DNA from: Muribaculaceae bacterium
GTDB taxonomy: Bacteria > Bacteroidota > Bacteroidia > Bacteroidales > Muribaculaceae
NCBI GenBank assembly: GCA_029058745.1
Contig: JAIDXM010000103.1
Location: forward strand, 1-64,000
Length of the DNA stretch: 64,000 nt
Direction of reading: 5' to 3'
Shown here: one piece after another, positions 1 through 64,000 of the stretch
Layout of the letters: the number at the start of each line of letters is the position of its first letter
How positions within the stretch are numbered: the first letter of the stretch is position 1
Notes under the pieces: model-generated
Database searches by the model: none
Told to the model about the DNA's origin: nothing
Seen by the model: the letters and a program-made list of their open reading frames with translations, nothing else
Program-made: the position numbers and the translations under genes

Positions 1-308
1 ACTTCATGACGTCGCCCGATTCGTGGTGACACAGAACTATAACCATCATTCATCAGAACCGATCCCAGACACGGTACAAGCAACTCATGACTCTCGCCGT
101 GGCTCCAATACTACGGGATGACGACAGCTATATGATAGCGGAGACCGACAGCCACCTTCTCAGGGTCATGAACGCCCTCGGCATCGAGACCCGACAGATA
201 GGAAATACGCTCATTTACCTTGCATCTGAGACAATCCCGGTATGCTCAAGCAAAAAAGGGCTAACCAAATTCTACCAAAGGTATTATCCCCTTCTTGCCG
301 CATCGTAG
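1..308 (+). pseudogene. 3' end of an acyltransferase-like gene, probably frameshifted
   Basis: The window opens inside a coding-like stretch. From base 2 one frame reads LHDVARFVVTQNYNHH up to about base 80, and a second frame then carries on from about base 69 to a stop at 306-308 (ending LTKFYQRYYPLLAAS). The second part has the look of the C-terminus of FeeM/N-acyl amino acid synthase-type GNAT proteins: a VMNALGIETRQIG segment, then a short strand and a Pro. The first part resembles the ELSRFVV-type strand that precedes it in that family. A one-base shift near 70-85 would join them, so the gene is probably broken. A separate small ORF starting at the ATG at 87 is the alternative. The family call is from memory of the pattern and is weak. 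Confidence 0.35.
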
Positions 309-400
309 CCCTCATCGGCCATACTACACAAAAGGGTACAAATAACCTTTAAAATCAAAGAAATACACTTTTGTGTTAGGAGAACTCCTCATTACGGTAG

Positions 401-408
401 TAATTTTG
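401..408 (+). promoter_or_regulatory. Bacteroidetes -7 promoter element before the first receptor gene
   Basis: TAATTTTG fits the TAnnTTTG consensus of the Bacteroidetes primary sigma factor and sits 26 bp before the ATG at 434. A TTTG lies at 370-373, but the 27-bp gap is longer than the usual 19-21, so the -33 element is not certain. Confidence 0.5.
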
Positions 409-433
409 CAGCATAAAATTAAAACATAGAAAA

Positions 434-2758
434 ATGAACCCACAATTAATCAGCCTTTTAATAGCATTTACAAGTATTGTATCTGCAAAGGCAGCTCAGT
501 ATTCGGGAGTAGTTCTGGATTCAGAAAAACAACCGTTGGAATATGCGAATATTGCTTTGCTTCATCCGCAGGACTCAACCCTCATTGCGGGCGGCATGAC
601 ATATAGTGATGGTTCCTTTTGTTTCGCCACAAAAGAATCTCCGGTCATTGTCCGTGTTTCATATCCTGGATATAATCCTTTATATAAGGATGCCACTGAA
701 AAAAATGTAGGTATTATCTCAATGACGGAGGGAGCTATGCTTGCAGAGGTGACAGTAACTGCAAATAGAGGTAAGCTGATTTCACAGAAAGTCGATAGAC
801 TAATATATGATGTGGAGAATGATCCGTTTGCCTCAAATAAAACAGCAATTCAACTCTTGGAGCAAACACCACGCATAATGGTAAATCAAAAGGAGGCCTC
901 CTTGAGTATGGTTGGACGGGAAGGTGCGAACGTCATGATTGACGGCAGAATCCTTTCAGGAGAGGAATCAAAAAGCTTTCTTTCCAACCTAAGAGCCGAA
1001 GAGATTTCTTCCATTGAGGTAATTCCGATACCTCCTGCCAAGTACAATTCTGAGCGAAATATAGGGTTGGTCAATATTCGTCTCAAACCGAATCCTTCAA
1101 TTGGCTTCCAAGGAGACCTGAATCTTAACTATGATCAGGGACACAAAGATAGCTGGTTCCCGTCGGCTACCCTTAATTGGCAAAAGAATAAATGGTCAGC
1201 CCGCATCGGACTAACACCTCGTATTATGCGAGGGAAACAGAACTCCTCTGAAACATTTAAAGCTGACACATATCAATATGAGAGAACCTCAGAGTTGGAA
1301 ACAGATTTGAGGGACTATGCTGCCAATGCGATATTCAAATATAATCCATCTTCAAAAGTTGAATTGGGAACAATTCTTGAAGGAGGTGTGGAAAATAACC
1401 AATTTGACATGAACCTTTTTTCGGGATCCGCAGAAATTCCCAACGGCAGTAAAACGGCGCAGATTAGGAACCCTAAGAATCACAGGTTCAATGTATCCGT
1501 ATTTGGTGATATTAACCTTGATGAGTCAGGGAAAACACTGACGCTCACCTATAACTCTCACTTCCGTAAAAGAGGAATCAACGACTCTTTCCACTCAATG
1601 GATAACTCAGATTCAAATTTGGTCTCTACCGGAATGTATTATTACAGAACCAATTCGTTTCTTGCGGATATTGTACTTCCTTATAGTTTCGCAAGAATAG
1701 AAGCTGGGGTTAGTGGTCAGATGGTTGATAACACCACGTATCTTAACAGCATATGGTCTGAAACCAAGCAGTCGGAGTCCGAATATAGATACGACGAGAA
1801 TATCTATTCGGCTTATGTGTCAGCATCTCGTCCATTGGGAAGTGCAGTCTATGCCAAACTTGGCGTGCGTTATGAATATACCGATGTAAAAGGAACTAGT
1901 CGCAGTATCAAGGAATCAACGCATGGTAATTATGGGAATTTTTTCCCCTCGGCATTTGTTATATGGAACGTAAACAACAATAATGCTATCAGTCTGAATT
2001 ACGCATATAGAATACAGCGACCGTACTTCGAAGATCTGAATCCATTTGTGAGATATTATGATTTTAATAATTTTCATCAAGGCAATCCGAATTTACGTCC
2101 CAGTAAATCTCACAATATAGAATTAAACTATTCATACAAAGGAAACCTGAATGTGACATTCTGGGGCAATGCCATCAACGATAACATTGAATACATCCCT
2201 CTTTTATTGGACAATGGAAATCAGACTCAACTATCCCTGAATGCTTCCAATATAAGAAAAGGTGGAATTTCAGTAAGCTACTATTTTGCTCCGTTGGAAT
2301 GGTTTTCTCTCTCGGCTCAGGCATCCGGGTTCTATAACCATAGCCATTGCTATATCCCGGAGCTATCCATCAAAGATCTTGATGGATGGGGAGGCAATTT
2401 CAATCTTTATGCCAATTTCTTTTTAAACCGGTCTAAGTCCATGCGTGGAGGAGTTTCTTACTGGCAGACGCTTCCCTCATATGACGGATTACAAAAGATG
2501 AACGGCGTTGGAGCATTGAGCATAGATTACTCTTATTCCTTGATGAACGATCGGCTTGTGCTTTCAGCAGGAATAAACGATATTTTTAATCAGAATATAT
2601 CCAAATCAAAGCGATTCTATCAAGATTATACCTACAAGTCTGTAACCAATGGATTCCAAAGAAGTATTTGGATCGGCGTGACATGGAAGTTCGGAAAACG
2701 TACAGTTAGTGACGTAGAAGGATATGCGAAAGATGTCTTGGGCGGACGAGGAATATGA
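434..2758 (+). CDS. TonB-dependent receptor-like outer membrane beta-barrel protein
   Basis: This 774-residue protein has a signal peptide (MNPQLISLLIAFTSIVSAKA), a carboxypeptidase-regulatory-like beta-sandwich (about 22-95, with GVVLDSEKQPLEYANIALL), a plug region (about 105-215, with SIEVIPIPPAKYNSE), and a long C-terminal barrel of the OMP_b-brl_3 type. The motif RIQRPYFEDLNPFVRY followed by GNPNLRPSKSHNIEL is typical of that barrel family. It acts in the outer membrane. The substrate is unknown, because no SusD partner or enzyme lies beside it. The beta-barrel gene at 2781 follows after 22 bp and is probably co-transcribed. The family assignment is solid; the transport role is inferred. 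Confidence 0.85.
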   Translation: MNPQLISLLIAFTSIVSAKAAQYSGVVLDSEKQPLEYANIALLHPQDSTLIAGGMTYSDGSFCFATKESPVIVRVSYPGYNPLYKDATEKNVGIISMTEGAMLAEVTVTANRGKLISQKVDRLIYDVENDPFASNKTAIQLLEQTPRIMVNQKEASLSMVGREGANVMIDGRILSGEESKSFLSNLRAEEISSIEVIPIPPAKYNSERNIGLVNIRLKPNPSIGFQGDLNLNYDQGHKDSWFPSATLNWQKNKWSARIGLTPRIMRGKQNSSETFKADTYQYERTSELETDLRDYAANAIFKYNPSSKVELGTILEGGVENNQFDMNLFSGSAEIPNGSKTAQIRNPKNHRFNVSVFGDINLDESGKTLTLTYNSHFRKRGINDSFHSMDNSDSNLVSTGMYYYRTNSFLADIVLPYSFARIEAGVSGQMVDNTTYLNSIWSETKQSESEYRYDENIYSAYVSASRPLGSAVYAKLGVRYEYTDVKGTSRSIKESTHGNYGNFFPSAFVIWNVNNNNAISLNYAYRIQRPYFEDLNPFVRYYDFNNFHQGNPNLRPSKSHNIELNYSYKGNLNVTFWGNAINDNIEYIPLLLDNGNQTQLSLNASNIRKGGISVSYYFAPLEWFSLSAQASGFYNHSHCYIPELSIKDLDGWGGNFNLYANFFLNRSKSMRGGVSYWQTLPSYDGLQKMNGVGALSIDYSYSLMNDRLVLSAGINDIFNQNISKSKRFYQDYTYKSVTNGFQRSIWIGVTWKFGKRTVSDVEGYAKDVLGGRGI

Positions 2759-2780
2759 TAATAGGAAGATAATCAATATA

Positions 2781-3428
2781 ATGATCAAGCGCACACTAAT
2801 ATTAACCCTTTTAGTTTTTGTGCATTGCTTAAGCAATGCACAAAAACTAAACTATGCATTAGAAACGGGTTATACCTATAATCATCTTTCTGTTAGTCAA
2901 TATAATTCTTCTGGCCGAAATGGATTTAAGGTTGGCGGACTTATAGATTTTACCATAAACAACAATCTATCATTTGAATCAGGTTTATCGTACATAAGGA
3001 AGGGTGGTAGCACTTATGGGAACTATCTTCTATGTTCAGACATTAGTAGAATTAAATTTTCATCAATGGATTATCTTCAAATTCCTTTGATGACAGGATA
3101 TATCTTTAATTTTCCTCAAAAATTTTCAATTAAACCAGAGTTAGGAGCTTATTATGCTGTCGGTTTATCAGGCGATTCCTATATAACTGGCATAGATAAC
3201 TTTGGGCAACCTTACGAGGCAAGAGTATCTACATTCTCCGATGGGTATGGCAAACCCTATAGGCCTTGTAATCGTAACGATGTCGGTCTTTCCTTTTCCG
3301 TTAATATATCATATAAACACGTCGGAATCAAGCTTGGTTATGACATGGGATTGACAAATGCGACATATTATGGAAACGGAAAACATCGTACATTGTCCAT
3401 GTCCGCTATTTACTGGATAAAACAATAA
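2781..3428 (+). CDS. Small outer membrane beta-barrel protein (PorT/OMP_b-brl_2 type)
   Basis: I place the start at 2781 because MIKRTLILTLLVFVHCLSNAQ there forms a clean signal peptide ending in the SNAQ pattern common in Bacteroidetes. An upstream ATG at 2724 would overlap the previous gene. The mature part (about 195 residues) is built of alternating strands with Tyr/Phe/Gly, for example GFKVGGLIDFTINNNLSFES and YLQIPLMTGYIFNF, as in PorT-like porins. It follows the receptor gene by 22 bp, so the two may form a unit. The function is unknown. The DNA is more AT-rich than the genes further right. Confidence 0.75.
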   Translation: MIKRTLILTLLVFVHCLSNAQKLNYALETGYTYNHLSVSQYNSSGRNGFKVGGLIDFTINNNLSFESGLSYIRKGGSTYGNYLLCSDISRIKFSSMDYLQIPLMTGYIFNFPQKFSIKPELGAYYAVGLSGDSYITGIDNFGQPYEARVSTFSDGYGKPYRPCNRNDVGLSFSVNISYKHVGIKLGYDMGLTNATYYGNGKHRTLSMSAIYWIKQ

Positions 3429-3585
3429 TCGAATACGTTCCTTGCAGTGTTTTAAACGGCCGTTTTTGAGATTGTCCGGCTACCGGGCTTCAGACTGCCA
3501 AAAACAAGGAAATATCCGTCTCAAAACCCATATCTAAATCAAGTTATCTTTTCGTGAGAGAAACTTGGTTTTAGAGACTCCCTAA

Positions 3586-3639
3586 ACCGACTTCTTGCCC
3601 AAAGTGGGTTAAAAATACCACTTTTGGCAAGAAGTCGGT
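3586..3639. repeat. 22-bp inverted repeat (hairpin 1)
   Basis: Arms 3586-3607 and 3618-3639 are complementary except for one base, around a 10-base AT-rich loop. The inner end is AAGTGG/CCACTT and the outer end ACCGACTT/AAGTCGGT. It is related to the hairpin at 3717-3766: the right arms share 16 of 20 bases. It could be the terminator of the beta-barrel gene, but a pair of related copies suggests a repeated element. Confidence 0.75.
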
Positions 3640-3716
3640 CTATAAATAGAATCATCAACACTCAAATTTACCACCATACGCCATATTTACCACCCCTGCA
3701 GTGGTAAATTCAATCT

Positions 3717-3766
3717 ACGACTTTTAGCTATAAGTGGTAAAATATCCACTTATAGCTAAAAGTCGT
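3717..3766. repeat. 21-bp perfect inverted repeat (hairpin 2)
   Basis: Arms 3717-3737 and 3746-3766 are perfectly complementary around an 8-base loop. The core CGACTTTTAGCTATAAGTGG matches the first hairpin in layout (CGACTT...AAGTGG). It ends 87 bp before the promoter-like element of the toxin gene. Confidence 0.8.
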
Positions 3767-3852
3767 TTTGCCAATACCCCTCAGACTCCCATCTCATGCT
3801 CATACAAGTAATATTTCCGGTATTATTGTTTCGTTTGTTGGAAACAATTTAG

Positions 3853-3860
3853 TAACTTTG
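3853..3860 (+). promoter_or_regulatory. -7 promoter element of the toxin-antitoxin operon
   Basis: TAACTTTG matches the TAnnTTTG consensus. It lies 18 bp before the ATG at 3879, giving a very short leader. This supports the 3879 start over the upstream in-frame ATG at 3768, which would begin inside the region of the second hairpin. Confidence 0.65.
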
Positions 3861-3878
3861 CAACGTTATAATAAAAGA

Positions 3879-4217
3879 ATGATGGAAGCGAACAAAGTTA
3901 ATATCTTTCTGAGTGACGAAGCCAAGGCGTTTGTCCGCTCTCTCCCCGAAAAGGCTAAAAAGAAAATTACCTTCAATATCCGTAAGGTCGAGGAAGGAGA
4001 AATGGATAAAGACCTTTTCAAGAAACTCAACGATAATATTTGGGAGCTTCGCACATCTTATAACGGAATGTGTTACCGTCTATTAGCCTTTTGGGATAAA
4101 GAACGTCGGGCGTTGATTATCGCCACTCACGGATTTGTCAAAAAGACGTGGAAAGTACCACAAAAGGAGATAGACAGGGCGGAAGCGTTTATGAAACAAT
4201 ATTACAGCAACGAATAA
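3879..4217 (+). CDS. higB: RelE/HigB-type toxin of a type II toxin-antitoxin pair
   Basis: The 112-residue protein starting MMEANKVNIFLSDEAKAFVRSL has the phage Gp49/HigB layout: an N-terminal strand, two helices (EKAKKKITFNIRKVEEGEMD), then FKKLNDNIWELRTSYNGMCYRLLAFWD, where the LNDNIWELR and YRLLAFW strands carry the basic residues typical of RelE-fold mRNA interferases, and a final Lys-rich helix (GFVKKTWKVPQKEIDRAEAF). The antitoxin gene follows after 11 bp, and the toxin-first order is characteristic of HigBA. The start is chosen from the promoter position and family length. mRNA cleavage is inferred from the family. Confidence 0.85.
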   Translation: MMEANKVNIFLSDEAKAFVRSLPEKAKKKITFNIRKVEEGEMDKDLFKKLNDNIWELRTSYNGMCYRLLAFWDKERRALIIATHGFVKKTWKVPQKEIDRAEAFMKQYYSNE

Positions 4218-4228
4218 TTACTTAAGAT

Positions 4229-4561
4229 ATGGCAAGAATGAATTTGACCCCTGCAAGTGAACTTGTTGATGAAGTCTGGGGAAAAGTCGGAACCCCGGCG
4301 CGTGACGAGATGGAAGCGCAGTTAAAGGAGGAACTCAACGCCTACTTTGTCGGCGAAGCCATAAAGAAAGCACGCCAAGCACAGAACCTCACTCAAGAAG
4401 AATTGGGAGAGCGCATAGGCGTACAGCGCGCGCAGATTTCAAGACTGGAAAAAGGCAAGAGCGTTATAACTCTTCCAACAATGAGCCGTGTATTTAAGGC
4501 ATTAGGTATCAAATCCGGTGTTCTTGATTTAGGGGCAGTTGGGAAGGTAGCACTTTGGTAA
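4229..4561 (+). CDS. higA: HigA-like XRE family antitoxin
   Basis: This 110-residue protein has an N-terminal extension (1-45), then a helix-turn-helix of the XRE type: IKKARQAQNLTQEELGERIG, then VQRAQISRLEKGKS, with the LTQEELG and ISRLEKG signatures. It should neutralise the upstream toxin and repress the shared operon. It is co-transcribed with the toxin (11-bp gap). An 18-bp perfect palindrome lies 12 bp after the stop codon. Confidence 0.9.
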   Translation: MARMNLTPASELVDEVWGKVGTPARDEMEAQLKEELNAYFVGEAIKKARQAQNLTQEELGERIGVQRAQISRLEKGKSVITLPTMSRVFKALGIKSGVLDLGAVGKVALW

Positions 4562-4573
4562 AACCTTAGCCTT

Positions 4574-4591
4574 TTACACTTTAAAGTGTAA
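4574..4591. promoter_or_regulatory. 18-bp perfect palindrome after the antitoxin gene
   Basis: TTACACTTTAAAGTGTAA is its own reverse complement. It lies between the antitoxin stop and the recombinase start. It may be an operator for the recombinase gene or for a DNA-binding protein. It is too short and lacks the U-tract expected of a terminator. Confidence 0.5.
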
Positions 4592-4599
4592 CGATCTTT

Positions 4600-4644
4600 T
4601 TGCCGTACTTTATTTGTGCTTTTTGTGTAGATAAAGTACGGCAA
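4600..4644. repeat. 14-bp inverted repeat before the recombinase fragment
   Basis: TTGCCGTACTTTAT (4600-4613) and ATAAAGTACGGCAA (4631-4644) are perfect inverted copies, 17 bp apart, ending 35 bp before the recombinase ATG. Serine recombinases usually act on inverted-repeat subsites just upstream of their own gene, so this may be a res-type subsite. That is inference from position. Confidence 0.5.
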
Positions 4645-4679
4645 TATCTCTTTCTCATAATACATTCACAAAAGACACC

Positions 4680-4833
4680 ATGACCATAGGATATGCAAGG
4701 GTATCGACATCCGGACAGAACCTTGACGGACAGTGCGACAGTCTCCGGCAAGCCGGATGCGAGAGGATATACAGCGAGAAAATATCCGGAGCCAAGGCGC
4801 AGCGTCCGGAACTGGAGCGGATGCTCGACTTTT
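4680..4833 (+). pseudogene. Serine recombinase (resolvase), 5' fragment only
   Basis: [20 protein letters not shown] followed by [20 protein letters not shown] and [10 protein letters not shown] is the start of the resolvase/invertase catalytic domain, with the nucleophilic Ser in YARVSTSGQ. Normal family members then continue with a GDxLVVxKLDRLxRS segment and a C-terminal helix-turn-helix, about 185-200 residues in all. Here the similarity ends at about residue 51 and the frame runs on through the antisense of an unrelated gene to a stop at 4914-4916. The gene is therefore truncated and inactive as a recombinase. Confidence 0.85.
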
Positions 4834-5222
4834 TTCTTCAGACCGAGAGCTTCCGTAACCTTAGCCCATATCTGTTTGAAGAAGCCGGCTATCCGCATCC
4901 CGCACATGGAGATTAACCAGTCGTTCCCATTTCCCTCCTTCTTGATTATGACCTCCTGACAATATTTTTCCGGAATCCTTTTCCCATTGGAGGGGTCTTT
5001 CCAAGGATACGGTTCAAACGTCACCGACCCGCCATTTAATATGTAGTCCTGACACTTCGGGTCAGACACCCCTATGATGACAAGCTCACGCAAGAGCCTT
5101 GTCTCCTCGGGATGCCTCCGTTCCAAAGCCGAATGCACTCCTGAAACTGTTTTCTCCAACAGCTTCTTGTCTGCCTCGGCAAAAGTTATTAAATCATGTT
5201 TAAACTTTTTCCCGTTTGTCAT
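4834..5222 (-). pseudogene. Unknown gene, 3' end lost at the recombinase junction
   Basis: On the minus strand an open frame runs from 5222 to a stop at 4581. Only the first 130 or so residues (MTNGKKFKHDLITFAEADKK to about [13 protein letters not shown]) look like genuine protein; the rest is the antisense of the recombinase fragment. The authentic part is charged and soluble, with an N-terminal helical segment (DKKLLEKTVSGVHSALERRH) and no signal peptide. I do not recognise the family. The lost C-terminus and the lost recombinase 3' end meet at about 4828-4836, pointing to one deletion or insertion event. Confidence 0.55.
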
Positions 5223-5298
5223 GTCACATTTCAGGGGGAAGAAAATTCCACGACACTCAGGTTACTTCTCCCGACACACAGAATTTACTATATAGATT

Positions 5299-7752
5299 AT
5301 GAACTTAAGATTTCTGATGCCCTTATGCGCGGGCATCATACCTCTTGCGACATATGCGGCCGGCGATGTCTCCGGCAAGGTCATCAATAAAGAATCCGGA
5401 GCTCCTATGGATTTCGCGACAGTGCAACTCGTTGACGCAAACACAGGCAAGCCACTCCCGATAGGCACCAACACCGATGAGGACGGAGCCTTCATACTCA
5501 AAGGAGTGAAAGACGGCACATATATTGTCCGCGTATCCAATATAGGCAGCGTGGCACAGGAACGCCAAGTCAATGTCAAAGGAGGAGATGTCAGTATTGG
5601 CACGATAATCATGGCCGACGACACTAAGCTACTACAGGAAGTTGTGGTGGAAGGGGTGAGAAGCCAGATGCGTTTCGAACTTGACAGGAAAGTCTTCACC
5701 GTTGACGCAAACGTCACAGCCGCCGGACAGTCCGCCTCCGAACTGCTGGAATCAATCCCTTCCGTCGAAGTAGATCAGGACGGTGAAGTTTCGCTCAGAG
5801 GGAACTCCTCTGTCACTGTCTGGATCAACGGTAAAGAGTCTGGTCTTACTGCCGACAACAGGGCACAGATTCTCGAGCAGATTCCGGCTGAGACAATCGA
5901 CCGTATTGAAGTCATCACTAATCCCTCGGCCAAATATAGTCCGGAAGGGACTGCCGGAATCATCAACATAGTACTCAAGAAAGACCGCAAGGCCGGATAT
6001 TATGGAAGCGCTGAAATCGGTGTCAACTCGAGAGGGGGAGGCAACCTTGGCGCCAACATAAATCTCAATTCTTCAAAAGTGGATGCATATGCCGGCGTGG
6101 GGTTCAGAATGAGACACGCAAAGGGAGGCTCAGCCATGAACCGCGTGTTTGATGACGGCACATTCACCAACTCCTCAGGAGAAAGTCCAAGCCATGGCAA
6201 CGGACTGTTCTTCCGTCTCGGGGCAACATATCACCTCACCGATAAAGATGACATATATGCCAACGGATTCGGAATGCTCGGTCACAACTGGGGACGCTCA
6301 ACAACACTCTACTCATCGAACGTGCCAGGCAACTGGACGCTCAACAACGATATCTCAAGAAACCGTCGGGACAATCATGGAATGCATATCGAAGCCGGAT
6401 ACTCCCACAAATGGTCGGACTCCCACACCCTCGACGTCAACGGCGCCTACAACAACTGGGGCGGCCCGAACTGGAGGTCATATTTTGAGGATATCGAATA
6501 TACCGACCGTAAGGAAGAAAAGTACCAGGAGCAGAACATGGATATGGGCACACGTTCATGGGAAGCCAAAGTGGATTACACCAACCAGATGACGGAATGG
6601 CTGAAACTGGAAGCGGGATACAACGGCAACTATAATTACGAGAATACTCCCACTGACACTTATTCCGGCACCTCACAGGCAGATATGGTACAGAACCAAG
6701 CCCTTTACAACCGATTCATATATCGCAATAATATATCAGCATTCTATGCGACACTGGGTGGAAAAGTAGATAAGTTCAGCTTCTCGGCAGGCCTTCGCGC
6801 GGAATCCTGGCAGGTAAGGACCCGTTCCCTCTCATTCGGAGAAAAGGAAAGTGATGTGGATGAGTTCCGCAAAAACAATTTTGCCCTCTTTCCAAGCGCA
6901 TTCGTGTCATGGTCGTTGCCACACGACAACGAAATGCAACTTAACTTCACACGACGCATACGTCGTCCATGGGGAGGGCAACTCAACTCGTTCCGTGACA
7001 TATCCAACCCCACCAATATCTCCTACGGCAATCCGGAACTACAGCCTCAGTATTCAAATGCTTTCGAGCTTAATTACATCAAAAGCTGGACTTTCCATAT
7101 GGTCAGTCTGTCGGCATACATGCGCACAAGTACCGACATGATGAACCGTATAAGCTATCTGGACGGTGATGTGATGTACACCACCTGGGCAAACGTAGCC
7201 GACGAATTGAACTCCGGTTGTGAGATTGTGGCGAAAAATTCCCTTTTCAGAAGTCGCCTCGACCTTACCACCACTGTGAATCTCTATAACAACCATATCA
7301 GCGCATGGAACTACGACTTCAAATCGGAAAGCGGCAACCTGATTCCGTTGAACGGAGAGAAACAGAACAGCTTCGCCTGGGATGCCCGCATGATGGCGAA
7401 TGTGCGTCTCCCTTGGTCGATATCTTTCCAGGCTACAGGCAACTACAATTCCAAGATGCTCTCCGCACAGGGTTCCCGTCAAGGTGGATGGAGTGTTGAC
7501 CTCGGTGTCCGCAGAGTGTTCGGTCCATGGTCTCTTTCGCTTAACTGCCGCGACCTGTTCGATTCCCGTAAATTCAAAAGCACAACCACCGGGCCCGACT
7601 ATACCCAATACGACGAACGATGGAGAAACGGACGAACCGTACGCCTCACTCTAAAATTCTCATTCGGAAACATGAATGCCAAGCAGGGACGCGACCAGGG
7701 CGGTGAGGCCATGGATGCCAACAGCAGCTATGGCGACGGTGGAGAAATCTGA
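5299..7752 (+). CDS. TonB-dependent receptor family protein (OMP_b-brl_3 type)
   Basis: The 817-residue protein has a signal peptide (MNLRFLMPLCAGIIPLATYA), a carboxypeptidase-regulatory-like domain (about 22-105, GKVINKESGAPMDFATVQLV), a plug (about 112-215, with SASELLESIPSVEVDQDGEV and RIEVITNPSAKYSPEGTAGI, the hallmark of this family), and a barrel containing FTRRIRRPWGGQLNSFRDIS and GNPELQPQYSNAFELNY. It ends with a soluble acidic tail rich in Asp/Gly. It acts in the outer membrane. The ligand is unknown and no SusD lies beside it. It is a distant paralogue of the receptor at 434-2758. Confidence 0.88.
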   Translation: MNLRFLMPLCAGIIPLATYAAGDVSGKVINKESGAPMDFATVQLVDANTGKPLPIGTNTDEDGAFILKGVKDGTYIVRVSNIGSVAQERQVNVKGGDVSIGTIIMADDTKLLQEVVVEGVRSQMRFELDRKVFTVDANVTAAGQSASELLESIPSVEVDQDGEVSLRGNSSVTVWINGKESGLTADNRAQILEQIPAETIDRIEVITNPSAKYSPEGTAGIINIVLKKDRKAGYYGSAEIGVNSRGGGNLGANINLNSSKVDAYAGVGFRMRHAKGGSAMNRVFDDGTFTNSSGESPSHGNGLFFRLGATYHLTDKDDIYANGFGMLGHNWGRSTTLYSSNVPGNWTLNNDISRNRRDNHGMHIEAGYSHKWSDSHTLDVNGAYNNWGGPNWRSYFEDIEYTDRKEEKYQEQNMDMGTRSWEAKVDYTNQMTEWLKLEAGYNGNYNYENTPTDTYSGTSQADMVQNQALYNRFIYRNNISAFYATLGGKVDKFSFSAGLRAESWQVRTRSLSFGEKESDVDEFRKNNFALFPSAFVSWSLPHDNEMQLNFTRRIRRPWGGQLNSFRDISNPTNISYGNPELQPQYSNAFELNYIKSWTFHMVSLSAYMRTSTDMMNRISYLDGDVMYTTWANVADELNSGCEIVAKNSLFRSRLDLTTTVNLYNNHISAWNYDFKSESGNLIPLNGEKQNSFAWDARMMANVRLPWSISFQATGNYNSKMLSAQGSRQGGWSVDLGVRRVFGPWSLSLNCRDLFDSRKFKSTTTGPDYTQYDERWRNGRTVRLTLKFSFGNMNAKQGRDQGGEAMDANSSYGDGGEI

Positions 7753-7777
7753 TTACGGTAAATTACAGCGGACACAA

Positions 7778-7840
7778 GTTATATCCCAAAACGAATCATC
7801 CGAATTGTTACAATTCGGATGATTCGTTTTGGGATATAAC
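7778..7840. terminator. 30-bp perfect palindromic hairpin between convergent genes
   Basis: Arms 7778-7807 and 7811-7840 are perfectly complementary around a 3-base loop (TTA). It sits 25 bp after the receptor stop and 2 bp beyond the end of the convergent Gly/Pro-rich gene. The position and symmetry fit a bidirectional terminator. The stem is much longer than usual. Confidence 0.75.
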
Positions 7841-7842
7841 CA

Positions 7843-8409
7843 CTATAGATTGAAATAAAACGTGCCAAACGATAGCGGCACATAAAAATCATAGGTATTC
7901 CCATTGATATAATAGCTCGTGTTGTAGGCTGGTTGGTTTATTCCACGAATCCAGGATTGCGTCGTTGGATTCCAAGCATTTATAACAGTCACGTCATAAT
8001 CTACCCCATTGAAATAATACCCAACGTGAAGCGGTATGGTTCTCCATATTCCTCGCACGCCATATCCACATGCCATTACATTCAAAGTACCACGGTTAGT
8101 CCAAGATGGTGAATTCACCACAATCGTAGGCGAGGCACTCCATCCGGGACCCCATGGACTTCCCCACGATGCCGGTGGCGGCGGACCGGGATTGCCAATC
8201 ATTCCGGGGCCGGGGCCCACACCGCCTCCCCAGCCTCCTCCTGAGCCAAATCCTCCTATCGGGGCGGGATTATAGCTTCCCCCCGAACCGGGTGCCGGAA
8301 GACTGTTCTGTGCGGATACTCCGAACACGAAAGCCGCAACTGAAAAAAGGATTGCCATAATCCTTGGCATCATCGTTTTTCTCCTTCCATTTATTTCCAT
8401 GTTTTTCAT
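7843..8409 (-). CDS. Secreted Gly/Pro-rich protein of unknown function
   Basis: The 188-residue protein starts MKNMEINGRRKTMMPRIMAI and has a signal peptide ending GVSAQ near residue 34. Residues 35-90 are low-complexity Gly/Pro/Ser/Trp (for example GGFGSGGGWGGGVGPGPG). The C-terminal 95 residues form a beta-rich domain (NRGTLNVMACGYGVRGIWRT, HVGYYFNGVDYDVTVINAWN) that could fold as a small sandwich. I do not recognise the family. Several internal Mets (residues 4, 13, 14) could serve as the start; the first keeps a basic n-region. The gene stands alone and is convergent with the receptor gene. Confidence 0.65.
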   Translation of the reverse strand: MKNMEINGRRKTMMPRIMAILFSVAAFVFGVSAQNSLPAPGSGGSYNPAPIGGFGSGGGWGGGVGPGPGMIGNPGPPPPASWGSPWGPGWSASPTIVVNSPSWTNRGTLNVMACGYGVRGIWRTIPLHVGYYFNGVDYDVTVINAWNPTTQSWIRGINQPAYNTSYYINGNTYDFYVPLSFGTFYFNL

Positions 8410-8752
8410 AGCTTCACTGTCTTTTGCTGTGATTCAGACATGTCGCATTGCCACACTCCGCATCACAATATTCTTATAATTAAAACAATAAGCAGGCCTA
8501 TAAAGTTGCAAAGTTGCCACCTGCCGTCTGTTGTAACATTATCTATTCCACTACCCTGACAAACCTGACAATATTTCAACAATAACATGCAAACAACCGG
8601 TTCATACAATAAAATGACCTTCCCATACATCACACCTGAACTTTTTTGGATTACGGCATGATGTGTGGCTAACTTTGCATCGTCTTTGAAAATCGAAGAT
8701 AGAAGATTTCAAAAATGAAGCTTCTTATTTACACAATCAAACAATCAAAAAA
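8410..8752. other. Intergenic region between divergent genes
   Basis: These 343 bp separate the divergent genes at 8409 and 8753. Apart from the promoter at 8645-8677 I see no gene, tRNA or strong hairpin. The transcript of the rightward gene would have a leader of about 70 bases. Confidence 0.6.
8645..8677 (+). promoter_or_regulatory. Full Bacteroidetes promoter (TTTG-N21-TAACTTTG)
   Basis: TTTG at 8645-8648 and TAACTTTG at 8670-8677 are 21 bp apart, a near-perfect match to the Bacteroidetes -33/-7 promoter. It drives the duplicated-domain protein and possibly the LytTR pair downstream. Confidence 0.7.
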
Positions 8753-9367
8753 ATGAAAACTTATTTTTCCAAGATGATCTCTATCATCATGCTCACAGTA
8801 GCATTCTTCGCAACATCCAACGCGCAGGCAACATCTATAATGCCCAATTCTATTGTGGTAGAGCAGACTGCGACTCTCAGCAACGGTAAATCCGTGACCA
8901 TCTACTACCAGAAAGACGGCAACGACATCGAGGTATATTCCGAGGATGAGCTGAATGGATACTCAATCAACGACCTATGCACACTGCAGTCAACAAGCTT
9001 ACGAATCGTGAGCCAGGTGAAAGGGAAACGAGTTTATCACACCACAATGGCAAATGCACTTGGAATCATCAATAATCAGAAAGGCATTGCCGGTCAACTC
9101 ATGTCAATGCTGCCGACTTCGATTGTGGTGGAACAGACCGCGACTCTCAACAATGGCAAATCCATGACCATCTACTACAAAAAAGATGGCGAACACTGCG
9201 AGGTATTTTCAGAGGATAATCTGGATGGATACTCAGTCAACGATCTCAGCAAAGTTCAGTCAACGAGCTTACGCATCGTGAGTCAGGCGAAAGGGAAACG
9301 CGTTTACCATGACACAATGGCAAATGCACACCGAATCTTCAAAAGGCTTGTAAACACTTATCTGTAA
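8753..9367 (+). CDS. Secreted protein with a tandemly duplicated unit, unknown function
   Basis: This 204-residue protein has a signal peptide (MKTYFSKMISIIMLTVAFFA, ending near SNAQA). The mature part is two near-identical copies of one unit, residues 33-104 and 123-194. Each begins SIVVEQTATL and runs through NGKS, TIYY, KDG, SED, GYS, NDL, QSTSLRIVSQ and KGKRVYH to TMANA. The copies start 90 residues (270 bp) apart and stay similar at the DNA level, so the duplication is recent or homogenised. I do not recognise the domain. The LytTR gene starts 62 bp downstream on the same strand and may regulate it. Confidence 0.7.
   Translation: MKTYFSKMISIIMLTVAFFATSNAQATSIMPNSIVVEQTATLSNGKSVTIYYQKDGNDIEVYSEDELNGYSINDLCTLQSTSLRIVSQVKGKRVYHTTMANALGIINNQKGIAGQLMSMLPTSIVVEQTATLNNGKSMTIYYKKDGEHCEVFSEDNLDGYSVNDLSKVQSTSLRIVSQAKGKRVYHDTMANAHRIFKRLVNTYL
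8849..9334 (+). repeat. Two direct coding repeats, period 270 bp
   Basis: Bases 8849-9064 and 9119-9334 encode the two copies of the unit in the secreted protein. Long identical blocks remain, for example GCGACTCTCA and GACCATCTACTAC in both copies, which points to tandem duplication inside the gene. Confidence 0.8.
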
Positions 9368-9429
9368 GCGATAGGAAGCATTTATAATCCAACAGACAAT
9401 TATAAGGAATGAGTGCCGTTACCTAATAT

Positions 9430-9810
9430 ATGGAATGGCTTAAAATCACTACATCTACCGAACTTGTAAGGGTTGCCGTTGACGAAATAGTATATATCAT
9501 CGCCGACGGCAACTACTGCGACCTTATGCTTGCCAACGGCACATCACACAAGATGACGTTCCAGCTTCACTATTTCGAGGATTATTTCCAAAAGTTGAGC
9601 CATAACACCTTTTCCAGAGTAGGAAGAAGCCTGATTGTCAACAAACGACATATACGCGTGATAAACGTGCCGGAAAGGGTGATACGTTTCGGCGGACACA
9701 CCGTTGACTCAAAAATACCCACACTGCGTCTGGCTAAACTCGGACGGGTTTCATTAAAGACTCTTAAAGACGAAATGACAGAATATGAAGACCGACCAAA
9801 GACTGATTGA
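9430..9810 (+). CDS. Stand-alone LytTR DNA-binding regulator
   Basis: The 126-residue protein is almost wholly a LytTR domain. EIVYIIADGNYCDLMLANG matches the first strands, FSRVGRSLIVNKRHIRVIN matches the signature F.R.HRSYLVN region of LytTR proteins, and a C-terminal tail follows. There is no receiver domain, so it is not a classical LytR/AgrA response regulator. Its 3' end overlaps the next gene by 26 bp, so translation is probably coupled. Stand-alone LytTR regulators paired with a membrane protein form LytTR regulatory systems in Firmicutes; a similar role here is inference. Confidence 0.85.
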   Translation: MEWLKITTSTELVRVAVDEIVYIIADGNYCDLMLANGTSHKMTFQLHYFEDYFQKLSHNTFSRVGRSLIVNKRHIRVINVPERVIRFGGHTVDSKIPTLRLAKLGRVSLKTLKDEMTEYEDRPKTD

Positions 9811-10732
9811 TATTGACGATGAGAACCGTCATGATGACCGTCCTGTGGAAGTGCCGGTATTCTCCATTGAATCCTCCGGCACAACTGCCGATAAAACAGC
9901 ATCCGAATCAATAGGACAACATATAAAGAAACTACCTTATATCATCTCCATCGTGTCTGCATTGGCATTATCCCTATGCGTAGCGTGGATTCTGGCCAAT
10001 CGCCATTGGGGTCAGTTAATCGACACTGAGTCTTCGGTGTCCGACAAAGAGAACATCGTCAGGCTCCGACAAGACTATCGCGCCGTCGCGAAAGGCACTG
10101 AAATGACTTCTGACAGTGTGTTTGGCGTAGCATTTGACATGTATTCTATCGAAGGACTCAAAGCATCTCTTGAACGGGAATTCCCCGACACCACTGATGG
10201 AAGTCTCGTGCTGTTCATGCGCAGTTCTGACTATCATCCCGACAAAAGCTGGATTGGGGATGTGGTGATTGACGGAGTGAGACACAAGGACAAAGAGAAG
10301 AACCGTGCCGCATATGTTGCCATCTCCCAAAGTGGATACCCAGTGATAGGCATTTCCATTAACGACGATGTAATTGGCCATGTAGAGAAGTATGGTGGTC
10401 ACTTCTTCCGTCAGTTCGTATTATTAGGAAACGGGGAGCTCCCATCAAAGTTCTCACTACATGGGAAAGTGGAACGTGCCGCTATCGGGAGGAAAGAAGA
10501 TGGAAAACTATACTATATTATGACACGCCACCGCGAAACCATGTATGACTTCGCCGATGCACTACGCGAATACGGATTTATGGACGCTGTGTATATAACC
10601 GGAGGGAACAGCTATTCCTTCTATCGCGACAAGCAAGGAGCGGCACACGTAACGGATAAGGTAAGAGAAAAATATTCTGAATATAAAGATTCCACACCTC
10701 CTGCCCCTCTGCTCGTATTCCGCAATAAATAG
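9785..10732 (+). CDS. Membrane-anchored NAGPA-like (phosphodiester glycosidase family) protein
   Basis: This 315-residue protein has a charged N-terminal cytoplasmic part (1-48), one transmembrane segment (about 52-71, IISIVSALALSLCVAWILAN) and a periplasmic domain (about 75-315). The C-terminal half resembles NAGPA/phosphodiester glycosidase domains: ERAAIGRKEDGKLYYIMTRH, then a helix (MYDFADALREYGFMDAVYIT) and GGNSYSF in place of the usual LDGGGS motif. The altered motif makes catalysis doubtful. The gene overlaps the LytTR gene, which suggests that the protein senses an envelope signal and controls that regulator. This function is inferred, and the family call is of medium strength. Confidence 0.6.
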   Translation: MKTDQRLIDIDDENRHDDRPVEVPVFSIESSGTTADKTASESIGQHIKKLPYIISIVSALALSLCVAWILANRHWGQLIDTESSVSDKENIVRLRQDYRAVAKGTEMTSDSVFGVAFDMYSIEGLKASLEREFPDTTDGSLVLFMRSSDYHPDKSWIGDVVIDGVRHKDKEKNRAAYVAISQSGYPVIGISINDDVIGHVEKYGGHFFRQFVLLGNGELPSKFSLHGKVERAAIGRKEDGKLYYIMTRHRETMYDFADALREYGFMDAVYITGGNSYSFYRDKQGAAHVTDKVREKYSEYKDSTPPAPLLVFRNK

Positions 10733-10824
10733 ATGGGGAATGAATGGCAAGTTCTGTCCATGCATCCTCAAATTACAGAATCAGGGAAATGATATAATCA
10801 AGCCCCTCTTAATCGACATTCACA

Positions 10825-11823
10825 TCATCTCATATCAAAGAGGGAATCCACCGCATCAAGGAGCGAGTCAATATCCATATACCTGTTGCCGTTCAGGCGG
10901 ATTTCCGATTCATCTACATATACCTTGTTAATATTATTTCCAGATTCCGCTGAAACGCCATGACGAGCGAGTGCCTTCCTCACCATGTTTGCGACTGGTC
11001 CCTTACCCTCAAGGGTGACAGAATAGGTCAGTTTATGGTCAATCTTGAATAAGCCGCTTTCAATATCGAAAGTCACTCCCTTCCGGTGGAAATATTTCGT
11101 CATATCTCCTTTCAGGGCAAGATCCTCTGGCGTACCGATTGTCACGCCATGTGGTTTGTCAAGAAGCCATACCTTATCTGCTATCTGAAGTGCAAGTTCA
11201 AGGTCGTGGGTAGATAGAAAAACTGTCTTATCCCTTTCTCGCGAAAGACCCTGAAGCAACTGCATAATCTCAACCTTACTTGGATAGTCAAGAAAGGCGG
11301 TTGGCTCATCAAGAAAAATCACTGGCGTCTCCTGAGCAAGAGCCTTGGCTATCATCACCTTCTGGCGTTCCCCATCGCTAAGAGTCCGCACCATACGTCC
11401 GCGAAGACCCTCAACCCCAACTAACGAGATGGATTCATCTACCTTCTGCCTGTCATAAGCCGACATATGCCCCCAAAACCCGGTATATGGGCTTCTTCCC
11501 ATACCTACAAGCTCATCGACCGACATGTTGTCGATGCTCAGGCGTTCGGTGAGAACGACTCCAATCACCTTCGCCATGTCAGTTTCAGAATAGGCATTCA
11601 ATGGTCTCCCTTCGATGATGATATCTCCCTTCAAAGGTGGCAGAAACGATGTCAGAGTCTTAAGGAGTGTTGACTTGCCGGCTCCGTTCGGGCCCAAGAG
11701 ACAAGTAAGCTCCCTTGAATACAGAGAGGCGTTGATATCACTCGTAATCACCGTCCTATTCTTCCTGTCTGAGTAACCTGTATCAAGATTTATTATCTTT
11801 ACGGTTTCTTCCTTTTTCATCAC
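10825..11823 (-). CDS. FecE/BtuD-type ABC transporter ATPase
   Basis: The 332-residue protein has Walker A GPNGAGKST (about 43-51), a Q-loop variant (VVLTERLSIDNMSV), the signature LSDGERQK, Walker B PVIFLDEP and the H-loop STHD, all typical of siderophore/heme/cobalamin importers. Residues after about 255 form an extra 75-residue C-terminal domain (TYSVTLEGKGPVANMVRKAL) seen in some Bacteroidetes FecE-like proteins. FecCD permease and binding-protein genes would be expected next to it, but none lies on either side, so it is an orphan or works with a distant permease. It is convergent with the NAGPA-like gene. Confidence 0.85.
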   Translation of the reverse strand: MMKKEETVKIINLDTGYSDRKNRTVITSDINASLYSRELTCLLGPNGAGKSTLLKTLTSFLPPLKGDIIIEGRPLNAYSETDMAKVIGVVLTERLSIDNMSVDELVGMGRSPYTGFWGHMSAYDRQKVDESISLVGVEGLRGRMVRTLSDGERQKVMIAKALAQETPVIFLDEPTAFLDYPSKVEIMQLLQGLSRERDKTVFLSTHDLELALQIADKVWLLDKPHGVTIGTPEDLALKGDMTKYFHRKGVTFDIESGLFKIDHKLTYSVTLEGKGPVANMVRKALARHGVSAESGNNINKVYVDESEIRLNGNRYMDIDSLLDAVDSLFDMR

Positions 11824-12388
11824 ACTTCGTTTTTACGCTTATTATGCAATTCCCTCATCACCAAGGCAGCCATGACAAGCGCCATGACAGAATTGACCAA
11901 ATAACATCGCGGCAACAGTAAAACGTACCCTGCTCTCCAAATGCCCTTCCATCGGTCTTAACGACAGAGACATCTTGTCGCTGAGTTTTATAGGAATCTC
12001 AGTAGCAGGACTGTCACCTATTTTCCCTATAACAGTCATCGCACAAAATAAATGTGCATCTTATACCCGTGCGAATCCTACATGCCAAAGGCATGTCCCT
12101 ACCCTCAGAAATGCACAAATGCTTTCTGCGGCGACTATAATCACGTCGCCGCGAACCAAAATATGACGCTAAGTTACATCTTTTTTATTAAACACCAAAT
12201 CTATATTCGAAAACATATCCATCCGTCGGTCACAGTGTCTGTGAGCCATATTCTCTCACGCTCCAAAATCCGGGTATCACGGTCTTGTCCTCACACCATT
12301 TAGCATTTCCTAGAGTTTCAAGGTCGTAGTAGCCGTAAAATCCTAAGAAACACATCCTTTTGGCACAATTAGAATCCACACGTGAAAA
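11824..12388. other. Gene-poor stretch upstream of the orphan ATPase
   Basis: No gene here is convincing. A minus-strand open frame (12039-11842, starting MTVIGKIGDSPATEIPIKLS) and an overlapping frame ending MALVMAALVMRELHNKRKNE just before the ATPase could be the decayed 3' end of a lost gene, but I recognise neither. The stretch also contains a GC-rich hairpin (GCGGCGAC/GTCGCCGC, 12127-12153) and the REP-like element at 12054-12116. Confidence 0.45.
12054..12116 (-). repeat. REP-like palindromic element with nested stem
   Basis: On the minus strand an outer stem GTGCAT/ATGCAC (12111-12116 with 12054-12059) encloses GTAGGG followed by the hairpin ACATGCC-TTT-GGCATGT (12096-12080). A GTAG tetranucleotide leading into a short palindrome is the arrangement of REP sequences mobilised by TnpA-REP (RAYT) transposases. 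Only one copy is in the window, so the REP label rests on structure alone. Confidence 0.45.
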
Positions 12389-12432
12389 ATATCCCTTTTG
12401 CGATGCCATTTCGTGCATCACAAAAGGGATAT
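12389..12432 (-). terminator. Hairpin after the LamG-GH32 gene
   Basis: ATATCCCTTTTG (12389-12400) and CAAAAGGGATAT (12421-12432) pair perfectly, with an inner GATGC/GCATC stem. It lies about 85 bp beyond the stop of the minus-strand LamG-GH32 gene and is the likely terminator of the fructan susCD operon. On the minus strand the hairpin is followed by TTTTTCACG. Confidence 0.6.
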
Positions 12433-12517
12433 ACAAACTCATACATTAAAAACCTGCAAACGACACGGCTGGATGTCATATCGCAAACCCCCGTCCATTA
12501 CATTGCCACTTCACTTC

Positions 12518-14896
12518 TCAATTATTGTTTACAATTACCTTCCGGCCTCCAGAAACATATACGCCATCAGGAAGACTCTCCGGCAATTCTCCATCCGGGC
12601 CTACCGTACCTTCCCTTACTCCAGACAAGGTATATATCCCTTCTCCAGGAACAAATCCTTCCACACCAGTGTCTGATATGGAACCCACCGACGCGCTGTC
12701 TCCTGATGCATCGAGCACCCATGCTTCCAGACTCTTGACCCGCACTATGGAATCTGAATATACTTCTATCCCGTCGGCATCTTTCTCTGTGGGGAAAACA
12801 CGTATCGATGTAGCCCATCTGTCATTGACGAATATATCTATTATAGAATGGTCGATATACATATTGATTTTCAATTCTGACCCGATGGCAGGATGCTCCG
12901 GAAGCGGACAGCGATATATCCCGTCGTACACCCCTCCATCATTTACAAGACGACGCAATCCTGTGAAATCCACTACAAGTTCTCCCGTGGCAGGGACATA
13001 TCTGACGATACCTTCACCTCTGTCACTTTTAAATATCTTAAATCCGAATCCGGCATTCCCTACCTCAAAAACACCGCAAACCTCCACCGAACGTCCACTC
13101 ACGGGTTCGAGTCCATAATGTCCCGACAATTCAAACTCTCGCTCAGAATATGATGTCCCTGTCCTCATTCCCCTCAGTCCCTCATACGGCTTCTGTAATA
13201 AAAGACCGTCAGAAGAAAGTTGCCATTCGCGTGGCAACGAATAGCAATGTGCCCATCCAAGATGCCAATTGTCGGCCGATGACAGTTTATCAGGCACGAT
13301 TCCGAGCGCAATCGTCTTTCCATCATGGTTATAGACGGTGGGCGAAAGCATACCGAACCCTTCTCTTGAATTCAACTCCACGGCGCGAGGCTCGGATGAA
13401 TGCACATCCGCCACGAATCTTCCGTCATCTCCAATTCCGCCAGTCCAATAAAGAGTCCTCACGCCTCTCGATGTCTCAAGTGGAGTAGCCGTGAAAAGCC
13501 ATTTTCCGTCAGACATCTGGGTAACATTCGGCATCTCCCAAAATCGGCCGTCTGTCGCCGCATTCTTACCTGTGAAGAACTGTCCCTCTGATATCCAATT
13601 GCCGGCAGAAGCATTATATCTGTGCAGAGTAGTGGTCCCCACTCCGTTAGATGAAGAGCCCACTATGATATACCCGTTTTCTCCCTTTCTAAAGAAATAC
13701 GGATCGCGAAAATCATCCGACAGCCCGGACGGACGACCATTTATTATCGGGTTCCTGTCATATTTCACCCAATTGTCGAGAGACTCTGTCTCAGGCATAG
13801 CCTGTGCCACCATAGCCTTGGCATAGTCAACGGCAGTATATATTATATTTGGCTGTCCGCCAGTGACAACCTCATCGGAGAACACACACCCGCTCCAACA
13901 TCCTTTTATGTCATACCAGTCGCCTGGGGCAAGAGCAATTTTCTCTTCACGCCAATCATACAGGTTCTCGCTTGATATGTGTCCCCAATGAAGACGTGCC
14001 ATGTAAGGGCCATCGCCATTCTTTTGGAAAAACAGATGATAACGCCCCTCTGAATAATACATGCCATGGCATTCATTAGTCCAGCCGGCCGCCGGCATGC
14101 CATGAAAACGCGGACGTAAAAGGTCTTCAGCGAACCTTGAATCCGGTATGTCAAGATTCGGGTCATTCTCTGCCTTCCAACCTTTGATTTCATCCAAAGA
14201 CTTTGCCTCATCCCATACAGAGATGTCATCTAAGAGGCCATTGAAAGACATCAACTCAAATGGCCCGGACATATTGGATTCGACACCTTGCCCCATATAA
14301 AAAGAGCAGGGTGAATAGGATATGCTTCCCGTAGCACGGCCAGCACCGACCTCCACTCCATTATTATAGAGTTTCACATACCTTGCATCGCAATCTACAA
14401 CCGCAACAAGATTGTTCCATTGATATGTGGGAAGAGGAGTATCCACATCTATATTTACAGGCCAGCCGCCAAGAAACATACGGAATGAATACTTTCCGTT
14501 AAATCCGATATAAAATCCGAACCCGGTTTTGGAATCGGTATCCAGGCAGGTGGCTATTGCAGTTTTTTCCTGTGTGTCAGTGTCAATCTTTATAATCGGA
14601 TAACTCGGGACCGCCACCCACATAGACACTGTCACCTGTTTTGAGCCGGAAGGAAGTATATCGCCCAGACTTCCCTTTATATGGGAAGTGTAACCATCAA
14701 ACCTCAAAGCCTCACCAACAGCTCCGGGCAGATTTTCCGGCGCGAAATTACCTTCAACAGCAAATTTTTCACCACTCACGCTCTCCACTATCTCTCCTGA
14801 TATCACATCCATCGGGAAATGAGCGACAAGCTTTGAGTTGGCTTCGAATGCCCCCAGAAAGGCAGACATAATCATAAATGATTTAAATATGTTCAT
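12518..14896 (-). CDS. LamG-GH32 protein, fructanase-like with altered nucleophile motif
   Basis: The 792-residue secreted protein has a signal segment (1-20), a LamG/concanavalin-like domain (about 22-240, ending LLDDISVWDEAKSLDEIKGW), a GH32 five-bladed propeller (about 262-560) and a GH32 C-terminal beta-sandwich (about 580-735, with SIIDIFVNDRWATSIRVFP). The stabiliser motif FRDP is present (396-399) and the acid/base Glu is in WEMP (453-456), but the nucleophile motif WMNDPNG is replaced by WTNECHG (272-278), giving Glu275 instead of Asp. It may be a divergent enzyme or a fructan-binding protein. It is the last gene of the susC-susD-DUF4960 operon. Levan or inulin as target is inferred from the locus. 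Confidence 0.85.
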   Translation of the reverse strand: MNIFKSFMIMSAFLGAFEANSKLVAHFPMDVISGEIVESVSGEKFAVEGNFAPENLPGAVGEALRFDGYTSHIKGSLGDILPSGSKQVTVSMWVAVPSYPIIKIDTDTQEKTAIATCLDTDSKTGFGFYIGFNGKYSFRMFLGGWPVNIDVDTPLPTYQWNNLVAVVDCDARYVKLYNNGVEVGAGRATGSISYSPCSFYMGQGVESNMSGPFELMSFNGLLDDISVWDEAKSLDEIKGWKAENDPNLDIPDSRFAEDLLRPRFHGMPAAGWTNECHGMYYSEGRYHLFFQKNGDGPYMARLHWGHISSENLYDWREEKIALAPGDWYDIKGCWSGCVFSDEVVTGGQPNIIYTAVDYAKAMVAQAMPETESLDNWVKYDRNPIINGRPSGLSDDFRDPYFFRKGENGYIIVGSSSNGVGTTTLHRYNASAGNWISEGQFFTGKNAATDGRFWEMPNVTQMSDGKWLFTATPLETSRGVRTLYWTGGIGDDGRFVADVHSSEPRAVELNSREGFGMLSPTVYNHDGKTIALGIVPDKLSSADNWHLGWAHCYSLPREWQLSSDGLLLQKPYEGLRGMRTGTSYSEREFELSGHYGLEPVSGRSVEVCGVFEVGNAGFGFKIFKSDRGEGIVRYVPATGELVVDFTGLRRLVNDGGVYDGIYRCPLPEHPAIGSELKINMYIDHSIIDIFVNDRWATSIRVFPTEKDADGIEVYSDSIVRVKSLEAWVLDASGDSASVGSISDTGVEGFVPGEGIYTLSGVREGTVGPDGELPESLPDGVYVSGGRKVIVNNN

Positions 14897-14919
14897 AATG
14901 TCATTATATTACAATATTA

Positions 14920-14961
14920 AAACGTGTGCCTCCTTTCTTTATGAGAAAGTGGCACACGTTT
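14920..14961 (-). terminator. Hairpin between the DUF4960 gene and LamG-GH32
   Basis: AAACGTGTGCC (14920-14930) and GGCACACGTTT (14951-14961) pair, with an inner CTTTCT/AGAAAG stem. Read on the minus strand, the hairpin is followed by a T-rich run (TTTTAATATTG). It probably reduces expression of LamG-GH32 relative to susCD, or protects the upstream mRNA. Confidence 0.6.
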
Positions 14962-14975
14962 TTATAAAAACTGAA

Positions 14976-16457
14976 TTACTTCAGATACTCGATTATATTC
15001 TCAGTGAGTTTCTCCACATTATGCTGATATGGATTCCTTCCTGAATTCTGATTCCATTCATAAGCGGCGAAGCCGTTAGCAACGCATCTCCCATGCTGGT
15101 TATTGGGATTGAAATCCACAAGACCGGCAACACAATGGTCACGCACGTGTCCCCAGGTTGCAAGAACCAAGGAATTGGTTGTCACCTCAAAGTTCTTTAT
15201 TACGTCTGGCTGATTTCCACGTCCGTAGATATTGCAATCCCACAGGCAATTGTGATCCTCTCTCTGGCCAGGTCCAATTAAAGGAAGATTCTCATATCCA
15301 TATCCGTTGGGATCTTCAAATGTCAACCCTTTATATATGGCGTGGGTGGTGCGATCGTAGAATCCCTGATCGCTTCCGTCACGGAAATCCCATCCGAGAT
15401 AGGGATTGATTACCCACACATCATTGCCCGAACCGCCATCTCCATTGCCATAAACGGTTGGCGCCATATTGTCGGGGACAATGTTCAATGGAACCGTCAG
15501 CTGCGTGGCCATGTTTGCAAGATACAGGTTGCCTCCTTCTGCTGTATATCTGCGGAGCGCGGAAATCGTGGCTTCCCCACTGAATTCTGAAGGAAGATTC
15601 TCCCATCCGAGAGGCAAACCTACTCTGTCAATCTCTATCCAGAGCACGGAATACTCCTCGGCATTAAGATTGGGTAGTTCATTGGGAGTCACGAATTTTC
15701 CTTTCGCAGTCACCACATACCGGGTATAGAACCATTCGGCCGCCGCACGTTCATCGTCATCGGGAAGATCGGAATATGAATCAGCCGCCAGAAGGAAAGC
15801 CGCTTTCGCTTCCACTTCTTCAATCGTCACAGGCTCAGCATTGACTCCTGTAGAGGTATAATAGGTGTCATAAACCACGGCAACCCCATAACTTATGGTC
15901 TCCCCCATCGGCTGCGACTTCAATACAACTGTCGTAGGTTGACCTTCATAAAGCGTGGCGGCATCGATGTCGCCGTTGGCATACACTTTCACTCCGGTTA
16001 TATCACTCTCTGAAGGAAGTGTCCACGTAAGCGTCACATTCCGACCCTCAACTTCCGCCTTAAGGTTGCTCACGTCTTCCAGTTTCTTCTCGGGGAGAGT
16101 TGCACCTATGGTGACACCTTCTGAAACATAACGGTCGTCATACTTCAATTTAACGGTATAAAGATTTTCCACACCCATAGGAGCCCCTTCCACCGTGTAT
16201 GATATAGCCGAGGGGCCAAGCGATACCGGATTCTTGCCATCAGCGTTTCTGATAAGCATGACATCAGTGATATCTCCCGAAGGAAGTGTCCAGGAAAGAT
16301 TAACTTTCAATCCATTAACTTCGGCCTTAAGATTATTGACCTTGTCGAGGTCTGGAACCGTCTCATACCCTTTAGGTTCAAAATCGGAGCAGGACGAGAA
16401 CAATCCGGAGATTGCCATGACTGCCGTGACGAACCCTGTCTTCAATATATTTTTCAT
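14976..16457 (-). CDS. DUF4960 surface glycan-binding lipoprotein (SusE position)
   Basis: The 493-residue lipoprotein (lipobox Cys at residue 23, SGLFSSCSDF) has two tandem fibronectin III-like domains (about 38-120 and 128-210; both contain the NLKAEV and WTLPS motifs) and a C-terminal DUF4960 domain (about 225-493). It matches the layout of the levan PUL protein BT1761 and should bind fructan at the cell surface beside SusCD. The susD stop lies 28 bp upstream, so it is co-transcribed. The fructan specificity is inferred from neighbours and from memory of the BT1754-1765 locus. Confidence 0.82.
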   Translation of the reverse strand: MKNILKTGFVTAVMAISGLFSSCSDFEPKGYETVPDLDKVNNLKAEVNGLKVNLSWTLPSGDITDVMLIRNADGKNPVSLGPSAISYTVEGAPMGVENLYTVKLKYDDRYVSEGVTIGATLPEKKLEDVSNLKAEVEGRNVTLTWTLPSESDITGVKVYANGDIDAATLYEGQPTTVVLKSQPMGETISYGVAVVYDTYYTSTGVNAEPVTIEEVEAKAAFLLAADSYSDLPDDDERAAAEWFYTRYVVTAKGKFVTPNELPNLNAEEYSVLWIEIDRVGLPLGWENLPSEFSGEATISALRRYTAEGGNLYLANMATQLTVPLNIVPDNMAPTVYGNGDGGSGNDVWVINPYLGWDFRDGSDQGFYDRTTHAIYKGLTFEDPNGYGYENLPLIGPGQREDHNCLWDCNIYGRGNQPDVIKNFEVTTNSLVLATWGHVRDHCVAGLVDFNPNNQHGRCVANGFAAYEWNQNSGRNPYQHNVEKLTENIIEYLK

Positions 16458-16485
16458 GTCAGAAATTCAGTTTTTGATTTTTTGT

Positions 16486-18162
16486 TTAGTCATAAAGGTT
16501 GCCAGCATTATCTTTCTGGCTCAAAGGAACCGGGAAATACAACTCATCGGCAGACAAAGAAGCCCCCTTATAATAAGGTTGGAATCTTGACTCGAATTCA
16601 TAATACTTGTTGACAGTCTCAACAACCGTACCCCAACGCACGAGGTCAAACCATCTGTGCCCCTCCATTGCAAGTTCCACACGGCGCTCATGGCGCACTG
16701 CCATGCGTGCATAATCCTGATTCCATCCTGTCGCCGGATACTCCCCTACGGAGTATGAGGCCACCATCGGATTGCAGTCAACCGGAGTATAGGAGGGGTC
16801 AACCGAACGAGCCGCCTTCGCACGGACTGAATTAATCAAAGTTCTTGCCTCATCAAGATTCTTATTCTGTTCTATAAGGGCTTCCGCCTTCATAAGCATC
16901 ACATCGGCATAACGGATTATAATATAGTTGAGCGAGGATGCTCCCCAGGGAACGATGCCGGTAGTGACATATGGTGAATCGGGCGACGGGTAAGGCTTCT
17001 TCCCGGAATACTGTCCGTAGAGTTCGAGGTTGCGACACCACTTCTCATTGTAGTTGTAACCTCGCCACGGCATACCGATACGTCCGAGCGTGAAGTCGAG
17101 ACGCGGATCAACATTTCCGGCATAGTCCGCAGAGGTAACGTCCTCACTGTTTGAGCTTCCATCGAGAAACGGGAGCCCATTAGCGTCTGTACGGAAAGAG
17201 TTTACCAGGTCCTGCGAGGCAAGATAGAAATCATCTCCGTTTCCATAGAGGTTGCCCTCTGAATATGTGCAGTTAAGACAGTTGTTGAAATTGAACTGGT
17301 CGGGAGAATTGGCGGAAGAGAACTGCACTGCCATCACAGACTCATATTGATTATTTAGTTCAGGCTTGGAAATATCCAGGAAATTAGGATAAAGCTGATA
17401 TTTACCGCTTTCTATCACATATCCGGCATATTTCTCAGCCTCTGCCCAATCTGATGAGAAAAGGTCAACCCTTGCAAGAATGGCAGCAGCCACATATCTG
17501 TTGAACCGACCTATCTCCTCCTGGGTTTCAGGCAGATTGTTGTAAGCCTCACGCAGATCGTCCTTGATAAATCCGAGAATCTGTTCGCGTGTATATTCGC
17601 TTGCGCTCACCTGAGATGGGTCGCTGACGGTCTCATCGAAATAAGGGAATTTCTGAAACAGTCTGTACATGTCGAAATAATAGTAGGCACGCAGTGTCTT
17701 CATCTCAGATATAAACGACTGTTTGGTCTTCTCGTCGAGGGCTCCAGCCGAAAGAATGCTCTTGATAGCAGTGTTGCAACGTGCGATAGAGAAATAGTTG
17801 TTGCGCCACTTGAAGTCTATCACAGCGTTGTCGCTCTGCACATTTCCAATCTCAAGCTGATGCATATACCCCTCCATAGTGACACCATCACCGCCCTTCA
17901 GGGCATCATCGGAACGGACATCGATAACCCAGTTGTTGATAGGGCCGGCAAACGACTCATTGTTTCCGAAATAGTGGCAAAGCAACGTTGCGTAGGCCGG
18001 AGTCATCATGTCGAGAGCCTCATCCTCACCAATCTGTTCGGATGTAAATACACCCTGAGGCCTTGTGTCGAGCATATCGTCGCACGATACAGCCACTGTG
18101 GCGAGCGATGACAGCGCTGCCAGTAAAGCAGTGTTTCTTATATATGATTTTATACTTTTCAT
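16486..18162 (-). CDS. SusD-like nutrient-binding lipoprotein of the fructan locus
   Basis: I place the start at 18162: MKSIKSYIRNTALLAALSSL begins a lipoprotein signal with Cys27 (TVAVSCDDMLDTRPQG). A longer frame upstream would overlap the susC end and lacks a signal peptide. The 558-residue product has the SusD helical core (FISEMKTLRAYYYFDMYRLF, RFNRYVAAAILARVDLFSSD) and the C-terminal RHERRVELAMEGHRWFDLVR motif. It caps the SusC transporter and delivers oligosaccharides. It lies 13 bp after susC. Confidence 0.93.
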   Translation of the reverse strand: MKSIKSYIRNTALLAALSSLATVAVSCDDMLDTRPQGVFTSEQIGEDEALDMMTPAYATLLCHYFGNNESFAGPINNWVIDVRSDDALKGGDGVTMEGYMHQLEIGNVQSDNAVIDFKWRNNYFSIARCNTAIKSILSAGALDEKTKQSFISEMKTLRAYYYFDMYRLFQKFPYFDETVSDPSQVSASEYTREQILGFIKDDLREAYNNLPETQEEIGRFNRYVAAAILARVDLFSSDWAEAEKYAGYVIESGKYQLYPNFLDISKPELNNQYESVMAVQFSSANSPDQFNFNNCLNCTYSEGNLYGNGDDFYLASQDLVNSFRTDANGLPFLDGSSNSEDVTSADYAGNVDPRLDFTLGRIGMPWRGYNYNEKWCRNLELYGQYSGKKPYPSPDSPYVTTGIVPWGASSLNYIIIRYADVMLMKAEALIEQNKNLDEARTLINSVRAKAARSVDPSYTPVDCNPMVASYSVGEYPATGWNQDYARMAVRHERRVELAMEGHRWFDLVRWGTVVETVNKYYEFESRFQPYYKGASLSADELYFPVPLSQKDNAGNLYD

Positions 18163-18175
18163 TTTTTCTTTGGGA

Positions 18176-21100
18176 TTAGAAATTGATGTTGACACCGAAA
18201 GTGAATGTGCGTGGACGCGGATAAGCTCCGTTGTCGATGATTGAGCCATATTCCCCAGGAAGAATCTCTGGATCAAGACCTTTGTAGTTGGTCAAAGTGA
18301 ACACATTCTCAACTTGGCCAAAGAGATCCACGCCATGGCTTCCGATTACCCTTGTAATACTTTCGGGAAGTGAGTATGAGAGTTTAAGGTATTTCATCTT
18401 TAGATAAGATCCGTTCTCAACATAATATGATGAGAAACGTGCCTCATTGTTGTCATCGCTCAGAGATATCGCCGGAATCTCGCTACCGGTGTTCTCCGGT
18501 GTCCATGCATTGAGTATATCCTTAGCCCTGTTGGTGGCGAGGATTCCATAACTCATGGAATAAAGCTGACGTTTCATATGGTTGATGATATCCTGCCCGA
18601 AGTCTCCGGAGAAAAACATATCCAAAGTGAATGCCTTATATCTGAAAGCGAGATTCAAACCGAGAGACAAGTCAGGATTGGGATTGCCGATGATGCAACG
18701 GTCATTGTCATCGATGGTTCCATTGCCGTCAAGATCGCGATACATGAGACGTCCGGGGGCAGCCCCTTGCTGGAATGCATGGTTAGCCACTTCAGTCTCG
18801 TTTTGGAAAATCCCGTCGCATACATATCCATAATATACACCCATTGACTCTCCGGGAATAAGACGCACGTCTCCGCCGATGAATTTCTGACGAGAATTAA
18901 GAGTCACGAGTTTGTTGCGGTATTGGGAAAGATTAAGTGAGCCGTTCCAGGAGAAATCTCCATAAGATGGGCTACTGTAGGCCACCGACACTTCCCATCC
19001 TGTGTTTTTCATGTCGCCCGTATTGAGCCATATTGCCGCATTCTCACCTGCCACGTCAAGCGCGGGTGGGATTGTGAGCATGTTTTTGGTTTTCTTGACA
19101 TACCAGTCGGCAGTGACGTTGATAGCCCCGTTAAGGAACTGCAAGTCAACACCAATATTGTTCTGATATGTGGTCTCCCATGTCAGGTCAGGGTTTCCGG
19201 AGGCTGCCAGAGTAATTCCTGGACGTGTCTGTGAATTAGTGCCTGTTATGTCATATGCACCATTTCCAGTATTGTAGATATAAGTGGAATAAGAAGGATA
19301 GAGAGGTGGGATGTTTGCATTTCCGTTCTGACCCCAGGAATAACGAATCTTCAAATCCGATAGCACCTCATTCTGTGGGAAGAAAGCCTCCCGCGATGGA
19401 CGCCAGGCAAACGAGAATGCCGGGAACACTCCCGCACGATGCCCTTTAGCGAAACGGGAGTTCTCGTCCCGCCGTATGGTGAAAGAGGCAAGATAACGGT
19501 CATCAAAATTATAGTCAATCTTACCGAAAAGAGAGAATACCGCCCATTGTGTCTTTCCGCCACCGTTATTGCGGTTGCCTGAGCCTGAGCCAATCTGCAT
19601 GAAATCAGAATCTTCAAACATATAATCCTCTCGAGAGGCTGAAAGGTCGCGGAAAGTGTAGCTAATCGCCTCTGTCCCTATAAGAGCGGTCAAGTGATGC
19701 CTGTCGGCAAAAGTCCTCCTGTAATTGGCAGTGTTAGTCCAGGTCCAGGTGTCGCCCTGTCCATATACCGAACTCATCGAATTGACATCGCCGGGATTTA
19801 TACGTCGGCCAAGAGTATTGTTGAAATACTGGCTGTGTTCAATACCTATGTTCGATTTCAGTACAAGCCCTTCCACGGGACGCACCTCAAGATAGGCGTT
19901 TCCGAGTATTCTCCAGTTTGAAAGGTCGTTGTCCTCTGCATTCCTGATAATCTGAACCGGATTGGCAAGGTCTGACCCGATAAGCCCCTGAGGACGCATC
20001 CAGTCGCCGTCAACGCCCGTTACCGGCAACGCGGGAAGCTGACTCATCGCAGTAAATGGAATTCCCCTGTCACCGGCCACGTCAACACCACGGTTTTTCC
20101 AATGGGCAAGGACAAGATTCTCTCCTACGGATATATACTTGTTGAAGTCGTAGCGGCTGTTGATTCTTCCTGAGAAGCGGCGATAGAAAGAAGACACTAT
20201 ATTTCCAGACTGGTTGATATAGTTCAACGAAAGCATAGCAGAACCTTTCTCTGTATTGTTTGAGACAGAAGCAGTAAGGTTGTTGGTCCATGCAGTCCGG
20301 TACACCTCGTCCTGCCAGTCGGTGTCGGCTGTAGGGAAATTGGTATTGCCAGCCACATACGGCAGCAGCTCCGGAGTCGTTCCTGTTCCATAAAGCTGTG
20401 GGAAGGCCGGTGTGATATTCGCGTTGCGTGCCGCTGTCCAATAAGCCTGTCCCCATTCCTGGGCATTCATCATCTCATATCTTTTCGCTATCGTCTGCGC
20501 GGATATGGCATAGTTAAGATTGATTGAAATCCTGTCGCCCTTTCCTTGCTTTGTGGTAATGACAACCACACCGTTTGCCGCACGTGAGCCATATATAGAT
20601 GCTGACGCGGCATCCTTTAGAACCTGCATTGACTCGATATCTCCAGGATTGATGCAGTTGATATTGTCGGTGGGAACACCGTCAATTATATAAAGGGGAT
20701 CGTTGCTGGAGTTTGCGGTTGACATACCTCGCACTCTTATTGAACCGGTTCCTCCGGGAGCAGCGTCTGGCACTACGTTAACCCCAGGAAGTTTCCCTGC
20801 CATTGAGTTCATTATATTCCCCGAATTCTCACTCAACGGTTCTTTCATGTTCATCACAGAGACAGCTCCCGTGAGGTCAGCCTTGCGGACTGTCTGGTAA
20901 CCCACCACTACGAGCTCGTCAAGAAGTCCGGCATCCTCGTCCATGGCAATTGTCATTTCAGGGAGAGCCTTTACCTCAAGAGTCTGATAACCCACATAGG
21001 AAACCTTAAGGATAGAACCCTCTGGCACTTTAAGTATGAATTTACCATCAATATCGGTGGCGGTTCCTTTTTTGGTCACCTCACATTGAACCGTAACCCC

Positions 21101-21217
21101 AATAAGGGGTTCATTGTCAACACGCGAGACAACCGTTCCCTGCACAGTGATTTCACGTGCATACGCGGAGGCCACTATCACAAGTAGCATAAACGCGGTC
21201 AGGATTGCTTTTTTCAT
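18176..21217 (-). CDS. SusC-like TonB-linked outer membrane transporter, fructan locus
   Basis: The 1013-residue protein has a signal peptide (MKKAILTAFMLLVIVASAYA), a carboxypeptidase-regulatory-like domain (about 22-95), the SusC signature LLDELVVVGYQTVRKADLTG, a plug with GSIRVRGMST and YIIDGVPTDNINCINPGDIE, and a large barrel ending TFGVNINF. It would import fructo-oligosaccharides with the adjacent SusD, powered by TonB. A -7 element lies 32 bp before the ATG without a matching -33 element, as expected of a promoter that needs the hybrid sensor as activator. Confidence 0.95.
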   Translation of the reverse strand: MKKAILTAFMLLVIVASAYAREITVQGTVVSRVDNEPLIGVTVQCEVTKKGTATDIDGKFILKVPEGSILKVSYVGYQTLEVKALPEMTIAMDEDAGLLDELVVVGYQTVRKADLTGAVSVMNMKEPLSENSGNIMNSMAGKLPGVNVVPDAAPGGTGSIRVRGMSTANSSNDPLYIIDGVPTDNINCINPGDIESMQVLKDAASASIYGSRAANGVVVITTKQGKGDRISINLNYAISAQTIAKRYEMMNAQEWGQAYWTAARNANITPAFPQLYGTGTTPELLPYVAGNTNFPTADTDWQDEVYRTAWTNNLTASVSNNTEKGSAMLSLNYINQSGNIVSSFYRRFSGRINSRYDFNKYISVGENLVLAHWKNRGVDVAGDRGIPFTAMSQLPALPVTGVDGDWMRPQGLIGSDLANPVQIIRNAEDNDLSNWRILGNAYLEVRPVEGLVLKSNIGIEHSQYFNNTLGRRINPGDVNSMSSVYGQGDTWTWTNTANYRRTFADRHHLTALIGTEAISYTFRDLSASREDYMFEDSDFMQIGSGSGNRNNGGGKTQWAVFSLFGKIDYNFDDRYLASFTIRRDENSRFAKGHRAGVFPAFSFAWRPSREAFFPQNEVLSDLKIRYSWGQNGNANIPPLYPSYSTYIYNTGNGAYDITGTNSQTRPGITLAASGNPDLTWETTYQNNIGVDLQFLNGAINVTADWYVKKTKNMLTIPPALDVAGENAAIWLNTGDMKNTGWEVSVAYSSPSYGDFSWNGSLNLSQYRNKLVTLNSRQKFIGGDVRLIPGESMGVYYGYVCDGIFQNETEVANHAFQQGAAPGRLMYRDLDGNGTIDDNDRCIIGNPNPDLSLGLNLAFRYKAFTLDMFFSGDFGQDIINHMKRQLYSMSYGILATNRAKDILNAWTPENTGSEIPAISLSDDNNEARFSSYYVENGSYLKMKYLKLSYSLPESITRVIGSHGVDLFGQVENVFTLTNYKGLDPEILPGEYGSIIDNGAYPRPRTFTFGVNINF

Positions 21218-21248
21218 GTTGTGTTAGTATTGGTTAATATTTCTGCCG

Positions 21249-21256
21249 CAAAGTTA
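21249..21256 (-). promoter_or_regulatory. -7 element of the fructan susC operon
   Basis: On the minus strand this reads TAACTTTG, 32 bp before the susC start. No TTTG is found 19-21 bp further upstream. A TTGTGACTGTTA at 21289-21300 resembles the TTGCACTGTTA motif of the sensor/GH32 intergenic region, with one extra base, and may be a weak regulator site. Confidence 0.6.
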
Positions 21257-21417
21257 ACAACTCCACTAATACCAGCATATAACGCATGTTGTGACTGTTA
21301 TAAAAAATCGTGGAATGCATGATTTGTCATACATTCCACAACATATATAATATCACATGTGCTTTTTCTTATCTATTTCGCATTAGTCCTACAAGAGCCG
21401 CCTGAGCGCACCTCATG

Positions 21418-24168
21418 TCAACTCCCCCGTCCTCCAAGCCGTGTACGTGTCTCCGTAGGAGTCTCTCCATAAGCCTCACGATAGCATTTCGTGAAATAGG
21501 CGGGAGTGGAGAATCCGGCGTCATATGCGATCTCGCTTATATTCTTTTCAGTCGAGGTTATGAGATTCCGGGCATGCTTCAACCGGAGACTGCGCATAAG
21601 CTCCACCGGAGAATAATTCGTGATAGCCTTGATTTTTCTATAGAACTGAGTCCGCTCGAGCCCCATCTTTGACGCTATACTGTCAACACTAACATCTACA
21701 TTGCCTATATCCGATGTGAAAATATCAAGGAAACGGCGGTAAAACTCATTGTCAATATCAACCGCACCTACGGAGTCGGACAACTGTTTATCCAATGGCT
21801 TCCTTGGCTCTTCTTCCGACATACGTCCTGTCCAAAGTTCTTTTATCCTTTTACGGTTGGATATTAGGCTGGCACACCTCGACAGAAGCACCTTTGTGCT
21901 GAATGGCTTCGAAAGATACCCGTCGGCTCCGCTTTCATATCCCTGCACTCTCTGCTCATCCATTGAGCAGGACGTGAGCATCAACACAGGGATATGGGAT
22001 GTAACCATCTCCTCCTTAAGCCTACGGCAACATTCCAAACCATCCATAACAGGCATCATCACATCGCATATAATCAGGTCGGGCACATATTTCACCGCCT
22101 TCTTTATACCATCGGCCCCGTTCAAGGCTGTCATTACATTATAGCTGTCCCTAAGAAGTTCACATGCCAATTTCTGTATGTCAATATTATCATCAACTAC
22201 AAGCACAAGGGGCTTATCGGAGTCAAGAACATTTTTACTCTCTATTTCACCGAGTTCAGCAAGCACATCAGTTGAGTTGTATTGTTTCTCAACCTCCTGT
22301 GGTGTGTCGGACACATGCCTTATAGGAAGCTCAACGGTAAACACAGACCCTTTGCCAAGCTTACTGTCCACCGTAATGCGGCCACCATGCATCTCCACAA
22401 AGGCTTTTGTTAGGGAAAGACCTATTCCCGACCCCTTGGGATGCACCTGGTCAACCTGGAAGAACCGGTCGAATATGTTTCCCAAATCTCGTTCACTTAT
22501 ACCCTCGCCTGTATCAGACACACTGAATACGAGACAGCCCCGCTCTATGCCGTATCCAACGGTTATCGAACCATTGGATGGCGTATATTTGAAAGCATTT
22601 GACACAAGATTGAAAAACACCCTCTCCATTTTCTCAGCATCGAGAGCAAGAACAATACCCTTTTCCTCAGGTTCATGTAGTGACAATCTTATGTCATGTT
22701 CTTTGGCTATCTCATAAAACGACTCCATCCACTCCTCGACCGCCTTGCCGAAGTCCATCTCTACGAGACGCAACGTGAGTTTGTCATTCTCATATTTACG
22801 GAAATCAAGTATCTGATTGATGAGTCTCTGCAGAATCCGCACATTCTTGTCGGCAATCCTCACGAGTGTACGCTGTTGCGGTGTCAGGTTCTCGGAAGCG
22901 GCAAGTTGAGAAACCGGCACGGATATCAATGTCAATGGCGTACGTAAATCATGGGAGACATTCGTGAAAAACACAAGCTTCGATTGTGTGGCCTCCTGCA
23001 ACTTCTTATTGAGAGTCTCCTGTTTATCGCGTTCCTCTTCAAGCATACGGTTTTGCTCTACAAGTGCTGACTGATGCCGCTTGTGTTGCCAGAACGCCCT
23101 CAGTACAAGAAAACAGACACACAACAAAAGCACTATAATGACAATGCTTGCATAAAACAGCGATGTCTGCGATGAATGCCGTGCCCAGTAGTCGTCGATA
23201 CGAGCCTTCAACAAGCGCATTTTCCCGGTCTCATCCTTGAGGGTTTCATTCTGGAGAAGCAGAATATCGGCATTGCTCGAATCGACTGCCGACGACACAG
23301 GAAGTATCTTTTCCTTATCGTATGGCTCCCCCCTGAGAATTGCGAGAGCCGTCCGTATCAGACGGTGTCCCTCTGTAGGATAAAGGAAGGTTGCGTCAAT
23401 AACACTGTCGGCTACCGCCTGGATTCCAATATTCGGAGCCGCGTCGATACCGATTATCCGTATTCCATCACGCCCCAAACTGTCAGCCACTTCCGAGGCT
23501 CCGATTGCCATACGGTCGTTATGGGCGAATATCAAATCCACATCATTATAAATACGCAACAATGAGTCAACCACAGGAACAGCGTCTTCCTTGTTCCAAT
23601 TAGCCTCCTCACTCGCAAGAAGTTTTCCCCCTCCGGCTATAAATTCCTCCGCAAACCCTTTATGCCGGTCTTCCGCCGGAGTGGAACCCCGCAGGCCGTA
23701 TATCTCAATCGCCTTCATGCCGCTCCCCCCAAGGTGTAGCGCATAATGAGCCGCCGACCGCCCCAACCCTTCGTCATCAACGCCAATACGGGCAGTATAA
23801 GTATCTCCTATTATATTACGATCGAAGATTATCACCGGCATCCCCTTTTCATATACATCCTTTATGGCCGGAGTGAGTTCTGCCGCCTCATTGGGCGACA
23901 CAATCACGATATCGAATCCGTTATCCACGAAATATCTGATATCCTCTACCTGCCGTGCATTATCGTCATTTGCTGAACGGATTTCCACCTTGACATCCTC
24001 ATGAAACATCGCCTCCCGCTCAATCTCATCGTTCATCTTGCTTCGCCAGTCATCCTGACTGCATTGCGACACCCCTATCTTATACACACGGTCCTCCTTG
24101 CAACCGACCATCACAAGAAAAGCAAGCAACAGGATTGTGATAGTCGATCCATCTTTAATTGTCCTCAT
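21418..24168 (-). CDS. Hybrid two-component sensor with periplasmic sugar-binding domain (BT1754-like)
   Basis: The 916-residue protein starts with a hydrophobic leader and Cys23 (LLAFLVMVGCKED), then a type I periplasmic-binding-protein domain (about 29-300, LacI/ribose-binding type), one transmembrane helix (about 337-357), a histidine kinase (His406 in NVSHDLRTPL, then N, G1 and G2 boxes ending GSGIGLSLTKAFVEMHGG), a receiver (Asp702 in ICDVMMP) and an AraC-type DNA-binding domain (last 110 residues). This architecture is that of BT1754, which binds fructose directly. It should activate both arms of the locus. It lies between susC, which it precedes on the same strand, and the divergent GH32 operon. 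Confidence 0.93.
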   Translation of the reverse strand: MRTIKDGSTITILLLAFLVMVGCKEDRVYKIGVSQCSQDDWRSKMNDEIEREAMFHEDVKVEIRSANDDNARQVEDIRYFVDNGFDIVIVSPNEAAELTPAIKDVYEKGMPVIIFDRNIIGDTYTARIGVDDEGLGRSAAHYALHLGGSGMKAIEIYGLRGSTPAEDRHKGFAEEFIAGGGKLLASEEANWNKEDAVPVVDSLLRIYNDVDLIFAHNDRMAIGASEVADSLGRDGIRIIGIDAAPNIGIQAVADSVIDATFLYPTEGHRLIRTALAILRGEPYDKEKILPVSSAVDSSNADILLLQNETLKDETGKMRLLKARIDDYWARHSSQTSLFYASIVIIVLLLCVCFLVLRAFWQHKRHQSALVEQNRMLEEERDKQETLNKKLQEATQSKLVFFTNVSHDLRTPLTLISVPVSQLAASENLTPQQRTLVRIADKNVRILQRLINQILDFRKYENDKLTLRLVEMDFGKAVEEWMESFYEIAKEHDIRLSLHEPEEKGIVLALDAEKMERVFFNLVSNAFKYTPSNGSITVGYGIERGCLVFSVSDTGEGISERDLGNIFDRFFQVDQVHPKGSGIGLSLTKAFVEMHGGRITVDSKLGKGSVFTVELPIRHVSDTPQEVEKQYNSTDVLAELGEIESKNVLDSDKPLVLVVDDNIDIQKLACELLRDSYNVMTALNGADGIKKAVKYVPDLIICDVMMPVMDGLECCRRLKEEMVTSHIPVLMLTSCSMDEQRVQGYESGADGYLSKPFSTKVLLSRCASLISNRKRIKELWTGRMSEEEPRKPLDKQLSDSVGAVDIDNEFYRRFLDIFTSDIGNVDVSVDSIASKMGLERTQFYRKIKAITNYSPVELMRSLRLKHARNLITSTEKNISEIAYDAGFSTPAYFTKCYREAYGETPTETRTRLGGRGS

Positions 24169-24195
24169 TTTTCAAGTATTAGTTGAATTTCTTTG

Positions 24196-24203
24196 CAAAG
24201 TTA
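24196..24203 (-). promoter_or_regulatory. -7 element of the hybrid sensor gene
   Basis: The minus strand reads TAACTTTG, 27 bp before the sensor start. It is divergent from the GH32 promoter, 107 bp away. Confidence 0.6.
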
Positions 24204-24220
24204 ATCACATCTACATGAAA

Positions 24221-24323
24221 AACAGTGCAATTTCTATAAAAAATAATGAGATGCAACAAATATAATAGCTTTTGCACTGTTATTTATAACCGTTTTTTCT
24301 TTATTGTTGTAGCTTTGCACTGT
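24221..24323. promoter_or_regulatory. Three-copy TTGCACTGT motif, candidate operator of the fructan sensor
   Basis: AACAGTGCAA (24221-24230) and TTGCACTGTT (24272-24281) are perfect inverted copies, and a third copy TTGCACTGT (24315-24323) follows in the direct orientation, overlapping the -7 element of the GH32 operon. AraC-domain hybrid sensors bind repeated half-sites near their promoters, so this is the best candidate for the binding site of the adjacent regulator. The motif is seen directly; its role is inferred. Confidence 0.55.
24310..24317 (+). promoter_or_regulatory. -7 element of the GH32-permease-kinase operon
   Basis: TAGCTTTG fits TAnnTTTG. It gives a leader of about 130 bases before the ATG at 24452. 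No TTTG lies at the normal -33 distance, again fitting activator-dependent transcription. Confidence 0.55.
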
Positions 24324-24451
24324 CAAGACCTGATATGCACATCGGCGTTCAGATTGTCAGGACAGGTTATAAAATCCTTTCAGGTAAAAAAGATTGTTTC
24401 AAGGTTCTTTCCATGATTTTAACCTTCATTGAACTAATGACGACATATAAT

Positions 24452-26302
24452 ATGACAAAGACCAAAACCGCAACAAGCGCTATTCTTATAGCCGCCGCCC
24501 TCTCTATGGCACATATGCCTCTATACGCCAACAAGAATGGGGTGGAGATTGAACACCTCGGAGTCAACAACACACTTGTAAGGGTGACAGGAGAGGGGAA
24601 ATATCTTCTTCTCCCGATTCAGGAATCAAACGACGAGGCCACTATCAATGTCATCATTGATGGCAAGCTCCAGAAATCCATCAACGCGAGACTTGCCAAA
24701 TCAAAAGTGGATTACACTGTACCCCTATATATAGAGGACTTCAAAGGGAAAAACATTGTTCTGAACATTGTCACCTCGCAAGGACGCTCTTCCGTGAGAG
24801 AGGCAAAAGAAGATGCCTGCTGGCCTATTTTCGAGGTCACGGACTCCTTCAACACCGCCAACCGGGAAAAGTATCGCCCCGCATATCATCACACCCCTCT
24901 CTGGGGATGGATGAACGACCCCAACGGAATGGTCTATAAGGACGGGAAATGGCATCTCTGTTATCAATGGAACCCTTACGGCTCAAAATGGCAGAATCTT
25001 TCTTGGGGACAGTCAACGAGCGAAGACCTTGTGCATTGGGAACATCAGGAACTGCCGGCTTTAGAACCTGACGGACTCGGCATGATTTTCAGTGGAAGCT
25101 CTGCCATAGATAAGACTGGAAGCGCCGGCTTCGGCAAAGATGCAATCGTCACGATGTTCACGTCTGCGGCGGCAAGCCAGATTCAGAGTCTCGCATCAAG
25201 CACCGATGGAGGAAGGACATATGACGTATATCCGGGTAATCCCGTACTGACATTGGAAAGCGAAGCCCGCGACCCGAATATGTTCTGGGACGAGAAAGCA
25301 GGACAATGGGTTTTGACACTCGCCCACGCTCTCGACCATGAAATGTTGATTTTCACCTCACCCGATATGAAAGAGTGGACGCTTCAGAGCAGATTTGGCC
25401 AAGGACTCGGAGCTCAGGACGGCGTGTGGGAATGTCCCGACCTTTTCGAGATACCAATAGCCGGCACTGACGAAAAGAAATGGGTACTGCTATGCAACAT
25501 CAACCCCGGAGGCCCGTTCGGAGGGAGCGCGACCCAATATTTCGTAGGCGACTTTGACGGGAAGGTCTTCACTCCCGACACCGACAAAGATGGCAATGTC
25601 AAGACAAAATGGCTCGATTATGGGAAAGACCATTATGCTACCGTCAGCTTTAGCGATGCTCCTGACAATCGACGCACTGTGATAGGATGGATGAGCAACT
25701 GGCAATATGCAGCAGAAGTGCCAACCATGCAGTTCAGGAGTGCCAACACCCTGCCGCGAGAGATAGGGCTGTTCCGTGCCGCAGACGGCGAACTATACGC
25801 ATCGAGCGCACCTTCTCCTGAACTTGACGCCATACGTGGGAAACTCGCGGTAAACGCAGGTAAGACATCCATCGGAAAAAAAGGGAAACAATTCCAGCTT
25901 CCCGCCGCAAATGACGGAATCTGTGAAATTATCGCTGAATTCAACGCCTTGAAATCTGACTCGGTAACTCTCACCCTTACCAACACGGCTGGCGAAAAGG
26001 TAGCTATGACCTACAATAACTTGGACCGGACTATGTCGTTCGACCGCCGTCACAGCGGAATCACAGATTTCAGCGAGAATTTCCCGGCTGTGACTGTTTC
26101 TCCAACATTTGAAAACGACGGTAAGGTATCCCTAAGAATCTTCATCGACCGATCAAGTATTGAGATGTTTGGCAACAACGGACAATTCGTGATGACAAAT
26201 CTTGTATTTCCCAATAAGCCATATTCTACCCTTACAGTGTCGGCTAACGGTGGGAACGCACGCCTCAACAGCCTAAAAATATACTCTCTCAACGTAAACT
26301 GA
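24452..26302 (+). CDS. GH32 fructanase (exo-levanase/inulinase type)
   Basis: I choose the ATG at 24452 because MTKTKTATSAILIAAALSMA begins a good signal peptide ending LYA; in-frame ATGs at 24437 and further upstream only add unlikely leader residues. The 616-residue enzyme has an N-terminal beta-sandwich (about 25-135), then the GH32 propeller with WMNDPNG (nucleophile Asp156), ARDPN (Asp274) and WECPDLF (acid/base Glu327), and a C-terminal sandwich with FIDRSSIEMFGNNG. All catalytic residues are intact. It should release fructose from fructan in the periplasm. It is the first gene of an operon with the sugar permease and fructokinase. Confidence 0.93.
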   Translation: MTKTKTATSAILIAAALSMAHMPLYANKNGVEIEHLGVNNTLVRVTGEGKYLLLPIQESNDEATINVIIDGKLQKSINARLAKSKVDYTVPLYIEDFKGKNIVLNIVTSQGRSSVREAKEDACWPIFEVTDSFNTANREKYRPAYHHTPLWGWMNDPNGMVYKDGKWHLCYQWNPYGSKWQNLSWGQSTSEDLVHWEHQELPALEPDGLGMIFSGSSAIDKTGSAGFGKDAIVTMFTSAAASQIQSLASSTDGGRTYDVYPGNPVLTLESEARDPNMFWDEKAGQWVLTLAHALDHEMLIFTSPDMKEWTLQSRFGQGLGAQDGVWECPDLFEIPIAGTDEKKWVLLCNINPGGPFGGSATQYFVGDFDGKVFTPDTDKDGNVKTKWLDYGKDHYATVSFSDAPDNRRTVIGWMSNWQYAAEVPTMQFRSANTLPREIGLFRAADGELYASSAPSPELDAIRGKLAVNAGKTSIGKKGKQFQLPAANDGICEIIAEFNALKSDSVTLTLTNTAGEKVAMTYNNLDRTMSFDRRHSGITDFSENFPAVTVSPTFENDGKVSLRIFIDRSSIEMFGNNGQFVMTNLVFPNKPYSTLTVSANGGNARLNSLKIYSLNVN

Positions 26303-26328
26303 AAACAAATTATAACTGATTAACGGAA

Positions 26329-27513
26329 ATGACCCAATCATCTATAGCCACTGACAAGAAGTCATTTATCATCCAGATTCTCCCTGTGATGCTCTGCTTC
26401 TTCGCTATGGGATTCGTAGATCTTGTCGGCACTGCCTCCAACTATGTGCAGAAAGACCTTAATCTAACCGATTCCCAAGCCAATCTATTCCCTTCGCTCG
26501 TATTTTTCTGGTTCCTGATATTTTCTGTGCCCACAGGCATGCTCATGAACAAAATCGGACGTAAGAAAACCGTACTCATAAGCCTTATCATAACAGCCGT
26601 GTCCCTTATTTTCCCTATCACTGGCGACAGCTATGCTATTATGCTTTGCTCTTTCTCGCTTCTCGGAATAGGCAATGCTGTTATGCAGACATCTCTGAAT
26701 CCTCTCGTCACTAACCTGATAAGTGGTGATAAGCTCGCCTCTACACTCACATTCGGCCAATTTGTGAAAGCCATCGCATCATTCCTCGCACCAATTCTTG
26801 CAGCATGGGGCGCCACAACTTATTTCCCGACCTTTGGTCTCGGATGGCGTGCCCTATTCGTGATATATGCGATTGTCAGCGTTTTTTCAATCTCCGCGCT
26901 GGCTGCCACTCCGATTGAGGAAGAGCGTCCGGATAAAGCCTCGGGCATAGGGGAATGCCTAAGATTACTCAGCCGTCCGTTCATACTCTTGTGCTTTGTT
27001 GGCATAATGTGTCATGTGGGTATCGATGTGGGCACCAATACCACTGCCCCCAAGATCATAATGGAACGCCTTCAGCTTCCGCTTGAGGAGGCAGGATTTG
27101 CCACAAGTGTGTATTTCATATTCAGAACAGCAGGATGTTTTCTCGGTGCTTTCATTCTTCGTTACATGTCTCCGAAAATTTTCTTCGGCATAAGTGTCCT
27201 GATGATGCTTGCCGCAATGGTGATGCTTTTCGTGTGCAGCTCTCTGACCTATATTTATGTGGCCCTTGGACTCATTGGATTCGGAAACTCCAATATATTC
27301 TCAGTTGTATTCTCTCAAGCTCTCCTCTCCTCTCCGTCAGAGAAGAATGAGGTATCAGGACTTATGATTATGGGTCTGTTCGGAGGCACCGTTTTCCCCC
27401 TTGCCATGGGATTTGCGGCAGATGCCGCCGGTCAGGCAGGAGCTGTGGCTGTAATGTGTGTCGGAGTGGCTTATCTCCTCTATTATACTTTGAATATCAA
27501 ATCTATAAAATAA
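26329..27513 (+). CDS. FHS-type MFS sugar permease (fructose uptake)
   Basis: The 394-residue membrane protein has about 12 hydrophobic segments and the MFS loop motif NKIGRKKT after the second helix. ASNYVQKDLNLTDSQANLFP is typical of the fucose/glucose-galactose FHS permeases of Bacteroidetes. In the B. thetaiotaomicron fructan locus the same position is held by BT1758. It should move free fructose across the inner membrane. It starts 26 bp after GH32 and ends 6 bp before the kinase gene, so all three are one operon. Confidence 0.9.
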   Translation: MTQSSIATDKKSFIIQILPVMLCFFAMGFVDLVGTASNYVQKDLNLTDSQANLFPSLVFFWFLIFSVPTGMLMNKIGRKKTVLISLIITAVSLIFPITGDSYAIMLCSFSLLGIGNAVMQTSLNPLVTNLISGDKLASTLTFGQFVKAIASFLAPILAAWGATTYFPTFGLGWRALFVIYAIVSVFSISALAATPIEEERPDKASGIGECLRLLSRPFILLCFVGIMCHVGIDVGTNTTAPKIIMERLQLPLEEAGFATSVYFIFRTAGCFLGAFILRYMSPKIFFGISVLMMLAAMVMLFVCSSLTYIYVALGLIGFGNSNIFSVVFSQALLSSPSEKNEVSGLMIMGLFGGTVFPLAMGFAADAAGQAGAVAVMCVGVAYLLYYTLNIKSIK

Positions 27514-27519
27514 TAAATC

Positions 27520-28398
27520 ATGAAGGACATTGTAGTTGGTATGGGAGAGGCCCTTTGGGATGTTCTCCCTGAAGGTAAGAAAATTGGGGGTGCTCCTGCA
27601 AACTTTGCATATCATGTCTCGCAGTTCGGTCTCCCAAGCTGTGTGGTGAGTGCTGTGGGAAACGACCCTCTCGGCAACGAAATCATCGATAACATCGTGT
27701 CGAAAGGTCTTAACCATCTTATCGAAAGGGTCCCCTATCCCACTGGAACAGTTCAGGTAGAAATAGACCAAGCCGGAATCCCGCAATATGAAATAAAGGA
27801 AAACGTTGCCTGGGATAATATCCCTTACACCGAAGAACTTGACAAATTGGCGGCCAACACCAGAGCCGTATGTTTCGGTTCGCTCGCACAGCGCAACGTG
27901 GTCTCACGCGAGACAATCAACCGCTTCCTTGATGCCATGCCTAAAAAAGGCGATTCTCTTGTGGTCTTTGATGTCAACCTCCGCCAGGGTTTCTACAACA
28001 AAGAAATCCTATGCAACTCTATGGAACGTTGCAATATCCTTAAAATAAACGATGAGGAGCTTGTCACAGTGAGCCGCATGTTCGGCTATCCAGGCATCGA
28101 CCTGCAGGACAAATGCTGGATTCTTCTCGGAAAATACAACTTGAAGATGCTCATTCTCACCTGTGGAATAAATGGCAGTTATGTCTTCACACCCGGCAAT
28201 GTGTCATTCCTGCCCACCCCTATGGTGGAAGTGGCAGACACGGTTGGCGCAGGCGACTCCTTTACGGCTGCATTCATAGCCAACATCCTAAAGGGTAAGC
28301 CTGTGCCCGAAGCCCACTCTCTTGCAGTACGCACATCGGCATTCGTCTGTACGAAGAATGGCGCCATGCCTATCCTCCCGAGTGAACTCACCGAATAA
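27520..28398 (+). CDS. PfkB family fructokinase
   Basis: The 292-residue protein has the PfkB N-terminal motif (GEALWDVLPEGKKIGGAPAN), a substrate-lid region, and the C-terminal signature DTVGAGDSFTAAFIANIL with the catalytic Asp in GAGDSF. It would phosphorylate imported fructose, feeding glycolysis. The length is usual for the family. It is the last gene of the operon, followed by a strong hairpin at 28418-28468. Confidence 0.92.
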   Translation: MKDIVVGMGEALWDVLPEGKKIGGAPANFAYHVSQFGLPSCVVSAVGNDPLGNEIIDNIVSKGLNHLIERVPYPTGTVQVEIDQAGIPQYEIKENVAWDNIPYTEELDKLAANTRAVCFGSLAQRNVVSRETINRFLDAMPKKGDSLVVFDVNLRQGFYNKEILCNSMERCNILKINDEELVTVSRMFGYPGIDLQDKCWILLGKYNLKMLILTCGINGSYVFTPGNVSFLPTPMVEVADTVGAGDSFTAAFIANILKGKPVPEAHSLAVRTSAFVCTKNGAMPILPSELTE

Positions 28399-28417
28399 TC
28401 GCAATAAACACCGGAAT

Positions 28418-28468
28418 AATGAAAACAAAGCCGCGACTGGCATAACCAGTCGCGGCTTTGTTTTCATT
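28418..28468. terminator. 23-bp perfect hairpin between kinase and nuclease genes
   Basis: Arms 28418-28440 and 28446-28468 pair perfectly around CATAA. The stem core is GC-rich (AGCCGCGACTGG) and flanked by A/T runs on both sides, so it can terminate in both directions. The right arm overlaps the last codon and stop of the minus-strand Rpn gene. Confidence 0.85.
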
Positions 28469-29438
28469 CCAACTCTTTTAATTCACTCAAAGAAATGCCT
28501 AAAGCTTCTGAAATCTTTGACGGTTCTACACCTATTCTTAAAAGATTTCTCGCATTATTAAGACGTTCAGCCTCAATACCCTCGGCTCGTCCCTCGGCTC
28601 GTCCCTCGGCTCGTCCCTCAGCTCGTCCCTCAGCTCGTCCCTTGGCTCGTCCCTCGGCAATACCCTTGGCACGACCCTCTTCCATGCCAGCCAATTTTCC
28701 TTCCTCTTGTGCTGTCAAAAATATATTGTTAAAATCACGATAAGCCTTAAGGTCTCGTTCATATCTGCGAAGCTCATCCTTTGAAAGGTTTCCAACTCGG
28801 CTGACCTCCTCCACTCTACGGAAAATGTCATTGATTCTGGTAAAGGGCATGGCATCCATAGTATTCATATTTTTAAGTAGATAAATCCATCGGTCAAAAT
28901 CATTGCCACAGTCTTCCGGACGTTCCTTGACAAAATACGGCAACTGTATATAAATCAAACGTATCTTGTTTGAGAATTGTTTATTAGTCTGAATATCTCT
29001 CAATTCCACATCCAATCTAAGCCTCTTGTCGGCTCCTGGAATCGGGAAGTTTGTGAAAAATACACCATATACAGGCATATATTGATATCTCCATGGACCC
29101 GGCTTTCCTTGTTCGGTTATTGCCCGTGACACATAAAAAAGGGTTCTTTCAATAAAATATGCCTGACTCTTGTTCTGCATCTCGACAATGAACCGTCTGC
29201 CACACATAGTCTGGCAGTGGAGATCATAAATCACCGACCGTTCTTCAGTCTGTTCCTTGACCCGCTCCTTGTCGATATACTCAAGGTCAACAATGGGATC
29301 ATCCCCATTCTCAAAGAGAAGTGCATTCAGAAATCCGATAAGAATGTCTTTTGAATCTTCCCTCCCGAAAAGAATCTTGAACCCAGGATCTGACAGGGGA
29401 TCGATGTATTTTTCGCAACTTAGAGCCTCTTTAGACAT
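28464..29438 (-). CDS. Rpn family PD-(D/E)XK nuclease / putative transposase
   Basis: The 324-residue protein starts with the conserved DPLSDPGFKILFGREDSKDI of the Rpn/PDDEXK family. YDLHCQTMCGRRFIVEMQNK supplies the D-(x)n-ExQ catalytic pattern, and a C-terminal run of GRAEGRAE/GRAK repeats (about 265-290) is followed by a short helical tail (EPSKISEALGISLSELKELE). Rpn proteins promote RecA-independent recombination, and many are found in multiple copies in gut Bacteroidetes. The gene stands alone between two hairpins. The repeat array is described separately. Confidence 0.88.
   Translation of the reverse strand: MSKEALSCEKYIDPLSDPGFKILFGREDSKDILIGFLNALLFENGDDPIVDLEYIDKERVKEQTEERSVIYDLHCQTMCGRRFIVEMQNKSQAYFIERTLFYVSRAITEQGKPGPWRYQYMPVYGVFFTNFPIPGADKRLRLDVELRDIQTNKQFSNKIRLIYIQLPYFVKERPEDCGNDFDRWIYLLKNMNTMDAMPFTRINDIFRRVEEVSRVGNLSKDELRRYERDLKAYRDFNNIFLTAQEEGKLAGMEEGRAKGIAEGRAKGRAEGRAEGRAEGRAEGRAEGIEAERLNNARNLLRIGVEPSKISEALGISLSELKELE
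28581..28652. repeat. 12-bp tandem repeat in the Rpn gene
   Basis: Six head-to-tail copies of CTCGGCTCGTCC (the last three with one changed base each) are followed by a degenerate seventh at 28653-28664. Each unit encodes four residues (GRAE or GRAK), so gain or loss of units keeps the frame. Confidence 0.9.
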
Positions 29439-29575
29439 AGGTTTATTTTATTAGTGAATATTTCATCGGATTCTATATAATATAAGAGGCTGTTTTCTCC
29501 TCTTATATGGCAAATTTACGAAAAAAAAATGAGATTTATCTACTGTTACATAAAGAATCTACTAAGAATCTTTAT

Positions 29576-29612
29576 AAAAGGGCGGTTCCAAAATATTGCA
29601 AACCGCCCTTTT
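29576..29612 (-). terminator. Terminator of the efflux operon
   Basis: AAAAGGGCGGTT (29576-29587) and AACCGCCCTTTT (29601-29612) form a 12-bp stem with a 13-base loop, directly after the TolC stop on the minus strand. Leftward transcripts end in a T-run (complement of AAAA). Confidence 0.8.
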
Positions 29613-29613
29613 T

Positions 29614-30915
29614 TCACATTTTCGCATAAAACATCAGGATACGGTGACGCATAAGGTATTCATAATGTGCCTGAATACGGCTCACCTCTGTCCTAAAAAG
29701 ATTGTTTTTAGCCTGCTCATAGTCTGCCTGCGTCGCTCTTCCGAGATTGAATCGCTCTCGTGTAGATTCAAACGACATCCTTGTTTTCTCAAGAGTCTCG
29801 CCTGCCGTCATATACCTCTCCCTGGCTCCTACCGCCTGATAATATGCAAGCTGTATCTCCTTATAGAGGTCAACGTTGCGCTGGTCATAGTTCAACTCAG
29901 CGTTTATCTTCTGAAGTCGGGCACGGCGGATACTGTTGCGCGTATTGAAACCGTCGAATATCGGAATCCTTAATGAAAAACCCACATAGGTGGAGATATT
30001 ATGTCGCATCTGGTCTCCGAAATTATCATTCGGATAGCCGTTTACACGATAATAACTCGACCCTGTGCCGGCATTGAAACTGAGAGTGGGAAGATATCCA
30101 GACCTGGCGAGTGATATATTCTCATTCGCGACACTCACCGACTGGCGAGCGGCCTTAAGGGAGCTGTTTGTAATCAATGCCTCGGAATATACTTGATCTG
30201 GTTCCGGAATAGCAGGCTCCCCCTGGCTGATTGATGCCACGTCAAAATCTTCGATGCCACGCAACTGAAGCATATTCGCAAGATTCACAAGCGCTGTACG
30301 GATATCGTTCTCTGCTGTCACCACCTGCAGACGGTCCTGAGCCGCCACCGATTCAAGGTCATAGAGTGTAGCCTCCGCCACCTTGCCGGCCTCTATAAGA
30401 GTTTTCTGACGCTCAACCTCAAATGCGGAGTATTCCGCCTGCGAGCGGGCAGCTTCCGCAACCTCCTTGGCGTAAAGCACCTGAAGATACTGTGAAATCA
30501 CATTCAAACTCACATTCTCCTTTGCTGCCTCATTTTCCAACACGTACTGGCGCAGACCCGCCTTCGCCACCTTCAATTTGTGATATTCCGACATACCCTG
30601 AAACAATGGAAGGCTGAACCCAACATTCCATCCAAAACTCGATGTGTTGCGATCGGCATACGTATTGTCTTGTTGCAAAGCACGCCCAAATGTAAACGAC
30701 TGTGAAGCCGAAGCATCAAGTGTCGGAAGAAAACGGTCTTTTGCTTCTGTCACGGCCTGCTCTCCTTCTTTAATCCGCAACTCCCCTTGCAGAATGTTCA
30801 CATTGTGCGCCACTGCATAATTTATACAGCTGTCAAGAGTCCAAGTCCCGGCATGACCTGTCTGGGAAAAGACCGCTATACACATAGCCGTCATAATTTT
30901 TTTTAACGTCTTCAT
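29614..30915 (-). CDS. TolC family outer membrane efflux protein
   Basis: The 433-residue protein has a signal peptide (to about residue 22, QTGHA) and the duplicated long-helix/barrel pattern of TolC: WTLDSCINYAVAHNVNILQG and a second repeat near residue 240-260 (SEALITNSSLKAARQSVSVA). The helix LQKINAELNYDQRNVDLYKE is typical of the C-terminal half. It would be the outer membrane channel for the MacAB-type ABC exporter encoded upstream. It starts 3 bp after the adaptor gene and is the last gene of the operon. Confidence 0.9.
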   Translation of the reverse strand: MKTLKKIMTAMCIAVFSQTGHAGTWTLDSCINYAVAHNVNILQGELRIKEGEQAVTEAKDRFLPTLDASASQSFTFGRALQQDNTYADRNTSSFGWNVGFSLPLFQGMSEYHKLKVAKAGLRQYVLENEAAKENVSLNVISQYLQVLYAKEVAEAARSQAEYSAFEVERQKTLIEAGKVAEATLYDLESVAAQDRLQVVTAENDIRTALVNLANMLQLRGIEDFDVASISQGEPAIPEPDQVYSEALITNSSLKAARQSVSVANENISLARSGYLPTLSFNAGTGSSYYRVNGYPNDNFGDQMRHNISTYVGFSLRIPIFDGFNTRNSIRRARLQKINAELNYDQRNVDLYKEIQLAYYQAVGARERYMTAGETLEKTRMSFESTRERFNLGRATQADYEQAKNNLFRTEVSRIQAHYEYLMRHRILMFYAKM

Positions 30916-30918
30916 GAA

Positions 30919-32022
30919 TCATTCCTTTATGACGTTCCCCCTAAGTGGGGTCTTGTTAGTTATACCTTTTGATTTCAACTCCACGACAAGACCGTTGGAA
31001 AGTCCGGTCTTGATTTCCATCCTATCGAATTTTTGCGACGGCACGGAATCCTGAAGCACATATACATATGCCTTGTCGCCCTCATACTCTACTACACTCT
31101 CCGGAACTGCAAGCACACTGTCGGCCCGTTCAAGAATCACGTTGGCGTTGGCACTGTAACCGGCACGTAGATGTGTGCCGTCACCAGCGTCAAGCGCGGC
31201 CTTGACCTCGAAAGTATTGGTGCCGTTCTCATCGTTTGCCATGGGGGCAATCTTCTCTATAACGGCAGGATAGGCTGACCCGGCTATCGCTCCCACTGTT
31301 ATCGACACATCCATTCCTTCCCGCAACAGGTCAACCTCCGTCTCGTCAACCTTTCCTCGGAATATGAGGTCGGTCATGTCTGCCACCTTTGCTATCGTCG
31401 TGCCATCGTTGAACGTATTGGACTGAATCACCGACGACCCGACCTTTACCGGCACCTCAAGCACAACTCCCGTCACTGTAGAACGAACCAACGTATTAGA
31501 ACCCTGAGCGTTGGCCGAAGACACCCCTTCGCGCACAATCTTGAGTTGGTCTCTCGCCTGTTCGAGTTCCCGTTTCGCTCTTTCGAGAGAAGTTTCATCA
31601 GACTCATATTTCTCACGGCTTTCATACTTCTTCTCATACAGGCTCTTTGTGCGCTCAAACACACGTCGCGCCTCTTCAAGAGCAATCTCTGCCACTGAAA
31701 CCCGATTGAGAGCCGATGACAATTGCGATTCCTCAGGAATCACCTTGATTCTGGCTATAATGTCGCCATTGTTTACATGATCACCGGCCTCAACGAGAAT
31801 CTCGCTGATAATCCCCGAAATCTGAGGTTTTATGTCAATCTCGTCTCGAGGCTCAATTTTTCCGGTGAGCACTGTCGTTTTCTCAATAGTCTCTGTTGTG
31901 GGATATTTGAGGGAATACTTATCTGCCTCCTTTTTTGAATTCAGATAAAGATAAATGAATGTGCCGACAAAAACCGCGCCGACAATAATCCATAGCAGAA
32001 TTTTAAAAAATCTTTTCATCAT
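30919..32022 (-). CDS. HlyD/MacA-type periplasmic adaptor
   Basis: The 367-residue protein has one N-terminal transmembrane anchor (about 5-27, ILLWIIVGAVFVGTFIYLYL), a lipoyl/barrel-sandwich domain (DEIDIKPQISGIISEILVEA), an alpha-helical hairpin (about 105-160, EEARRVFERTKSLYEKKYES) and a beta-barrel/membrane-proximal part. It would connect the two permease subunits to TolC. It lies 58 bp downstream of the second permease gene. Confidence 0.9.
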   Translation of the reverse strand: MMKRFFKILLWIIVGAVFVGTFIYLYLNSKKEADKYSLKYPTTETIEKTTVLTGKIEPRDEIDIKPQISGIISEILVEAGDHVNNGDIIARIKVIPEESQLSSALNRVSVAEIALEEARRVFERTKSLYEKKYESREKYESDETSLERAKRELEQARDQLKIVREGVSSANAQGSNTLVRSTVTGVVLEVPVKVGSSVIQSNTFNDGTTIAKVADMTDLIFRGKVDETEVDLLREGMDVSITVGAIAGSAYPAVIEKIAPMANDENGTNTFEVKAALDAGDGTHLRAGYSANANVILERADSVLAVPESVVEYEGDKAYVYVLQDSVPSQKFDRMEIKTGLSNGLVVELKSKGITNKTPLRGNVIKE

Positions 32023-32080
32023 ATATTGTTTTTGTTGTTATCATTCGATGTCAGTCTCATGTAAATGCCGAAGCATTCCT

Positions 32081-33337
32081 TTACTTGCTATTTATCGCTT
32101 CAACAGGCTTTATTCGCATAGCTTTTATCGATGGAATCAGACCGGCAAGCAAACCCAAAGCAACGAACGTGGCCAGAATACCCAATGCTGTAGTGAAACT
32201 CATCTGGAAATAAGCCGGCGACACAGCGTCTGCAGGATTGTTGAGATACTGCATGACTCCAAGAATCAGTGCCGCCAACGAGAGTCCTGCCAGACCCGAC
32301 ACCACCGTCAGAACAGCACCCTCACATAAAACCTGAACGATTATATCCACAGGTTTCGCACCAATCGCTCTACGTATTCCTATTTCCTGAGTCCGTTCCT
32401 TGACTATTACCCACATGATATTGCCTATACCAATCACTCCCGCAAGAAGCGTTGAGAGTCCTATGAACAGAGCCAGGAGATCGATTCCTGTAAACAGCGT
32501 ATCGACCTGCTCGAAATTCTCAGCTATATTGATGACCCACATGGCCCCTTCATCGTCTGGATGGATATCATGCCGCCTGTACACCACAGAACGCATTTTG
32601 GGAAGAAGCTCTGTAAGATTGGCGTTATCTCTCGCCACCATCATCAGAAAGTCTATATTCTCTCCATAACCGTTGGCACGCCTGAATGTGGATGCCGGAA
32701 TCACTATGCTCTCATCGAGCGACCCGTTAAGGTGGACCTCTGAGGCATCTCCAGCCACTCCCACCACTGAATATGCCGCCCCGTTCACATCCACCATACG
32801 GCCCAATGGCTCTTCAACTCCCGGAAAAAGCTGGTTAGCCACCTTCTTCCCTATCACAGCCACCCTCCTTTCCGAAGCGACATCCGCGTCGTTTATGAAG
32901 CGTCCGCAATAAAATTTCGGAACAAGCATCCTGGTATAATTGGATTCAGCGCCAATAAGCTGTCCTGAGTAAGAATTTTTCCCTTGCCGGAAAGTGGAAT
33001 TCCATTTCTGGAATGTCGGAATCACAGCCTCAAGTTCCGGAAACGATTCCCTGAGCAATCTCACATCTGTCAGGTCCATCTGCCACCCCCGCCCTTTCTG
33101 ATACCCCCTGTAAGGTATAGTGGTGCGGTCGGGAGCCATTCCTCCGCTGTTGGTGGCAAATCCCGCGAAATTCCGTTTCAAGAGGTCTTCTCCGCCTCGG
33201 GCTCCTCCCGTGAGAAGGGCAAGCATTGCCACTCCCCAGAAAATACCGAAACCGGTCATGAATGTCCTTGTCTTGTTGCGGGCAAGCGTAGCCCCGATTT
33301 CTTTCCAGTTCTCTATGTCGAATATTGTTAGTCTCAT
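32081..33337 (-). CDS. MacB-type ABC transporter permease 2
   Basis: The 418-residue protein has an N-terminal transmembrane helix (KTRTFMTGFGIFWGVAMLAL), a large periplasmic MacB_PCD domain (about 50-265) and three C-terminal helices of the FtsX fold (ALFIGLSTLLAGVIGIGNIM, then the cytoplasmic motif KERTQEIGIRRAIGAKP). It lacks its own ATPase and should dimerise with the neighbouring permease and use the ATPase at 34585-35316. The gap to the upstream permease is 10 bp. Confidence 0.92.
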   Translation of the reverse strand: MRLTIFDIENWKEIGATLARNKTRTFMTGFGIFWGVAMLALLTGGARGGEDLLKRNFAGFATNSGGMAPDRTTIPYRGYQKGRGWQMDLTDVRLLRESFPELEAVIPTFQKWNSTFRQGKNSYSGQLIGAESNYTRMLVPKFYCGRFINDADVASERRVAVIGKKVANQLFPGVEEPLGRMVDVNGAAYSVVGVAGDASEVHLNGSLDESIVIPASTFRRANGYGENIDFLMMVARDNANLTELLPKMRSVVYRRHDIHPDDEGAMWVINIAENFEQVDTLFTGIDLLALFIGLSTLLAGVIGIGNIMWVIVKERTQEIGIRRAIGAKPVDIIVQVLCEGAVLTVVSGLAGLSLAALILGVMQYLNNPADAVSPAYFQMSFTTALGILATFVALGLLAGLIPSIKAMRIKPVEAINSK

Positions 33338-33347
33338 ATACGTTGGT

Positions 33348-34571
33348 TTATTCGTCGCGCAATGCCTCGACAGGTTTTACTTTCAGGGCTTTAAGAGCCG
33401 GAAACAGCCCGGCCATAGCCCCTGACAACACAAGCACAAGCGTCACCTCAAATGCAATCGACAGACTCACGGTAGGGTTGCGCAATACACTGTTATCACC
33501 CAAAACAACTGTAATCAGCTGAGTAGCCACCATCCCGAGCACAATACCTACATATCCGAACATGACCGTAATAGACACCGACTCCGCTATAACCTGAATG
33601 AGTATCTTCCTTGGCTTAGCCCCTATCGCGCGTCTGATTCCAATCTCATGTGTGCGCTCTTTCACAGTAACAAACATTATATTACTGATTCCCACTATCC
33701 CTGTCAGAAGAGTCAGTATTCCCAATACCCACACACACATATCCAGGATTCCCATAGCCTTCTTTCCGGTGAGGGCATTGTTGAAATCATTCGACACGTA
33801 AATGGCATTATCATCCTTAATGTTGAAATTATGTCTCAGAGACAAGGTTTCACGGATTCCCGTCTCGGCAGCAGTGCCATCATCTTCATTCTCCACATTC
33901 TTGAGAGCTACCGACAGACTTCCCAGCTCCTTGCGGTCTGACGACAACATCCTCGCCGTAGTGAAGGGGATATAACAGTCCTTGTTCCATCGGCTCTCAT
34001 ACACACCAACCACAAGGAAAGAAAGTCCGTTGCAATCAACCCTGCCACCAAGAGCGCCCTCCCCTTCAGGGGGAAAAAGCTGTCTCGCATAATATTTCGG
34101 AATCACCATCACCTTTCCCTTGCCTTCCATGTCCCTGTCATTGATAAACCGTCCCTCTTCCAAGTCTCCATGTCTCGAAGGCACAAATTCCGAAGGATAT
34201 ACACCACTATATTTCTGGCTCACCTCCCCTTTTGGAGTTGAGATTTTGCCTCCTCCTGATATATATGAGCGTATCTCCTCCACATATTCACCGTTTTCCT
34301 CAGGAATGGCGTGCAGATCGGAATCCTCAAATCTTATATACCGCCCCTCCCGGTTTCCCTTGTATGGCACAGAAGTCTTTCCTCCCCACACCCGTATCAT
34401 CGCGGTGTTGCGCGAGAGCATGTTGTAATCGAAGGCATTCGTCACCCCTCGCGCCATACTCAACAACACGATAAGCATGAATATCCCCCATGTCACGGCA
34501 ATTCCGGTCAAGGCGGTACGCAGCTTGTTATGGCCAAGAGTCTGTATTATTTCTCTACCCAAGTCAAACAT
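33348..34571 (-). CDS. MacB-type ABC transporter permease 1
   Basis: The 407-residue protein has the same layout as its neighbour: an N-terminal helix (LRTALTGIAVTWGIFMLIVL), a periplasmic MacB_PCD domain, and C-terminal FtsX helices with VKERTHEIGIRRAIGAKPRK. The two permeases are paralogues that probably form a heterodimer. The gene starts 13 bp after the ATPase gene. Confidence 0.92.
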   Translation of the reverse strand: MFDLGREIIQTLGHNKLRTALTGIAVTWGIFMLIVLLSMARGVTNAFDYNMLSRNTAMIRVWGGKTSVPYKGNREGRYIRFEDSDLHAIPEENGEYVEEIRSYISGGGKISTPKGEVSQKYSGVYPSEFVPSRHGDLEEGRFINDRDMEGKGKVMVIPKYYARQLFPPEGEGALGGRVDCNGLSFLVVGVYESRWNKDCYIPFTTARMLSSDRKELGSLSVALKNVENEDDGTAAETGIRETLSLRHNFNIKDDNAIYVSNDFNNALTGKKAMGILDMCVWVLGILTLLTGIVGISNIMFVTVKERTHEIGIRRAIGAKPRKILIQVIAESVSITVMFGYVGIVLGMVATQLITVVLGDNSVLRNPTVSLSIAFEVTLVLVLSGAMAGLFPALKALKVKPVEALRDE

Positions 34572-34584
34572 CTCTACCTGTGTT

Positions 34585-35316
34585 TTATGGATTTTCGGTT
34601 ATATCAGAGGATTTGCAGGCTTCCTTCACTACCCCGGTTTCAGAGAAATGTATGGATGGAACAATCAGACCATCGGAAATCCGTATAAGCCTATCGGTCT
34701 GCTCCGCCACTCCGGGGTCATGAGTGACTATAACTATTGTCTTCCCTTCCTCCACGTTAAGTCTCCGGAATATCTCCATCACATCGTGAGATGTCTTACT
34801 GTCAAGCGCACCTGTCGGCTCGTCGGCGAGTATGATGGATGGGTCGGTAATCATAGCCCGCGCTATCGCCACCCTCTGCTTCTGTCCGCCCGACATCTCC
34901 GACGGAAGATGATGGGCACGGTCGGAGAGCCCCATCCTCTCAAGCTGTTCCATGGCGAGTCTGTTGCGTTTCTTGCGTGACACTCCTTGATAGAACAGAG
35001 GAAGCGCCACATTTTCCATAGCGTTCTTATAGTTAATCAGGTTGAACGATTGGAATACAAAGCCAATCATCCTGTTGCGATATTCCGCCGCCTTGTTCTC
35101 TCCAAGATTCTTGATAAGAGTACCGTCAAGCCAATACTCCCCGGAATCATAGTTGTCGAGAATCCCAAGTATATTGAGCAACGTGGATTTTCCTGAGCCC
35201 GAAGCCCCCATTATGGAGACAAGCTCCCCTTTGCCGATTTTGAGATTAATCCCCTTGAGCACATGCAAAGGCACTGCCCCTTGATAAGTCTTATTTACGT
35301 CTGTCAGTATAATCAT
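34585..35316 (-). CDS. MacB/LolD-type ABC exporter ATPase
   Basis: The start at 35316 ([20 protein letters not shown]) fits the family; an in-frame ATG at 35349 adds 11 unlikely residues. The 243-residue protein has Walker [11 protein letters not shown]-loop VFQSFNLI, signature [14 protein letters not shown], Walker [13 protein letters not shown] and the H-loop VTHD. It drives the heterodimeric permease of this operon. It is the first gene, behind a palindromic operator. Confidence 0.93.
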
Positions 35317-35405
35317 CTCATAAGCTTTTTCGCAGATACGTCTTCTCACATCAACCCAAACGTCTGAATATGATTTCTAAGACTCCCGCCGATTACTTGA
35401 TTTAG

Positions 35406-35436
35406 TGTATTAGTATCTTAATACACCGCAAAGTTA
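35406..35436 (-). promoter_or_regulatory. Efflux operon promoter with overlapping palindromic operator
   Basis: On the minus strand TAACTTTG (35436-35429) is preceded by TTTG-like -33 candidates 18 or 22 bp upstream (35455-35462) and followed by the inverted repeat TGTATTA-N6-TAATACA (35406-35425), which covers the expected start of transcription. This is a classic repressor position. GntR/PadR-type regulators use such sites; the regulator is not encoded in the window. Confidence 0.6.
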
Positions 35437-35955
35437 TATAAATTTTTTCATTTCCAAACAAAATTTGATAAAAATTCAGTATCTTTTACCACGACAATCG
35501 CGTAATTCGCCACCCATATCTCAACAGCATGTTCCCTATCGCCACGTAAAAAAAGACTTATCGTCCGAACAAACACCCTTGATTCATTGTTAAATATTCG
35601 TACTGTCAAACGCAGACACGGCAAACACGCCAAAACAAAACAGCAGGGAAGCGGATTCTGCATTCTCATGCCACTTCCGGAATATTTGAAAAACGCATTT
35701 TACTGAAAAACACAACGCCGGCGGGAAGTAATCCAAACCCGTCAAAACGGCCCGGAGAGAAGTCCGGGCCGTCTCATTAAGTTAAATTCTCCTAAATAAG
35801 GCATCAATTCACTGCTGTCAAGCAAAACCGAGTCTCACCATAAAATAGTTTTCACGATTTTTTTGTAAATTTGCAAATTATTGCGACATGATTCGACAAT
35901 AGACTTTAATAAACAGCGCGGGCTTTTCCCGTCCGCCTCAAATCATAATCTGATA
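35437..35955. other. Intergenic region between the efflux operon and glyS
   Basis: These 519 bp separate divergent transcripts. I see no convincing gene; a 73-residue minus-strand frame at 35448-35669 has no recognisable feature. A GC-rich hairpin (ACGGCCCGG, 35747-35755, with CCGGGCCGT, 35764-35772) stands alone and could end a small rightward RNA or belong to an unseen transcript. A -7-like TAAATTTG (35866-35873) lies before glyS. Confidence 0.5.
35866..35873 (+). promoter_or_regulatory. -7 element before glyS
   Basis: TAAATTTG fits TAnnTTTG and lies 82 bp before the chosen glyS start. The -33 element is unclear. Confidence 0.4.
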
Positions 35956-37500
35956 ATGGCAAAACAAGAAGACGTTTTCAAGACCATTGTAGCCCATGCC
36001 AAGGAATATGGGTTTGTGTTTCAATCGAGCGAAATCTACGACGGACTGTCGGCAGTATATGACTACGGACAGAACGGAGTGGAACTCAAGAACAATATCA
36101 AACGCTATTGGTGGGAGGCTATGACCATGCTTCACGACAACATCGTGGGCATCGACTCCGCCATCTTCATGCATCCGACCATCTGGAAGGCTTCCGGCCA
36201 CGTTGACGCCTTCAACGACCCTCTGATCGACAACAAGGATTCAAAGAAACGCTACCGTGCCGATGTCCTCATCGAAGAGGAGATTGCTAAATTCGACGAC
36301 AAGATTGACAAGGAGGTGGCAAAGGCGAAGAAACGGTTCGGAGAAAGTTTCGATGAGGCCATGTTCCGCCAGACGAATCCACGCGTACTCGAGCATCAGG
36401 CAAAACGGGACGAACTGCACACACGTTTCTCTGAGGCAATGAACGCGAACGATCTCGAAGCGCTCCGACAGATTATCCTTGACTATGAAATCGTAGATCC
36501 AATCTCCGGAACCCGCAACTGGACCGACGTGCGCCAGTTCAACCTTATGTTCAAGACAGAGATGGGATCAACAGCAGACGGAGCAATGGACGTATATCTT
36601 CGCCCGGAAACCGCACAGGGAATTTTCGTCAACTATCTGAACGTGCAGAAAACAGGACGTATGCGCATACCCTTCGGAATAGCCCAGATTGGAAAGGCTT
36701 TCCGCAATGAAATCGTGGCTCGCCAGTTCATTTTCCGCATGAGGGAATTCGAGCAGATGGAGATGCAATTCTTTGTTCGCCCCGGTGAGGAACTGAAATG
36801 GTTTGACACATGGCGACAGACTCGTCTCCGCTGGCATAAAGCACTTGGCCTCGGCGACGAGAAATACCGTTTCCATGACCACGAGAAGCTCGCCCACTAT
36901 GCCAATGCCGCCACTGACATCGAATTCCAGATGCCCTTCGGATTCAAGGAAGTGGAAGGTATTCACTCCAGAACCAACTTCGACCTTTCTCAACATGAGA
37001 AGTTCTCCGGGAAGAAGATACAGTACTTTGACCCTGAACTAAACGAAAGCTACACTCCATACGTTATAGAGACATCAATCGGTGTTGACCGTATGTTCCT
37101 GAGCGTACTGTGCAGTTGCTATGAGGACCAGCAACTCGAAGGTGGCGACCATCGTGTCGTGCTTCACTTCCCGGCTCCTCTCGCCCCCGTGAAATGTGCC
37201 GTGCTTCCTCTTGTGAAGAAAGACGGACTTCCGGAGAAAGCCCGCGAAATACAGCACAAGCTCCGTTTCGACTTCACTTGTCAGGTTGACGAGAAAGACT
37301 CTATCGGAAAACGCTATCGCCGTCAGGATGCCATAGGCACTCCCTACTGCATAACCGTTGACCATCAAACTCTTGAAGACAATACCGTCACACTGCGTCA
37401 TCGCGACTCCATGGCACAGGAACGCGTCAGCATCGATGACCTTGAAAAGATTCTTGCAGAAAAGGTGAGCCTCAACAGCCTTCTCCGTAAGCTTCTCTGA
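35956..37500 (+). CDS. glyS: Glycyl-tRNA synthetase (dimeric type)
   Basis: The start at 35956 (MAKQEDVFKTIVAHAKEYGF) matches the family; in-frame codons upstream look untranslated. The 514-residue class II synthetase shows the N-terminal QSSEIYDGLSAVYDYGQNG motif, motif 2 AFRNEIVARQFIFRMREFEQ, the glycine-site region RPETAQGIFVNYLNV, motif 3 TSIGVDRMFLSVL and a C-terminal anticodon-binding domain. It charges tRNA-Gly in the cytoplasm. It is a housekeeping gene and its presence marks the chromosomal backbone. Confidence 0.97.
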   Translation: MAKQEDVFKTIVAHAKEYGFVFQSSEIYDGLSAVYDYGQNGVELKNNIKRYWWEAMTMLHDNIVGIDSAIFMHPTIWKASGHVDAFNDPLIDNKDSKKRYRADVLIEEEIAKFDDKIDKEVAKAKKRFGESFDEAMFRQTNPRVLEHQAKRDELHTRFSEAMNANDLEALRQIILDYEIVDPISGTRNWTDVRQFNLMFKTEMGSTADGAMDVYLRPETAQGIFVNYLNVQKTGRMRIPFGIAQIGKAFRNEIVARQFIFRMREFEQMEMQFFVRPGEELKWFDTWRQTRLRWHKALGLGDEKYRFHDHEKLAHYANAATDIEFQMPFGFKEVEGIHSRTNFDLSQHEKFSGKKIQYFDPELNESYTPYVIETSIGVDRMFLSVLCSCYEDQQLEGGDHRVVLHFPAPLAPVKCAVLPLVKKDGLPEKAREIQHKLRFDFTCQVDEKDSIGKRYRRQDAIGTPYCITVDHQTLEDNTVTLRHRDSMAQERVSIDDLEKILAEKVSLNSLLRKLL

Positions 37501-37575
37501 ATTGTTCCACCATCACGGCATCTGTCGGAGGGGGTGAGGATTCCCGTCCGGCCGATGCCGTAAAAAGTAAAGCGC

Positions 37576-38166
37576 ATGAAGAAAATCATCAGCAAAATCA
37601 TTATGGCAGTCGTGGCTGTTGTCATGATGTCATCGCTCTCCTCTTGCAACTACAATTCGCTTGTGGAGAAGCAGCAGTCTGTAGATCAAGCCTGGGCACA
37701 GGTTGAAAACCAGTATCAGAGGAGGGCCGACCTCATCCCGAATCTCGTGAATACGGTGAAAGGATATTCCACCCATGAGAGTGAGACTCTGCAGAAAGTG
37801 ACCGAAGCCCGTGCGAAAGCCACTTCCATAACCATTGATGCCGACAATCTGAATGAGGAGACCCTCGCGAAATTCCAGCAGGCACAGGGGGAACTCTCGC
37901 AGGCCCTGAAATCGCTTCTCGCTGTGACGGAAGCCTATCCCGACCTGAAGGCGAATGAGAATTTCATGAACCTCCAGACTCAGCTCGAGGGCACCGAAAA
38001 CAGAATCTCTACAGAAAGGATGCGATACACTGAAGCTGTGAAGGAGTATAATACAAGCATTAAGAAATTCCCGACAATGATTTATGCCGGATGGTTCGGA
38101 TTCAAGGAGAAACCGCAATTCAAGGCTGAAGCAGGTGCTGAAAAAGCCCCGGAAGTCAAATTCTAA
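37576..38166 (+). CDS. lemA: LemA family lipoprotein
   Basis: The 196-residue protein has a lipoprotein signal (Cys24 in MSSLSSCNYNSL) and the LemA helical core: EKQQSVDQAWAQVENQYQRR, ADLIPNLVNTVKGY and the later segment LQTQLEGTENRISTERMRYT. It is a membrane-anchored helical bundle of uncertain role. It is followed after 17 bp by the FKBP-type gene, possibly one operon. The length is typical. Confidence 0.93.
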   Translation: MKKIISKIIMAVVAVVMMSSLSSCNYNSLVEKQQSVDQAWAQVENQYQRRADLIPNLVNTVKGYSTHESETLQKVTEARAKATSITIDADNLNEETLAKFQQAQGELSQALKSLLAVTEAYPDLKANENFMNLQTQLEGTENRISTERMRYTEAVKEYNTSIKKFPTMIYAGWFGFKEKPQFKAEAGAEKAPEVKF

Positions 38167-38183
38167 AATAACACAACCATAAT

Positions 38184-38750
38184 ATGACCATCAAGAATTT
38201 CGGTTTTCTGACTCTTCCATTCGCCATTTCTGCGCTGGCGCTGTCCTCTTGTCTTGGCGACGACCCGGAAAGCGACTACTCAGAATGGAGAACCAGGAAC
38301 ACAGATTATATTGAAAAGGCGGAAGCCTCGACTATAGATGGAGTGAAAGAGTATGAGAAAATTGTGCCGGCATGGGACAAGGCTTCTTTCGTTCTTCTGA
38401 AATGGCACAACGACCGTTCCCAGACGGCCAACAGGCTTTCTCCCCTCGACAACTCTACAATCAACGTGAAATATCTCCTCACAAATATCGAGGGTGACAC
38501 CATCGACTCCTCCTATAAACTCACTGAAAACGGCGACAGCATCTTCCAATGCCAGCCATGCGATATGGTGACAGGATTCTGGATTGCCACAACATCAATG
38601 CATGTTGGCGACAGTGTGACCGCCGTGATGCCTTACACTTGCGGATATGGCGTCACCGGGAGCGGGTCGATACTTCCCTACTCCACCCTGATTTTCCAAA
38701 TCAAGCTCGACAGCATCGTAGCTTTCGAGACTCTCCCGGACAGACAGTAA
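38184..38750 (+). CDS. FKBP-type peptidyl-prolyl isomerase lipoprotein
   Basis: The 188-residue protein has a lipoprotein signal (Cys23, SALALSSCLGDD) and a C-terminal FKBP-like domain (about 85-185) with VGDSVTAVMPYTCGYGVTGS and ILPYSTLIFQIKL, which match the usual GDxxxxxIPxxLAYGxxG and IPPNSTLxFxVEL motifs in degenerate form. The fold is likely; isomerase activity is uncertain because several pocket residues differ. It probably acts as a periplasmic folding factor. Confidence 0.75.
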   Translation: MTIKNFGFLTLPFAISALALSSCLGDDPESDYSEWRTRNTDYIEKAEASTIDGVKEYEKIVPAWDKASFVLLKWHNDRSQTANRLSPLDNSTINVKYLLTNIEGDTIDSSYKLTENGDSIFQCQPCDMVTGFWIATTSMHVGDSVTAVMPYTCGYGVTGSGSILPYSTLIFQIKLDSIVAFETLPDRQ

Positions 38751-38773
38751 TAAATCACCAACCCTACCTACAT

Positions 38774-38811
38774 CAGCGCCATGCTTCCTGTAAAACGGAA
38801 TCATGGCGCTG
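38774..38811. terminator. Hairpin after the FKBP-type gene
   Basis: CAGCGCCATG (38774-38783) and CATGGCGCTG (38802-38811) pair, extended by TTCC/GGAA inside. It lies 24 bp after the FKBP stop and 30 bp before the next gene, and is probably a terminator without a strong U-run. Confidence 0.55.
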
Positions 38812-38840
38812 GATTATAAAATCTGAATTATATCAAAACT

Positions 38841-39173
38841 ATGAAGACAATACTGACAAAACTCGCTCCTGCCTTGATGGCGACACTAATCGGAGCCTGT
38901 TCCGGAACAGAAAAAACCGAAGCCCTCACCGCAGAAATCACTGCAGCTCAGATGGAGGGCCGCAACGCGGCACGTTCAGTAATCAACAGGCAATGGAAAG
39001 ACACCACCGGCTTCGACCAGACTCTTGAGAAAGCTGTGGAGAAAAGATACACATACCTGAAACATGGCAGACCGGAATGCGCGGAAGCATTCGACTCAAC
39101 CTTCGTGCATACTGTCAGGACAGTACGCCCTGACCTTATGACACTTATTGAGAATTCCATCCTGTTTCATTGA
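38841..39173 (+). CDS. Small lipoprotein of unknown function
   Basis: The 110-residue protein has a lipoprotein signal (Cys20, LMATLIGACSGTEK) and a helical, charged mature part (ITAAQMEGRNAARSVINRQW and KDTTGFDQTLEKAVEKRYTY). I do not recognise a family. The hairpin upstream suggests its own transcript. It is convergent with the TIGR02757 gene. Confidence 0.7.
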   Translation: MKTILTKLAPALMATLIGACSGTEKTEALTAEITAAQMEGRNAARSVINRQWKDTTGFDQTLEKAVEKRYTYLKHGRPECAEAFDSTFVHTVRTVRPDLMTLIENSILFH

Positions 39174-39210
39174 CAATGCCTTGAGGCAAATAGAATTCAT
39201 TGAGACATAA

Positions 39211-39981
39211 TCAGGACTGTCCGCGGCTCACCCCTATACCAAATAGAGCGAAATCATATATCGCGGGATCATCAGGCCGGAATCCGCGCAATACAGAGGT
39301 GAGTTGCTCAACACTCTTACGGTCGTTCCCCTTCCTGGACAATATTCTAAGTTCTCGCGACACATTTCCAACATGCACGTCAAGTGGAATGAACAGCTTG
39401 CTCTTTGGAATAGATTTCCACATCCCCATATCCACTATGCCGTCATCGCGTACAAGCCAACGCAACGCCATGTTGACACGCTTAAGAGCAGTCTGATTTA
39501 AATTGACCGGCAGACATTGGCTGCAAGTGGCCCCGCCGTTCACATCACTCATAATCTTCTGCATACCCTCCACAAGCCGCCACGCCGGAGCCTCTGATTC
39601 TCCCGCCTTCATACTGTCAGAAAAAGAATCGAGACTTCCATAGTCATTATATATACGTCGCATTCCTCGGAGGAAATAGCGGAAATGACATCCGAAAAAC
39701 GTGCGGTGAAGGTTCATATCGGGATTCAAATCCTCATAACCTTCATCCATCACATATTTATACGGCTCATTATCCATTAGCGACAGAATCCGCTCCGCAT
39801 CACGGCATATCATCTTTCGGTTGCCCCAGGCTATTATCGCAGACAGGAATGCCGTGATTTCCACATCCTGCAAACGCGAAAACCTGCGAGGAAACTGCAC
39901 AGGGTCCTTATCTATAAAATCAGGTGTATTGATACGAGCCGCCTCAAAGTCAAGCAGTTCCTTTATATCATTCATTGTCAT
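39211..39981 (-). CDS. TIGR02757 family protein
   Basis: The 256-residue protein matches the TIGR02757 family common in Bacteroidetes: the N-terminus has DPVQFPRRFSRLQDVEITAF, the centre FFGCHFRYFLRGMRRIY, and the C-terminus MWKSIPKSKLFIPLDVHVGN followed by LRGFRPDDPAIYDFALFGIG. The helical pattern with FIPLDVHVGN resembles helix-hairpin-helix DNA glycosylase-like folds, but no function is established to my knowledge. Confidence 0.85.
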   Translation of the reverse strand: MTMNDIKELLDFEAARINTPDFIDKDPVQFPRRFSRLQDVEITAFLSAIIAWGNRKMICRDAERILSLMDNEPYKYVMDEGYEDLNPDMNLHRTFFGCHFRYFLRGMRRIYNDYGSLDSFSDSMKAGESEAPAWRLVEGMQKIMSDVNGGATCSQCLPVNLNQTALKRVNMALRWLVRDDGIVDMGMWKSIPKSKLFIPLDVHVGNVSRELRILSRKGNDRKSVEQLTSVLRGFRPDDPAIYDFALFGIGVSRGQS

Positions 39982-40034
39982 CTCAATAAAACAAATATTT
40001 TCACTTACGTCGATTAATTCGCTCTGCCCGGAGC

Positions 40035-41564
40035 CTAACGCCCAAGTGTCACGGATGTCGGTTTACTCTCTCTGTTCATTCGGTCGAGCGCTGTCACCAT
40101 GAATGTGGAACCAACGAGAGAATCATCATCGGCATCTCCCACAAGAACCCTCACATAAGGGGTCAATGCTACTATCGCTTGCGAATCTTCAAGATTGTGT
40201 GCCTCTCCCGGAAAAAACTGATACACCACATATTTAACGGCATCGGTCTCCTGCTGACCCCGCTTCTGTTGAGAGGCATGCCACGTGAGGAACAGCTTCC
40301 CGTTCTCCTCCGACAACTGAAGACCTTTCACCGACGAAGGCCTGACATCCCGGTCGCCATATGCCGGAGGCAACGCGATTGTCGATTGATGCCGCAAAGC
40401 AAGAGAATCCGCCACTCCCTTCATATTAGAGGTAACCCAATAACCATGCCACCATACATTCCCGTTGACATTCGGCAGTTCTCTCGAAATCCTGACCTTG
40501 GTGGCAAGTTCGTTTGTGTCATGCGCCTTCGGATCAGGCGTGTTCATCGTGCGCTGAACATCCTGACCTATATATACATCCACTCCCTCCGCATTGTCGT
40601 TCCACCATTTGGCAAGGCTACGGCTCGGAGCCGCCTTCATATCGAGGGTCCAGTAAAGCTGCGGCACAAGATAATCAATCCACTTGTTTTTAGCCCAAAG
40701 CAAGACATCGGCATACAAGTCATCATAATTCTGAAGTCCGGAACTCTCACTGCCACGCGGGTCGCTCTTTTTGTTGCGCCAGATTCCAAACGGACTCACA
40801 CCGAATCTAACCCATGGCTTCTCACTCTTGATTGTGGCGTTTAGCTGCTGAATCAGGAGGTCAACATTATTACGCCGCCACTCATTGCGCTCCAAGCCGT
40901 TGCCAAATTTCCTGTAGCTCGCGTCATCGGCATTAAAACGGCGTCCATTGGCTGGGTAGGGATAGAAATAATCATCGATATGAATACCATCGACATCATA
41001 CCGGCTCACTATGTCGCGCACAACATCGCAGATGAAATCACGGTTCTCCTTATATGCGGGATCAAAAAAAACCTGACCGTTAAACTTCACAAACCTGTGA
41101 GGCTCTTTCCTGGAGATATGAGACGAGGGAAGTATGTCCTTGGCATTTGAGGTGACACGATAAGGATTAAGCCACGCATGAAATTCCATTCCACGGTTAT
41201 GGGCCTGGATTATGGCATACTCCATAGGATCCCACTCAGGAGAAGGAGCCTTCCCACGTTTACCGGTGAGCCATGCAGTCCAGGGTTCAAGTTCTGATGG
41301 ATACATGGCATCGGCTGTGGGTCTCACCTGGAAAATCACCGCATTGCACCCCGCATCCTGCAATTTCTGGAACTGATCGTCAATATACCGTTTCGCCTCT
41401 TCCGTAGTCTTGTTCTGCCACTGTGTCTGTCCTATCACATGAAGCCATGCTCCCCTGAACTCCCTTTTGGGATTCTGTGCGGATACAAACGAACCGGAAG
41501 CCATGAAGCCGGAGAAAAGCAAAGCCCCCGCCGCCATATTTGAGAAAAATCTTCTAAACCTCAC
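40035..41564 (-). CDS. GHL10 (family 10-like) glycosyl hydrolase
   Basis: The 509-residue secreted protein (signal peptide ending FVSAQ near residue 30) has a TIM-barrel of the DUF187/GHL10 type: REFRGAWLHVIGQTQWQNKT, AGCNAVIFQVRPTADAMYPS, GMEFHAWLNPYRV and VDGIHIDDYFYPYP. The C-terminal 110 residues look fibronectin III-like. GHL10 proteins are thought to act on envelope or exogenous polysaccharides; some are amidase-linked peptidoglycan enzymes. The substrate here is unknown. It is divergent from the GH43 gene at 41924. Confidence 0.85.
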   Translation of the reverse strand: MRFRRFFSNMAAGALLFSGFMASGSFVSAQNPKREFRGAWLHVIGQTQWQNKTTEEAKRYIDDQFQKLQDAGCNAVIFQVRPTADAMYPSELEPWTAWLTGKRGKAPSPEWDPMEYAIIQAHNRGMEFHAWLNPYRVTSNAKDILPSSHISRKEPHRFVKFNGQVFFDPAYKENRDFICDVVRDIVSRYDVDGIHIDDYFYPYPANGRRFNADDASYRKFGNGLERNEWRRNNVDLLIQQLNATIKSEKPWVRFGVSPFGIWRNKKSDPRGSESSGLQNYDDLYADVLLWAKNKWIDYLVPQLYWTLDMKAAPSRSLAKWWNDNAEGVDVYIGQDVQRTMNTPDPKAHDTNELATKVRISRELPNVNGNVWWHGYWVTSNMKGVADSLALRHQSTIALPPAYGDRDVRPSSVKGLQLSEENGKLFLTWHASQQKRGQQETDAVKYVVYQFFPGEAHNLEDSQAIVALTPYVRVLVGDADDDSLVGSTFMVTALDRMNRESKPTSVTLGR

Positions 41565-41923
41565 TTATATACTGTTTTCAAATTATTATACTATCCCCTT
41601 TTATCCCCTGTGACATCCCATGCCTGCAACATGGCCATGCTTTCCGGCAAAAATGCCGCGTCTCCGAGACATGACGTGCCTGGCTGCTCATGGAGTCACC
41701 ACCCTATCCCTGTTTACACTACAAATTTAATACAAAATCCATTCTCTTACAAATAGAAATCTCCCCTAAAACAGTTTTTAAGGCTGCAACCACAACGATA
41801 TACACCGGGAAACACAAATCAGTGCACCATAAAAAACCGAGAGATAAACAGGGATAAACGACATCGTCCCACATTTGTCCGATTCATTATTTTTAATTAT
41901 CTTTACGCACAAAAGAATTAGCC
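41565..41923. other. Intergenic region between divergent glycosidase genes
   Basis: These 359 bp hold no gene that I can support. They contain the rightward promoter at 41874-41905. No strong hairpin was seen. Confidence 0.55.
41874..41905 (+). promoter_or_regulatory. Promoter of the GH43-phosphatase unit
   Basis: TTTG (41874-41877) and TATCTTTA (41898-41905) are 20 bp apart; the -7 element differs from TAnnTTTG in the last base. It gives a leader of about 12 bases before the ATG at 41924. Confidence 0.5.
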
Positions 41924-42940
41924 ATGAACAATCCTATGGGAACGATTTCCAGACTGCTTCATCTCTCCCTACTGACATTCGCCACTGTGTGCGTTGCCGC
42001 AGAGGCGCCACGACACATCCCGGAGGTTCGCTATGACGTGCCCCGCGACTCTATCATTCTCAGCGACCCGGCAGTACTCGCCGACGCAAAAACAGGGATG
42101 TACTATATGACCGGCACAGGAGGGCTACTTTGGAAAAGCCGCGACCTGAACCTATGGAACGGCCCTTATGTCGTGGCACAACCCGACACCGCATCCTGGA
42201 TGGGTGCCAATCCCCACATATGGGCGGCCGAACTCCATGAATACAAGGGAAAATACTACTATTTCGCGACCTTCACCAACGACAACATAACCATCGGAAA
42301 AACAAAAGACGGCACCCCCATCCCAAGGCGTGCATCCCATATTCTCGTCTCCGACTCACCCGACGGGCCTTACCATCCTGTAGCCGGGACAGATTACCTC
42401 CCTGACCACCGTCCTACCCTCGACGGGACATTCTGGATTGACAACGGCAAGCCATACATGGTGTTCTGCGGCGAATGGCTGCATAATGAAATCGGCACGA
42501 TGGAAACTGTGGAACTTTCCCCGGACCTCAGCAAATCCGTCAACAGTCCGGACACTCTATTCCATGCCTTGGACTCTCCCTGGAGTCGGGAAATCAGAGA
42601 TGGAAAGGAAACCTCCAACCGCGTCACAGATGGGCCCTGGCTATTCCGGACAGGCACAGGACGACTCGGTATGATATGGACATCATGGATATTCAGTTCC
42701 TATACAATGGGGGTCGCATATTCTGAGAGCGGCACACTCAAAGGACCCTGGATTCAAGAAAAAGAACCGATAACACCTCCGGATTTCGGACATGGGATGA
42801 TTTTCCGCGACCTTGTCGGACGTGATATACTTTCCGTGCACAGCCACTCTTCCGTCAATGGCAGATATATCAGACGCCCGACATTCTGGCAAATCGACCT
42901 CTCCGGCGACAAACTCAGAATCTTGAAAAAAATCAATTAA
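41924..42940 (+). CDS. GH43 family glycosidase
   Basis: The 338-residue secreted protein (signal peptide to about residue 26) has the five-bladed GH43 propeller: catalytic base Asp48 in ILSDPAVLAD, the pKa-modulating Asp167 in LDGTFWIDNGKPYM, and TDGPW (235-239) where the general acid Glu of the EGP motif is expected. I recall a Bacteroides subfamily that also carries TDGP, so Asp236 may be normal for this branch. Arabinosidase or xylosidase activity is likely, but the substrate cannot be told. It is followed by the phosphatase gene after 20 bp. Confidence 0.85.
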   Translation: MNNPMGTISRLLHLSLLTFATVCVAAEAPRHIPEVRYDVPRDSIILSDPAVLADAKTGMYYMTGTGGLLWKSRDLNLWNGPYVVAQPDTASWMGANPHIWAAELHEYKGKYYYFATFTNDNITIGKTKDGTPIPRRASHILVSDSPDGPYHPVAGTDYLPDHRPTLDGTFWIDNGKPYMVFCGEWLHNEIGTMETVELSPDLSKSVNSPDTLFHALDSPWSREIRDGKETSNRVTDGPWLFRTGTGRLGMIWTSWIFSSYTMGVAYSESGTLKGPWIQEKEPITPPDFGHGMIFRDLVGRDILSVHSHSSVNGRYIRRPTFWQIDLSGDKLRILKKIN

Positions 42941-42960
42941 TAAGAACAATCCATTTAGTA

Positions 42961-44361
42961 ATGAAACACAGATTTATCTCAATGATTGCGGCCTCGTTTA
43001 TCAGCACCGCATCCTTCCTCTCCTTCGCAGACGCTCCTAAATATATCTTCTACTTCATAGGAGACGGAATGGGTATGGCTCCTGCAATGGCGGCGGCCAC
43101 ATACAACAGGTCAGTGCTTGGCACCGCAGAGCTACCCCTCATGATGACATTCCCCGTGGCCGGACAAGTCATGACCTATTCGGCAAGTTCGGATGTCACC
43201 GACTCCGCCGCGGCAGGCACCGCCCTCGCCACCGGCAACAAAACCGTAAATGGTATGCTTGGCGTGACTCCCGACACTACCGCCGTATATTCCATAGCCG
43301 GAATCCTTAAAGACAAACTCGGATATGGCGTCGGCCTCGTCACCAACGTAGCCGCCGACGACGCTACGCCAGGAGCGTTCTATGCCCATGTCCCTCACAG
43401 GAAGATGGCGAAGGAAATCGACCGCCAGTTCGCCGAGGGCAATGTGGATTTTCTCGCGGGAGCCTCGCTCAACGGCCTGTACGACAAGGACGGAAATTCA
43501 ACTGGAGTGCCGGAATTGTTTGAGAAAAACAACATACGGCTCGTCAATACCATAGATGAAATTGGAAACGGCACCGAAAGAATAGCCCTCATCGAGAAGA
43601 ACCCTTTCCATAAATCAAACATCGGATATGTCAACGACTCGATTCCCGGAAAGCTCACTCTTACCGACATGACTCAGGCATGCCTTGACTATCTCATCAG
43701 AAAGACCCCCGACGGCTTCTTCATGATGGTGGAAGGTGGCAACATCGACCATGCCCTGCATGGCAACGACGGACTCTCCGCCATTTCTGAAATTTATAAC
43801 TTCAATGACGCTCTCACCGTGGCCTACCGCTTCCTTCTTGCCCATCCGGAGGAAACCCTGATTGTAGTGACAGCCGACCACGACACCGGCGGACTCTCTA
43901 TCGGCAACAATGCCAACGGATATGTGGCGCATTTCGATGTCCTGAAGAGTCAGAAAATGTCGAAAGAGATGTTCTCCGACGTATGCAAGAAATGGCTCGG
44001 AAGCAACCGCAAACAGTCATGGACAAACATGAAGGCATTCCTGAAAGAGAACTTCGGATTCTGGGGGAAAGTCAAGATTGACGACAAGGAAACAGAGGCA
44101 CTCAAAACCCTGTATGCGGATGTCTTTGAAAAGAAGAACTCTAAAGAAGAGAAATCGCTCTATAACAATTTCAATGCCTTCGCCTCGGAAGTGTTCCGCC
44201 TCATCTCAAAGAAAGCAGCCGTAGGATTCACCACAGGAGCCCACACCGGCAACCCTGTCCCGGTATATTCCGCAGGTGTCGGCTCAGAGAACTTCGGCAG
44301 ACTCCTCAACAACACCGAAATTCCCGCTGAAATACTCCGTATCTCCGGTCTTTCATTCTGA
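42961..44361 (+). CDS. Alkaline phosphatase (PhoA family)
   Basis: The 466-residue secreted protein (signal peptide to about residue 24) has the metal site FIGDGMG near the N-terminus, the nucleophile Ser in DVTDSAAAGTALATGNKTVN, MMVEGGNIDHALHGND, VTADHDTGG and the late His in TGAHTGNPVPV. All the core metal ligands of alkaline phosphatases are visible. It would release phosphate from organic esters in the periplasm. It is probably co-transcribed with the GH43 gene, which is unusual company. The length is normal for the Bacteroidetes form. Confidence 0.93.
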   Translation: MKHRFISMIAASFISTASFLSFADAPKYIFYFIGDGMGMAPAMAAATYNRSVLGTAELPLMMTFPVAGQVMTYSASSDVTDSAAAGTALATGNKTVNGMLGVTPDTTAVYSIAGILKDKLGYGVGLVTNVAADDATPGAFYAHVPHRKMAKEIDRQFAEGNVDFLAGASLNGLYDKDGNSTGVPELFEKNNIRLVNTIDEIGNGTERIALIEKNPFHKSNIGYVNDSIPGKLTLTDMTQACLDYLIRKTPDGFFMMVEGGNIDHALHGNDGLSAISEIYNFNDALTVAYRFLLAHPEETLIVVTADHDTGGLSIGNNANGYVAHFDVLKSQKMSKEMFSDVCKKWLGSNRKQSWTNMKAFLKENFGFWGKVKIDDKETEALKTLYADVFEKKNSKEEKSLYNNFNAFASEVFRLISKKAAVGFTTGAHTGNPVPVYSAGVGSENFGRLLNNTEIPAEILRISGLSF

Positions 44362-44477
44362 CCTGAGATACTACACCTTTCTGACATCCGATTAAGGCAG
44401 GTTGGACATTTTGGGTGACAACCATACAGTATCAAACAGTCTTGATTGTCCTAATAGTGGGTCAATCCGAAAATTCA

Positions 44478-44485
44478 TAACTTTG
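44478..44485 (+). promoter_or_regulatory. -7 element of the GH27-GH78 gene
   Basis: TAACTTTG lies 20 bp before the ATG at 44506. No TTTG at -33 distance is seen, so it may need an activator. Confidence 0.6.
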
Positions 44486-44505
44486 CAACACAGAAATATA
44501 GTTTA

Positions 44506-47500
44506 ATGCAGCTCACATTATTTAAGCCATTAAGGATTATCCTTTCGGGATCGCTCCTGATTCTATTGGGATGCAAGGCACCGCTTAATGAAAAAAAACT
44601 TGAGACTCCCGTCATGGGATGGAGTTCATGGAACACGTATCATGTGGATATCAACGACAGTCTGATAAAACGTCAGGCTGATGCTTTGGTATCACTCGGA
44701 CTTGACAAGGCCGGATATCGATATGTCAATATCGATGACGGATATTTCGGAGGCAGAGACGCCGACGGAAACCTTAAGATTCATCCTATTCGCTTTCCGA
44801 AGGGTTTGAAGCCAGTGGTGGATCATATACATCAGCTTGGTCTGAAAGCGGGCATTTACAGTGACGCAGGTAGAAACACATGTGGCTTCTACTACGACAA
44901 GGATACGATTGCTCATGGAGTCGGAATGCTTGGCCATGATAAGACAGATGCCAAATTCTTTTTCAAGGATATGGGGTTTGATTTTATAAAGATTGATTTC
45001 TGTGGTGGTAATGGTCTTGGAGGCGAACCCGTCCTTAATGAAGAGAAGCGGTATCGTGAAATATCAGAAGCGATAAAGACGAGTGGGCGGAAAGATGTCA
45101 GAATGAACGTGTGCAGATGGGATTATCCTGGTACATGGGTGAGTGATGTTGCTTCGTCTTGGCGCATATCGCATGATATTCGTCCTCGGTGGCAATCCGT
45201 CAAGGATATAATCGGGCAGAACCTTTATCTGTCTGCTTATGCTGGCAATGGTTGTTACAACGATATGGATATGCTTGAGGTAGGACGTGGAATGACGGAA
45301 GATGAAGATCGGACCCACTTTGGAATATGGTGTATGATGTCGTCTCCTTTACTGATAGGAAAGGATCTTACGAATATAGATGACAAAACATTGCAGCTGC
45401 TGAGCAATCCTTATCTGATATCCATTAATCAGAATGCGGCAGCTGGGCAGGCGGTTGTCGTAAAAAGAGAGGGCGAATGCTATGTATTGGTAAAGGATTC
45501 CTCCTTACCTCAAGATCCGAAGAGGACTGTGGCTTTTTACAACTCAGGAGATTCGAGTGAAGAAATGACCTTGTATTTTCAGGATATTGACCTTCATGGA
45601 AAGATAAGATGTTTTGATGTCTTCTCCAAGGAACATATGGGTGAATTCACCGATGTCATGAAGGTTACGCTCAAACCGCATGAAACATCCATATATCAGC
45701 TCGAGGCGGATTCCAGAAGCATTCCCGTAAGATATGAGGCGGAGACTGCTTTCATAAGCGATTATCAGGAACTTGAAAATCCCATACATACCCATACGGG
45801 ATATTATGTGGAAGATGATGATTGCAGCGCAGGAGCGAAGGCTGTAAATCTTGGTGGCAGCCCAGAAAACGATCTTATCTGGAAACACGTAATGGTGGAT
45901 CGGAAAGGGAAATATTCACTTGTGATAAAGGCTGCCTCAGAGGCTCCTTCTAATGTGGATATTTGTATCAATGGTAATGATCTGGGTAGGGTTGCTCTTA
46001 ATGGCTTGGATCCAGTGACTGTAGTCGTTCCTTTGAAAAAGGGTTACAATGAGGTGCGGCTACACAACGATAAGGAGCGTTTCTCCGACATAGATTATAT
46101 CGACATACTTCCAGAGGATGGAATGCCTTACAAGCTCAGAGTGGATGGGATGACAGTTGAGGGAAGAAAGGTCTATGAAGGCTGTGATCTGAAAAATCCG
46201 AGATTTGGATGGTCTATGATATCCAATGCTAAAAATCAAAAGCAGACGGCATATCGAATACTTGTCTCCACTGATAGAGACCTTATTGAGAATGCAATAG
46301 GCGATGTTTGGGATTCGGATAAGGTTGAGTCTGGACAATCTCAATGGATAGCTTATAATGGAGCCACCTTGAATCCCGATACAAAATATTACTGGCGAAT
46401 CAAGGCATGGACAGATGATGCTGAATCTCCCTGGAGTCCTGTGAGCTTCTGGACTACTGGCACTATGTCTTCTATTGGAAACAAAGCAGTTTGGATAGGT
46501 CTTGATACTCTTGAATATGGCGATAGTCAGACACGACACAGTCGTCTCAGCGGTCGTTATCTTCGAAAGGAATTTGAGTGCCGTAAACCTGTAAAAGAAG
46601 CAACCGTTCACATCGCCGGCCTCGGATTTTATGAGCTTGAAATTAATGGCGTTAAAGTAGGCGACGATGTACTGACTCCGGCCCCGACTGATTTCACAAA
46701 GACCGTGATATATAATTCCTACGATGTGACTGATATGTTGCATGACAGGAATGCTATCGGAGTGACTCTTGCGCCAGGATATTATTATGCGATGGCCCAA
46801 AATTATCAGACCAATGTCAGGACCACATATGGATTCCCCAAAATGTGGATGGTTTTAAGATTGAAGTATTCCGATGGTACTACTGAGGAGATAGTATCCG
46901 ATGATTCCTGGAAGATAAGTACAGATGGAGGATTGAGGTATTCCAATATCTATGATGGTGAATTCTTTGATGCCACCAAAAGTTTTTCGGATTGGAGCCG
47001 TGTAGGATTTGATGACGATGGATGGAAGCCGGTTCAGTACGTCTCAGATCCAGGAGGTAATCTGAAAGGGAACGTTACGCCGGCAATGCATGTATATGAA
47101 GTAGAGAAACCGCGAAGTATAAAGCGAACTGGAAATAGATGGATTATTGATTTCGGAACTAACGGCGCTGGTCAAGTAAGATTCAAGGAAAAAGCAGCGG
47201 AAGGGGACTCTATAACAATACGTCATGCGGAATTATTGTATCCCGGCGACACTGTATTAAATACCGAGAGCTATAGAAGCGCAGAGGCTACAGACCGTTA
47301 TGTTTCTGACGGTAGAGGCCGGATATGGCATCCCCGATTCAGCTGGCAGGGTTTTAGATACGCAGAAATTTCACCGGCTGAGGCTGTTGATACCGCCACA
47401 ATCAATCGACTGTTGATAACTGACAGGATGGATATGGCTCACAATCATATTGAGTTCGAGACTTCAGATTCAATACTTGGCAAGATACTTGAAAACGCCA

Positions 47501-48753
47501 CCAGAGGTATTCTGAGCAACTATAAGGGAATGCCTGTGGACTGCCCTCAGCGTGACGAAAGGATGCCTTGGCTGGGAGACCGCACCACAGGGGCGCTTGG
47601 TGAAAGCTATGTAGTCGACAATCATGCGCTTTATAGTAAATGGATACAGGATATACGGGACTGCCAAAGAAGCGATGGGGCAATTAGTGATGTGGCTCCG
47701 GCTTATTGGAGACTATATAATTCAAATATTACGTGGCCGGCTGCACTTCCTATGGTGTGCGATATGCTTTATAGACAATATGGTGATATTATTCCGATGG
47801 CGGATAGTTACGCGGCGATAGACAAGTGGCTTGGATTCGTAAAGGAGAAATCCATGAAGGGTGGCCTTTTGTCTTACGATAGGTACGGTGACTGGTGTCT
47901 TCCTCCTGAGTCAGCCGATATTATTCATAGTTCAGATTCCACACGAACTACTGATGGCCGGCTTATCGCCTCGTGTTATTATTACTACTTATGCAAACTG
48001 ATGTCTGAATATGGTGATTTGCTTGGGCATGTGGATAATTCTGATTACTACCGACAGGAAGCTGACCAAATCAGAAAACGGATTAATAGCGAATTCTGCA
48101 GGAAAGACATGTATCTGAACTCTACTGTGACAAGCAGTCTTCTCCCATTAGCAATGGGTATTGTAAACGAAGATAATAGGGATTATATATTGTCGAAATT
48201 GATAGAGGCTGTTACGGAAAAGGGGAAAAGTCACATATCTTGCGGTGTGATAGGCATACAGTGGCTTATGCGTTTTCTTTCAGAAAGTGGTAATCCGGAC
48301 CTCGCATGGAAGTTGGCCAACAACGTCACCTATCCATCGTGGGGATATATGGTGAAGCAAGGGGCCACCACTATATGGGAATTGTGGAACGGTGATACGG
48401 CTCCCGCGGATATGAACAGTGGCAATCATGTCATGTTGTTAGGTGATCTTCTTCCTTGGTGTTATGAGAACTTGGGTGGAATAGCTCCAGATAGAAGTAA
48501 ACCGGGTTTTCAACGCATTATTATGAAACCTGATTTCTCCATAAGTGAACTGTCAGGTGTTAGGGCTTCGCATAAGTCGCCATATGGGGTGATTGAAAGC
48601 GAGTGGAAGAGAGGGCATGACGGTATAACATGGAATATTAGTATTCCTGTCAATTGTGAGGCTGTTATTCATTTCCCGGATGGGAGCATTGAAGAAATCG
48701 GATCCGGAGATTGGAATTATGTTTTCCAACAGGCAGAAACTGTTGAACATTGA
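44506..48753 (+). CDS. GH27-CBM-GH78 fusion: alpha-galactosidase plus alpha-L-rhamnosidase
   Basis: The 1415-residue lipoprotein (Cys23, ILLGCKAP) has three parts. Residues 34-400 are GH27: TPVMGWSSWNTYHVDIND, nucleophile Asp164 in IKIDFCGG and acid/base Asp255 in YNDMDMLEVG. Residues 405-540 form a CBM6/35-like sandwich. From 542 on comes a complete GH78 rhamnosidase: N-terminal beta domains, DCPQRDERMPWLGD (from 1012) with the catalytic Glu in the RDER motif, the alpha/alpha barrel with DRYGDWCLPPES, and a C-terminal sandwich. Both active sites look intact. The two activities are normally separate proteins. The DNA is visibly richer in A/T and in GAT/AAT codons than its left neighbours, which may mean recent acquisition. 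Confidence 0.9.
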   Translation: MQLTLFKPLRIILSGSLLILLGCKAPLNEKKLETPVMGWSSWNTYHVDINDSLIKRQADALVSLGLDKAGYRYVNIDDGYFGGRDADGNLKIHPIRFPKGLKPVVDHIHQLGLKAGIYSDAGRNTCGFYYDKDTIAHGVGMLGHDKTDAKFFFKDMGFDFIKIDFCGGNGLGGEPVLNEEKRYREISEAIKTSGRKDVRMNVCRWDYPGTWVSDVASSWRISHDIRPRWQSVKDIIGQNLYLSAYAGNGCYNDMDMLEVGRGMTEDEDRTHFGIWCMMSSPLLIGKDLTNIDDKTLQLLSNPYLISINQNAAAGQAVVVKREGECYVLVKDSSLPQDPKRTVAFYNSGDSSEEMTLYFQDIDLHGKIRCFDVFSKEHMGEFTDVMKVTLKPHETSIYQLEADSRSIPVRYEAETAFISDYQELENPIHTHTGYYVEDDDCSAGAKAVNLGGSPENDLIWKHVMVDRKGKYSLVIKAASEAPSNVDICINGNDLGRVALNGLDPVTVVVPLKKGYNEVRLHNDKERFSDIDYIDILPEDGMPYKLRVDGMTVEGRKVYEGCDLKNPRFGWSMISNAKNQKQTAYRILVSTDRDLIENAIGDVWDSDKVESGQSQWIAYNGATLNPDTKYYWRIKAWTDDAESPWSPVSFWTTGTMSSIGNKAVWIGLDTLEYGDSQTRHSRLSGRYLRKEFECRKPVKEATVHIAGLGFYELEINGVKVGDDVLTPAPTDFTKTVIYNSYDVTDMLHDRNAIGVTLAPGYYYAMAQNYQTNVRTTYGFPKMWMVLRLKYSDGTTEEIVSDDSWKISTDGGLRYSNIYDGEFFDATKSFSDWSRVGFDDDGWKPVQYVSDPGGNLKGNVTPAMHVYEVEKPRSIKRTGNRWIIDFGTNGAGQVRFKEKAAEGDSITIRHAELLYPGDTVLNTESYRSAEATDRYVSDGRGRIWHPRFSWQGFRYAEISPAEAVDTATINRLLITDRMDMAHNHIEFETSDSILGKILENATRGILSNYKGMPVDCPQRDERMPWLGDRTTGALGESYVVDNHALYSKWIQDIRDCQRSDGAISDVAPAYWRLYNSNITWPAALPMVCDMLYRQYGDIIPMADSYAAIDKWLGFVKEKSMKGGLLSYDRYGDWCLPPESADIIHSSDSTRTTDGRLIASCYYYYLCKLMSEYGDLLGHVDNSDYYRQEADQIRKRINSEFCRKDMYLNSTVTSSLLPLAMGIVNEDNRDYILSKLIEAVTEKGKSHISCGVIGIQWLMRFLSESGNPDLAWKLANNVTYPSWGYMVKQGATTIWELWNGDTAPADMNSGNHVMLLGDLLPWCYENLGGIAPDRSKPGFQRIIMKPDFSISELSGVRASHKSPYGVIESEWKRGHDGITWNISIPVNCEAVIHFPDGSIEEIGSGDWNYVFQQAETVEH

Positions 48754-48776
48754 TGTCTGTATATCTCATGTATTAT

Positions 48777-48824
48777 CTGTGGAGTATTTCTATCATTAGA
48801 TAAATAGACAGAAATATTCCGCAG
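48777..48824 (+). terminator. Hairpin after the GH27-GH78 gene
   Basis: Bases 48777-48791 and 48810-48824 form a 15-bp stem if two G-U pairs are allowed (core GGAGTATTTCT/AGAAATATTCC). It lies 24 bp after the stop codon. Confidence 0.55.
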
Positions 48825-49080
48825 GTATTATTTTCTCTGGCGGTATTGCGATGGAATCATGTATATTGGCAGGAGTCGTGGATGCCTCCAATATATCACC
48901 GTCCTTATCCGTTATTATGTTGCGTTTCACGCCTTTGATTTTCTTGTTTCCGTCTATCCCTTTTTGGGAGCGAGGCAGGGCGGAGCGGGAACTCTCACTG
49001 TCAATAGCACCGATTGTGGGCTGTGCATTACCTAATGTCTGAAGTCGCTACCGGGAAACATGGGGTCGCGAACTGACGTT
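48796..49080 (-). pseudogene. IS5-type (IS427/ISL2-like) transposase remnant
   Basis: On the minus strand the frame from 49080 to the stop at 48796-48798 reads QPTIGAIDSESSRSALPRSQ, then KGIDGNKKIKGVKRNIITDK and TTPANIHDSIAI. This is the DDE core of IS5-family transposases: IDSQS with the first catalytic Asp, KGIDGNKKIKG and the ANxHDS motif. It is interrupted by an in-frame TAG (49048-49050) and lacks the N- and C-terminal parts. No terminal repeats were recognised. The fragment lies between the GH27-GH78 gene and the hybrid sensor gene. Confidence 0.82.
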
Positions 49081-49105
49081 GACGACAGACCATAAACACT
49101 CCCAT

Positions 49106-52100
49106 TCAAATCCTGCAATGCATCTGTATATATTCAGTCGGGGTCATGCCGGTCTCTTTCTTGAATATACGATGGAAATAGCTTGAACTGACTCCTATCA
49201 TCATCGCAATTTCCGAAACGCCATAATCTCCGGTAACCAACAGTTCACAACTGTATCTCACCTTATACTTCTTAAAGTAATCTACAGGAGACATACCTGT
49301 CAACGCTTTGACTTTTCGATAGAACGCGGAATAGCTCATGTTCATTTTATCTGTGAAGAAAGTCATGTCCACTTTCTCTTCCTGTATATTGTCTTCAAAC
49401 AAAGTCTCCAATTTCTTCAGGAAAGCCTTGTCAAGGTTACTGATTACCGGATTCCCCTTATCATTCGGGTCTTCATTATCAAACACCTCTCCAGAAGAAT
49501 TTGTTTTCGCTTTTCCGGCAAGTATCTGTGCGGCCAGCATCTGGCGCATGGTAAGGATATTTCTTATTCTCTTTTTCAACAACCCAGCGCTGAAAGGCTT
49601 TGTTATATAAGAGTCTGCGCCATTCTCATATCCTGTCTCCTTATCAGCAATAGAATCCTTGGCCGTAAGCAATATGACAGGAATATGGCATGTACGGATA
49701 TCCGTCTTCAGTCCATGACACATCTCAAACCCGTCAATACCCGGCATCATAACATCACTGACAATCAACGACGGCATGTCCCTGACGGCCTTTTCAAAAC
49801 CATCTTTCCCGTCAGCAGCCTCTATTACGACATATGTCTCCCTCAATGAGTCAACAATATACTTCCGGATATCCTCATTATCCTCAACCACAAGCACCGA
49901 TTCCTCCATATCAGCACATTCATTATCCTCAGGATTCTCATCTCTCAACATAGCATCCACAGATTTCAGCTCTTTATGGGGATATTCAGGATACGACTCA
50001 TCGACAAACAACGAAAACACAAATGAAGATCCCTTACCATACTCACTCTCAACAGTCAGTACCCCTTTATGCAATTCCACAAGTCTCTTCACCAATGCAA
50101 GACCGATTCCGGTTCCAGAGACATGCTTCCCATTACCGGCTCTGTAATAACTGTCGAAAATATACGGCAACTCATCTTCGCTGATTCCCATTCCGGTATC
50201 AGTCACGTAAAAATCTACAGCATCCAATCCATCTCTGTTGCCAACCTTCATTCCGATAGCCACCTCTCCCTCACTCGTATATTTTACAGCATTTGAAATC
50301 AGATTATTCATTATCGTCACGACCACATCATAATCAAAATATATCGAGGGCACATCTCCGACAATAACATTAATCTCAAGATTTTCATTACGGTTAAGCT
50401 CCCTGTATCTCAAGCCAATCTCCTTCACCATGTTGCCGGGATTGCCCTTTGCGACTACAAGCTGACGATGCTGCGTCTCTGTCTTGCGGAATTCCATTAT
50501 CTGATTTATGAGTCCAAGTAATCTCAACGCATTGTCATGTATCAGAGCCACCCTCCTCCTATACTTCTCAGGAAATGCAGAGTCCTTCTTGAGATCCTCA
50601 AGAGGACCTACAATAAGAGTAAGGGGAGTCCTGAGTTCATGGGCAATGTTGGTGTAAAAACCGAGTCTCTCATTATTGAGTTCCTGCTCATCACGTCGCC
50701 GTCTCTTCTCAATCTCCAGCGACTCCTGACGCAACTTCAGACTCTTTTTCAGAAACAAATGCCTGTTATAAGCATGTACTATAACAGCGACACATCCCGC
50801 GAACAATAAAATATATAATAGTTTTGCCCACCATGTCTGCCATAACTTCGGCTCCACCTCCAACGGTATGGATATTATACCAGCCTTGTCCCATCCTCCA
50901 TTCTTGTCCTTGACATTCAAATGCAACACATATTTTCCAGGAGGCAGATTCCGGGCAAGCACATAGCTCTCCCCTTCCGTAGAATGCCACTTTTCATCTA
51001 TACCCTCAAGCATATATGCATACTCCACGTTGCCGACCTGTGCAAAATTACGTACAGAGAACGACACCTTGAATGAATCATACTCAAGACGAGCCACATC
51101 TATCACTTCTATCGGAGAAACCGGCGACAACTCCTTTAAAGAATGCGGATTAAACATACACACCCCCTCTGGAGACCCGAAACATATCGCCCCGTCAGGA
51201 AGCACAGCCGCCGATCCCTCCACGAACCCTCCCATAGGGACTCCATCATTGAAATCATAGTTATGTATAGTGCCCGAACTTTTGTCAAGACATGATATGC
51301 CGCTATAAGTGCTCATCCAAAGATTGCCAAACCGGTCTTCGGCAAGTCCTCGTATATGGGTATCTGTCAATCCGTCGCCCCATCCATAGACCACAACTGA
51401 ATCTCCCGACACTTTGACCACTCCATCATAAGTGGCTATCCATACATCCTCATTTGAGTCTTCTATGATATGGTTGATTTCTGAAGAAGGAAGTCCTCTG
51501 ACATTATGGCTATAATTCCCATCCTCCTCAAAAACATCAACTCCCCCTCCCAACATTCCAACCCACATTCTGCCATTGCTGTCTCTCATGATAGACGCTA
51601 CAACACCTCCACTTAGTCTGTAATTGACACTGTCCCCTTTCTCAACAATGCCGTCATGCCAGAAAAACACCCCGTTTTCCGTCCCTATCCACATCCTTCC
51701 CCTCGCATCCTCACAAAATGCCCACACATCAAGATAATCCTCTCCCAAGTCAACGAATTCAGACATCCCTGTTTCGGGATCAAACAACTGTGCTCCAGAG
51801 TCAAAAGTACCCAACCATACCTTTCCTCGGCTATCCTGTCTTACAGTTCTCACAACAGACTTCCTGCGCCCTTTACGAAGATAGACATCATAGCTGTCTA
51901 TCCCCTTCCCCAATTCATATTTTGACAGAACTCCCTCTCCTCCAAACCAAAGGCTCCCGTCTGACGATACAGCAACGCCATAAACCTTACTTTTCAGGCT
52001 TCCTATCCCATCTTCTCCAGAACACGGCAACGCACGGAATGCCGGAAGCTGTCCAGGGATAAAATCCACTCCTGTAGAATAATTGGCTATCCACTTGTTG

Positions 52101-53053
52101 CGATATCCATCCTCTATCACCGCTCTTGTATTCGGTGAAGAAAGTGGACTGTTCTCCATCGTGATTCTATCAACCACGATATCCTCACCCGGAAAACCTC
52201 TATATCCTGAAATCTCTATCCTGCTAATGCCTCCAGGATCTGATGACACCCAAAGAAAGCCATCTTCACTTTCCATTATCGACATGACATTGTCGCCGGC
52301 AAGCCTCCCACCATAATTATAAAAAACCTCCCTGACCGGATCGAATCTCGACAAGCCGTTATTCGTCCCAATCCATACATTTCCCTTGGAATCTTTATAC
52401 ACACATCTTACAAGGTTGCTGGGGAGTGTGTATCTGTCGCTCGAATCGTGCATATAACGTTTCACAGTCTTCTTCACAACATCCACCACCGAAAGGCCAA
52501 CTGAATTATGCCCCACATACACATGGTTATTTCCATCATCAAAGCAACATTTCGTCCATTCCGGTATAACCACATCTATCGTACTGATATCCCCGTCCGG
52601 TGAGACGTACTGCAACCCTCCATGATAATGCAATATCCATATTCCTCCATCGGCCGACATAGCGACATCAATCACTGCATCCGACAACAAACCGTCGGAC
52701 TTACGGATCGACCGGAAGACTCCGGTTCCACAGTTATACACGCTGATTCCATCAAGCCTTGTGCTAATCCAAAGTTCATTTCTATCTTCCACATAACATA
52801 TTGAGCGCAGATTGTCTGACACAAGTCCTGAATTATCCTTTTTAAACACCGTGACATTCTCACCTGCGATACGATTCAATCCCGATTCCGTAGCCAGCCA
52901 GATGAAGCCCTGTCCATCGACTGCCATGTCGAGTATAAAACTGTTCGATAGCCCCTCTTTCAGTCCTATATGCCTGAATGGCGGCACACACGAAGCCCCG
53001 GCGACGACAACCGAAACTAAAAGACACATATACGTCAATAATATTTTTCTCAT
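49106..53053 (-). CDS. Hybrid two-component sensor (Reg_prop/Y_Y_Y type) of the second PUL
   Basis: The 1315-residue protein has a signal peptide, about 12-14 Reg_prop propeller repeats (each with GFIWLATESGLNRI- or GNVWIGTNNGLSRFDP-like strands, about 30-640), a Y_Y_Y domain (about 650-745), a transmembrane helix (about 755-778, LLYILLFAGCVAVIVHAYNR), a histidine kinase (His805 in NIAHELRTPL), a receiver (Asp1100 in VSDVMMPGIDGF) and an AraC-type DNA-binding domain (last 110 residues). It should sense an oligosaccharide in the periplasm and activate the divergent susC operon. It is the classic HTCS layout. Confidence 0.95.
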   Translation of the reverse strand: MRKILLTYMCLLVSVVVAGASCVPPFRHIGLKEGLSNSFILDMAVDGQGFIWLATESGLNRIAGENVTVFKKDNSGLVSDNLRSICYVEDRNELWISTRLDGISVYNCGTGVFRSIRKSDGLLSDAVIDVAMSADGGIWILHYHGGLQYVSPDGDISTIDVVIPEWTKCCFDDGNNHVYVGHNSVGLSVVDVVKKTVKRYMHDSSDRYTLPSNLVRCVYKDSKGNVWIGTNNGLSRFDPVREVFYNYGGRLAGDNVMSIMESEDGFLWVSSDPGGISRIEISGYRGFPGEDIVVDRITMENSPLSSPNTRAVIEDGYRNKWIANYSTGVDFIPGQLPAFRALPCSGEDGIGSLKSKVYGVAVSSDGSLWFGGEGVLSKYELGKGIDSYDVYLRKGRRKSVVRTVRQDSRGKVWLGTFDSGAQLFDPETGMSEFVDLGEDYLDVWAFCEDARGRMWIGTENGVFFWHDGIVEKGDSVNYRLSGGVVASIMRDSNGRMWVGMLGGGVDVFEEDGNYSHNVRGLPSSEINHIIEDSNEDVWIATYDGVVKVSGDSVVVYGWGDGLTDTHIRGLAEDRFGNLWMSTYSGISCLDKSSGTIHNYDFNDGVPMGGFVEGSAAVLPDGAICFGSPEGVCMFNPHSLKELSPVSPIEVIDVARLEYDSFKVSFSVRNFAQVGNVEYAYMLEGIDEKWHSTEGESYVLARNLPPGKYVLHLNVKDKNGGWDKAGIISIPLEVEPKLWQTWWAKLLYILLFAGCVAVIVHAYNRHLFLKKSLKLRQESLEIEKRRRRDEQELNNERLGFYTNIAHELRTPLTLIVGPLEDLKKDSAFPEKYRRRVALIHDNALRLLGLINQIMEFRKTETQHRQLVVAKGNPGNMVKEIGLRYRELNRNENLEINVIVGDVPSIYFDYDVVVTIMNNLISNAVKYTSEGEVAIGMKVGNRDGLDAVDFYVTDTGMGISEDELPYIFDSYYRAGNGKHVSGTGIGLALVKRLVELHKGVLTVESEYGKGSSFVFSLFVDESYPEYPHKELKSVDAMLRDENPEDNECADMEESVLVVEDNEDIRKYIVDSLRETYVVIEAADGKDGFEKAVRDMPSLIVSDVMMPGIDGFEMCHGLKTDIRTCHIPVILLTAKDSIADKETGYENGADSYITKPFSAGLLKKRIRNILTMRQMLAAQILAGKAKTNSSGEVFDNEDPNDKGNPVISNLDKAFLKKLETLFEDNIQEEKVDMTFFTDKMNMSYSAFYRKVKALTGMSPVDYFKKYKVRYSCELLVTGDYGVSEIAMMIGVSSSYFHRIFKKETGMTPTEYIQMHCRI

Positions 53054-53072
53054 GATACCCGGATTATATCCG

Positions 53073-53080
53073 CAAAGTTA
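53073..53080 (-). promoter_or_regulatory. -7 element of the second hybrid sensor
   Basis: TAACTTTG on the minus strand, 19 bp before the sensor start. It is divergent from the susC promoter. Confidence 0.6.
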
Positions 53081-53130
53081 CAACTTTTTTCTCATCGAAT
53101 CTCATTCTTACTAATACCCAACAGAATACA

Positions 53131-53216
53131 GAAAGAATCCGTCATAATTCTGAAAGAATCGGTCAGTGTCCACATCCACATCAAGCCACCCTTGTTCACT
53201 TTGAAAGAATCGGTCG
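53131..53216 (+). promoter_or_regulatory. Three direct repeats of GAAAGAATCSGTC, candidate sensor operator
   Basis: GAAAGAATCCGTCA (53131-53144), GAAAGAATCGGTCA (53152-53165) and GAAAGAATCGGTCG (53203-53216) lie between the divergent sensor and susC genes. The first two start 21 bp apart, two helical turns, as expected for an AraC-type dimer on direct repeats. The third ends 44 bp before the susC -7 element. Confidence 0.7.
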
Positions 53217-53260
53217 GAATCATGATTTACACGGTCACACATATAATCATGCAGCCATTG

Positions 53261-53268
53261 TAACTTTG
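53261..53268 (+). promoter_or_regulatory. -7 element of the second susC operon
   Basis: TAACTTTG, 38 bp before the susC ATG. The -33 region lacks TTTG, fitting activation from the upstream direct repeats. Confidence 0.65.
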
Positions 53269-53306
53269 CATCAGATATTTTTTTCAAACCAACAAAAAAT
53301 AAAACC

Positions 53307-56300
53307 ATGAACAATCACCACACATGGAACAGCCGTCTGACGGCATGTATGCTCCTATCTTTAGGAAGCATGACCGGCTCTGGTGTGTGTCTGGCATCGG
53401 GTACATACGCGACTCCCCTGGAAAATGTCGGACAACGGGAACACACCACATATGGCACAATATTCGACTCCACCGGGGAGCCAGTCATCGGAGCCACTGT
53501 CAGAGTCAAAGGGACAAGCATTGGAACATCTACCGACATCGACGGCAAATTCTCAATCAAGGCATCCCCCTCCGCCACACTCATCATCTCATACGTAGGA
53601 TGTGAGACCAAGGAAGTGAAAGTGGCGGCAAGCCCAATGAGCATTACACTTAATGACAACACACAAGACCTCAACGAGCTTGTAGTGGTGGGATTCGGCA
53701 CACAGAAGAAAGTCAATCTTACCGGTGCCGTTGGTGTAGTCACGTCCGATGAGCTTGCCGAGCGTCCCGTGGCAAACGCGACCCAGGCTCTTCAAGGACT
53801 CGTGCCGGGCCTCAACATAGACATCAACAGCGGTTCCCTTGAGAAAACCCCGAGTATAAACGTGCGAGGCGGCACAACAATCGGCGAGGGCACAAGTGGC
53901 TCTCCTCTCATACTCATCGACGGTATGGAAGGGGACCTCAACAGCATAAATCCTCAGGATATCGACAATATCTCAGTCCTTAAAGATGCCGCCGCATCCT
54001 CGATATATGGTTCCCGCGCCCCTTTCGGCGTAATTCTCATCACGACCAAAGCCGGAGGCACCGACGGAAAAACAAAAATAAACTACAACAACAGTTTCCG
54101 TTTCAGTACACCCATCAACAAAAAGCACATGATGAACTCCGTGATGTTCGCGTCATGGATTAACGATATCCTCACCAACAATGGCGGGAGTCCACGTTTT
54201 GACGAGGCTTTCATGAACAGGGTCGTAACCTGGCATAATGCCACTCCAATAGCTCCAGGCCAGAGAATGACCTCCGATGGAGAAATCGTATATGCCATCG
54301 AGGCACGTGAAAACGGACAATGGCTTGGAGGATTCTCGACCGGAGCAGACGATGTTGACTACTATGATGTGGTATATAAAGACTGGAATTTCTCTCAGGA
54401 ACATAATGTCAGCGCCTCCGGAGGCACAAAAAAATTCAACTATTATGCATCCGGCAGTTTCTATGGCAACAACGGTCTTATAAAAATCGGAGACGAGAAC
54501 CTGAAACGCTTCACAGTCACATCAAAAATCAACTCACAGCTCACCAACTGGCTATCTTTGAATCTTAACCTGCGTTTCACAAGAGAAGACTACAAACGCC
54601 CGGCAGACCTCACGGACAACCTCTACAACAATATGGCCTCCAAGGCATGGCCTGTGCTTCCGCTATACGACCGCAACGGACATTACATCTATAACGACGG
54701 TACATCAATTCCGGCACTTGCCGAGGGCGGAGAAGACAAAAAACAGACCGACAATTTCTATATTCAGACAGGTCTTAGGATTGAACCGATAAAGAACTGG
54801 GTCACAAGCGTTGACTTCAGCTATCGTGTTAAGTCAGCCAACCGGCATTGGGATTCAAGGCCGTTCTATAACCATGACCTTTGGGGCGCTCCATATGTGG
54901 TTCACCGTACGAACTCTAATGTGCATGAAGACTTCTCTAAACACAATTACTACAACTTTAATGCACGCTCACAGTATTCCATCTCAATCAACGAAGCACA
55001 TAACTTCATGATTATGGGCGGCTTCCAGGCAGAAAACATGAAACAGACCATTTTCGGCTTGCAACGCAACGGAATACTTATAGCCACAAAGCCGGAAGTT
55101 GACCTGACCACCGGACTCGGCCCGGACGGAAGCCCTATCACTCCCAGTGTCAACGGACAGAGAAACGAATGGGCGGTGGCCGGATTCTTCGGACGCCTTA
55201 ACTATGATTACAAAGGACGTTATCTTCTTGAAGCCAACGTCCGTGCCGATGGCTCATCTCGTTTCCGCACTGGCAGACAGTGGAGAGTGTTCCCCTCAGT
55301 ATCTGCAGGATGGAACATAGCTCAAGAGGAATTCATGCAAGACAACACATGGCTCAATATGCTGAAACTCCGTGCATCATACGGCAGTCTCGGCAACCAG
55401 AACACCAATAACTGGTATTACACCTACCAGACGATGTCAGTGAACACCAATTCCGGGACATGGCTACAGAACGGCAACAAGACTAACACGGCAGCTGCTC
55501 CGGGGCTCGTGTCCGAAAGCCTTACCTGGGAAAAAGTGGAAACCTGGAACATCGGTCTTGACTGGGGATTACTTAACAACAGACTAACAGGCTCGTTCGA
55601 TTTTTACAATAGAACTACAAGAGATATGGTCGGGGCAGCCCCGGCGCTTCCCTCAATCCTTGGCACAAGCGTACCCAAAACCAACAACACAGACCTCAGG
55701 GCAATCGGATGGGAACTATCTGTCGGATGGAGAGACGCTCTTCCCAACGGACTGACCTACTCAGCCAAATTCCTCCTTTCCGATTCCAGGACAAAAATCC
55801 TGCGTTATCCCAACAACCCCACAAATTACATCTACTCCTATATGGAAGGGCACTACACCAATGACATATGGGGCTATGAGACAATCGACATTGCGAGAAG
55901 CGACGAAGAGATGCGGGCACACCTCGAAGCCCTCGACCGCGCATATGAGGCATATCATGGGAAAGCGCCCGACGTCCCGTTGCAAGGTCAGAATCATCTT
56001 GGAACCAACTGGAAAGCCGGTGACATCATGTATAAAGACCTTGACGGCGACGGACGAATCAGCAAAGGAAGCGAGACTATCGGAGACACAGGCGACAAAA
56101 GGGTAATCGGCAACAGCACACCTCGTTTCCGTTTCGGTCTTGATTTAAACGCCGCATGGAAAGGCTTCGATGTAAGGGTATTCCTCCAGGGTGTCATGAA
56201 GCGCGACTTCTGGCAAGGAGGAACATACACATTCGGATATATCAACGACCTCTGGGCCGCATCCGGCATAATGGGAACGGACGACTATTTCCGCGACGAA

Positions 56301-56633
56301 AACACCTGGTCTGTGAAAAACGGTTATCAGGAAGCAAACAAAGACGCATGGCTCCCCCGTCCTACCGGAAGTAAAAACACGACCACACAAACAAGATACC
56401 TCGAAAACGCGGCCTACATGCGTCTGAAGAATCTCCAGGTAGGCTACACCCTTCCGGTCAAGCTGACAAGATCTTTCGGAGTGGAAAAACTCCGCTTCTA
56501 CTTCTCCGGTGAAAACCTTTTCACTGTCACAAAACTCTCGAAACAATTTGACCCGGAGACAATCGGAAGCTGGAACGGCAACGGATACCCCTTATCGTCA
56601 ACTCTCTCATTCGGACTCAGTCTAACTCTTTAA
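53307..56633 (+). CDS. SusC-like TonB-linked outer membrane transporter, second PUL
   Basis: The 1108-residue protein has a signal peptide (to about residue 31, VCLASG), a carboxypeptidase-regulatory-like domain (about 47-120, YGTIFDSTGEPVIGATVRVK), the LNELVVVGFGTQKKVNLTGA signature, a plug with PSINVRGGTTIG and LILIDGMEGDLNSINPQDID, and a long barrel ending STLSFGLSLTL. It would import oligosaccharides released at the surface. susD follows after 12 bp. Confidence 0.95.
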   Translation: MNNHHTWNSRLTACMLLSLGSMTGSGVCLASGTYATPLENVGQREHTTYGTIFDSTGEPVIGATVRVKGTSIGTSTDIDGKFSIKASPSATLIISYVGCETKEVKVAASPMSITLNDNTQDLNELVVVGFGTQKKVNLTGAVGVVTSDELAERPVANATQALQGLVPGLNIDINSGSLEKTPSINVRGGTTIGEGTSGSPLILIDGMEGDLNSINPQDIDNISVLKDAAASSIYGSRAPFGVILITTKAGGTDGKTKINYNNSFRFSTPINKKHMMNSVMFASWINDILTNNGGSPRFDEAFMNRVVTWHNATPIAPGQRMTSDGEIVYAIEARENGQWLGGFSTGADDVDYYDVVYKDWNFSQEHNVSASGGTKKFNYYASGSFYGNNGLIKIGDENLKRFTVTSKINSQLTNWLSLNLNLRFTREDYKRPADLTDNLYNNMASKAWPVLPLYDRNGHYIYNDGTSIPALAEGGEDKKQTDNFYIQTGLRIEPIKNWVTSVDFSYRVKSANRHWDSRPFYNHDLWGAPYVVHRTNSNVHEDFSKHNYYNFNARSQYSISINEAHNFMIMGGFQAENMKQTIFGLQRNGILIATKPEVDLTTGLGPDGSPITPSVNGQRNEWAVAGFFGRLNYDYKGRYLLEANVRADGSSRFRTGRQWRVFPSVSAGWNIAQEEFMQDNTWLNMLKLRASYGSLGNQNTNNWYYTYQTMSVNTNSGTWLQNGNKTNTAAAPGLVSESLTWEKVETWNIGLDWGLLNNRLTGSFDFYNRTTRDMVGAAPALPSILGTSVPKTNNTDLRAIGWELSVGWRDALPNGLTYSAKFLLSDSRTKILRYPNNPTNYIYSYMEGHYTNDIWGYETIDIARSDEEMRAHLEALDRAYEAYHGKAPDVPLQGQNHLGTNWKAGDIMYKDLDGDGRISKGSETIGDTGDKRVIGNSTPRFRFGLDLNAAWKGFDVRVFLQGVMKRDFWQGGTYTFGYINDLWAASGIMGTDDYFRDENTWSVKNGYQEANKDAWLPRPTGSKNTTTQTRYLENAAYMRLKNLQVGYTLPVKLTRSFGVEKLRFYFSGENLFTVTKLSKQFDPETIGSWNGNGYPLSSTLSFGLSLTL

Positions 56634-56645
56634 CCAGACATAACA

Positions 56646-58673
56646 ATGAAAATCTTATCTAAATATAAATTACTATCCCTAATCATCTTGGGAGCAGCAA
56701 TGGCCTCTTGCGACGATTATCTTGACAAACAACCTCCATCCTATGTGGTGCCTGAAGACTACTATCGGGCAGAAGACCAGATTGAGGCGTGTGCCAACAA
56801 GTTCTATACAGACCTCCTGCCTTCCCACGGAGGCCAGTATGGCACATTCTCCTCTGACGGAAACACCGACAATCAGGCATTCAGAGGCAGCGACGGCAAA
56901 TATGCCGTCGGGCAATGGAAAGTGGGACTCGACAACTCCAACTGGTCATGGACTGCCATCCGAGACCTCAACTACCAACTTAAGACAATCCTGTCAAGAT
57001 ATGAGAACAACGAGATTTCTGGAAATGAAAAGAATATCCGCCACTATATCGGGGAACTCTATTTCTTCCGGGCCTACCGCTATTTCTCAATGCTCCGCAC
57101 GTGGGGCGACCTTCCCATTGTGACCGAACCGCTTCCTGACAATGAGTCCATTCTTGTGGAGGCCAACAAGCGTATGCCTCGCAACGAGGTTGCCAGATTC
57201 ATCCTGAAAGACCTCGACACAGCCATTTCATATATGTCAGAGAATTTCGAGAACAGGCACACACGCATTTCTGTAGATGTTGCCCTCCTCGTAAAATCAA
57301 GGGTAGCCCTTTTCGAAGGCTCATGGCTCACCAACTTCAAGGACACGCCGTTCGTACCCAACGGTGAAGGATGGCCAGGCAAAACGAAAGACTATAACGC
57401 CGACTATCAGTTCCCTACGGGAAGCCTGGATGATGAAGCCAAGTTCTTCTTTGCCGAAGCCGCGATGGCTGCGGAAACCGTGGCAGAGAAATACAAGGGA
57501 AGCCTCTCGCAAAACACAGGGGTCATTCCTCAGAGTGCAACCGATCCGGAGAATCCTTATTTCAAACTGTTCGGGAATACTGATATGAGCGGTTTCAAAG
57601 AGGTTTTGCTCTGGAGGGAATACAGCAATCCTCTTGGAATAAAGAATGCAGTGGAGACTGCCGTGCAACGCAACAACTATGCCTGTGGACTGACAAGAAG
57701 TATGGTGGAGAGTTTCCTTATGGAAGATGGCAAACCGATATATGCCTCACATAATGGATACTCCTTCAGTGATGCCACACTTGCCGAGGTGAAGGCCCAT
57801 CGCGACCCTCGACTTGTAATATTCCTTAAAGAACCTGGACAGAAGAATTGTTTCCTGAATATGTCAGTCCGCACAGGCGACATGTATGTGGAAAACGAGG
57901 AATATCCCGACATCACCAATGGAGCAGATGACAAGCTGTACACAACAGGATATGCAATCCGCAAGGGAGGGACATTTGACCGTGCCATGGCTGGAAACCA
58001 TATCGGATGGACAGCATCCATCACCTTCCGCGCCACGGAAGCCCTGTTGAACTATATTGAGGCACAGTACATGCTGACCGGGACACTTGGCACCGGACAC
58101 ACCTTGGAATATTGGAGAACAATACGCGAGAAAGCGGGATTTCAGGGCGATGCAGCTGACCCGATGACAACCATCAACGCCACCGACATCTCTAAGGAGA
58201 AACTCGACTGGGGAGCCTATACTGCAGGGATACTCCTAAACGACCCTATCCTATACAACATACGTCGCGAACGTCGATGTGAGTTGATGGCCGAGGGTCT
58301 CCGTTGGATGGACCTCACACGCTGGCGTTCGCTCGACCAACTCAAAACAGAACGGTATCATGTAGAGGGATTCCATCTTTGGAACACACCCATGCAGTCT
58401 TGGTATAGCTTCACAGAAAAGGACTACAACGGCTCTTCAAGCGCGAAAGTGTCAAGCCCGGCCCTCAGCGAATATCTGAGGCCATATCAGAAAAACATGG
58501 AATCCGGCAACCTCTTCCGCGACGGCTATACATGGCATATGGCACATTATCTAAATCCGTTGCCAATCCGCCAGTTCCAGCTTACATCGTCTGACTATAG
58601 CTCAGTTGAACTGTCGCCACTTTACCAGAATCCATATTGGCCTACAGTTCCGGATCTTCCGGCTTTGCAATGA
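56646..58673 (+). CDS. SusD-like lipoprotein, second PUL
   Basis: The 675-residue lipoprotein (Cys22, GAAMASCDDYLDKQPPSYVV) has the RagB/SusD core: IRHYIGELYFFRAYRYFSML, RISVDVALLVKSRVALFEGS and the C-terminal NIRRERRCELMAEGLRWMDL. It is longer than most SusD proteins (500-600 residues), with extra loops in the C-terminal half. It pairs with the upstream SusC. A terminator-like hairpin follows. Confidence 0.93.
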   Translation: MKILSKYKLLSLIILGAAMASCDDYLDKQPPSYVVPEDYYRAEDQIEACANKFYTDLLPSHGGQYGTFSSDGNTDNQAFRGSDGKYAVGQWKVGLDNSNWSWTAIRDLNYQLKTILSRYENNEISGNEKNIRHYIGELYFFRAYRYFSMLRTWGDLPIVTEPLPDNESILVEANKRMPRNEVARFILKDLDTAISYMSENFENRHTRISVDVALLVKSRVALFEGSWLTNFKDTPFVPNGEGWPGKTKDYNADYQFPTGSLDDEAKFFFAEAAMAAETVAEKYKGSLSQNTGVIPQSATDPENPYFKLFGNTDMSGFKEVLLWREYSNPLGIKNAVETAVQRNNYACGLTRSMVESFLMEDGKPIYASHNGYSFSDATLAEVKAHRDPRLVIFLKEPGQKNCFLNMSVRTGDMYVENEEYPDITNGADDKLYTTGYAIRKGGTFDRAMAGNHIGWTASITFRATEALLNYIEAQYMLTGTLGTGHTLEYWRTIREKAGFQGDAADPMTTINATDISKEKLDWGAYTAGILLNDPILYNIRRERRCELMAEGLRWMDLTRWRSLDQLKTERYHVEGFHLWNTPMQSWYSFTEKDYNGSSSAKVSSPALSEYLRPYQKNMESGNLFRDGYTWHMAHYLNPLPIRQFQLTSSDYSSVELSPLYQNPYWPTVPDLPALQ

Positions 58674-58722
58674 CAAGACCAAATCCACAATCATAAGGTA
58701 AGAAAGCATTTTAGGTAAATTG

Positions 58723-58763
58723 GAAACTGCCTGTCCCTCCCATCAAACAGGACAGGCAGTTTT
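58723..58763 (+). terminator. Hairpin between susD and GH115
   Basis: AAACTGCCTGTCC (58724-58736) and GGACAGGCAGTTT (58750-58762) pair perfectly and are followed by TTC. It probably limits read-through from susCD into the enzyme genes, so that transporter transcripts outnumber enzyme transcripts. Confidence 0.75.
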
Positions 58764-58803
58764 CACATATCCACATTGTAACCAATCACCACCCAAACAA
58801 TAT

Positions 58804-61746
58804 ATGATGAAATTAATTTTATCACTGATTCTGATTGCATTGCCGATGCTACATAGCCAGGCCGCGACTTTCAGAATAGTCTCAGGCGAAAAGACAGGGA
58901 TAAACATTCCCCAAAATCTGAAACCTGTAGCATACACAGCTCTCGATATCCTGAACAATGACATAAGTAATGTGCTTGACGGTTCTATTCAACAGAAAGC
59001 GCGGGCAGAATCAAGCATAATCGTGAAGGAGGACCCGCTGCTTGTAAAAGAGATTCAAGGATTCAGGTTGGAAGTCGATGACAATGGCAGACTTCTGATC
59101 ACAGGGCACGACAGCCACGGCGTGGCGTATGGGATTCTTGAGCTGAGCCGACTTCTCGGAGTGTCGCCATGGGAGTGGTGGGCCGACGCGACTCCTCGTA
59201 AAATCAAAAGTTTCGAGCTTCCGCAAGGTATAGTCACACAACAGCATCCTTCAGTCGAATTCCGTGGCATCTTCATCAATGATGAAGACTGGGGACTTAT
59301 GCCCTGGAGCGGCAACAACTATGAGCCGGGTGGCGACAAAGGACGAATCGGGCCAAACACGAACGCCCGTATTTTCGAGTTGCTCCTGCGCCTTAGGGGA
59401 AACACATACTGGCCTGCCATGCATGAGTGCACAATCCCCTTCTTCATGACAGACGGAAATCGAGAAATTGCAGAGAAGTATGGAATATATACCGGAGGCT
59501 CTCACTGTGAACCGATGGCATGCAACACCGCCGGAGAATGGTCGAGACGTGGCAACGGTGACTACGACTATGTGAACAACAGTAATGAGGTTTACAAGTT
59601 CTGGGAAAAACGTGTGAAGGATGTGGCAGGACAGGAAATCCTTTACACAATCGGAATGCGCGGGGTGCATGACGGAGCAATGAACGGAGCCAAAACCATA
59701 AAAGACCAGAAAACGGTACTGACAAAGGCGTTCCACGACCAAAGGGAATTGCTTTCAAAATACGTGAATAAGGATGTGTCCAAGGTGCCACAGGTTTTTA
59801 TACCATATAAAGAGGTTCTTGACATATATAACGCCGGACTTGAAGTGCCAGAAGACGTGACACTGATGTGGTGTGACGACAACTACGGATACATACGTCA
59901 TTTCCCTTCAGACTCGGAACGCTCGCGTGCGGGAGGCAACGGTGTTTACTATCACGTCTCCTACTGGGGCAGACCACATGACTATCTATGGCTGGGCACA
60001 TTCTCACCCGGACTCCTATTCCAGCAAATGAAGCTCGCTTACGACAAAGGAATACAAAAAATATGGATGCTCAATGTGGGCGATATCAAACCTGCGGAAT
60101 ATCAGATTGAACTGTTCCTGGATATGGCGTGGAATATAGACGATGTTGCTGAAAAAGGGGTTAAAGCTCATCTGAATGCATTCCTGAATCGGGAATTCGG
60201 TGAAAAAGCCGGAAAAAAGATATTCCCGGTTATGGAGGAACAATACAGACTCGCATTTATCCGTAAACCAGAATTCATGGGCAACACCCGCGAAGAGGAA
60301 TGGAACAATCCTTCCGCCCGTATTGTGAAAGACCTCCCATGGACAGAACGACGGATAATGCGACGGCTCGATGACTATAAAGCAATCTCAGACGCAGTGG
60401 AATCAATCGGAATGGAGATTGCCCCTGACAGGAGAGACACTTATTTCCAACTCGTAAAATATCCTGTACAGGCATCCTGCCAGATGAATTTCAAGACGCT
60501 CGGCGCTACTCTCGCCCGAAACGGGAAAGGCGATTGGGATGCCTGCGATGTGGCATACGACAGTATCGTGGCGCTGACTGCAGTCTATAACAATGGAATC
60601 GACAATAATGGCAAATGGAACCATATGATGGACTTCAAGCCTCGTAAACTCCCTGTATTTGAACGAGCAGACCGGAACTCAAGGCCATCTACACCTATCC
60701 GAGTTTCAGACAGCCACATATTAAACATTGCCGCCACTGAGGGAACTGGAGATTTCATCATCCATGACCTCATCGGAAGTTCCGGTAAAATGGCAGGTCT
60801 TGAGAAAGGGAAAACAATCTCTTATGAATTGCCTACGTTAGATACCGACTCAATAACCGTAGAACTACATCTTCTTCCATCCCATCCAGTAGAAGATGAC
60901 GGAATATCTGTGAATGTATCGGTAAATTCATCCAACACTCAAAACATAGACTACCGTACATCCGGCAGAAGTGAGGAATGGAAAGAAAACGTGCTTGAGA
61001 ACCATGCGGTGAAACGTGTGACCTTCCAAATCAATGCAGGGCTTACAAACATTCTCCGAATCGAGGCATTAACCGAAGGCGTTTTAATTGATAAAATCCT
61101 AATACTCGATAACCCTGGTATTACCGATAAACTCAAAGGGAAAGTACTATGTGTTTTCGGCGACAGCTATGTAAAAAACCATTTGTGTCCCATCAATGAG
61201 ACATGGCATGCAAAGGCGGCCGCAAACTTAGGTATGAGATATATCAATCATGGCATAAATGGCAATGCTATTTCTGTTGACCGTACGAAAAGCGGTTTTG
61301 GGAAAGCAATGGCTCAACGTTATCGTGAGCTTCCAGACTCCGTGGATGTGCTTCTTGTAATTGCAGGCCATAATGATGCCTGGTTTGTGGCACATGAAAA
61401 TGGAGAGAAGGAATTCCATAAATCAATTGAAAAACTATGTAAGGGACTGAAAAAAAAGTATCCTGAAACCGCCATAGGATTCGTGATGCCTTGGAAAGTT
61501 GACAGACCAGGATTTGATGAAGTCATAACAGGGATAAAAGATGCTTGCCAACGACACGGGTTTAGTATATTCAATGCGGAAAAGGCAGGAGATATCAGAG
61601 TAAATGACCCTTATTTCAGGAAATTGTATTTCCAAAATCAAGGTATAAACGACTCTGCCCACCTCAACAGTGACGGACACGACAGGATAACGAAACGGGG
61701 GACATGCTTTATCCAAGCCATAGCGACAGGAGACAAACAAGACTAA
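58804..61746 (+). CDS. GH115 alpha-glucuronidase fused to an SGNH esterase domain
   Basis: The start is set at 58804 (MMKLILSLILIALPMLHSQA), which gives a clean signal peptide; an in-frame start at 58720 would run through the terminator hairpin. Of 980 residues, about 20-775 are GH115: an N-terminal domain, PSVEFRGIFINDEDWGLMPW, GNTYWPAMHECTIPFFMTDG, VTLMWCDDNYGYIRHFP, the helical domain and a C-terminal sandwich. Residues 778-975 are an SGNH hydrolase with the Ser in VFGDSYV, GHND (block III) and the Asp/His pair in NDSAHLNSDGHD. It would remove glucuronic acid and an ester from the same polymer. The fusion is unusual. Confidence 0.9.
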   Translation: MMKLILSLILIALPMLHSQAATFRIVSGEKTGINIPQNLKPVAYTALDILNNDISNVLDGSIQQKARAESSIIVKEDPLLVKEIQGFRLEVDDNGRLLITGHDSHGVAYGILELSRLLGVSPWEWWADATPRKIKSFELPQGIVTQQHPSVEFRGIFINDEDWGLMPWSGNNYEPGGDKGRIGPNTNARIFELLLRLRGNTYWPAMHECTIPFFMTDGNREIAEKYGIYTGGSHCEPMACNTAGEWSRRGNGDYDYVNNSNEVYKFWEKRVKDVAGQEILYTIGMRGVHDGAMNGAKTIKDQKTVLTKAFHDQRELLSKYVNKDVSKVPQVFIPYKEVLDIYNAGLEVPEDVTLMWCDDNYGYIRHFPSDSERSRAGGNGVYYHVSYWGRPHDYLWLGTFSPGLLFQQMKLAYDKGIQKIWMLNVGDIKPAEYQIELFLDMAWNIDDVAEKGVKAHLNAFLNREFGEKAGKKIFPVMEEQYRLAFIRKPEFMGNTREEEWNNPSARIVKDLPWTERRIMRRLDDYKAISDAVESIGMEIAPDRRDTYFQLVKYPVQASCQMNFKTLGATLARNGKGDWDACDVAYDSIVALTAVYNNGIDNNGKWNHMMDFKPRKLPVFERADRNSRPSTPIRVSDSHILNIAATEGTGDFIIHDLIGSSGKMAGLEKGKTISYELPTLDTDSITVELHLLPSHPVEDDGISVNVSVNSSNTQNIDYRTSGRSEEWKENVLENHAVKRVTFQINAGLTNILRIEALTEGVLIDKILILDNPGITDKLKGKVLCVFGDSYVKNHLCPINETWHAKAAANLGMRYINHGINGNAISVDRTKSGFGKAMAQRYRELPDSVDVLLVIAGHNDAWFVAHENGEKEFHKSIEKLCKGLKKKYPETAIGFVMPWKVDRPGFDEVITGIKDACQRHGFSIFNAEKAGDIRVNDPYFRKLYFQNQGINDSAHLNSDGHDRITKRGTCFIQAIATGDKQD

Positions 61747-61822
61747 ACAATATATTATTATAATACACGTTTTTAGAATATAGCATTTATCTAATGGCAA
61801 ACACATATCACATATCTAAAAT

Positions 61823-63154
61823 ATGAAACGAAATAAACCAAAATTCCTTGTCTCCATGCTATTATGTGTGGCATATTCCATTTCCTTTGCCGACGATTCG
61901 AACCGGGATATCGTGAACGGCGTGCCTTGGTTCGACACCGATGGCAATATCGTCAACGCGCATGGCGCGTGTATAGTGGAGGATGGAGGCAAGTACTGGC
62001 TATTCGGTGAGTATAAATCTGACGAGAGCAATGCCTTTCCGGGGTTCGGTTGCTATTCCTCAACCGACCTCGTCAACTGGAAATTCGAGCGGGTTGTACT
62101 TCCCGTTCAGCCAGACGGCATCCTTGGGCCTGACCGTGTCGGAGAGCGTGTGAAGGTGATGCGATGTCCGAAAACCGGTGAATACGTCATGCTTATGCAT
62201 GCCGACAACATGAAATATTCCGACCCGCATATCGGCATCGCGGTCAGCGACAGCATAAACGGAGACTACCGACTCCTGGGCACCATCGAATATGAAGGCA
62301 AACCAATCAAGAAGTGGGATATGGGTACATTCCAGGATGAAGACGGCTCAGGGTACCTTCTTATCCATCACGGACCCATCTATAAACTAAGTGACGACTA
62401 TCGTTCAATAGTTGAGAAGAGCGCCGACATCAAAGGCATGGGGGAATCTCCGGCCATGTTCAAGAAAGACGGCATCTATTATCTTCTCACCTCCAACCTC
62501 ACAAGCTGGGAACGTAACGACAACTACTATTTCACATCCACCGACATCCGCGGATCATGGGAAAAGCAGGGACTCTTCTGTCCGGAAGGGTCGCTCACGT
62601 ATAATTCCCAATGCACATTTGTATTCCCACTCAGGCATGGCGATGATACAGTCCCGATGTATATGGGCGACAGATGGAGCTACCCCCACCAGGCATCTGC
62701 CGCCACCTACGTATGGCTACCGATGACCACGGAAGGCACCAAACTTTCAATCCCAGAATATTGGGAGCGCTGGAACACAGAAAGTATCAAAGAGTCTGAA
62801 ATAAAAGGGTATGTAAGACACCATGACTGGACTTCCGACAAGAAAGGGGAATCTATCAGGATACCGTTCCACGGGGAAAGAATCACCATATTCGGGAACA
62901 CCGACAATATAAGCGGCTATGCCAGGGTGAGAATCATTGACCGAAATGGCAATGAGATAAGCAATTCTCTTGTGGATTTCTACAGTAAGGTTCCTTCTGA
63001 ATCGTCCAGATACATGAGCAGGATACTCCCGGAAGGCGACTACACGCTTGTGGTGGAAAACGAAGGGATAATGCCTGTATGGTATAAGAAAAACGGCGAC
63101 CGCTTCGGAAGCACCGGCTACAAAGTGAACATCTCCCACACCATAACGGAATGA
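61823..63154 (+). CDS. GH43 family protein resembling exo-beta-1,3-galactanase
   Basis: The 443-residue secreted protein (signal peptide to about residue 23) has the GH43_24/_34-like pattern: VNAHGACIVEDGGKYWLFGE, CYSSTDLVNWKFERVVLP, VGERVKVMRCPKTGEYVMLM and KWDMGTFQDEDGSGYLLIHH. As in GH43_24, no canonical N-terminal catalytic base Asp is seen. The last 110 residues form a beta-sandwich (IRIPFHGERITIFGNTDN). Galactan backbone as substrate is inferred. It starts 76 bp after GH115. Its last codons lie inside a 29-bp palindrome. Confidence 0.85.
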   Translation: MKRNKPKFLVSMLLCVAYSISFADDSNRDIVNGVPWFDTDGNIVNAHGACIVEDGGKYWLFGEYKSDESNAFPGFGCYSSTDLVNWKFERVVLPVQPDGILGPDRVGERVKVMRCPKTGEYVMLMHADNMKYSDPHIGIAVSDSINGDYRLLGTIEYEGKPIKKWDMGTFQDEDGSGYLLIHHGPIYKLSDDYRSIVEKSADIKGMGESPAMFKKDGIYYLLTSNLTSWERNDNYYFTSTDIRGSWEKQGLFCPEGSLTYNSQCTFVFPLRHGDDTVPMYMGDRWSYPHQASAATYVWLPMTTEGTKLSIPEYWERWNTESIKESEIKGYVRHHDWTSDKKGESIRIPFHGERITIFGNTDNISGYARVRIIDRNGNEISNSLVDFYSKVPSESSRYMSRILPEGDYTLVVENEGIMPVWYKKNGDRFGSTGYKVNISHTITE

Positions 63155-63187
63155 CAGCGCTGTCATTCCGTTATGGTGTGGGAGATG
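63130..63187. terminator. 29-bp perfect palindrome over the GH43 stop codon
   Basis: The 58 bases from 63130 to 63187 are self-complementary with no loop, centred at 63158/63159. The left arm contains the last seven codons and the stop (TGA at 63152-63154). The site lies between convergent genes and probably ends transcripts from both sides. Confidence 0.8.
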
Positions 63188-63264
63188 AATCCTACAGTTG
63201 AGCTTTGGAGATTTGGATTACTCACACTTGCATTATCCGGGTAAATGATTTCGCAGCGATTAAA

Positions 63265-64000
63265 TCAACGGTAATCCGTTTCTATAAAATCTCCTCCTTT
63301 CGACACCTTTGACAAGGTTTCAGGTGATACCTTGACCTTTATTCCCTTAGAGTTAAGATGCCCCATAGGATTGTCGAGAATAGCCCTCTTCTCCCTTAAT
63401 ATTTCCTTCCGGTCACGTTTCTCATAAGTGTCGGCTCTATATACACCGGTTATTACCTTATCGGATTTTTCAATTCCGTCAGCAACGTAACCATGGCCAC
63501 CTTCGCCTGTTCCGACCTCAAGAACCAACCCCGGAAGACCGTGGAATTTCCAAGGTCCATCCTGAATCGGGATGTCTGGAGTGAACCATGCAGTCCAATG
63601 ACGGCCATGATAATCAGTATCCGCCTGGATGCACTCGTAGCCGAGTATGGTTTTGGTGCTGTCTCCGATTTCCCAAACCATTTCCGAGTAAGGTTCCGTG
63701 TAATATACAGGCTCGTCAGTGCCAATCATATCATAGACAGTGATGGTGGAATCAGCCGCTGACTTCACTACGTATAACGTCTCCTTCTTCCGGGGCAGTT
63801 TGTTCACGTCTATCGAGCCTTGCGCAAGCATTGCCTGCAAAGCCGCCTCCTGCGTTTTTTTGAAGTTTGCGAGCCCTTCGGGAGTCGATGTCAACGAATC
63901 AATCTCTTCGGAACGTGGATTAAAGAATTTTGACTGTCCCGCATTTGCAAGAAGATGATATTTGTTGCCTCTCTCTACTCCGTTTTCATAGAAGGAGATT
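63265..64000 (-). CDS. GLPGLI family protein, cut by the window edge
   Basis: The minus-strand frame is open from the stop at 63265 to the end of the window and reads FYENGVERGNKYHLLANAGQ near the edge, so the true start lies outside. The motif DGPWKFHGLPGLVLEV gives the family its name, and YECIQADTDYHGRHWTAWFT precedes it as usual. An internal TTG at 63892-63894 is not the real start. GLPGLI proteins are secreted, of unknown function, and common next to TonB receptors in Bacteroidetes. It is convergent with the GH43 gene. Confidence 0.88.
   Translation of the reverse strand, partial: ISFYENGVERGNKYHLLANAGQSKFFNPRSEEIDSLTSTPEGLANFKKTQEAALQAMLAQGSIDVNKLPRKKETLYVVKSAADSTITVYDMIGTDEPVYYTEPYSEMVWEIGDSTKTILGYECIQADTDYHGRHWTAWFTPDIPIQDGPWKFHGLPGLVLEVGTGEGGHGYVADGIEKSDKVITGVYRADTYEKRDRKEILREKRAILDNPMGHLNSKGIKVKVSPETLSKVSKGGDFIETDYR

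Follow-up and report, generated by a model that had tools for sequence, protein, structure and literature searches.

Analysis of the window, the whole 64,000-nucleotide stretch of a Muribaculaceae genome considered here, favours, with a probability of about 0.7, a switch of the LytTR Regulatory System (LRS) type in a Bacteroidales form, in which a NAGPA pseudo-enzyme serves as the sensor. In this model, a soluble LytTR protein would bind two TTCATACA-like half-sites located 21 bp apart on the same face of the helix and, positioned 39-40 bp upstream of the -7 box, would activate transcription, as suggested by the association of the site with the pair and by its fixed geometry. The site in the window's own genome may drive a gene termed c4 and then, by read-through, lytTR and the membrane gene behind it, producing positive feedback. 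The short cytoplasmic N-terminal tail of the membrane protein could hold the regulator, inactive, at the membrane, and the least certain step is the last, by which binding of a periplasmic ligand, perhaps an envelope glycosyl-phosphodiester, to the degenerate NAGPA domain would free the regulator. The features involved, all on the forward strand, are as follows.

8601..8608 (+): operator half-site 1, TTCATACA (YYATACA pairs in 8/8 loci of the window's clade)
8622..8629 (+): operator half-site 2, CCCATACA, 21 bp after half-site 1 (exact YYATACA-N14-YYATACA match)
8645..8648 (+): -33-like TTTG (sequence match only)
8670..8677 (+): putative -7 box TAACTTTG, 40 nt past the operator (match to the NAnnTTTG pattern)
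8753..9367 (+): c4 protein, with one domain present in tandem copies; predicted target, encoded first in the operon (N-terminus signal-peptide-like by eye)
9430..9810 (+): stand-alone LytTR DNA-binding regulator, 126 aa (open reading frame and profile match)
9785..10732 (+): 315-aa membrane partner, single-pass, with a NAGPA-fold domain; its first 26 bp lie within lytTR
9851..9871 (+): motif VPVFSIE of the N-tail (residues 23-29), a candidate for contact with the regulator (alignment)
9935..10009 (+): membrane helix, residues 51-75 (DSSP on the model, and sequence)
10103..10729 (+): NAGPA-fold domain, residues 107-315 (profile and model), probably periplasmic
10598..10612 (+): degenerate motif TGGNS, residues 272-276, replacing DGGGS (alignment)

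The initial annotation had described a 126-residue LytTR protein without receiver domain whose gene overlaps by 26 bp that of a NAGPA-like protein with one membrane helix, and coordinates and profiles confirm this description. A Pfam scan of the 126 residues found PF04397 alone and no receiver domain, which rules out a two-component response regulator; the four other LytTR matches in the same genome lie in open frames of 239-260 aa. The overlap suggests that lytTR and the membrane gene lie in one operon, and the positive charges preceding the helix suggest that the N-terminus of the partner is inside the cell. The expected conservation of the two genes as neighbours holds across the family and several other Bacteroidales families, by counts of both adjacency and spacing. 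Among 297 family genomes, 66 matched the window's membrane protein as query; a search with profile A1 returned 57 genomes with E below 1e-45, a fragment in G269 (2.3e-25) and otherwise weaker matches, and the 66 genomes minus eight weak ones constitute the 58 “partner genomes” referred to below. LytTR lies directly upstream of the partner in 28 of the 30 family loci fetched with the window protein (the two misses being the G269 fragment and a contig end in G211), in 4/4 further family loci, in 6/6 loci of named genomes and in 12 of 13 order-level loci (the pair of G595 is divided between two contigs), and is also found beside the partner in G091 and G052, these counts covering the loci listed rather than all 58 partner genomes. 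In an order sample of 393 genomes, 23 match at E <= 1e-6; at E <= 4e-45 there are 14, including the window's own, and in 13 of these the match adjoins a LytTR match, G595 again being split over contigs. In a phylum sample of 296 genomes, no genome other than the window's own matched at E <= 1e-15, an absence that does not amount to proof.

In 67 enlarged loci, the spacing of all 51 measurable pairs (one of which, L070, has a partner of just 143 aa) falls between -29 and +18 nt, with start codons picked closest to the lytTR stop, a choice that favours small gaps. The overlap noted in the window recurs: 40 of the 51 pairs overlap, most commonly by 4 nt (24 pairs) and in seven cases by 26 nt. A chance neighbourhood of the two genes was considered and is rejected by this spacing in 51/51 pairs.

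That the second protein is NAGPA-like was upheld, since the window partner exceeds the NAGPA profile cut-off and its structure model matches the same fold; NAGPA is matched by 34/34 partner rows at E <= 0.01 and is the sole Pfam family shown at that threshold. The degeneracy of DGGGS, initially seen as GGNS in the window, extends throughout as the loss of its Asp: alignments place DGGGS in 3ohg, 6ozd, 6u11 and 6pku, and the Asp is missing in 52/52 partner rows, its position being occupied by V, T, I, C, S or P. These 52 rows count one locus twice (L012 and L095) and leave out a 53rd, non-partner row, which comes from a distinct NAGPA protein of 440 aa in L122. All 52 partner rows keep the Arg of HPR, and FFRQ does not vary among the 34 rows of A1. 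As the pocket seems to be kept and the signature lost, the domain is probably a sensor rather than an enzyme.

The N-terminal tail carries a motif in 50 of 51 partners, of an IRVIS type in 37 and a PVISIE type in 13, the patterns having been drawn up after the tails were viewed and hence being a description, not a test. Two natural variants carry this tail or a similar one beside other or missing periplasmic parts. In L069, a TonB_C protein (5040-5561; PF03544, 4.5e-7) overlaps its lytTR by 4 bp (pair at 4687-5561) and begins with MKDEINENEVYFLG, resembling the tail motif. In G225, a short partner form consists of EIGENEIRVI and a terminal membrane helix with no NAGPA domain, beside a LytTR of the right type (5e-49), and an exact operator comes after it (L148, 338-1189). 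Separately, stand-alone LytTR relatives in L071-L080 (e.g., L077, 501-4733) adjoin a protein with membrane helices and an FHA domain, recognised by Pfam in L077 and weakly in L071, followed in several loci by genes that by eye resemble FHA, PP2C and Ser/Thr-kinase genes. The FHA-domain protein may represent a second type of LytTR partner, one without the TTCATACA operator in L071-L080.

LytTR-type direct repeats had been anticipated before 8753, and they were found at 8601-8608 and 8622-8629, where two YYATACA words stand exactly 21 bp apart in front of c4 in 8/8 loci of the window's clade. In the window, YCATACA-N14-YCATACA has two matches at <=1 mismatch versus 0.13 expected, a number reached by 2 of 100 shuffles, and its one exact match is the site before 8753. 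The looser YYATACA-N14-YYATACA has one exact match in the own genome, the same site, versus two for the backward control, and 12 versus 7 in six genomes; this word by itself is hardly enriched, and the weight of the site derives from where its copies stand. With respect to TTCATACA-N13-TTCATACA, the own-genome site carries two mismatches. Table 3 of PMC6193735 gives the Bacteroidales promoter consensus for two operons of Bacteroides.

In 53 pair loci (633 kb), pairs of TTCATACA at <=1 mismatch occur 44 times at a period of 21 bp, three times at 20 and once at 17, and at none of the remaining periods of 10 to 35, and they are missing at all periods from 11 loci in which a related LytTR is paired with an FHA or TonB_C protein. 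Against a clean split by partner, however, a one-mismatch site at 4756-4784 of L151 (G269) precedes an FHA-type lytTR by 623 nt, and no open reading frame of 60 aa was picked between the two. Shuffled cores (199) gave a mean of 0.22 sites of period 20-22 and a maximum of 16, versus 47 for the real word, and the maximum might be explained by a shifted word such as TCATACAT, itself a shuffle. The 297 family genomes contain 124 matches to TTCATACA-N13-TTCATACA at <=1 mismatch versus 28 for the backward control (counted from the table). Of 40 exact sites, 37 fall in the 58 partner genomes, 27 of them within 10 kb of the pair, and the others comprise one in G095 and two in the remaining 231 genomes (G033 and G225). 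By genome, exact operators occur in 31/58 partner genomes versus 3/239 others (Fisher p 1e-22, uncorrected for kinship). The association has exceptions on both sides: ten of the 58 partner genomes, the own included, have no such site at <=1 mismatch, 49 one-mismatch sites sit in 37 partner-less genomes, and in G033 an exact operator precedes c3 and a split c2, but the genome gave no LytTR of the pair type at E <= 1e-8.

A NAnnTTTG box follows the operator at 39 nt in 54 cases and at 40 nt in 10, together 64 of 83 sites, a sample in which 18 of the scanned loci had been fetched around sites or pairs to this end and many sites come from related genomes. A direct activator would need such phasing of operator and box. 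The possibility that the direct repeats arose by chance is rejected by the period spectrum, the link to partner genomes and the constant spacing between operator and -7 box. In 15 loci (L067, L068, L070, L081-L084, L093, L095, L099, L103, L104, L108, L112 and L113), the operator stands <=200 nt upstream of lytTR itself; two of these loci (L067 and L068) showed no membrane partner. A recurrent variant site, TTCATACATTAATC...TTCATCCA, was observed in the partner-less genomes G164, G286 and G264, with several copies in the first two; such sites perhaps belong to another regulator.

The genes behind the sites vary by lineage. In the window's clade, c4 precedes lytTR in 8/8 loci, as a single-domain orthologue in the other seven; it is tandem-duplicated in the window (8753-9367) and single-domain in nine aligned relatives. 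In two other genera (G018 and G079), the single operator match precedes a c29-c4 operon. In a larger clade, the site stands before a c3-c2 operon, comprising a lipoprotein-like gene and a large gene: 15 of 17 c3 genes have the operator at <=2 mismatches, and the remaining two (L106 and L122) have it, by eye, with three. Judged from one representative each, and two for c4, c3 and c2, the genes behind sites include c4, c29 (DUF4846), c28 (CreD), c16 (alpha-2-macroglobulin), c24 (TPR and aspartyl protease), c19 (M23 peptidase), c13 (WG repeats) and c3-c2 (no family). Several match no known family; the scanned proteins of c4, c3 and c2, two of each, gave no Pfam match over cut-off. Several of the genes behind sites, predicted outputs in relatives, encode envelope proteins, and the signal may for this reason come from the envelope as well. 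Some further arrangements were noted beside the pair. A second site lies before a nearby M23 peptidase gene in L117 (12542-12570) and L036 (5310-5338). In L099, L100, L101 and others, a GC-rich terminator-like hairpin was seen by eye between the operator and the -7 box of c3 or c16, and because of this position the terminator of the partner may overlap the next promoter. In L038, luxS (8960-9442; PF02664, 1.3e-58), also recognised by similarity in L040 and L041, begins 2 bp past, or 4 bp inside, the end of the partner gene.

Other explanations of the pair can be weighed against this body of evidence. The NAGPA domain could be an active periplasmic phosphodiester glycosidase, co-transcribed for a shared response while LytTR is governed otherwise. 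The fold, Arg 231, FFRQ and glycines are indeed retained in the partner domain, and one alignment leaves the Asn of DNG opposite the Asn of the canonical NGGFF-like motif (NGSFF) in 38/53 rows, the 6pku alignment placing the stretch differently. However, the two Phe are not seen opposite the motif, and the Asp of DGGGS is lost in every partner row; in addition, the domain-less form of G225 retains tail and helix, and the TonB_C protein coupled to a related LytTR begins with a similar tail, so that an active enzyme would be very improbable. A membrane co-activator is another alternative: a NAGPA protein required for LytTR activity, presenting LytTR at the membrane without inhibiting it, would give the same anatomy, and the overlap and tail motif suit any tight contact. 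Such presentation occurs in ToxR/TcpP-like systems. Nevertheless, operators before lytTR itself make sense with a brake, and the membrane partners studied in the sections of PMC6193735 consulted are inhibitors, which makes co-activation unlikely.

A further scenario, rather doubtful, would have the c4 and c3-c2 proteins, beyond being targets, also bind the NAGPA domain as ligands or modulate it by feedback. The constant position of c4 before lytTR in the window's clade, and the own genome's exact site in the c4 promoter, agree with this. However, G182 and G238 possess the partner without c4, and no PDB structure matched the c4 model (mean pLDDT 67.4) at E <= 0.001. The absence of c4 from G182, and from G269 with its partner fragment, also counts against the LRS-type switch. 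Returning to the LRS-type switch, the natural variants allow a broader and more tentative proposal, namely a modular class of Bacteroidales transmembrane signalling in which a tail motif ([DE]I-x-[DE]-x-E-I-R-V-I or PVISIE) and one helix might clamp a stand-alone LytTR activator while the periplasmic part is swapped (NAGPA pseudo-enzyme, TonB_C or nothing). Where that part is NAGPA, an inactivated phosphodiester glycosidase might have been re-used as a receptor for an envelope sugar-phosphodiester, turning on envelope-defence genes (alpha-2-macroglobulin, CreD, M23 peptidase, DUF4846, TPR-aspartic protease, c3-c2 and c4) via one conserved operator.

The LRS is a little-studied signalling class, and what HdrRM and BrsRM actually respond to was still unknown in 2018 according to the consulted part of PMC6193735, where a section heading links BrsRM to purine metabolism. 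The partner described here has a recognisable ligand-binding fold, and as the operator can be given base by base and seemingly few genes in each genome are involved, the ligand, the contact motif and the output should lend themselves to direct testing in gut commensals. Should the pseudo-enzyme reading be right, an enzyme fold has here become a membrane receptor that serves a transcription factor. A pair common to many gut Bacteroidales, with a matching site before a neighbour gene, suggests a membrane-controlled switch, a type of system known until now chiefly from other bacteria. In the literature searched (titles and the beginnings of abstracts, with most subscription journals outside its scope), a LytTR-NAGPA membrane pair was not described.

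The initial annotation had likened the pair to the LRS of Firmicutes, a LytTR regulator and a membrane inhibitor in one operon. The anatomy of the pair agrees, with a receiver-less soluble LytTR, a membrane gene directly downstream and direct repeats before a promoter recognised by sequence match; the restriction to Firmicutes does not hold, as the sections of PMC6193735 consulted report LRS in many phyla, plus a different LRS-like operon in Bacteroides. In the same sections, the gene order and repeats seen here fit LRS, and the fold of the partner, the operator word and the target were not found. In the Streptococcus mutans systems as described there (HdrRM and BrsRM), a soluble LytTR regulator is likewise encoded directly upstream of a membrane protein, and positive feedback is implied; here, in contrast, the partner is single-pass with a NAGPA-fold domain, the half-site is TTCATACA rather than the ACCACTTAC-like words of Table 3, the promoter is of the Bacteroidales type, and c4 comes first in the operon. 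The Bacteroides LRS-like operons (Btheta7330_RS19920/19915), as presented in those sections, share with the pair a Bacteroidales host, membrane and LytTR proteins, and direct repeats before the promoter; however, their membrane gene (NfeD-like and DUF2154) comes first and their LytTR has several membrane segments, whereas here the order is reversed and the 126-aa LytTR has none. Proteins of the NAGPA/DUF2233 type (3ohg, BACOVA_00430; 6pku and 6u11, NAGPA) have the Asp of LDGGGS, which the partner lacks, its domain being linked instead, through a membrane helix, with a tail in the cytoplasm. Two-component LytTR response regulators, known for tandem direct repeats, have the LytTR domain in common with the regulator described here and differ from it by their receiver domain.
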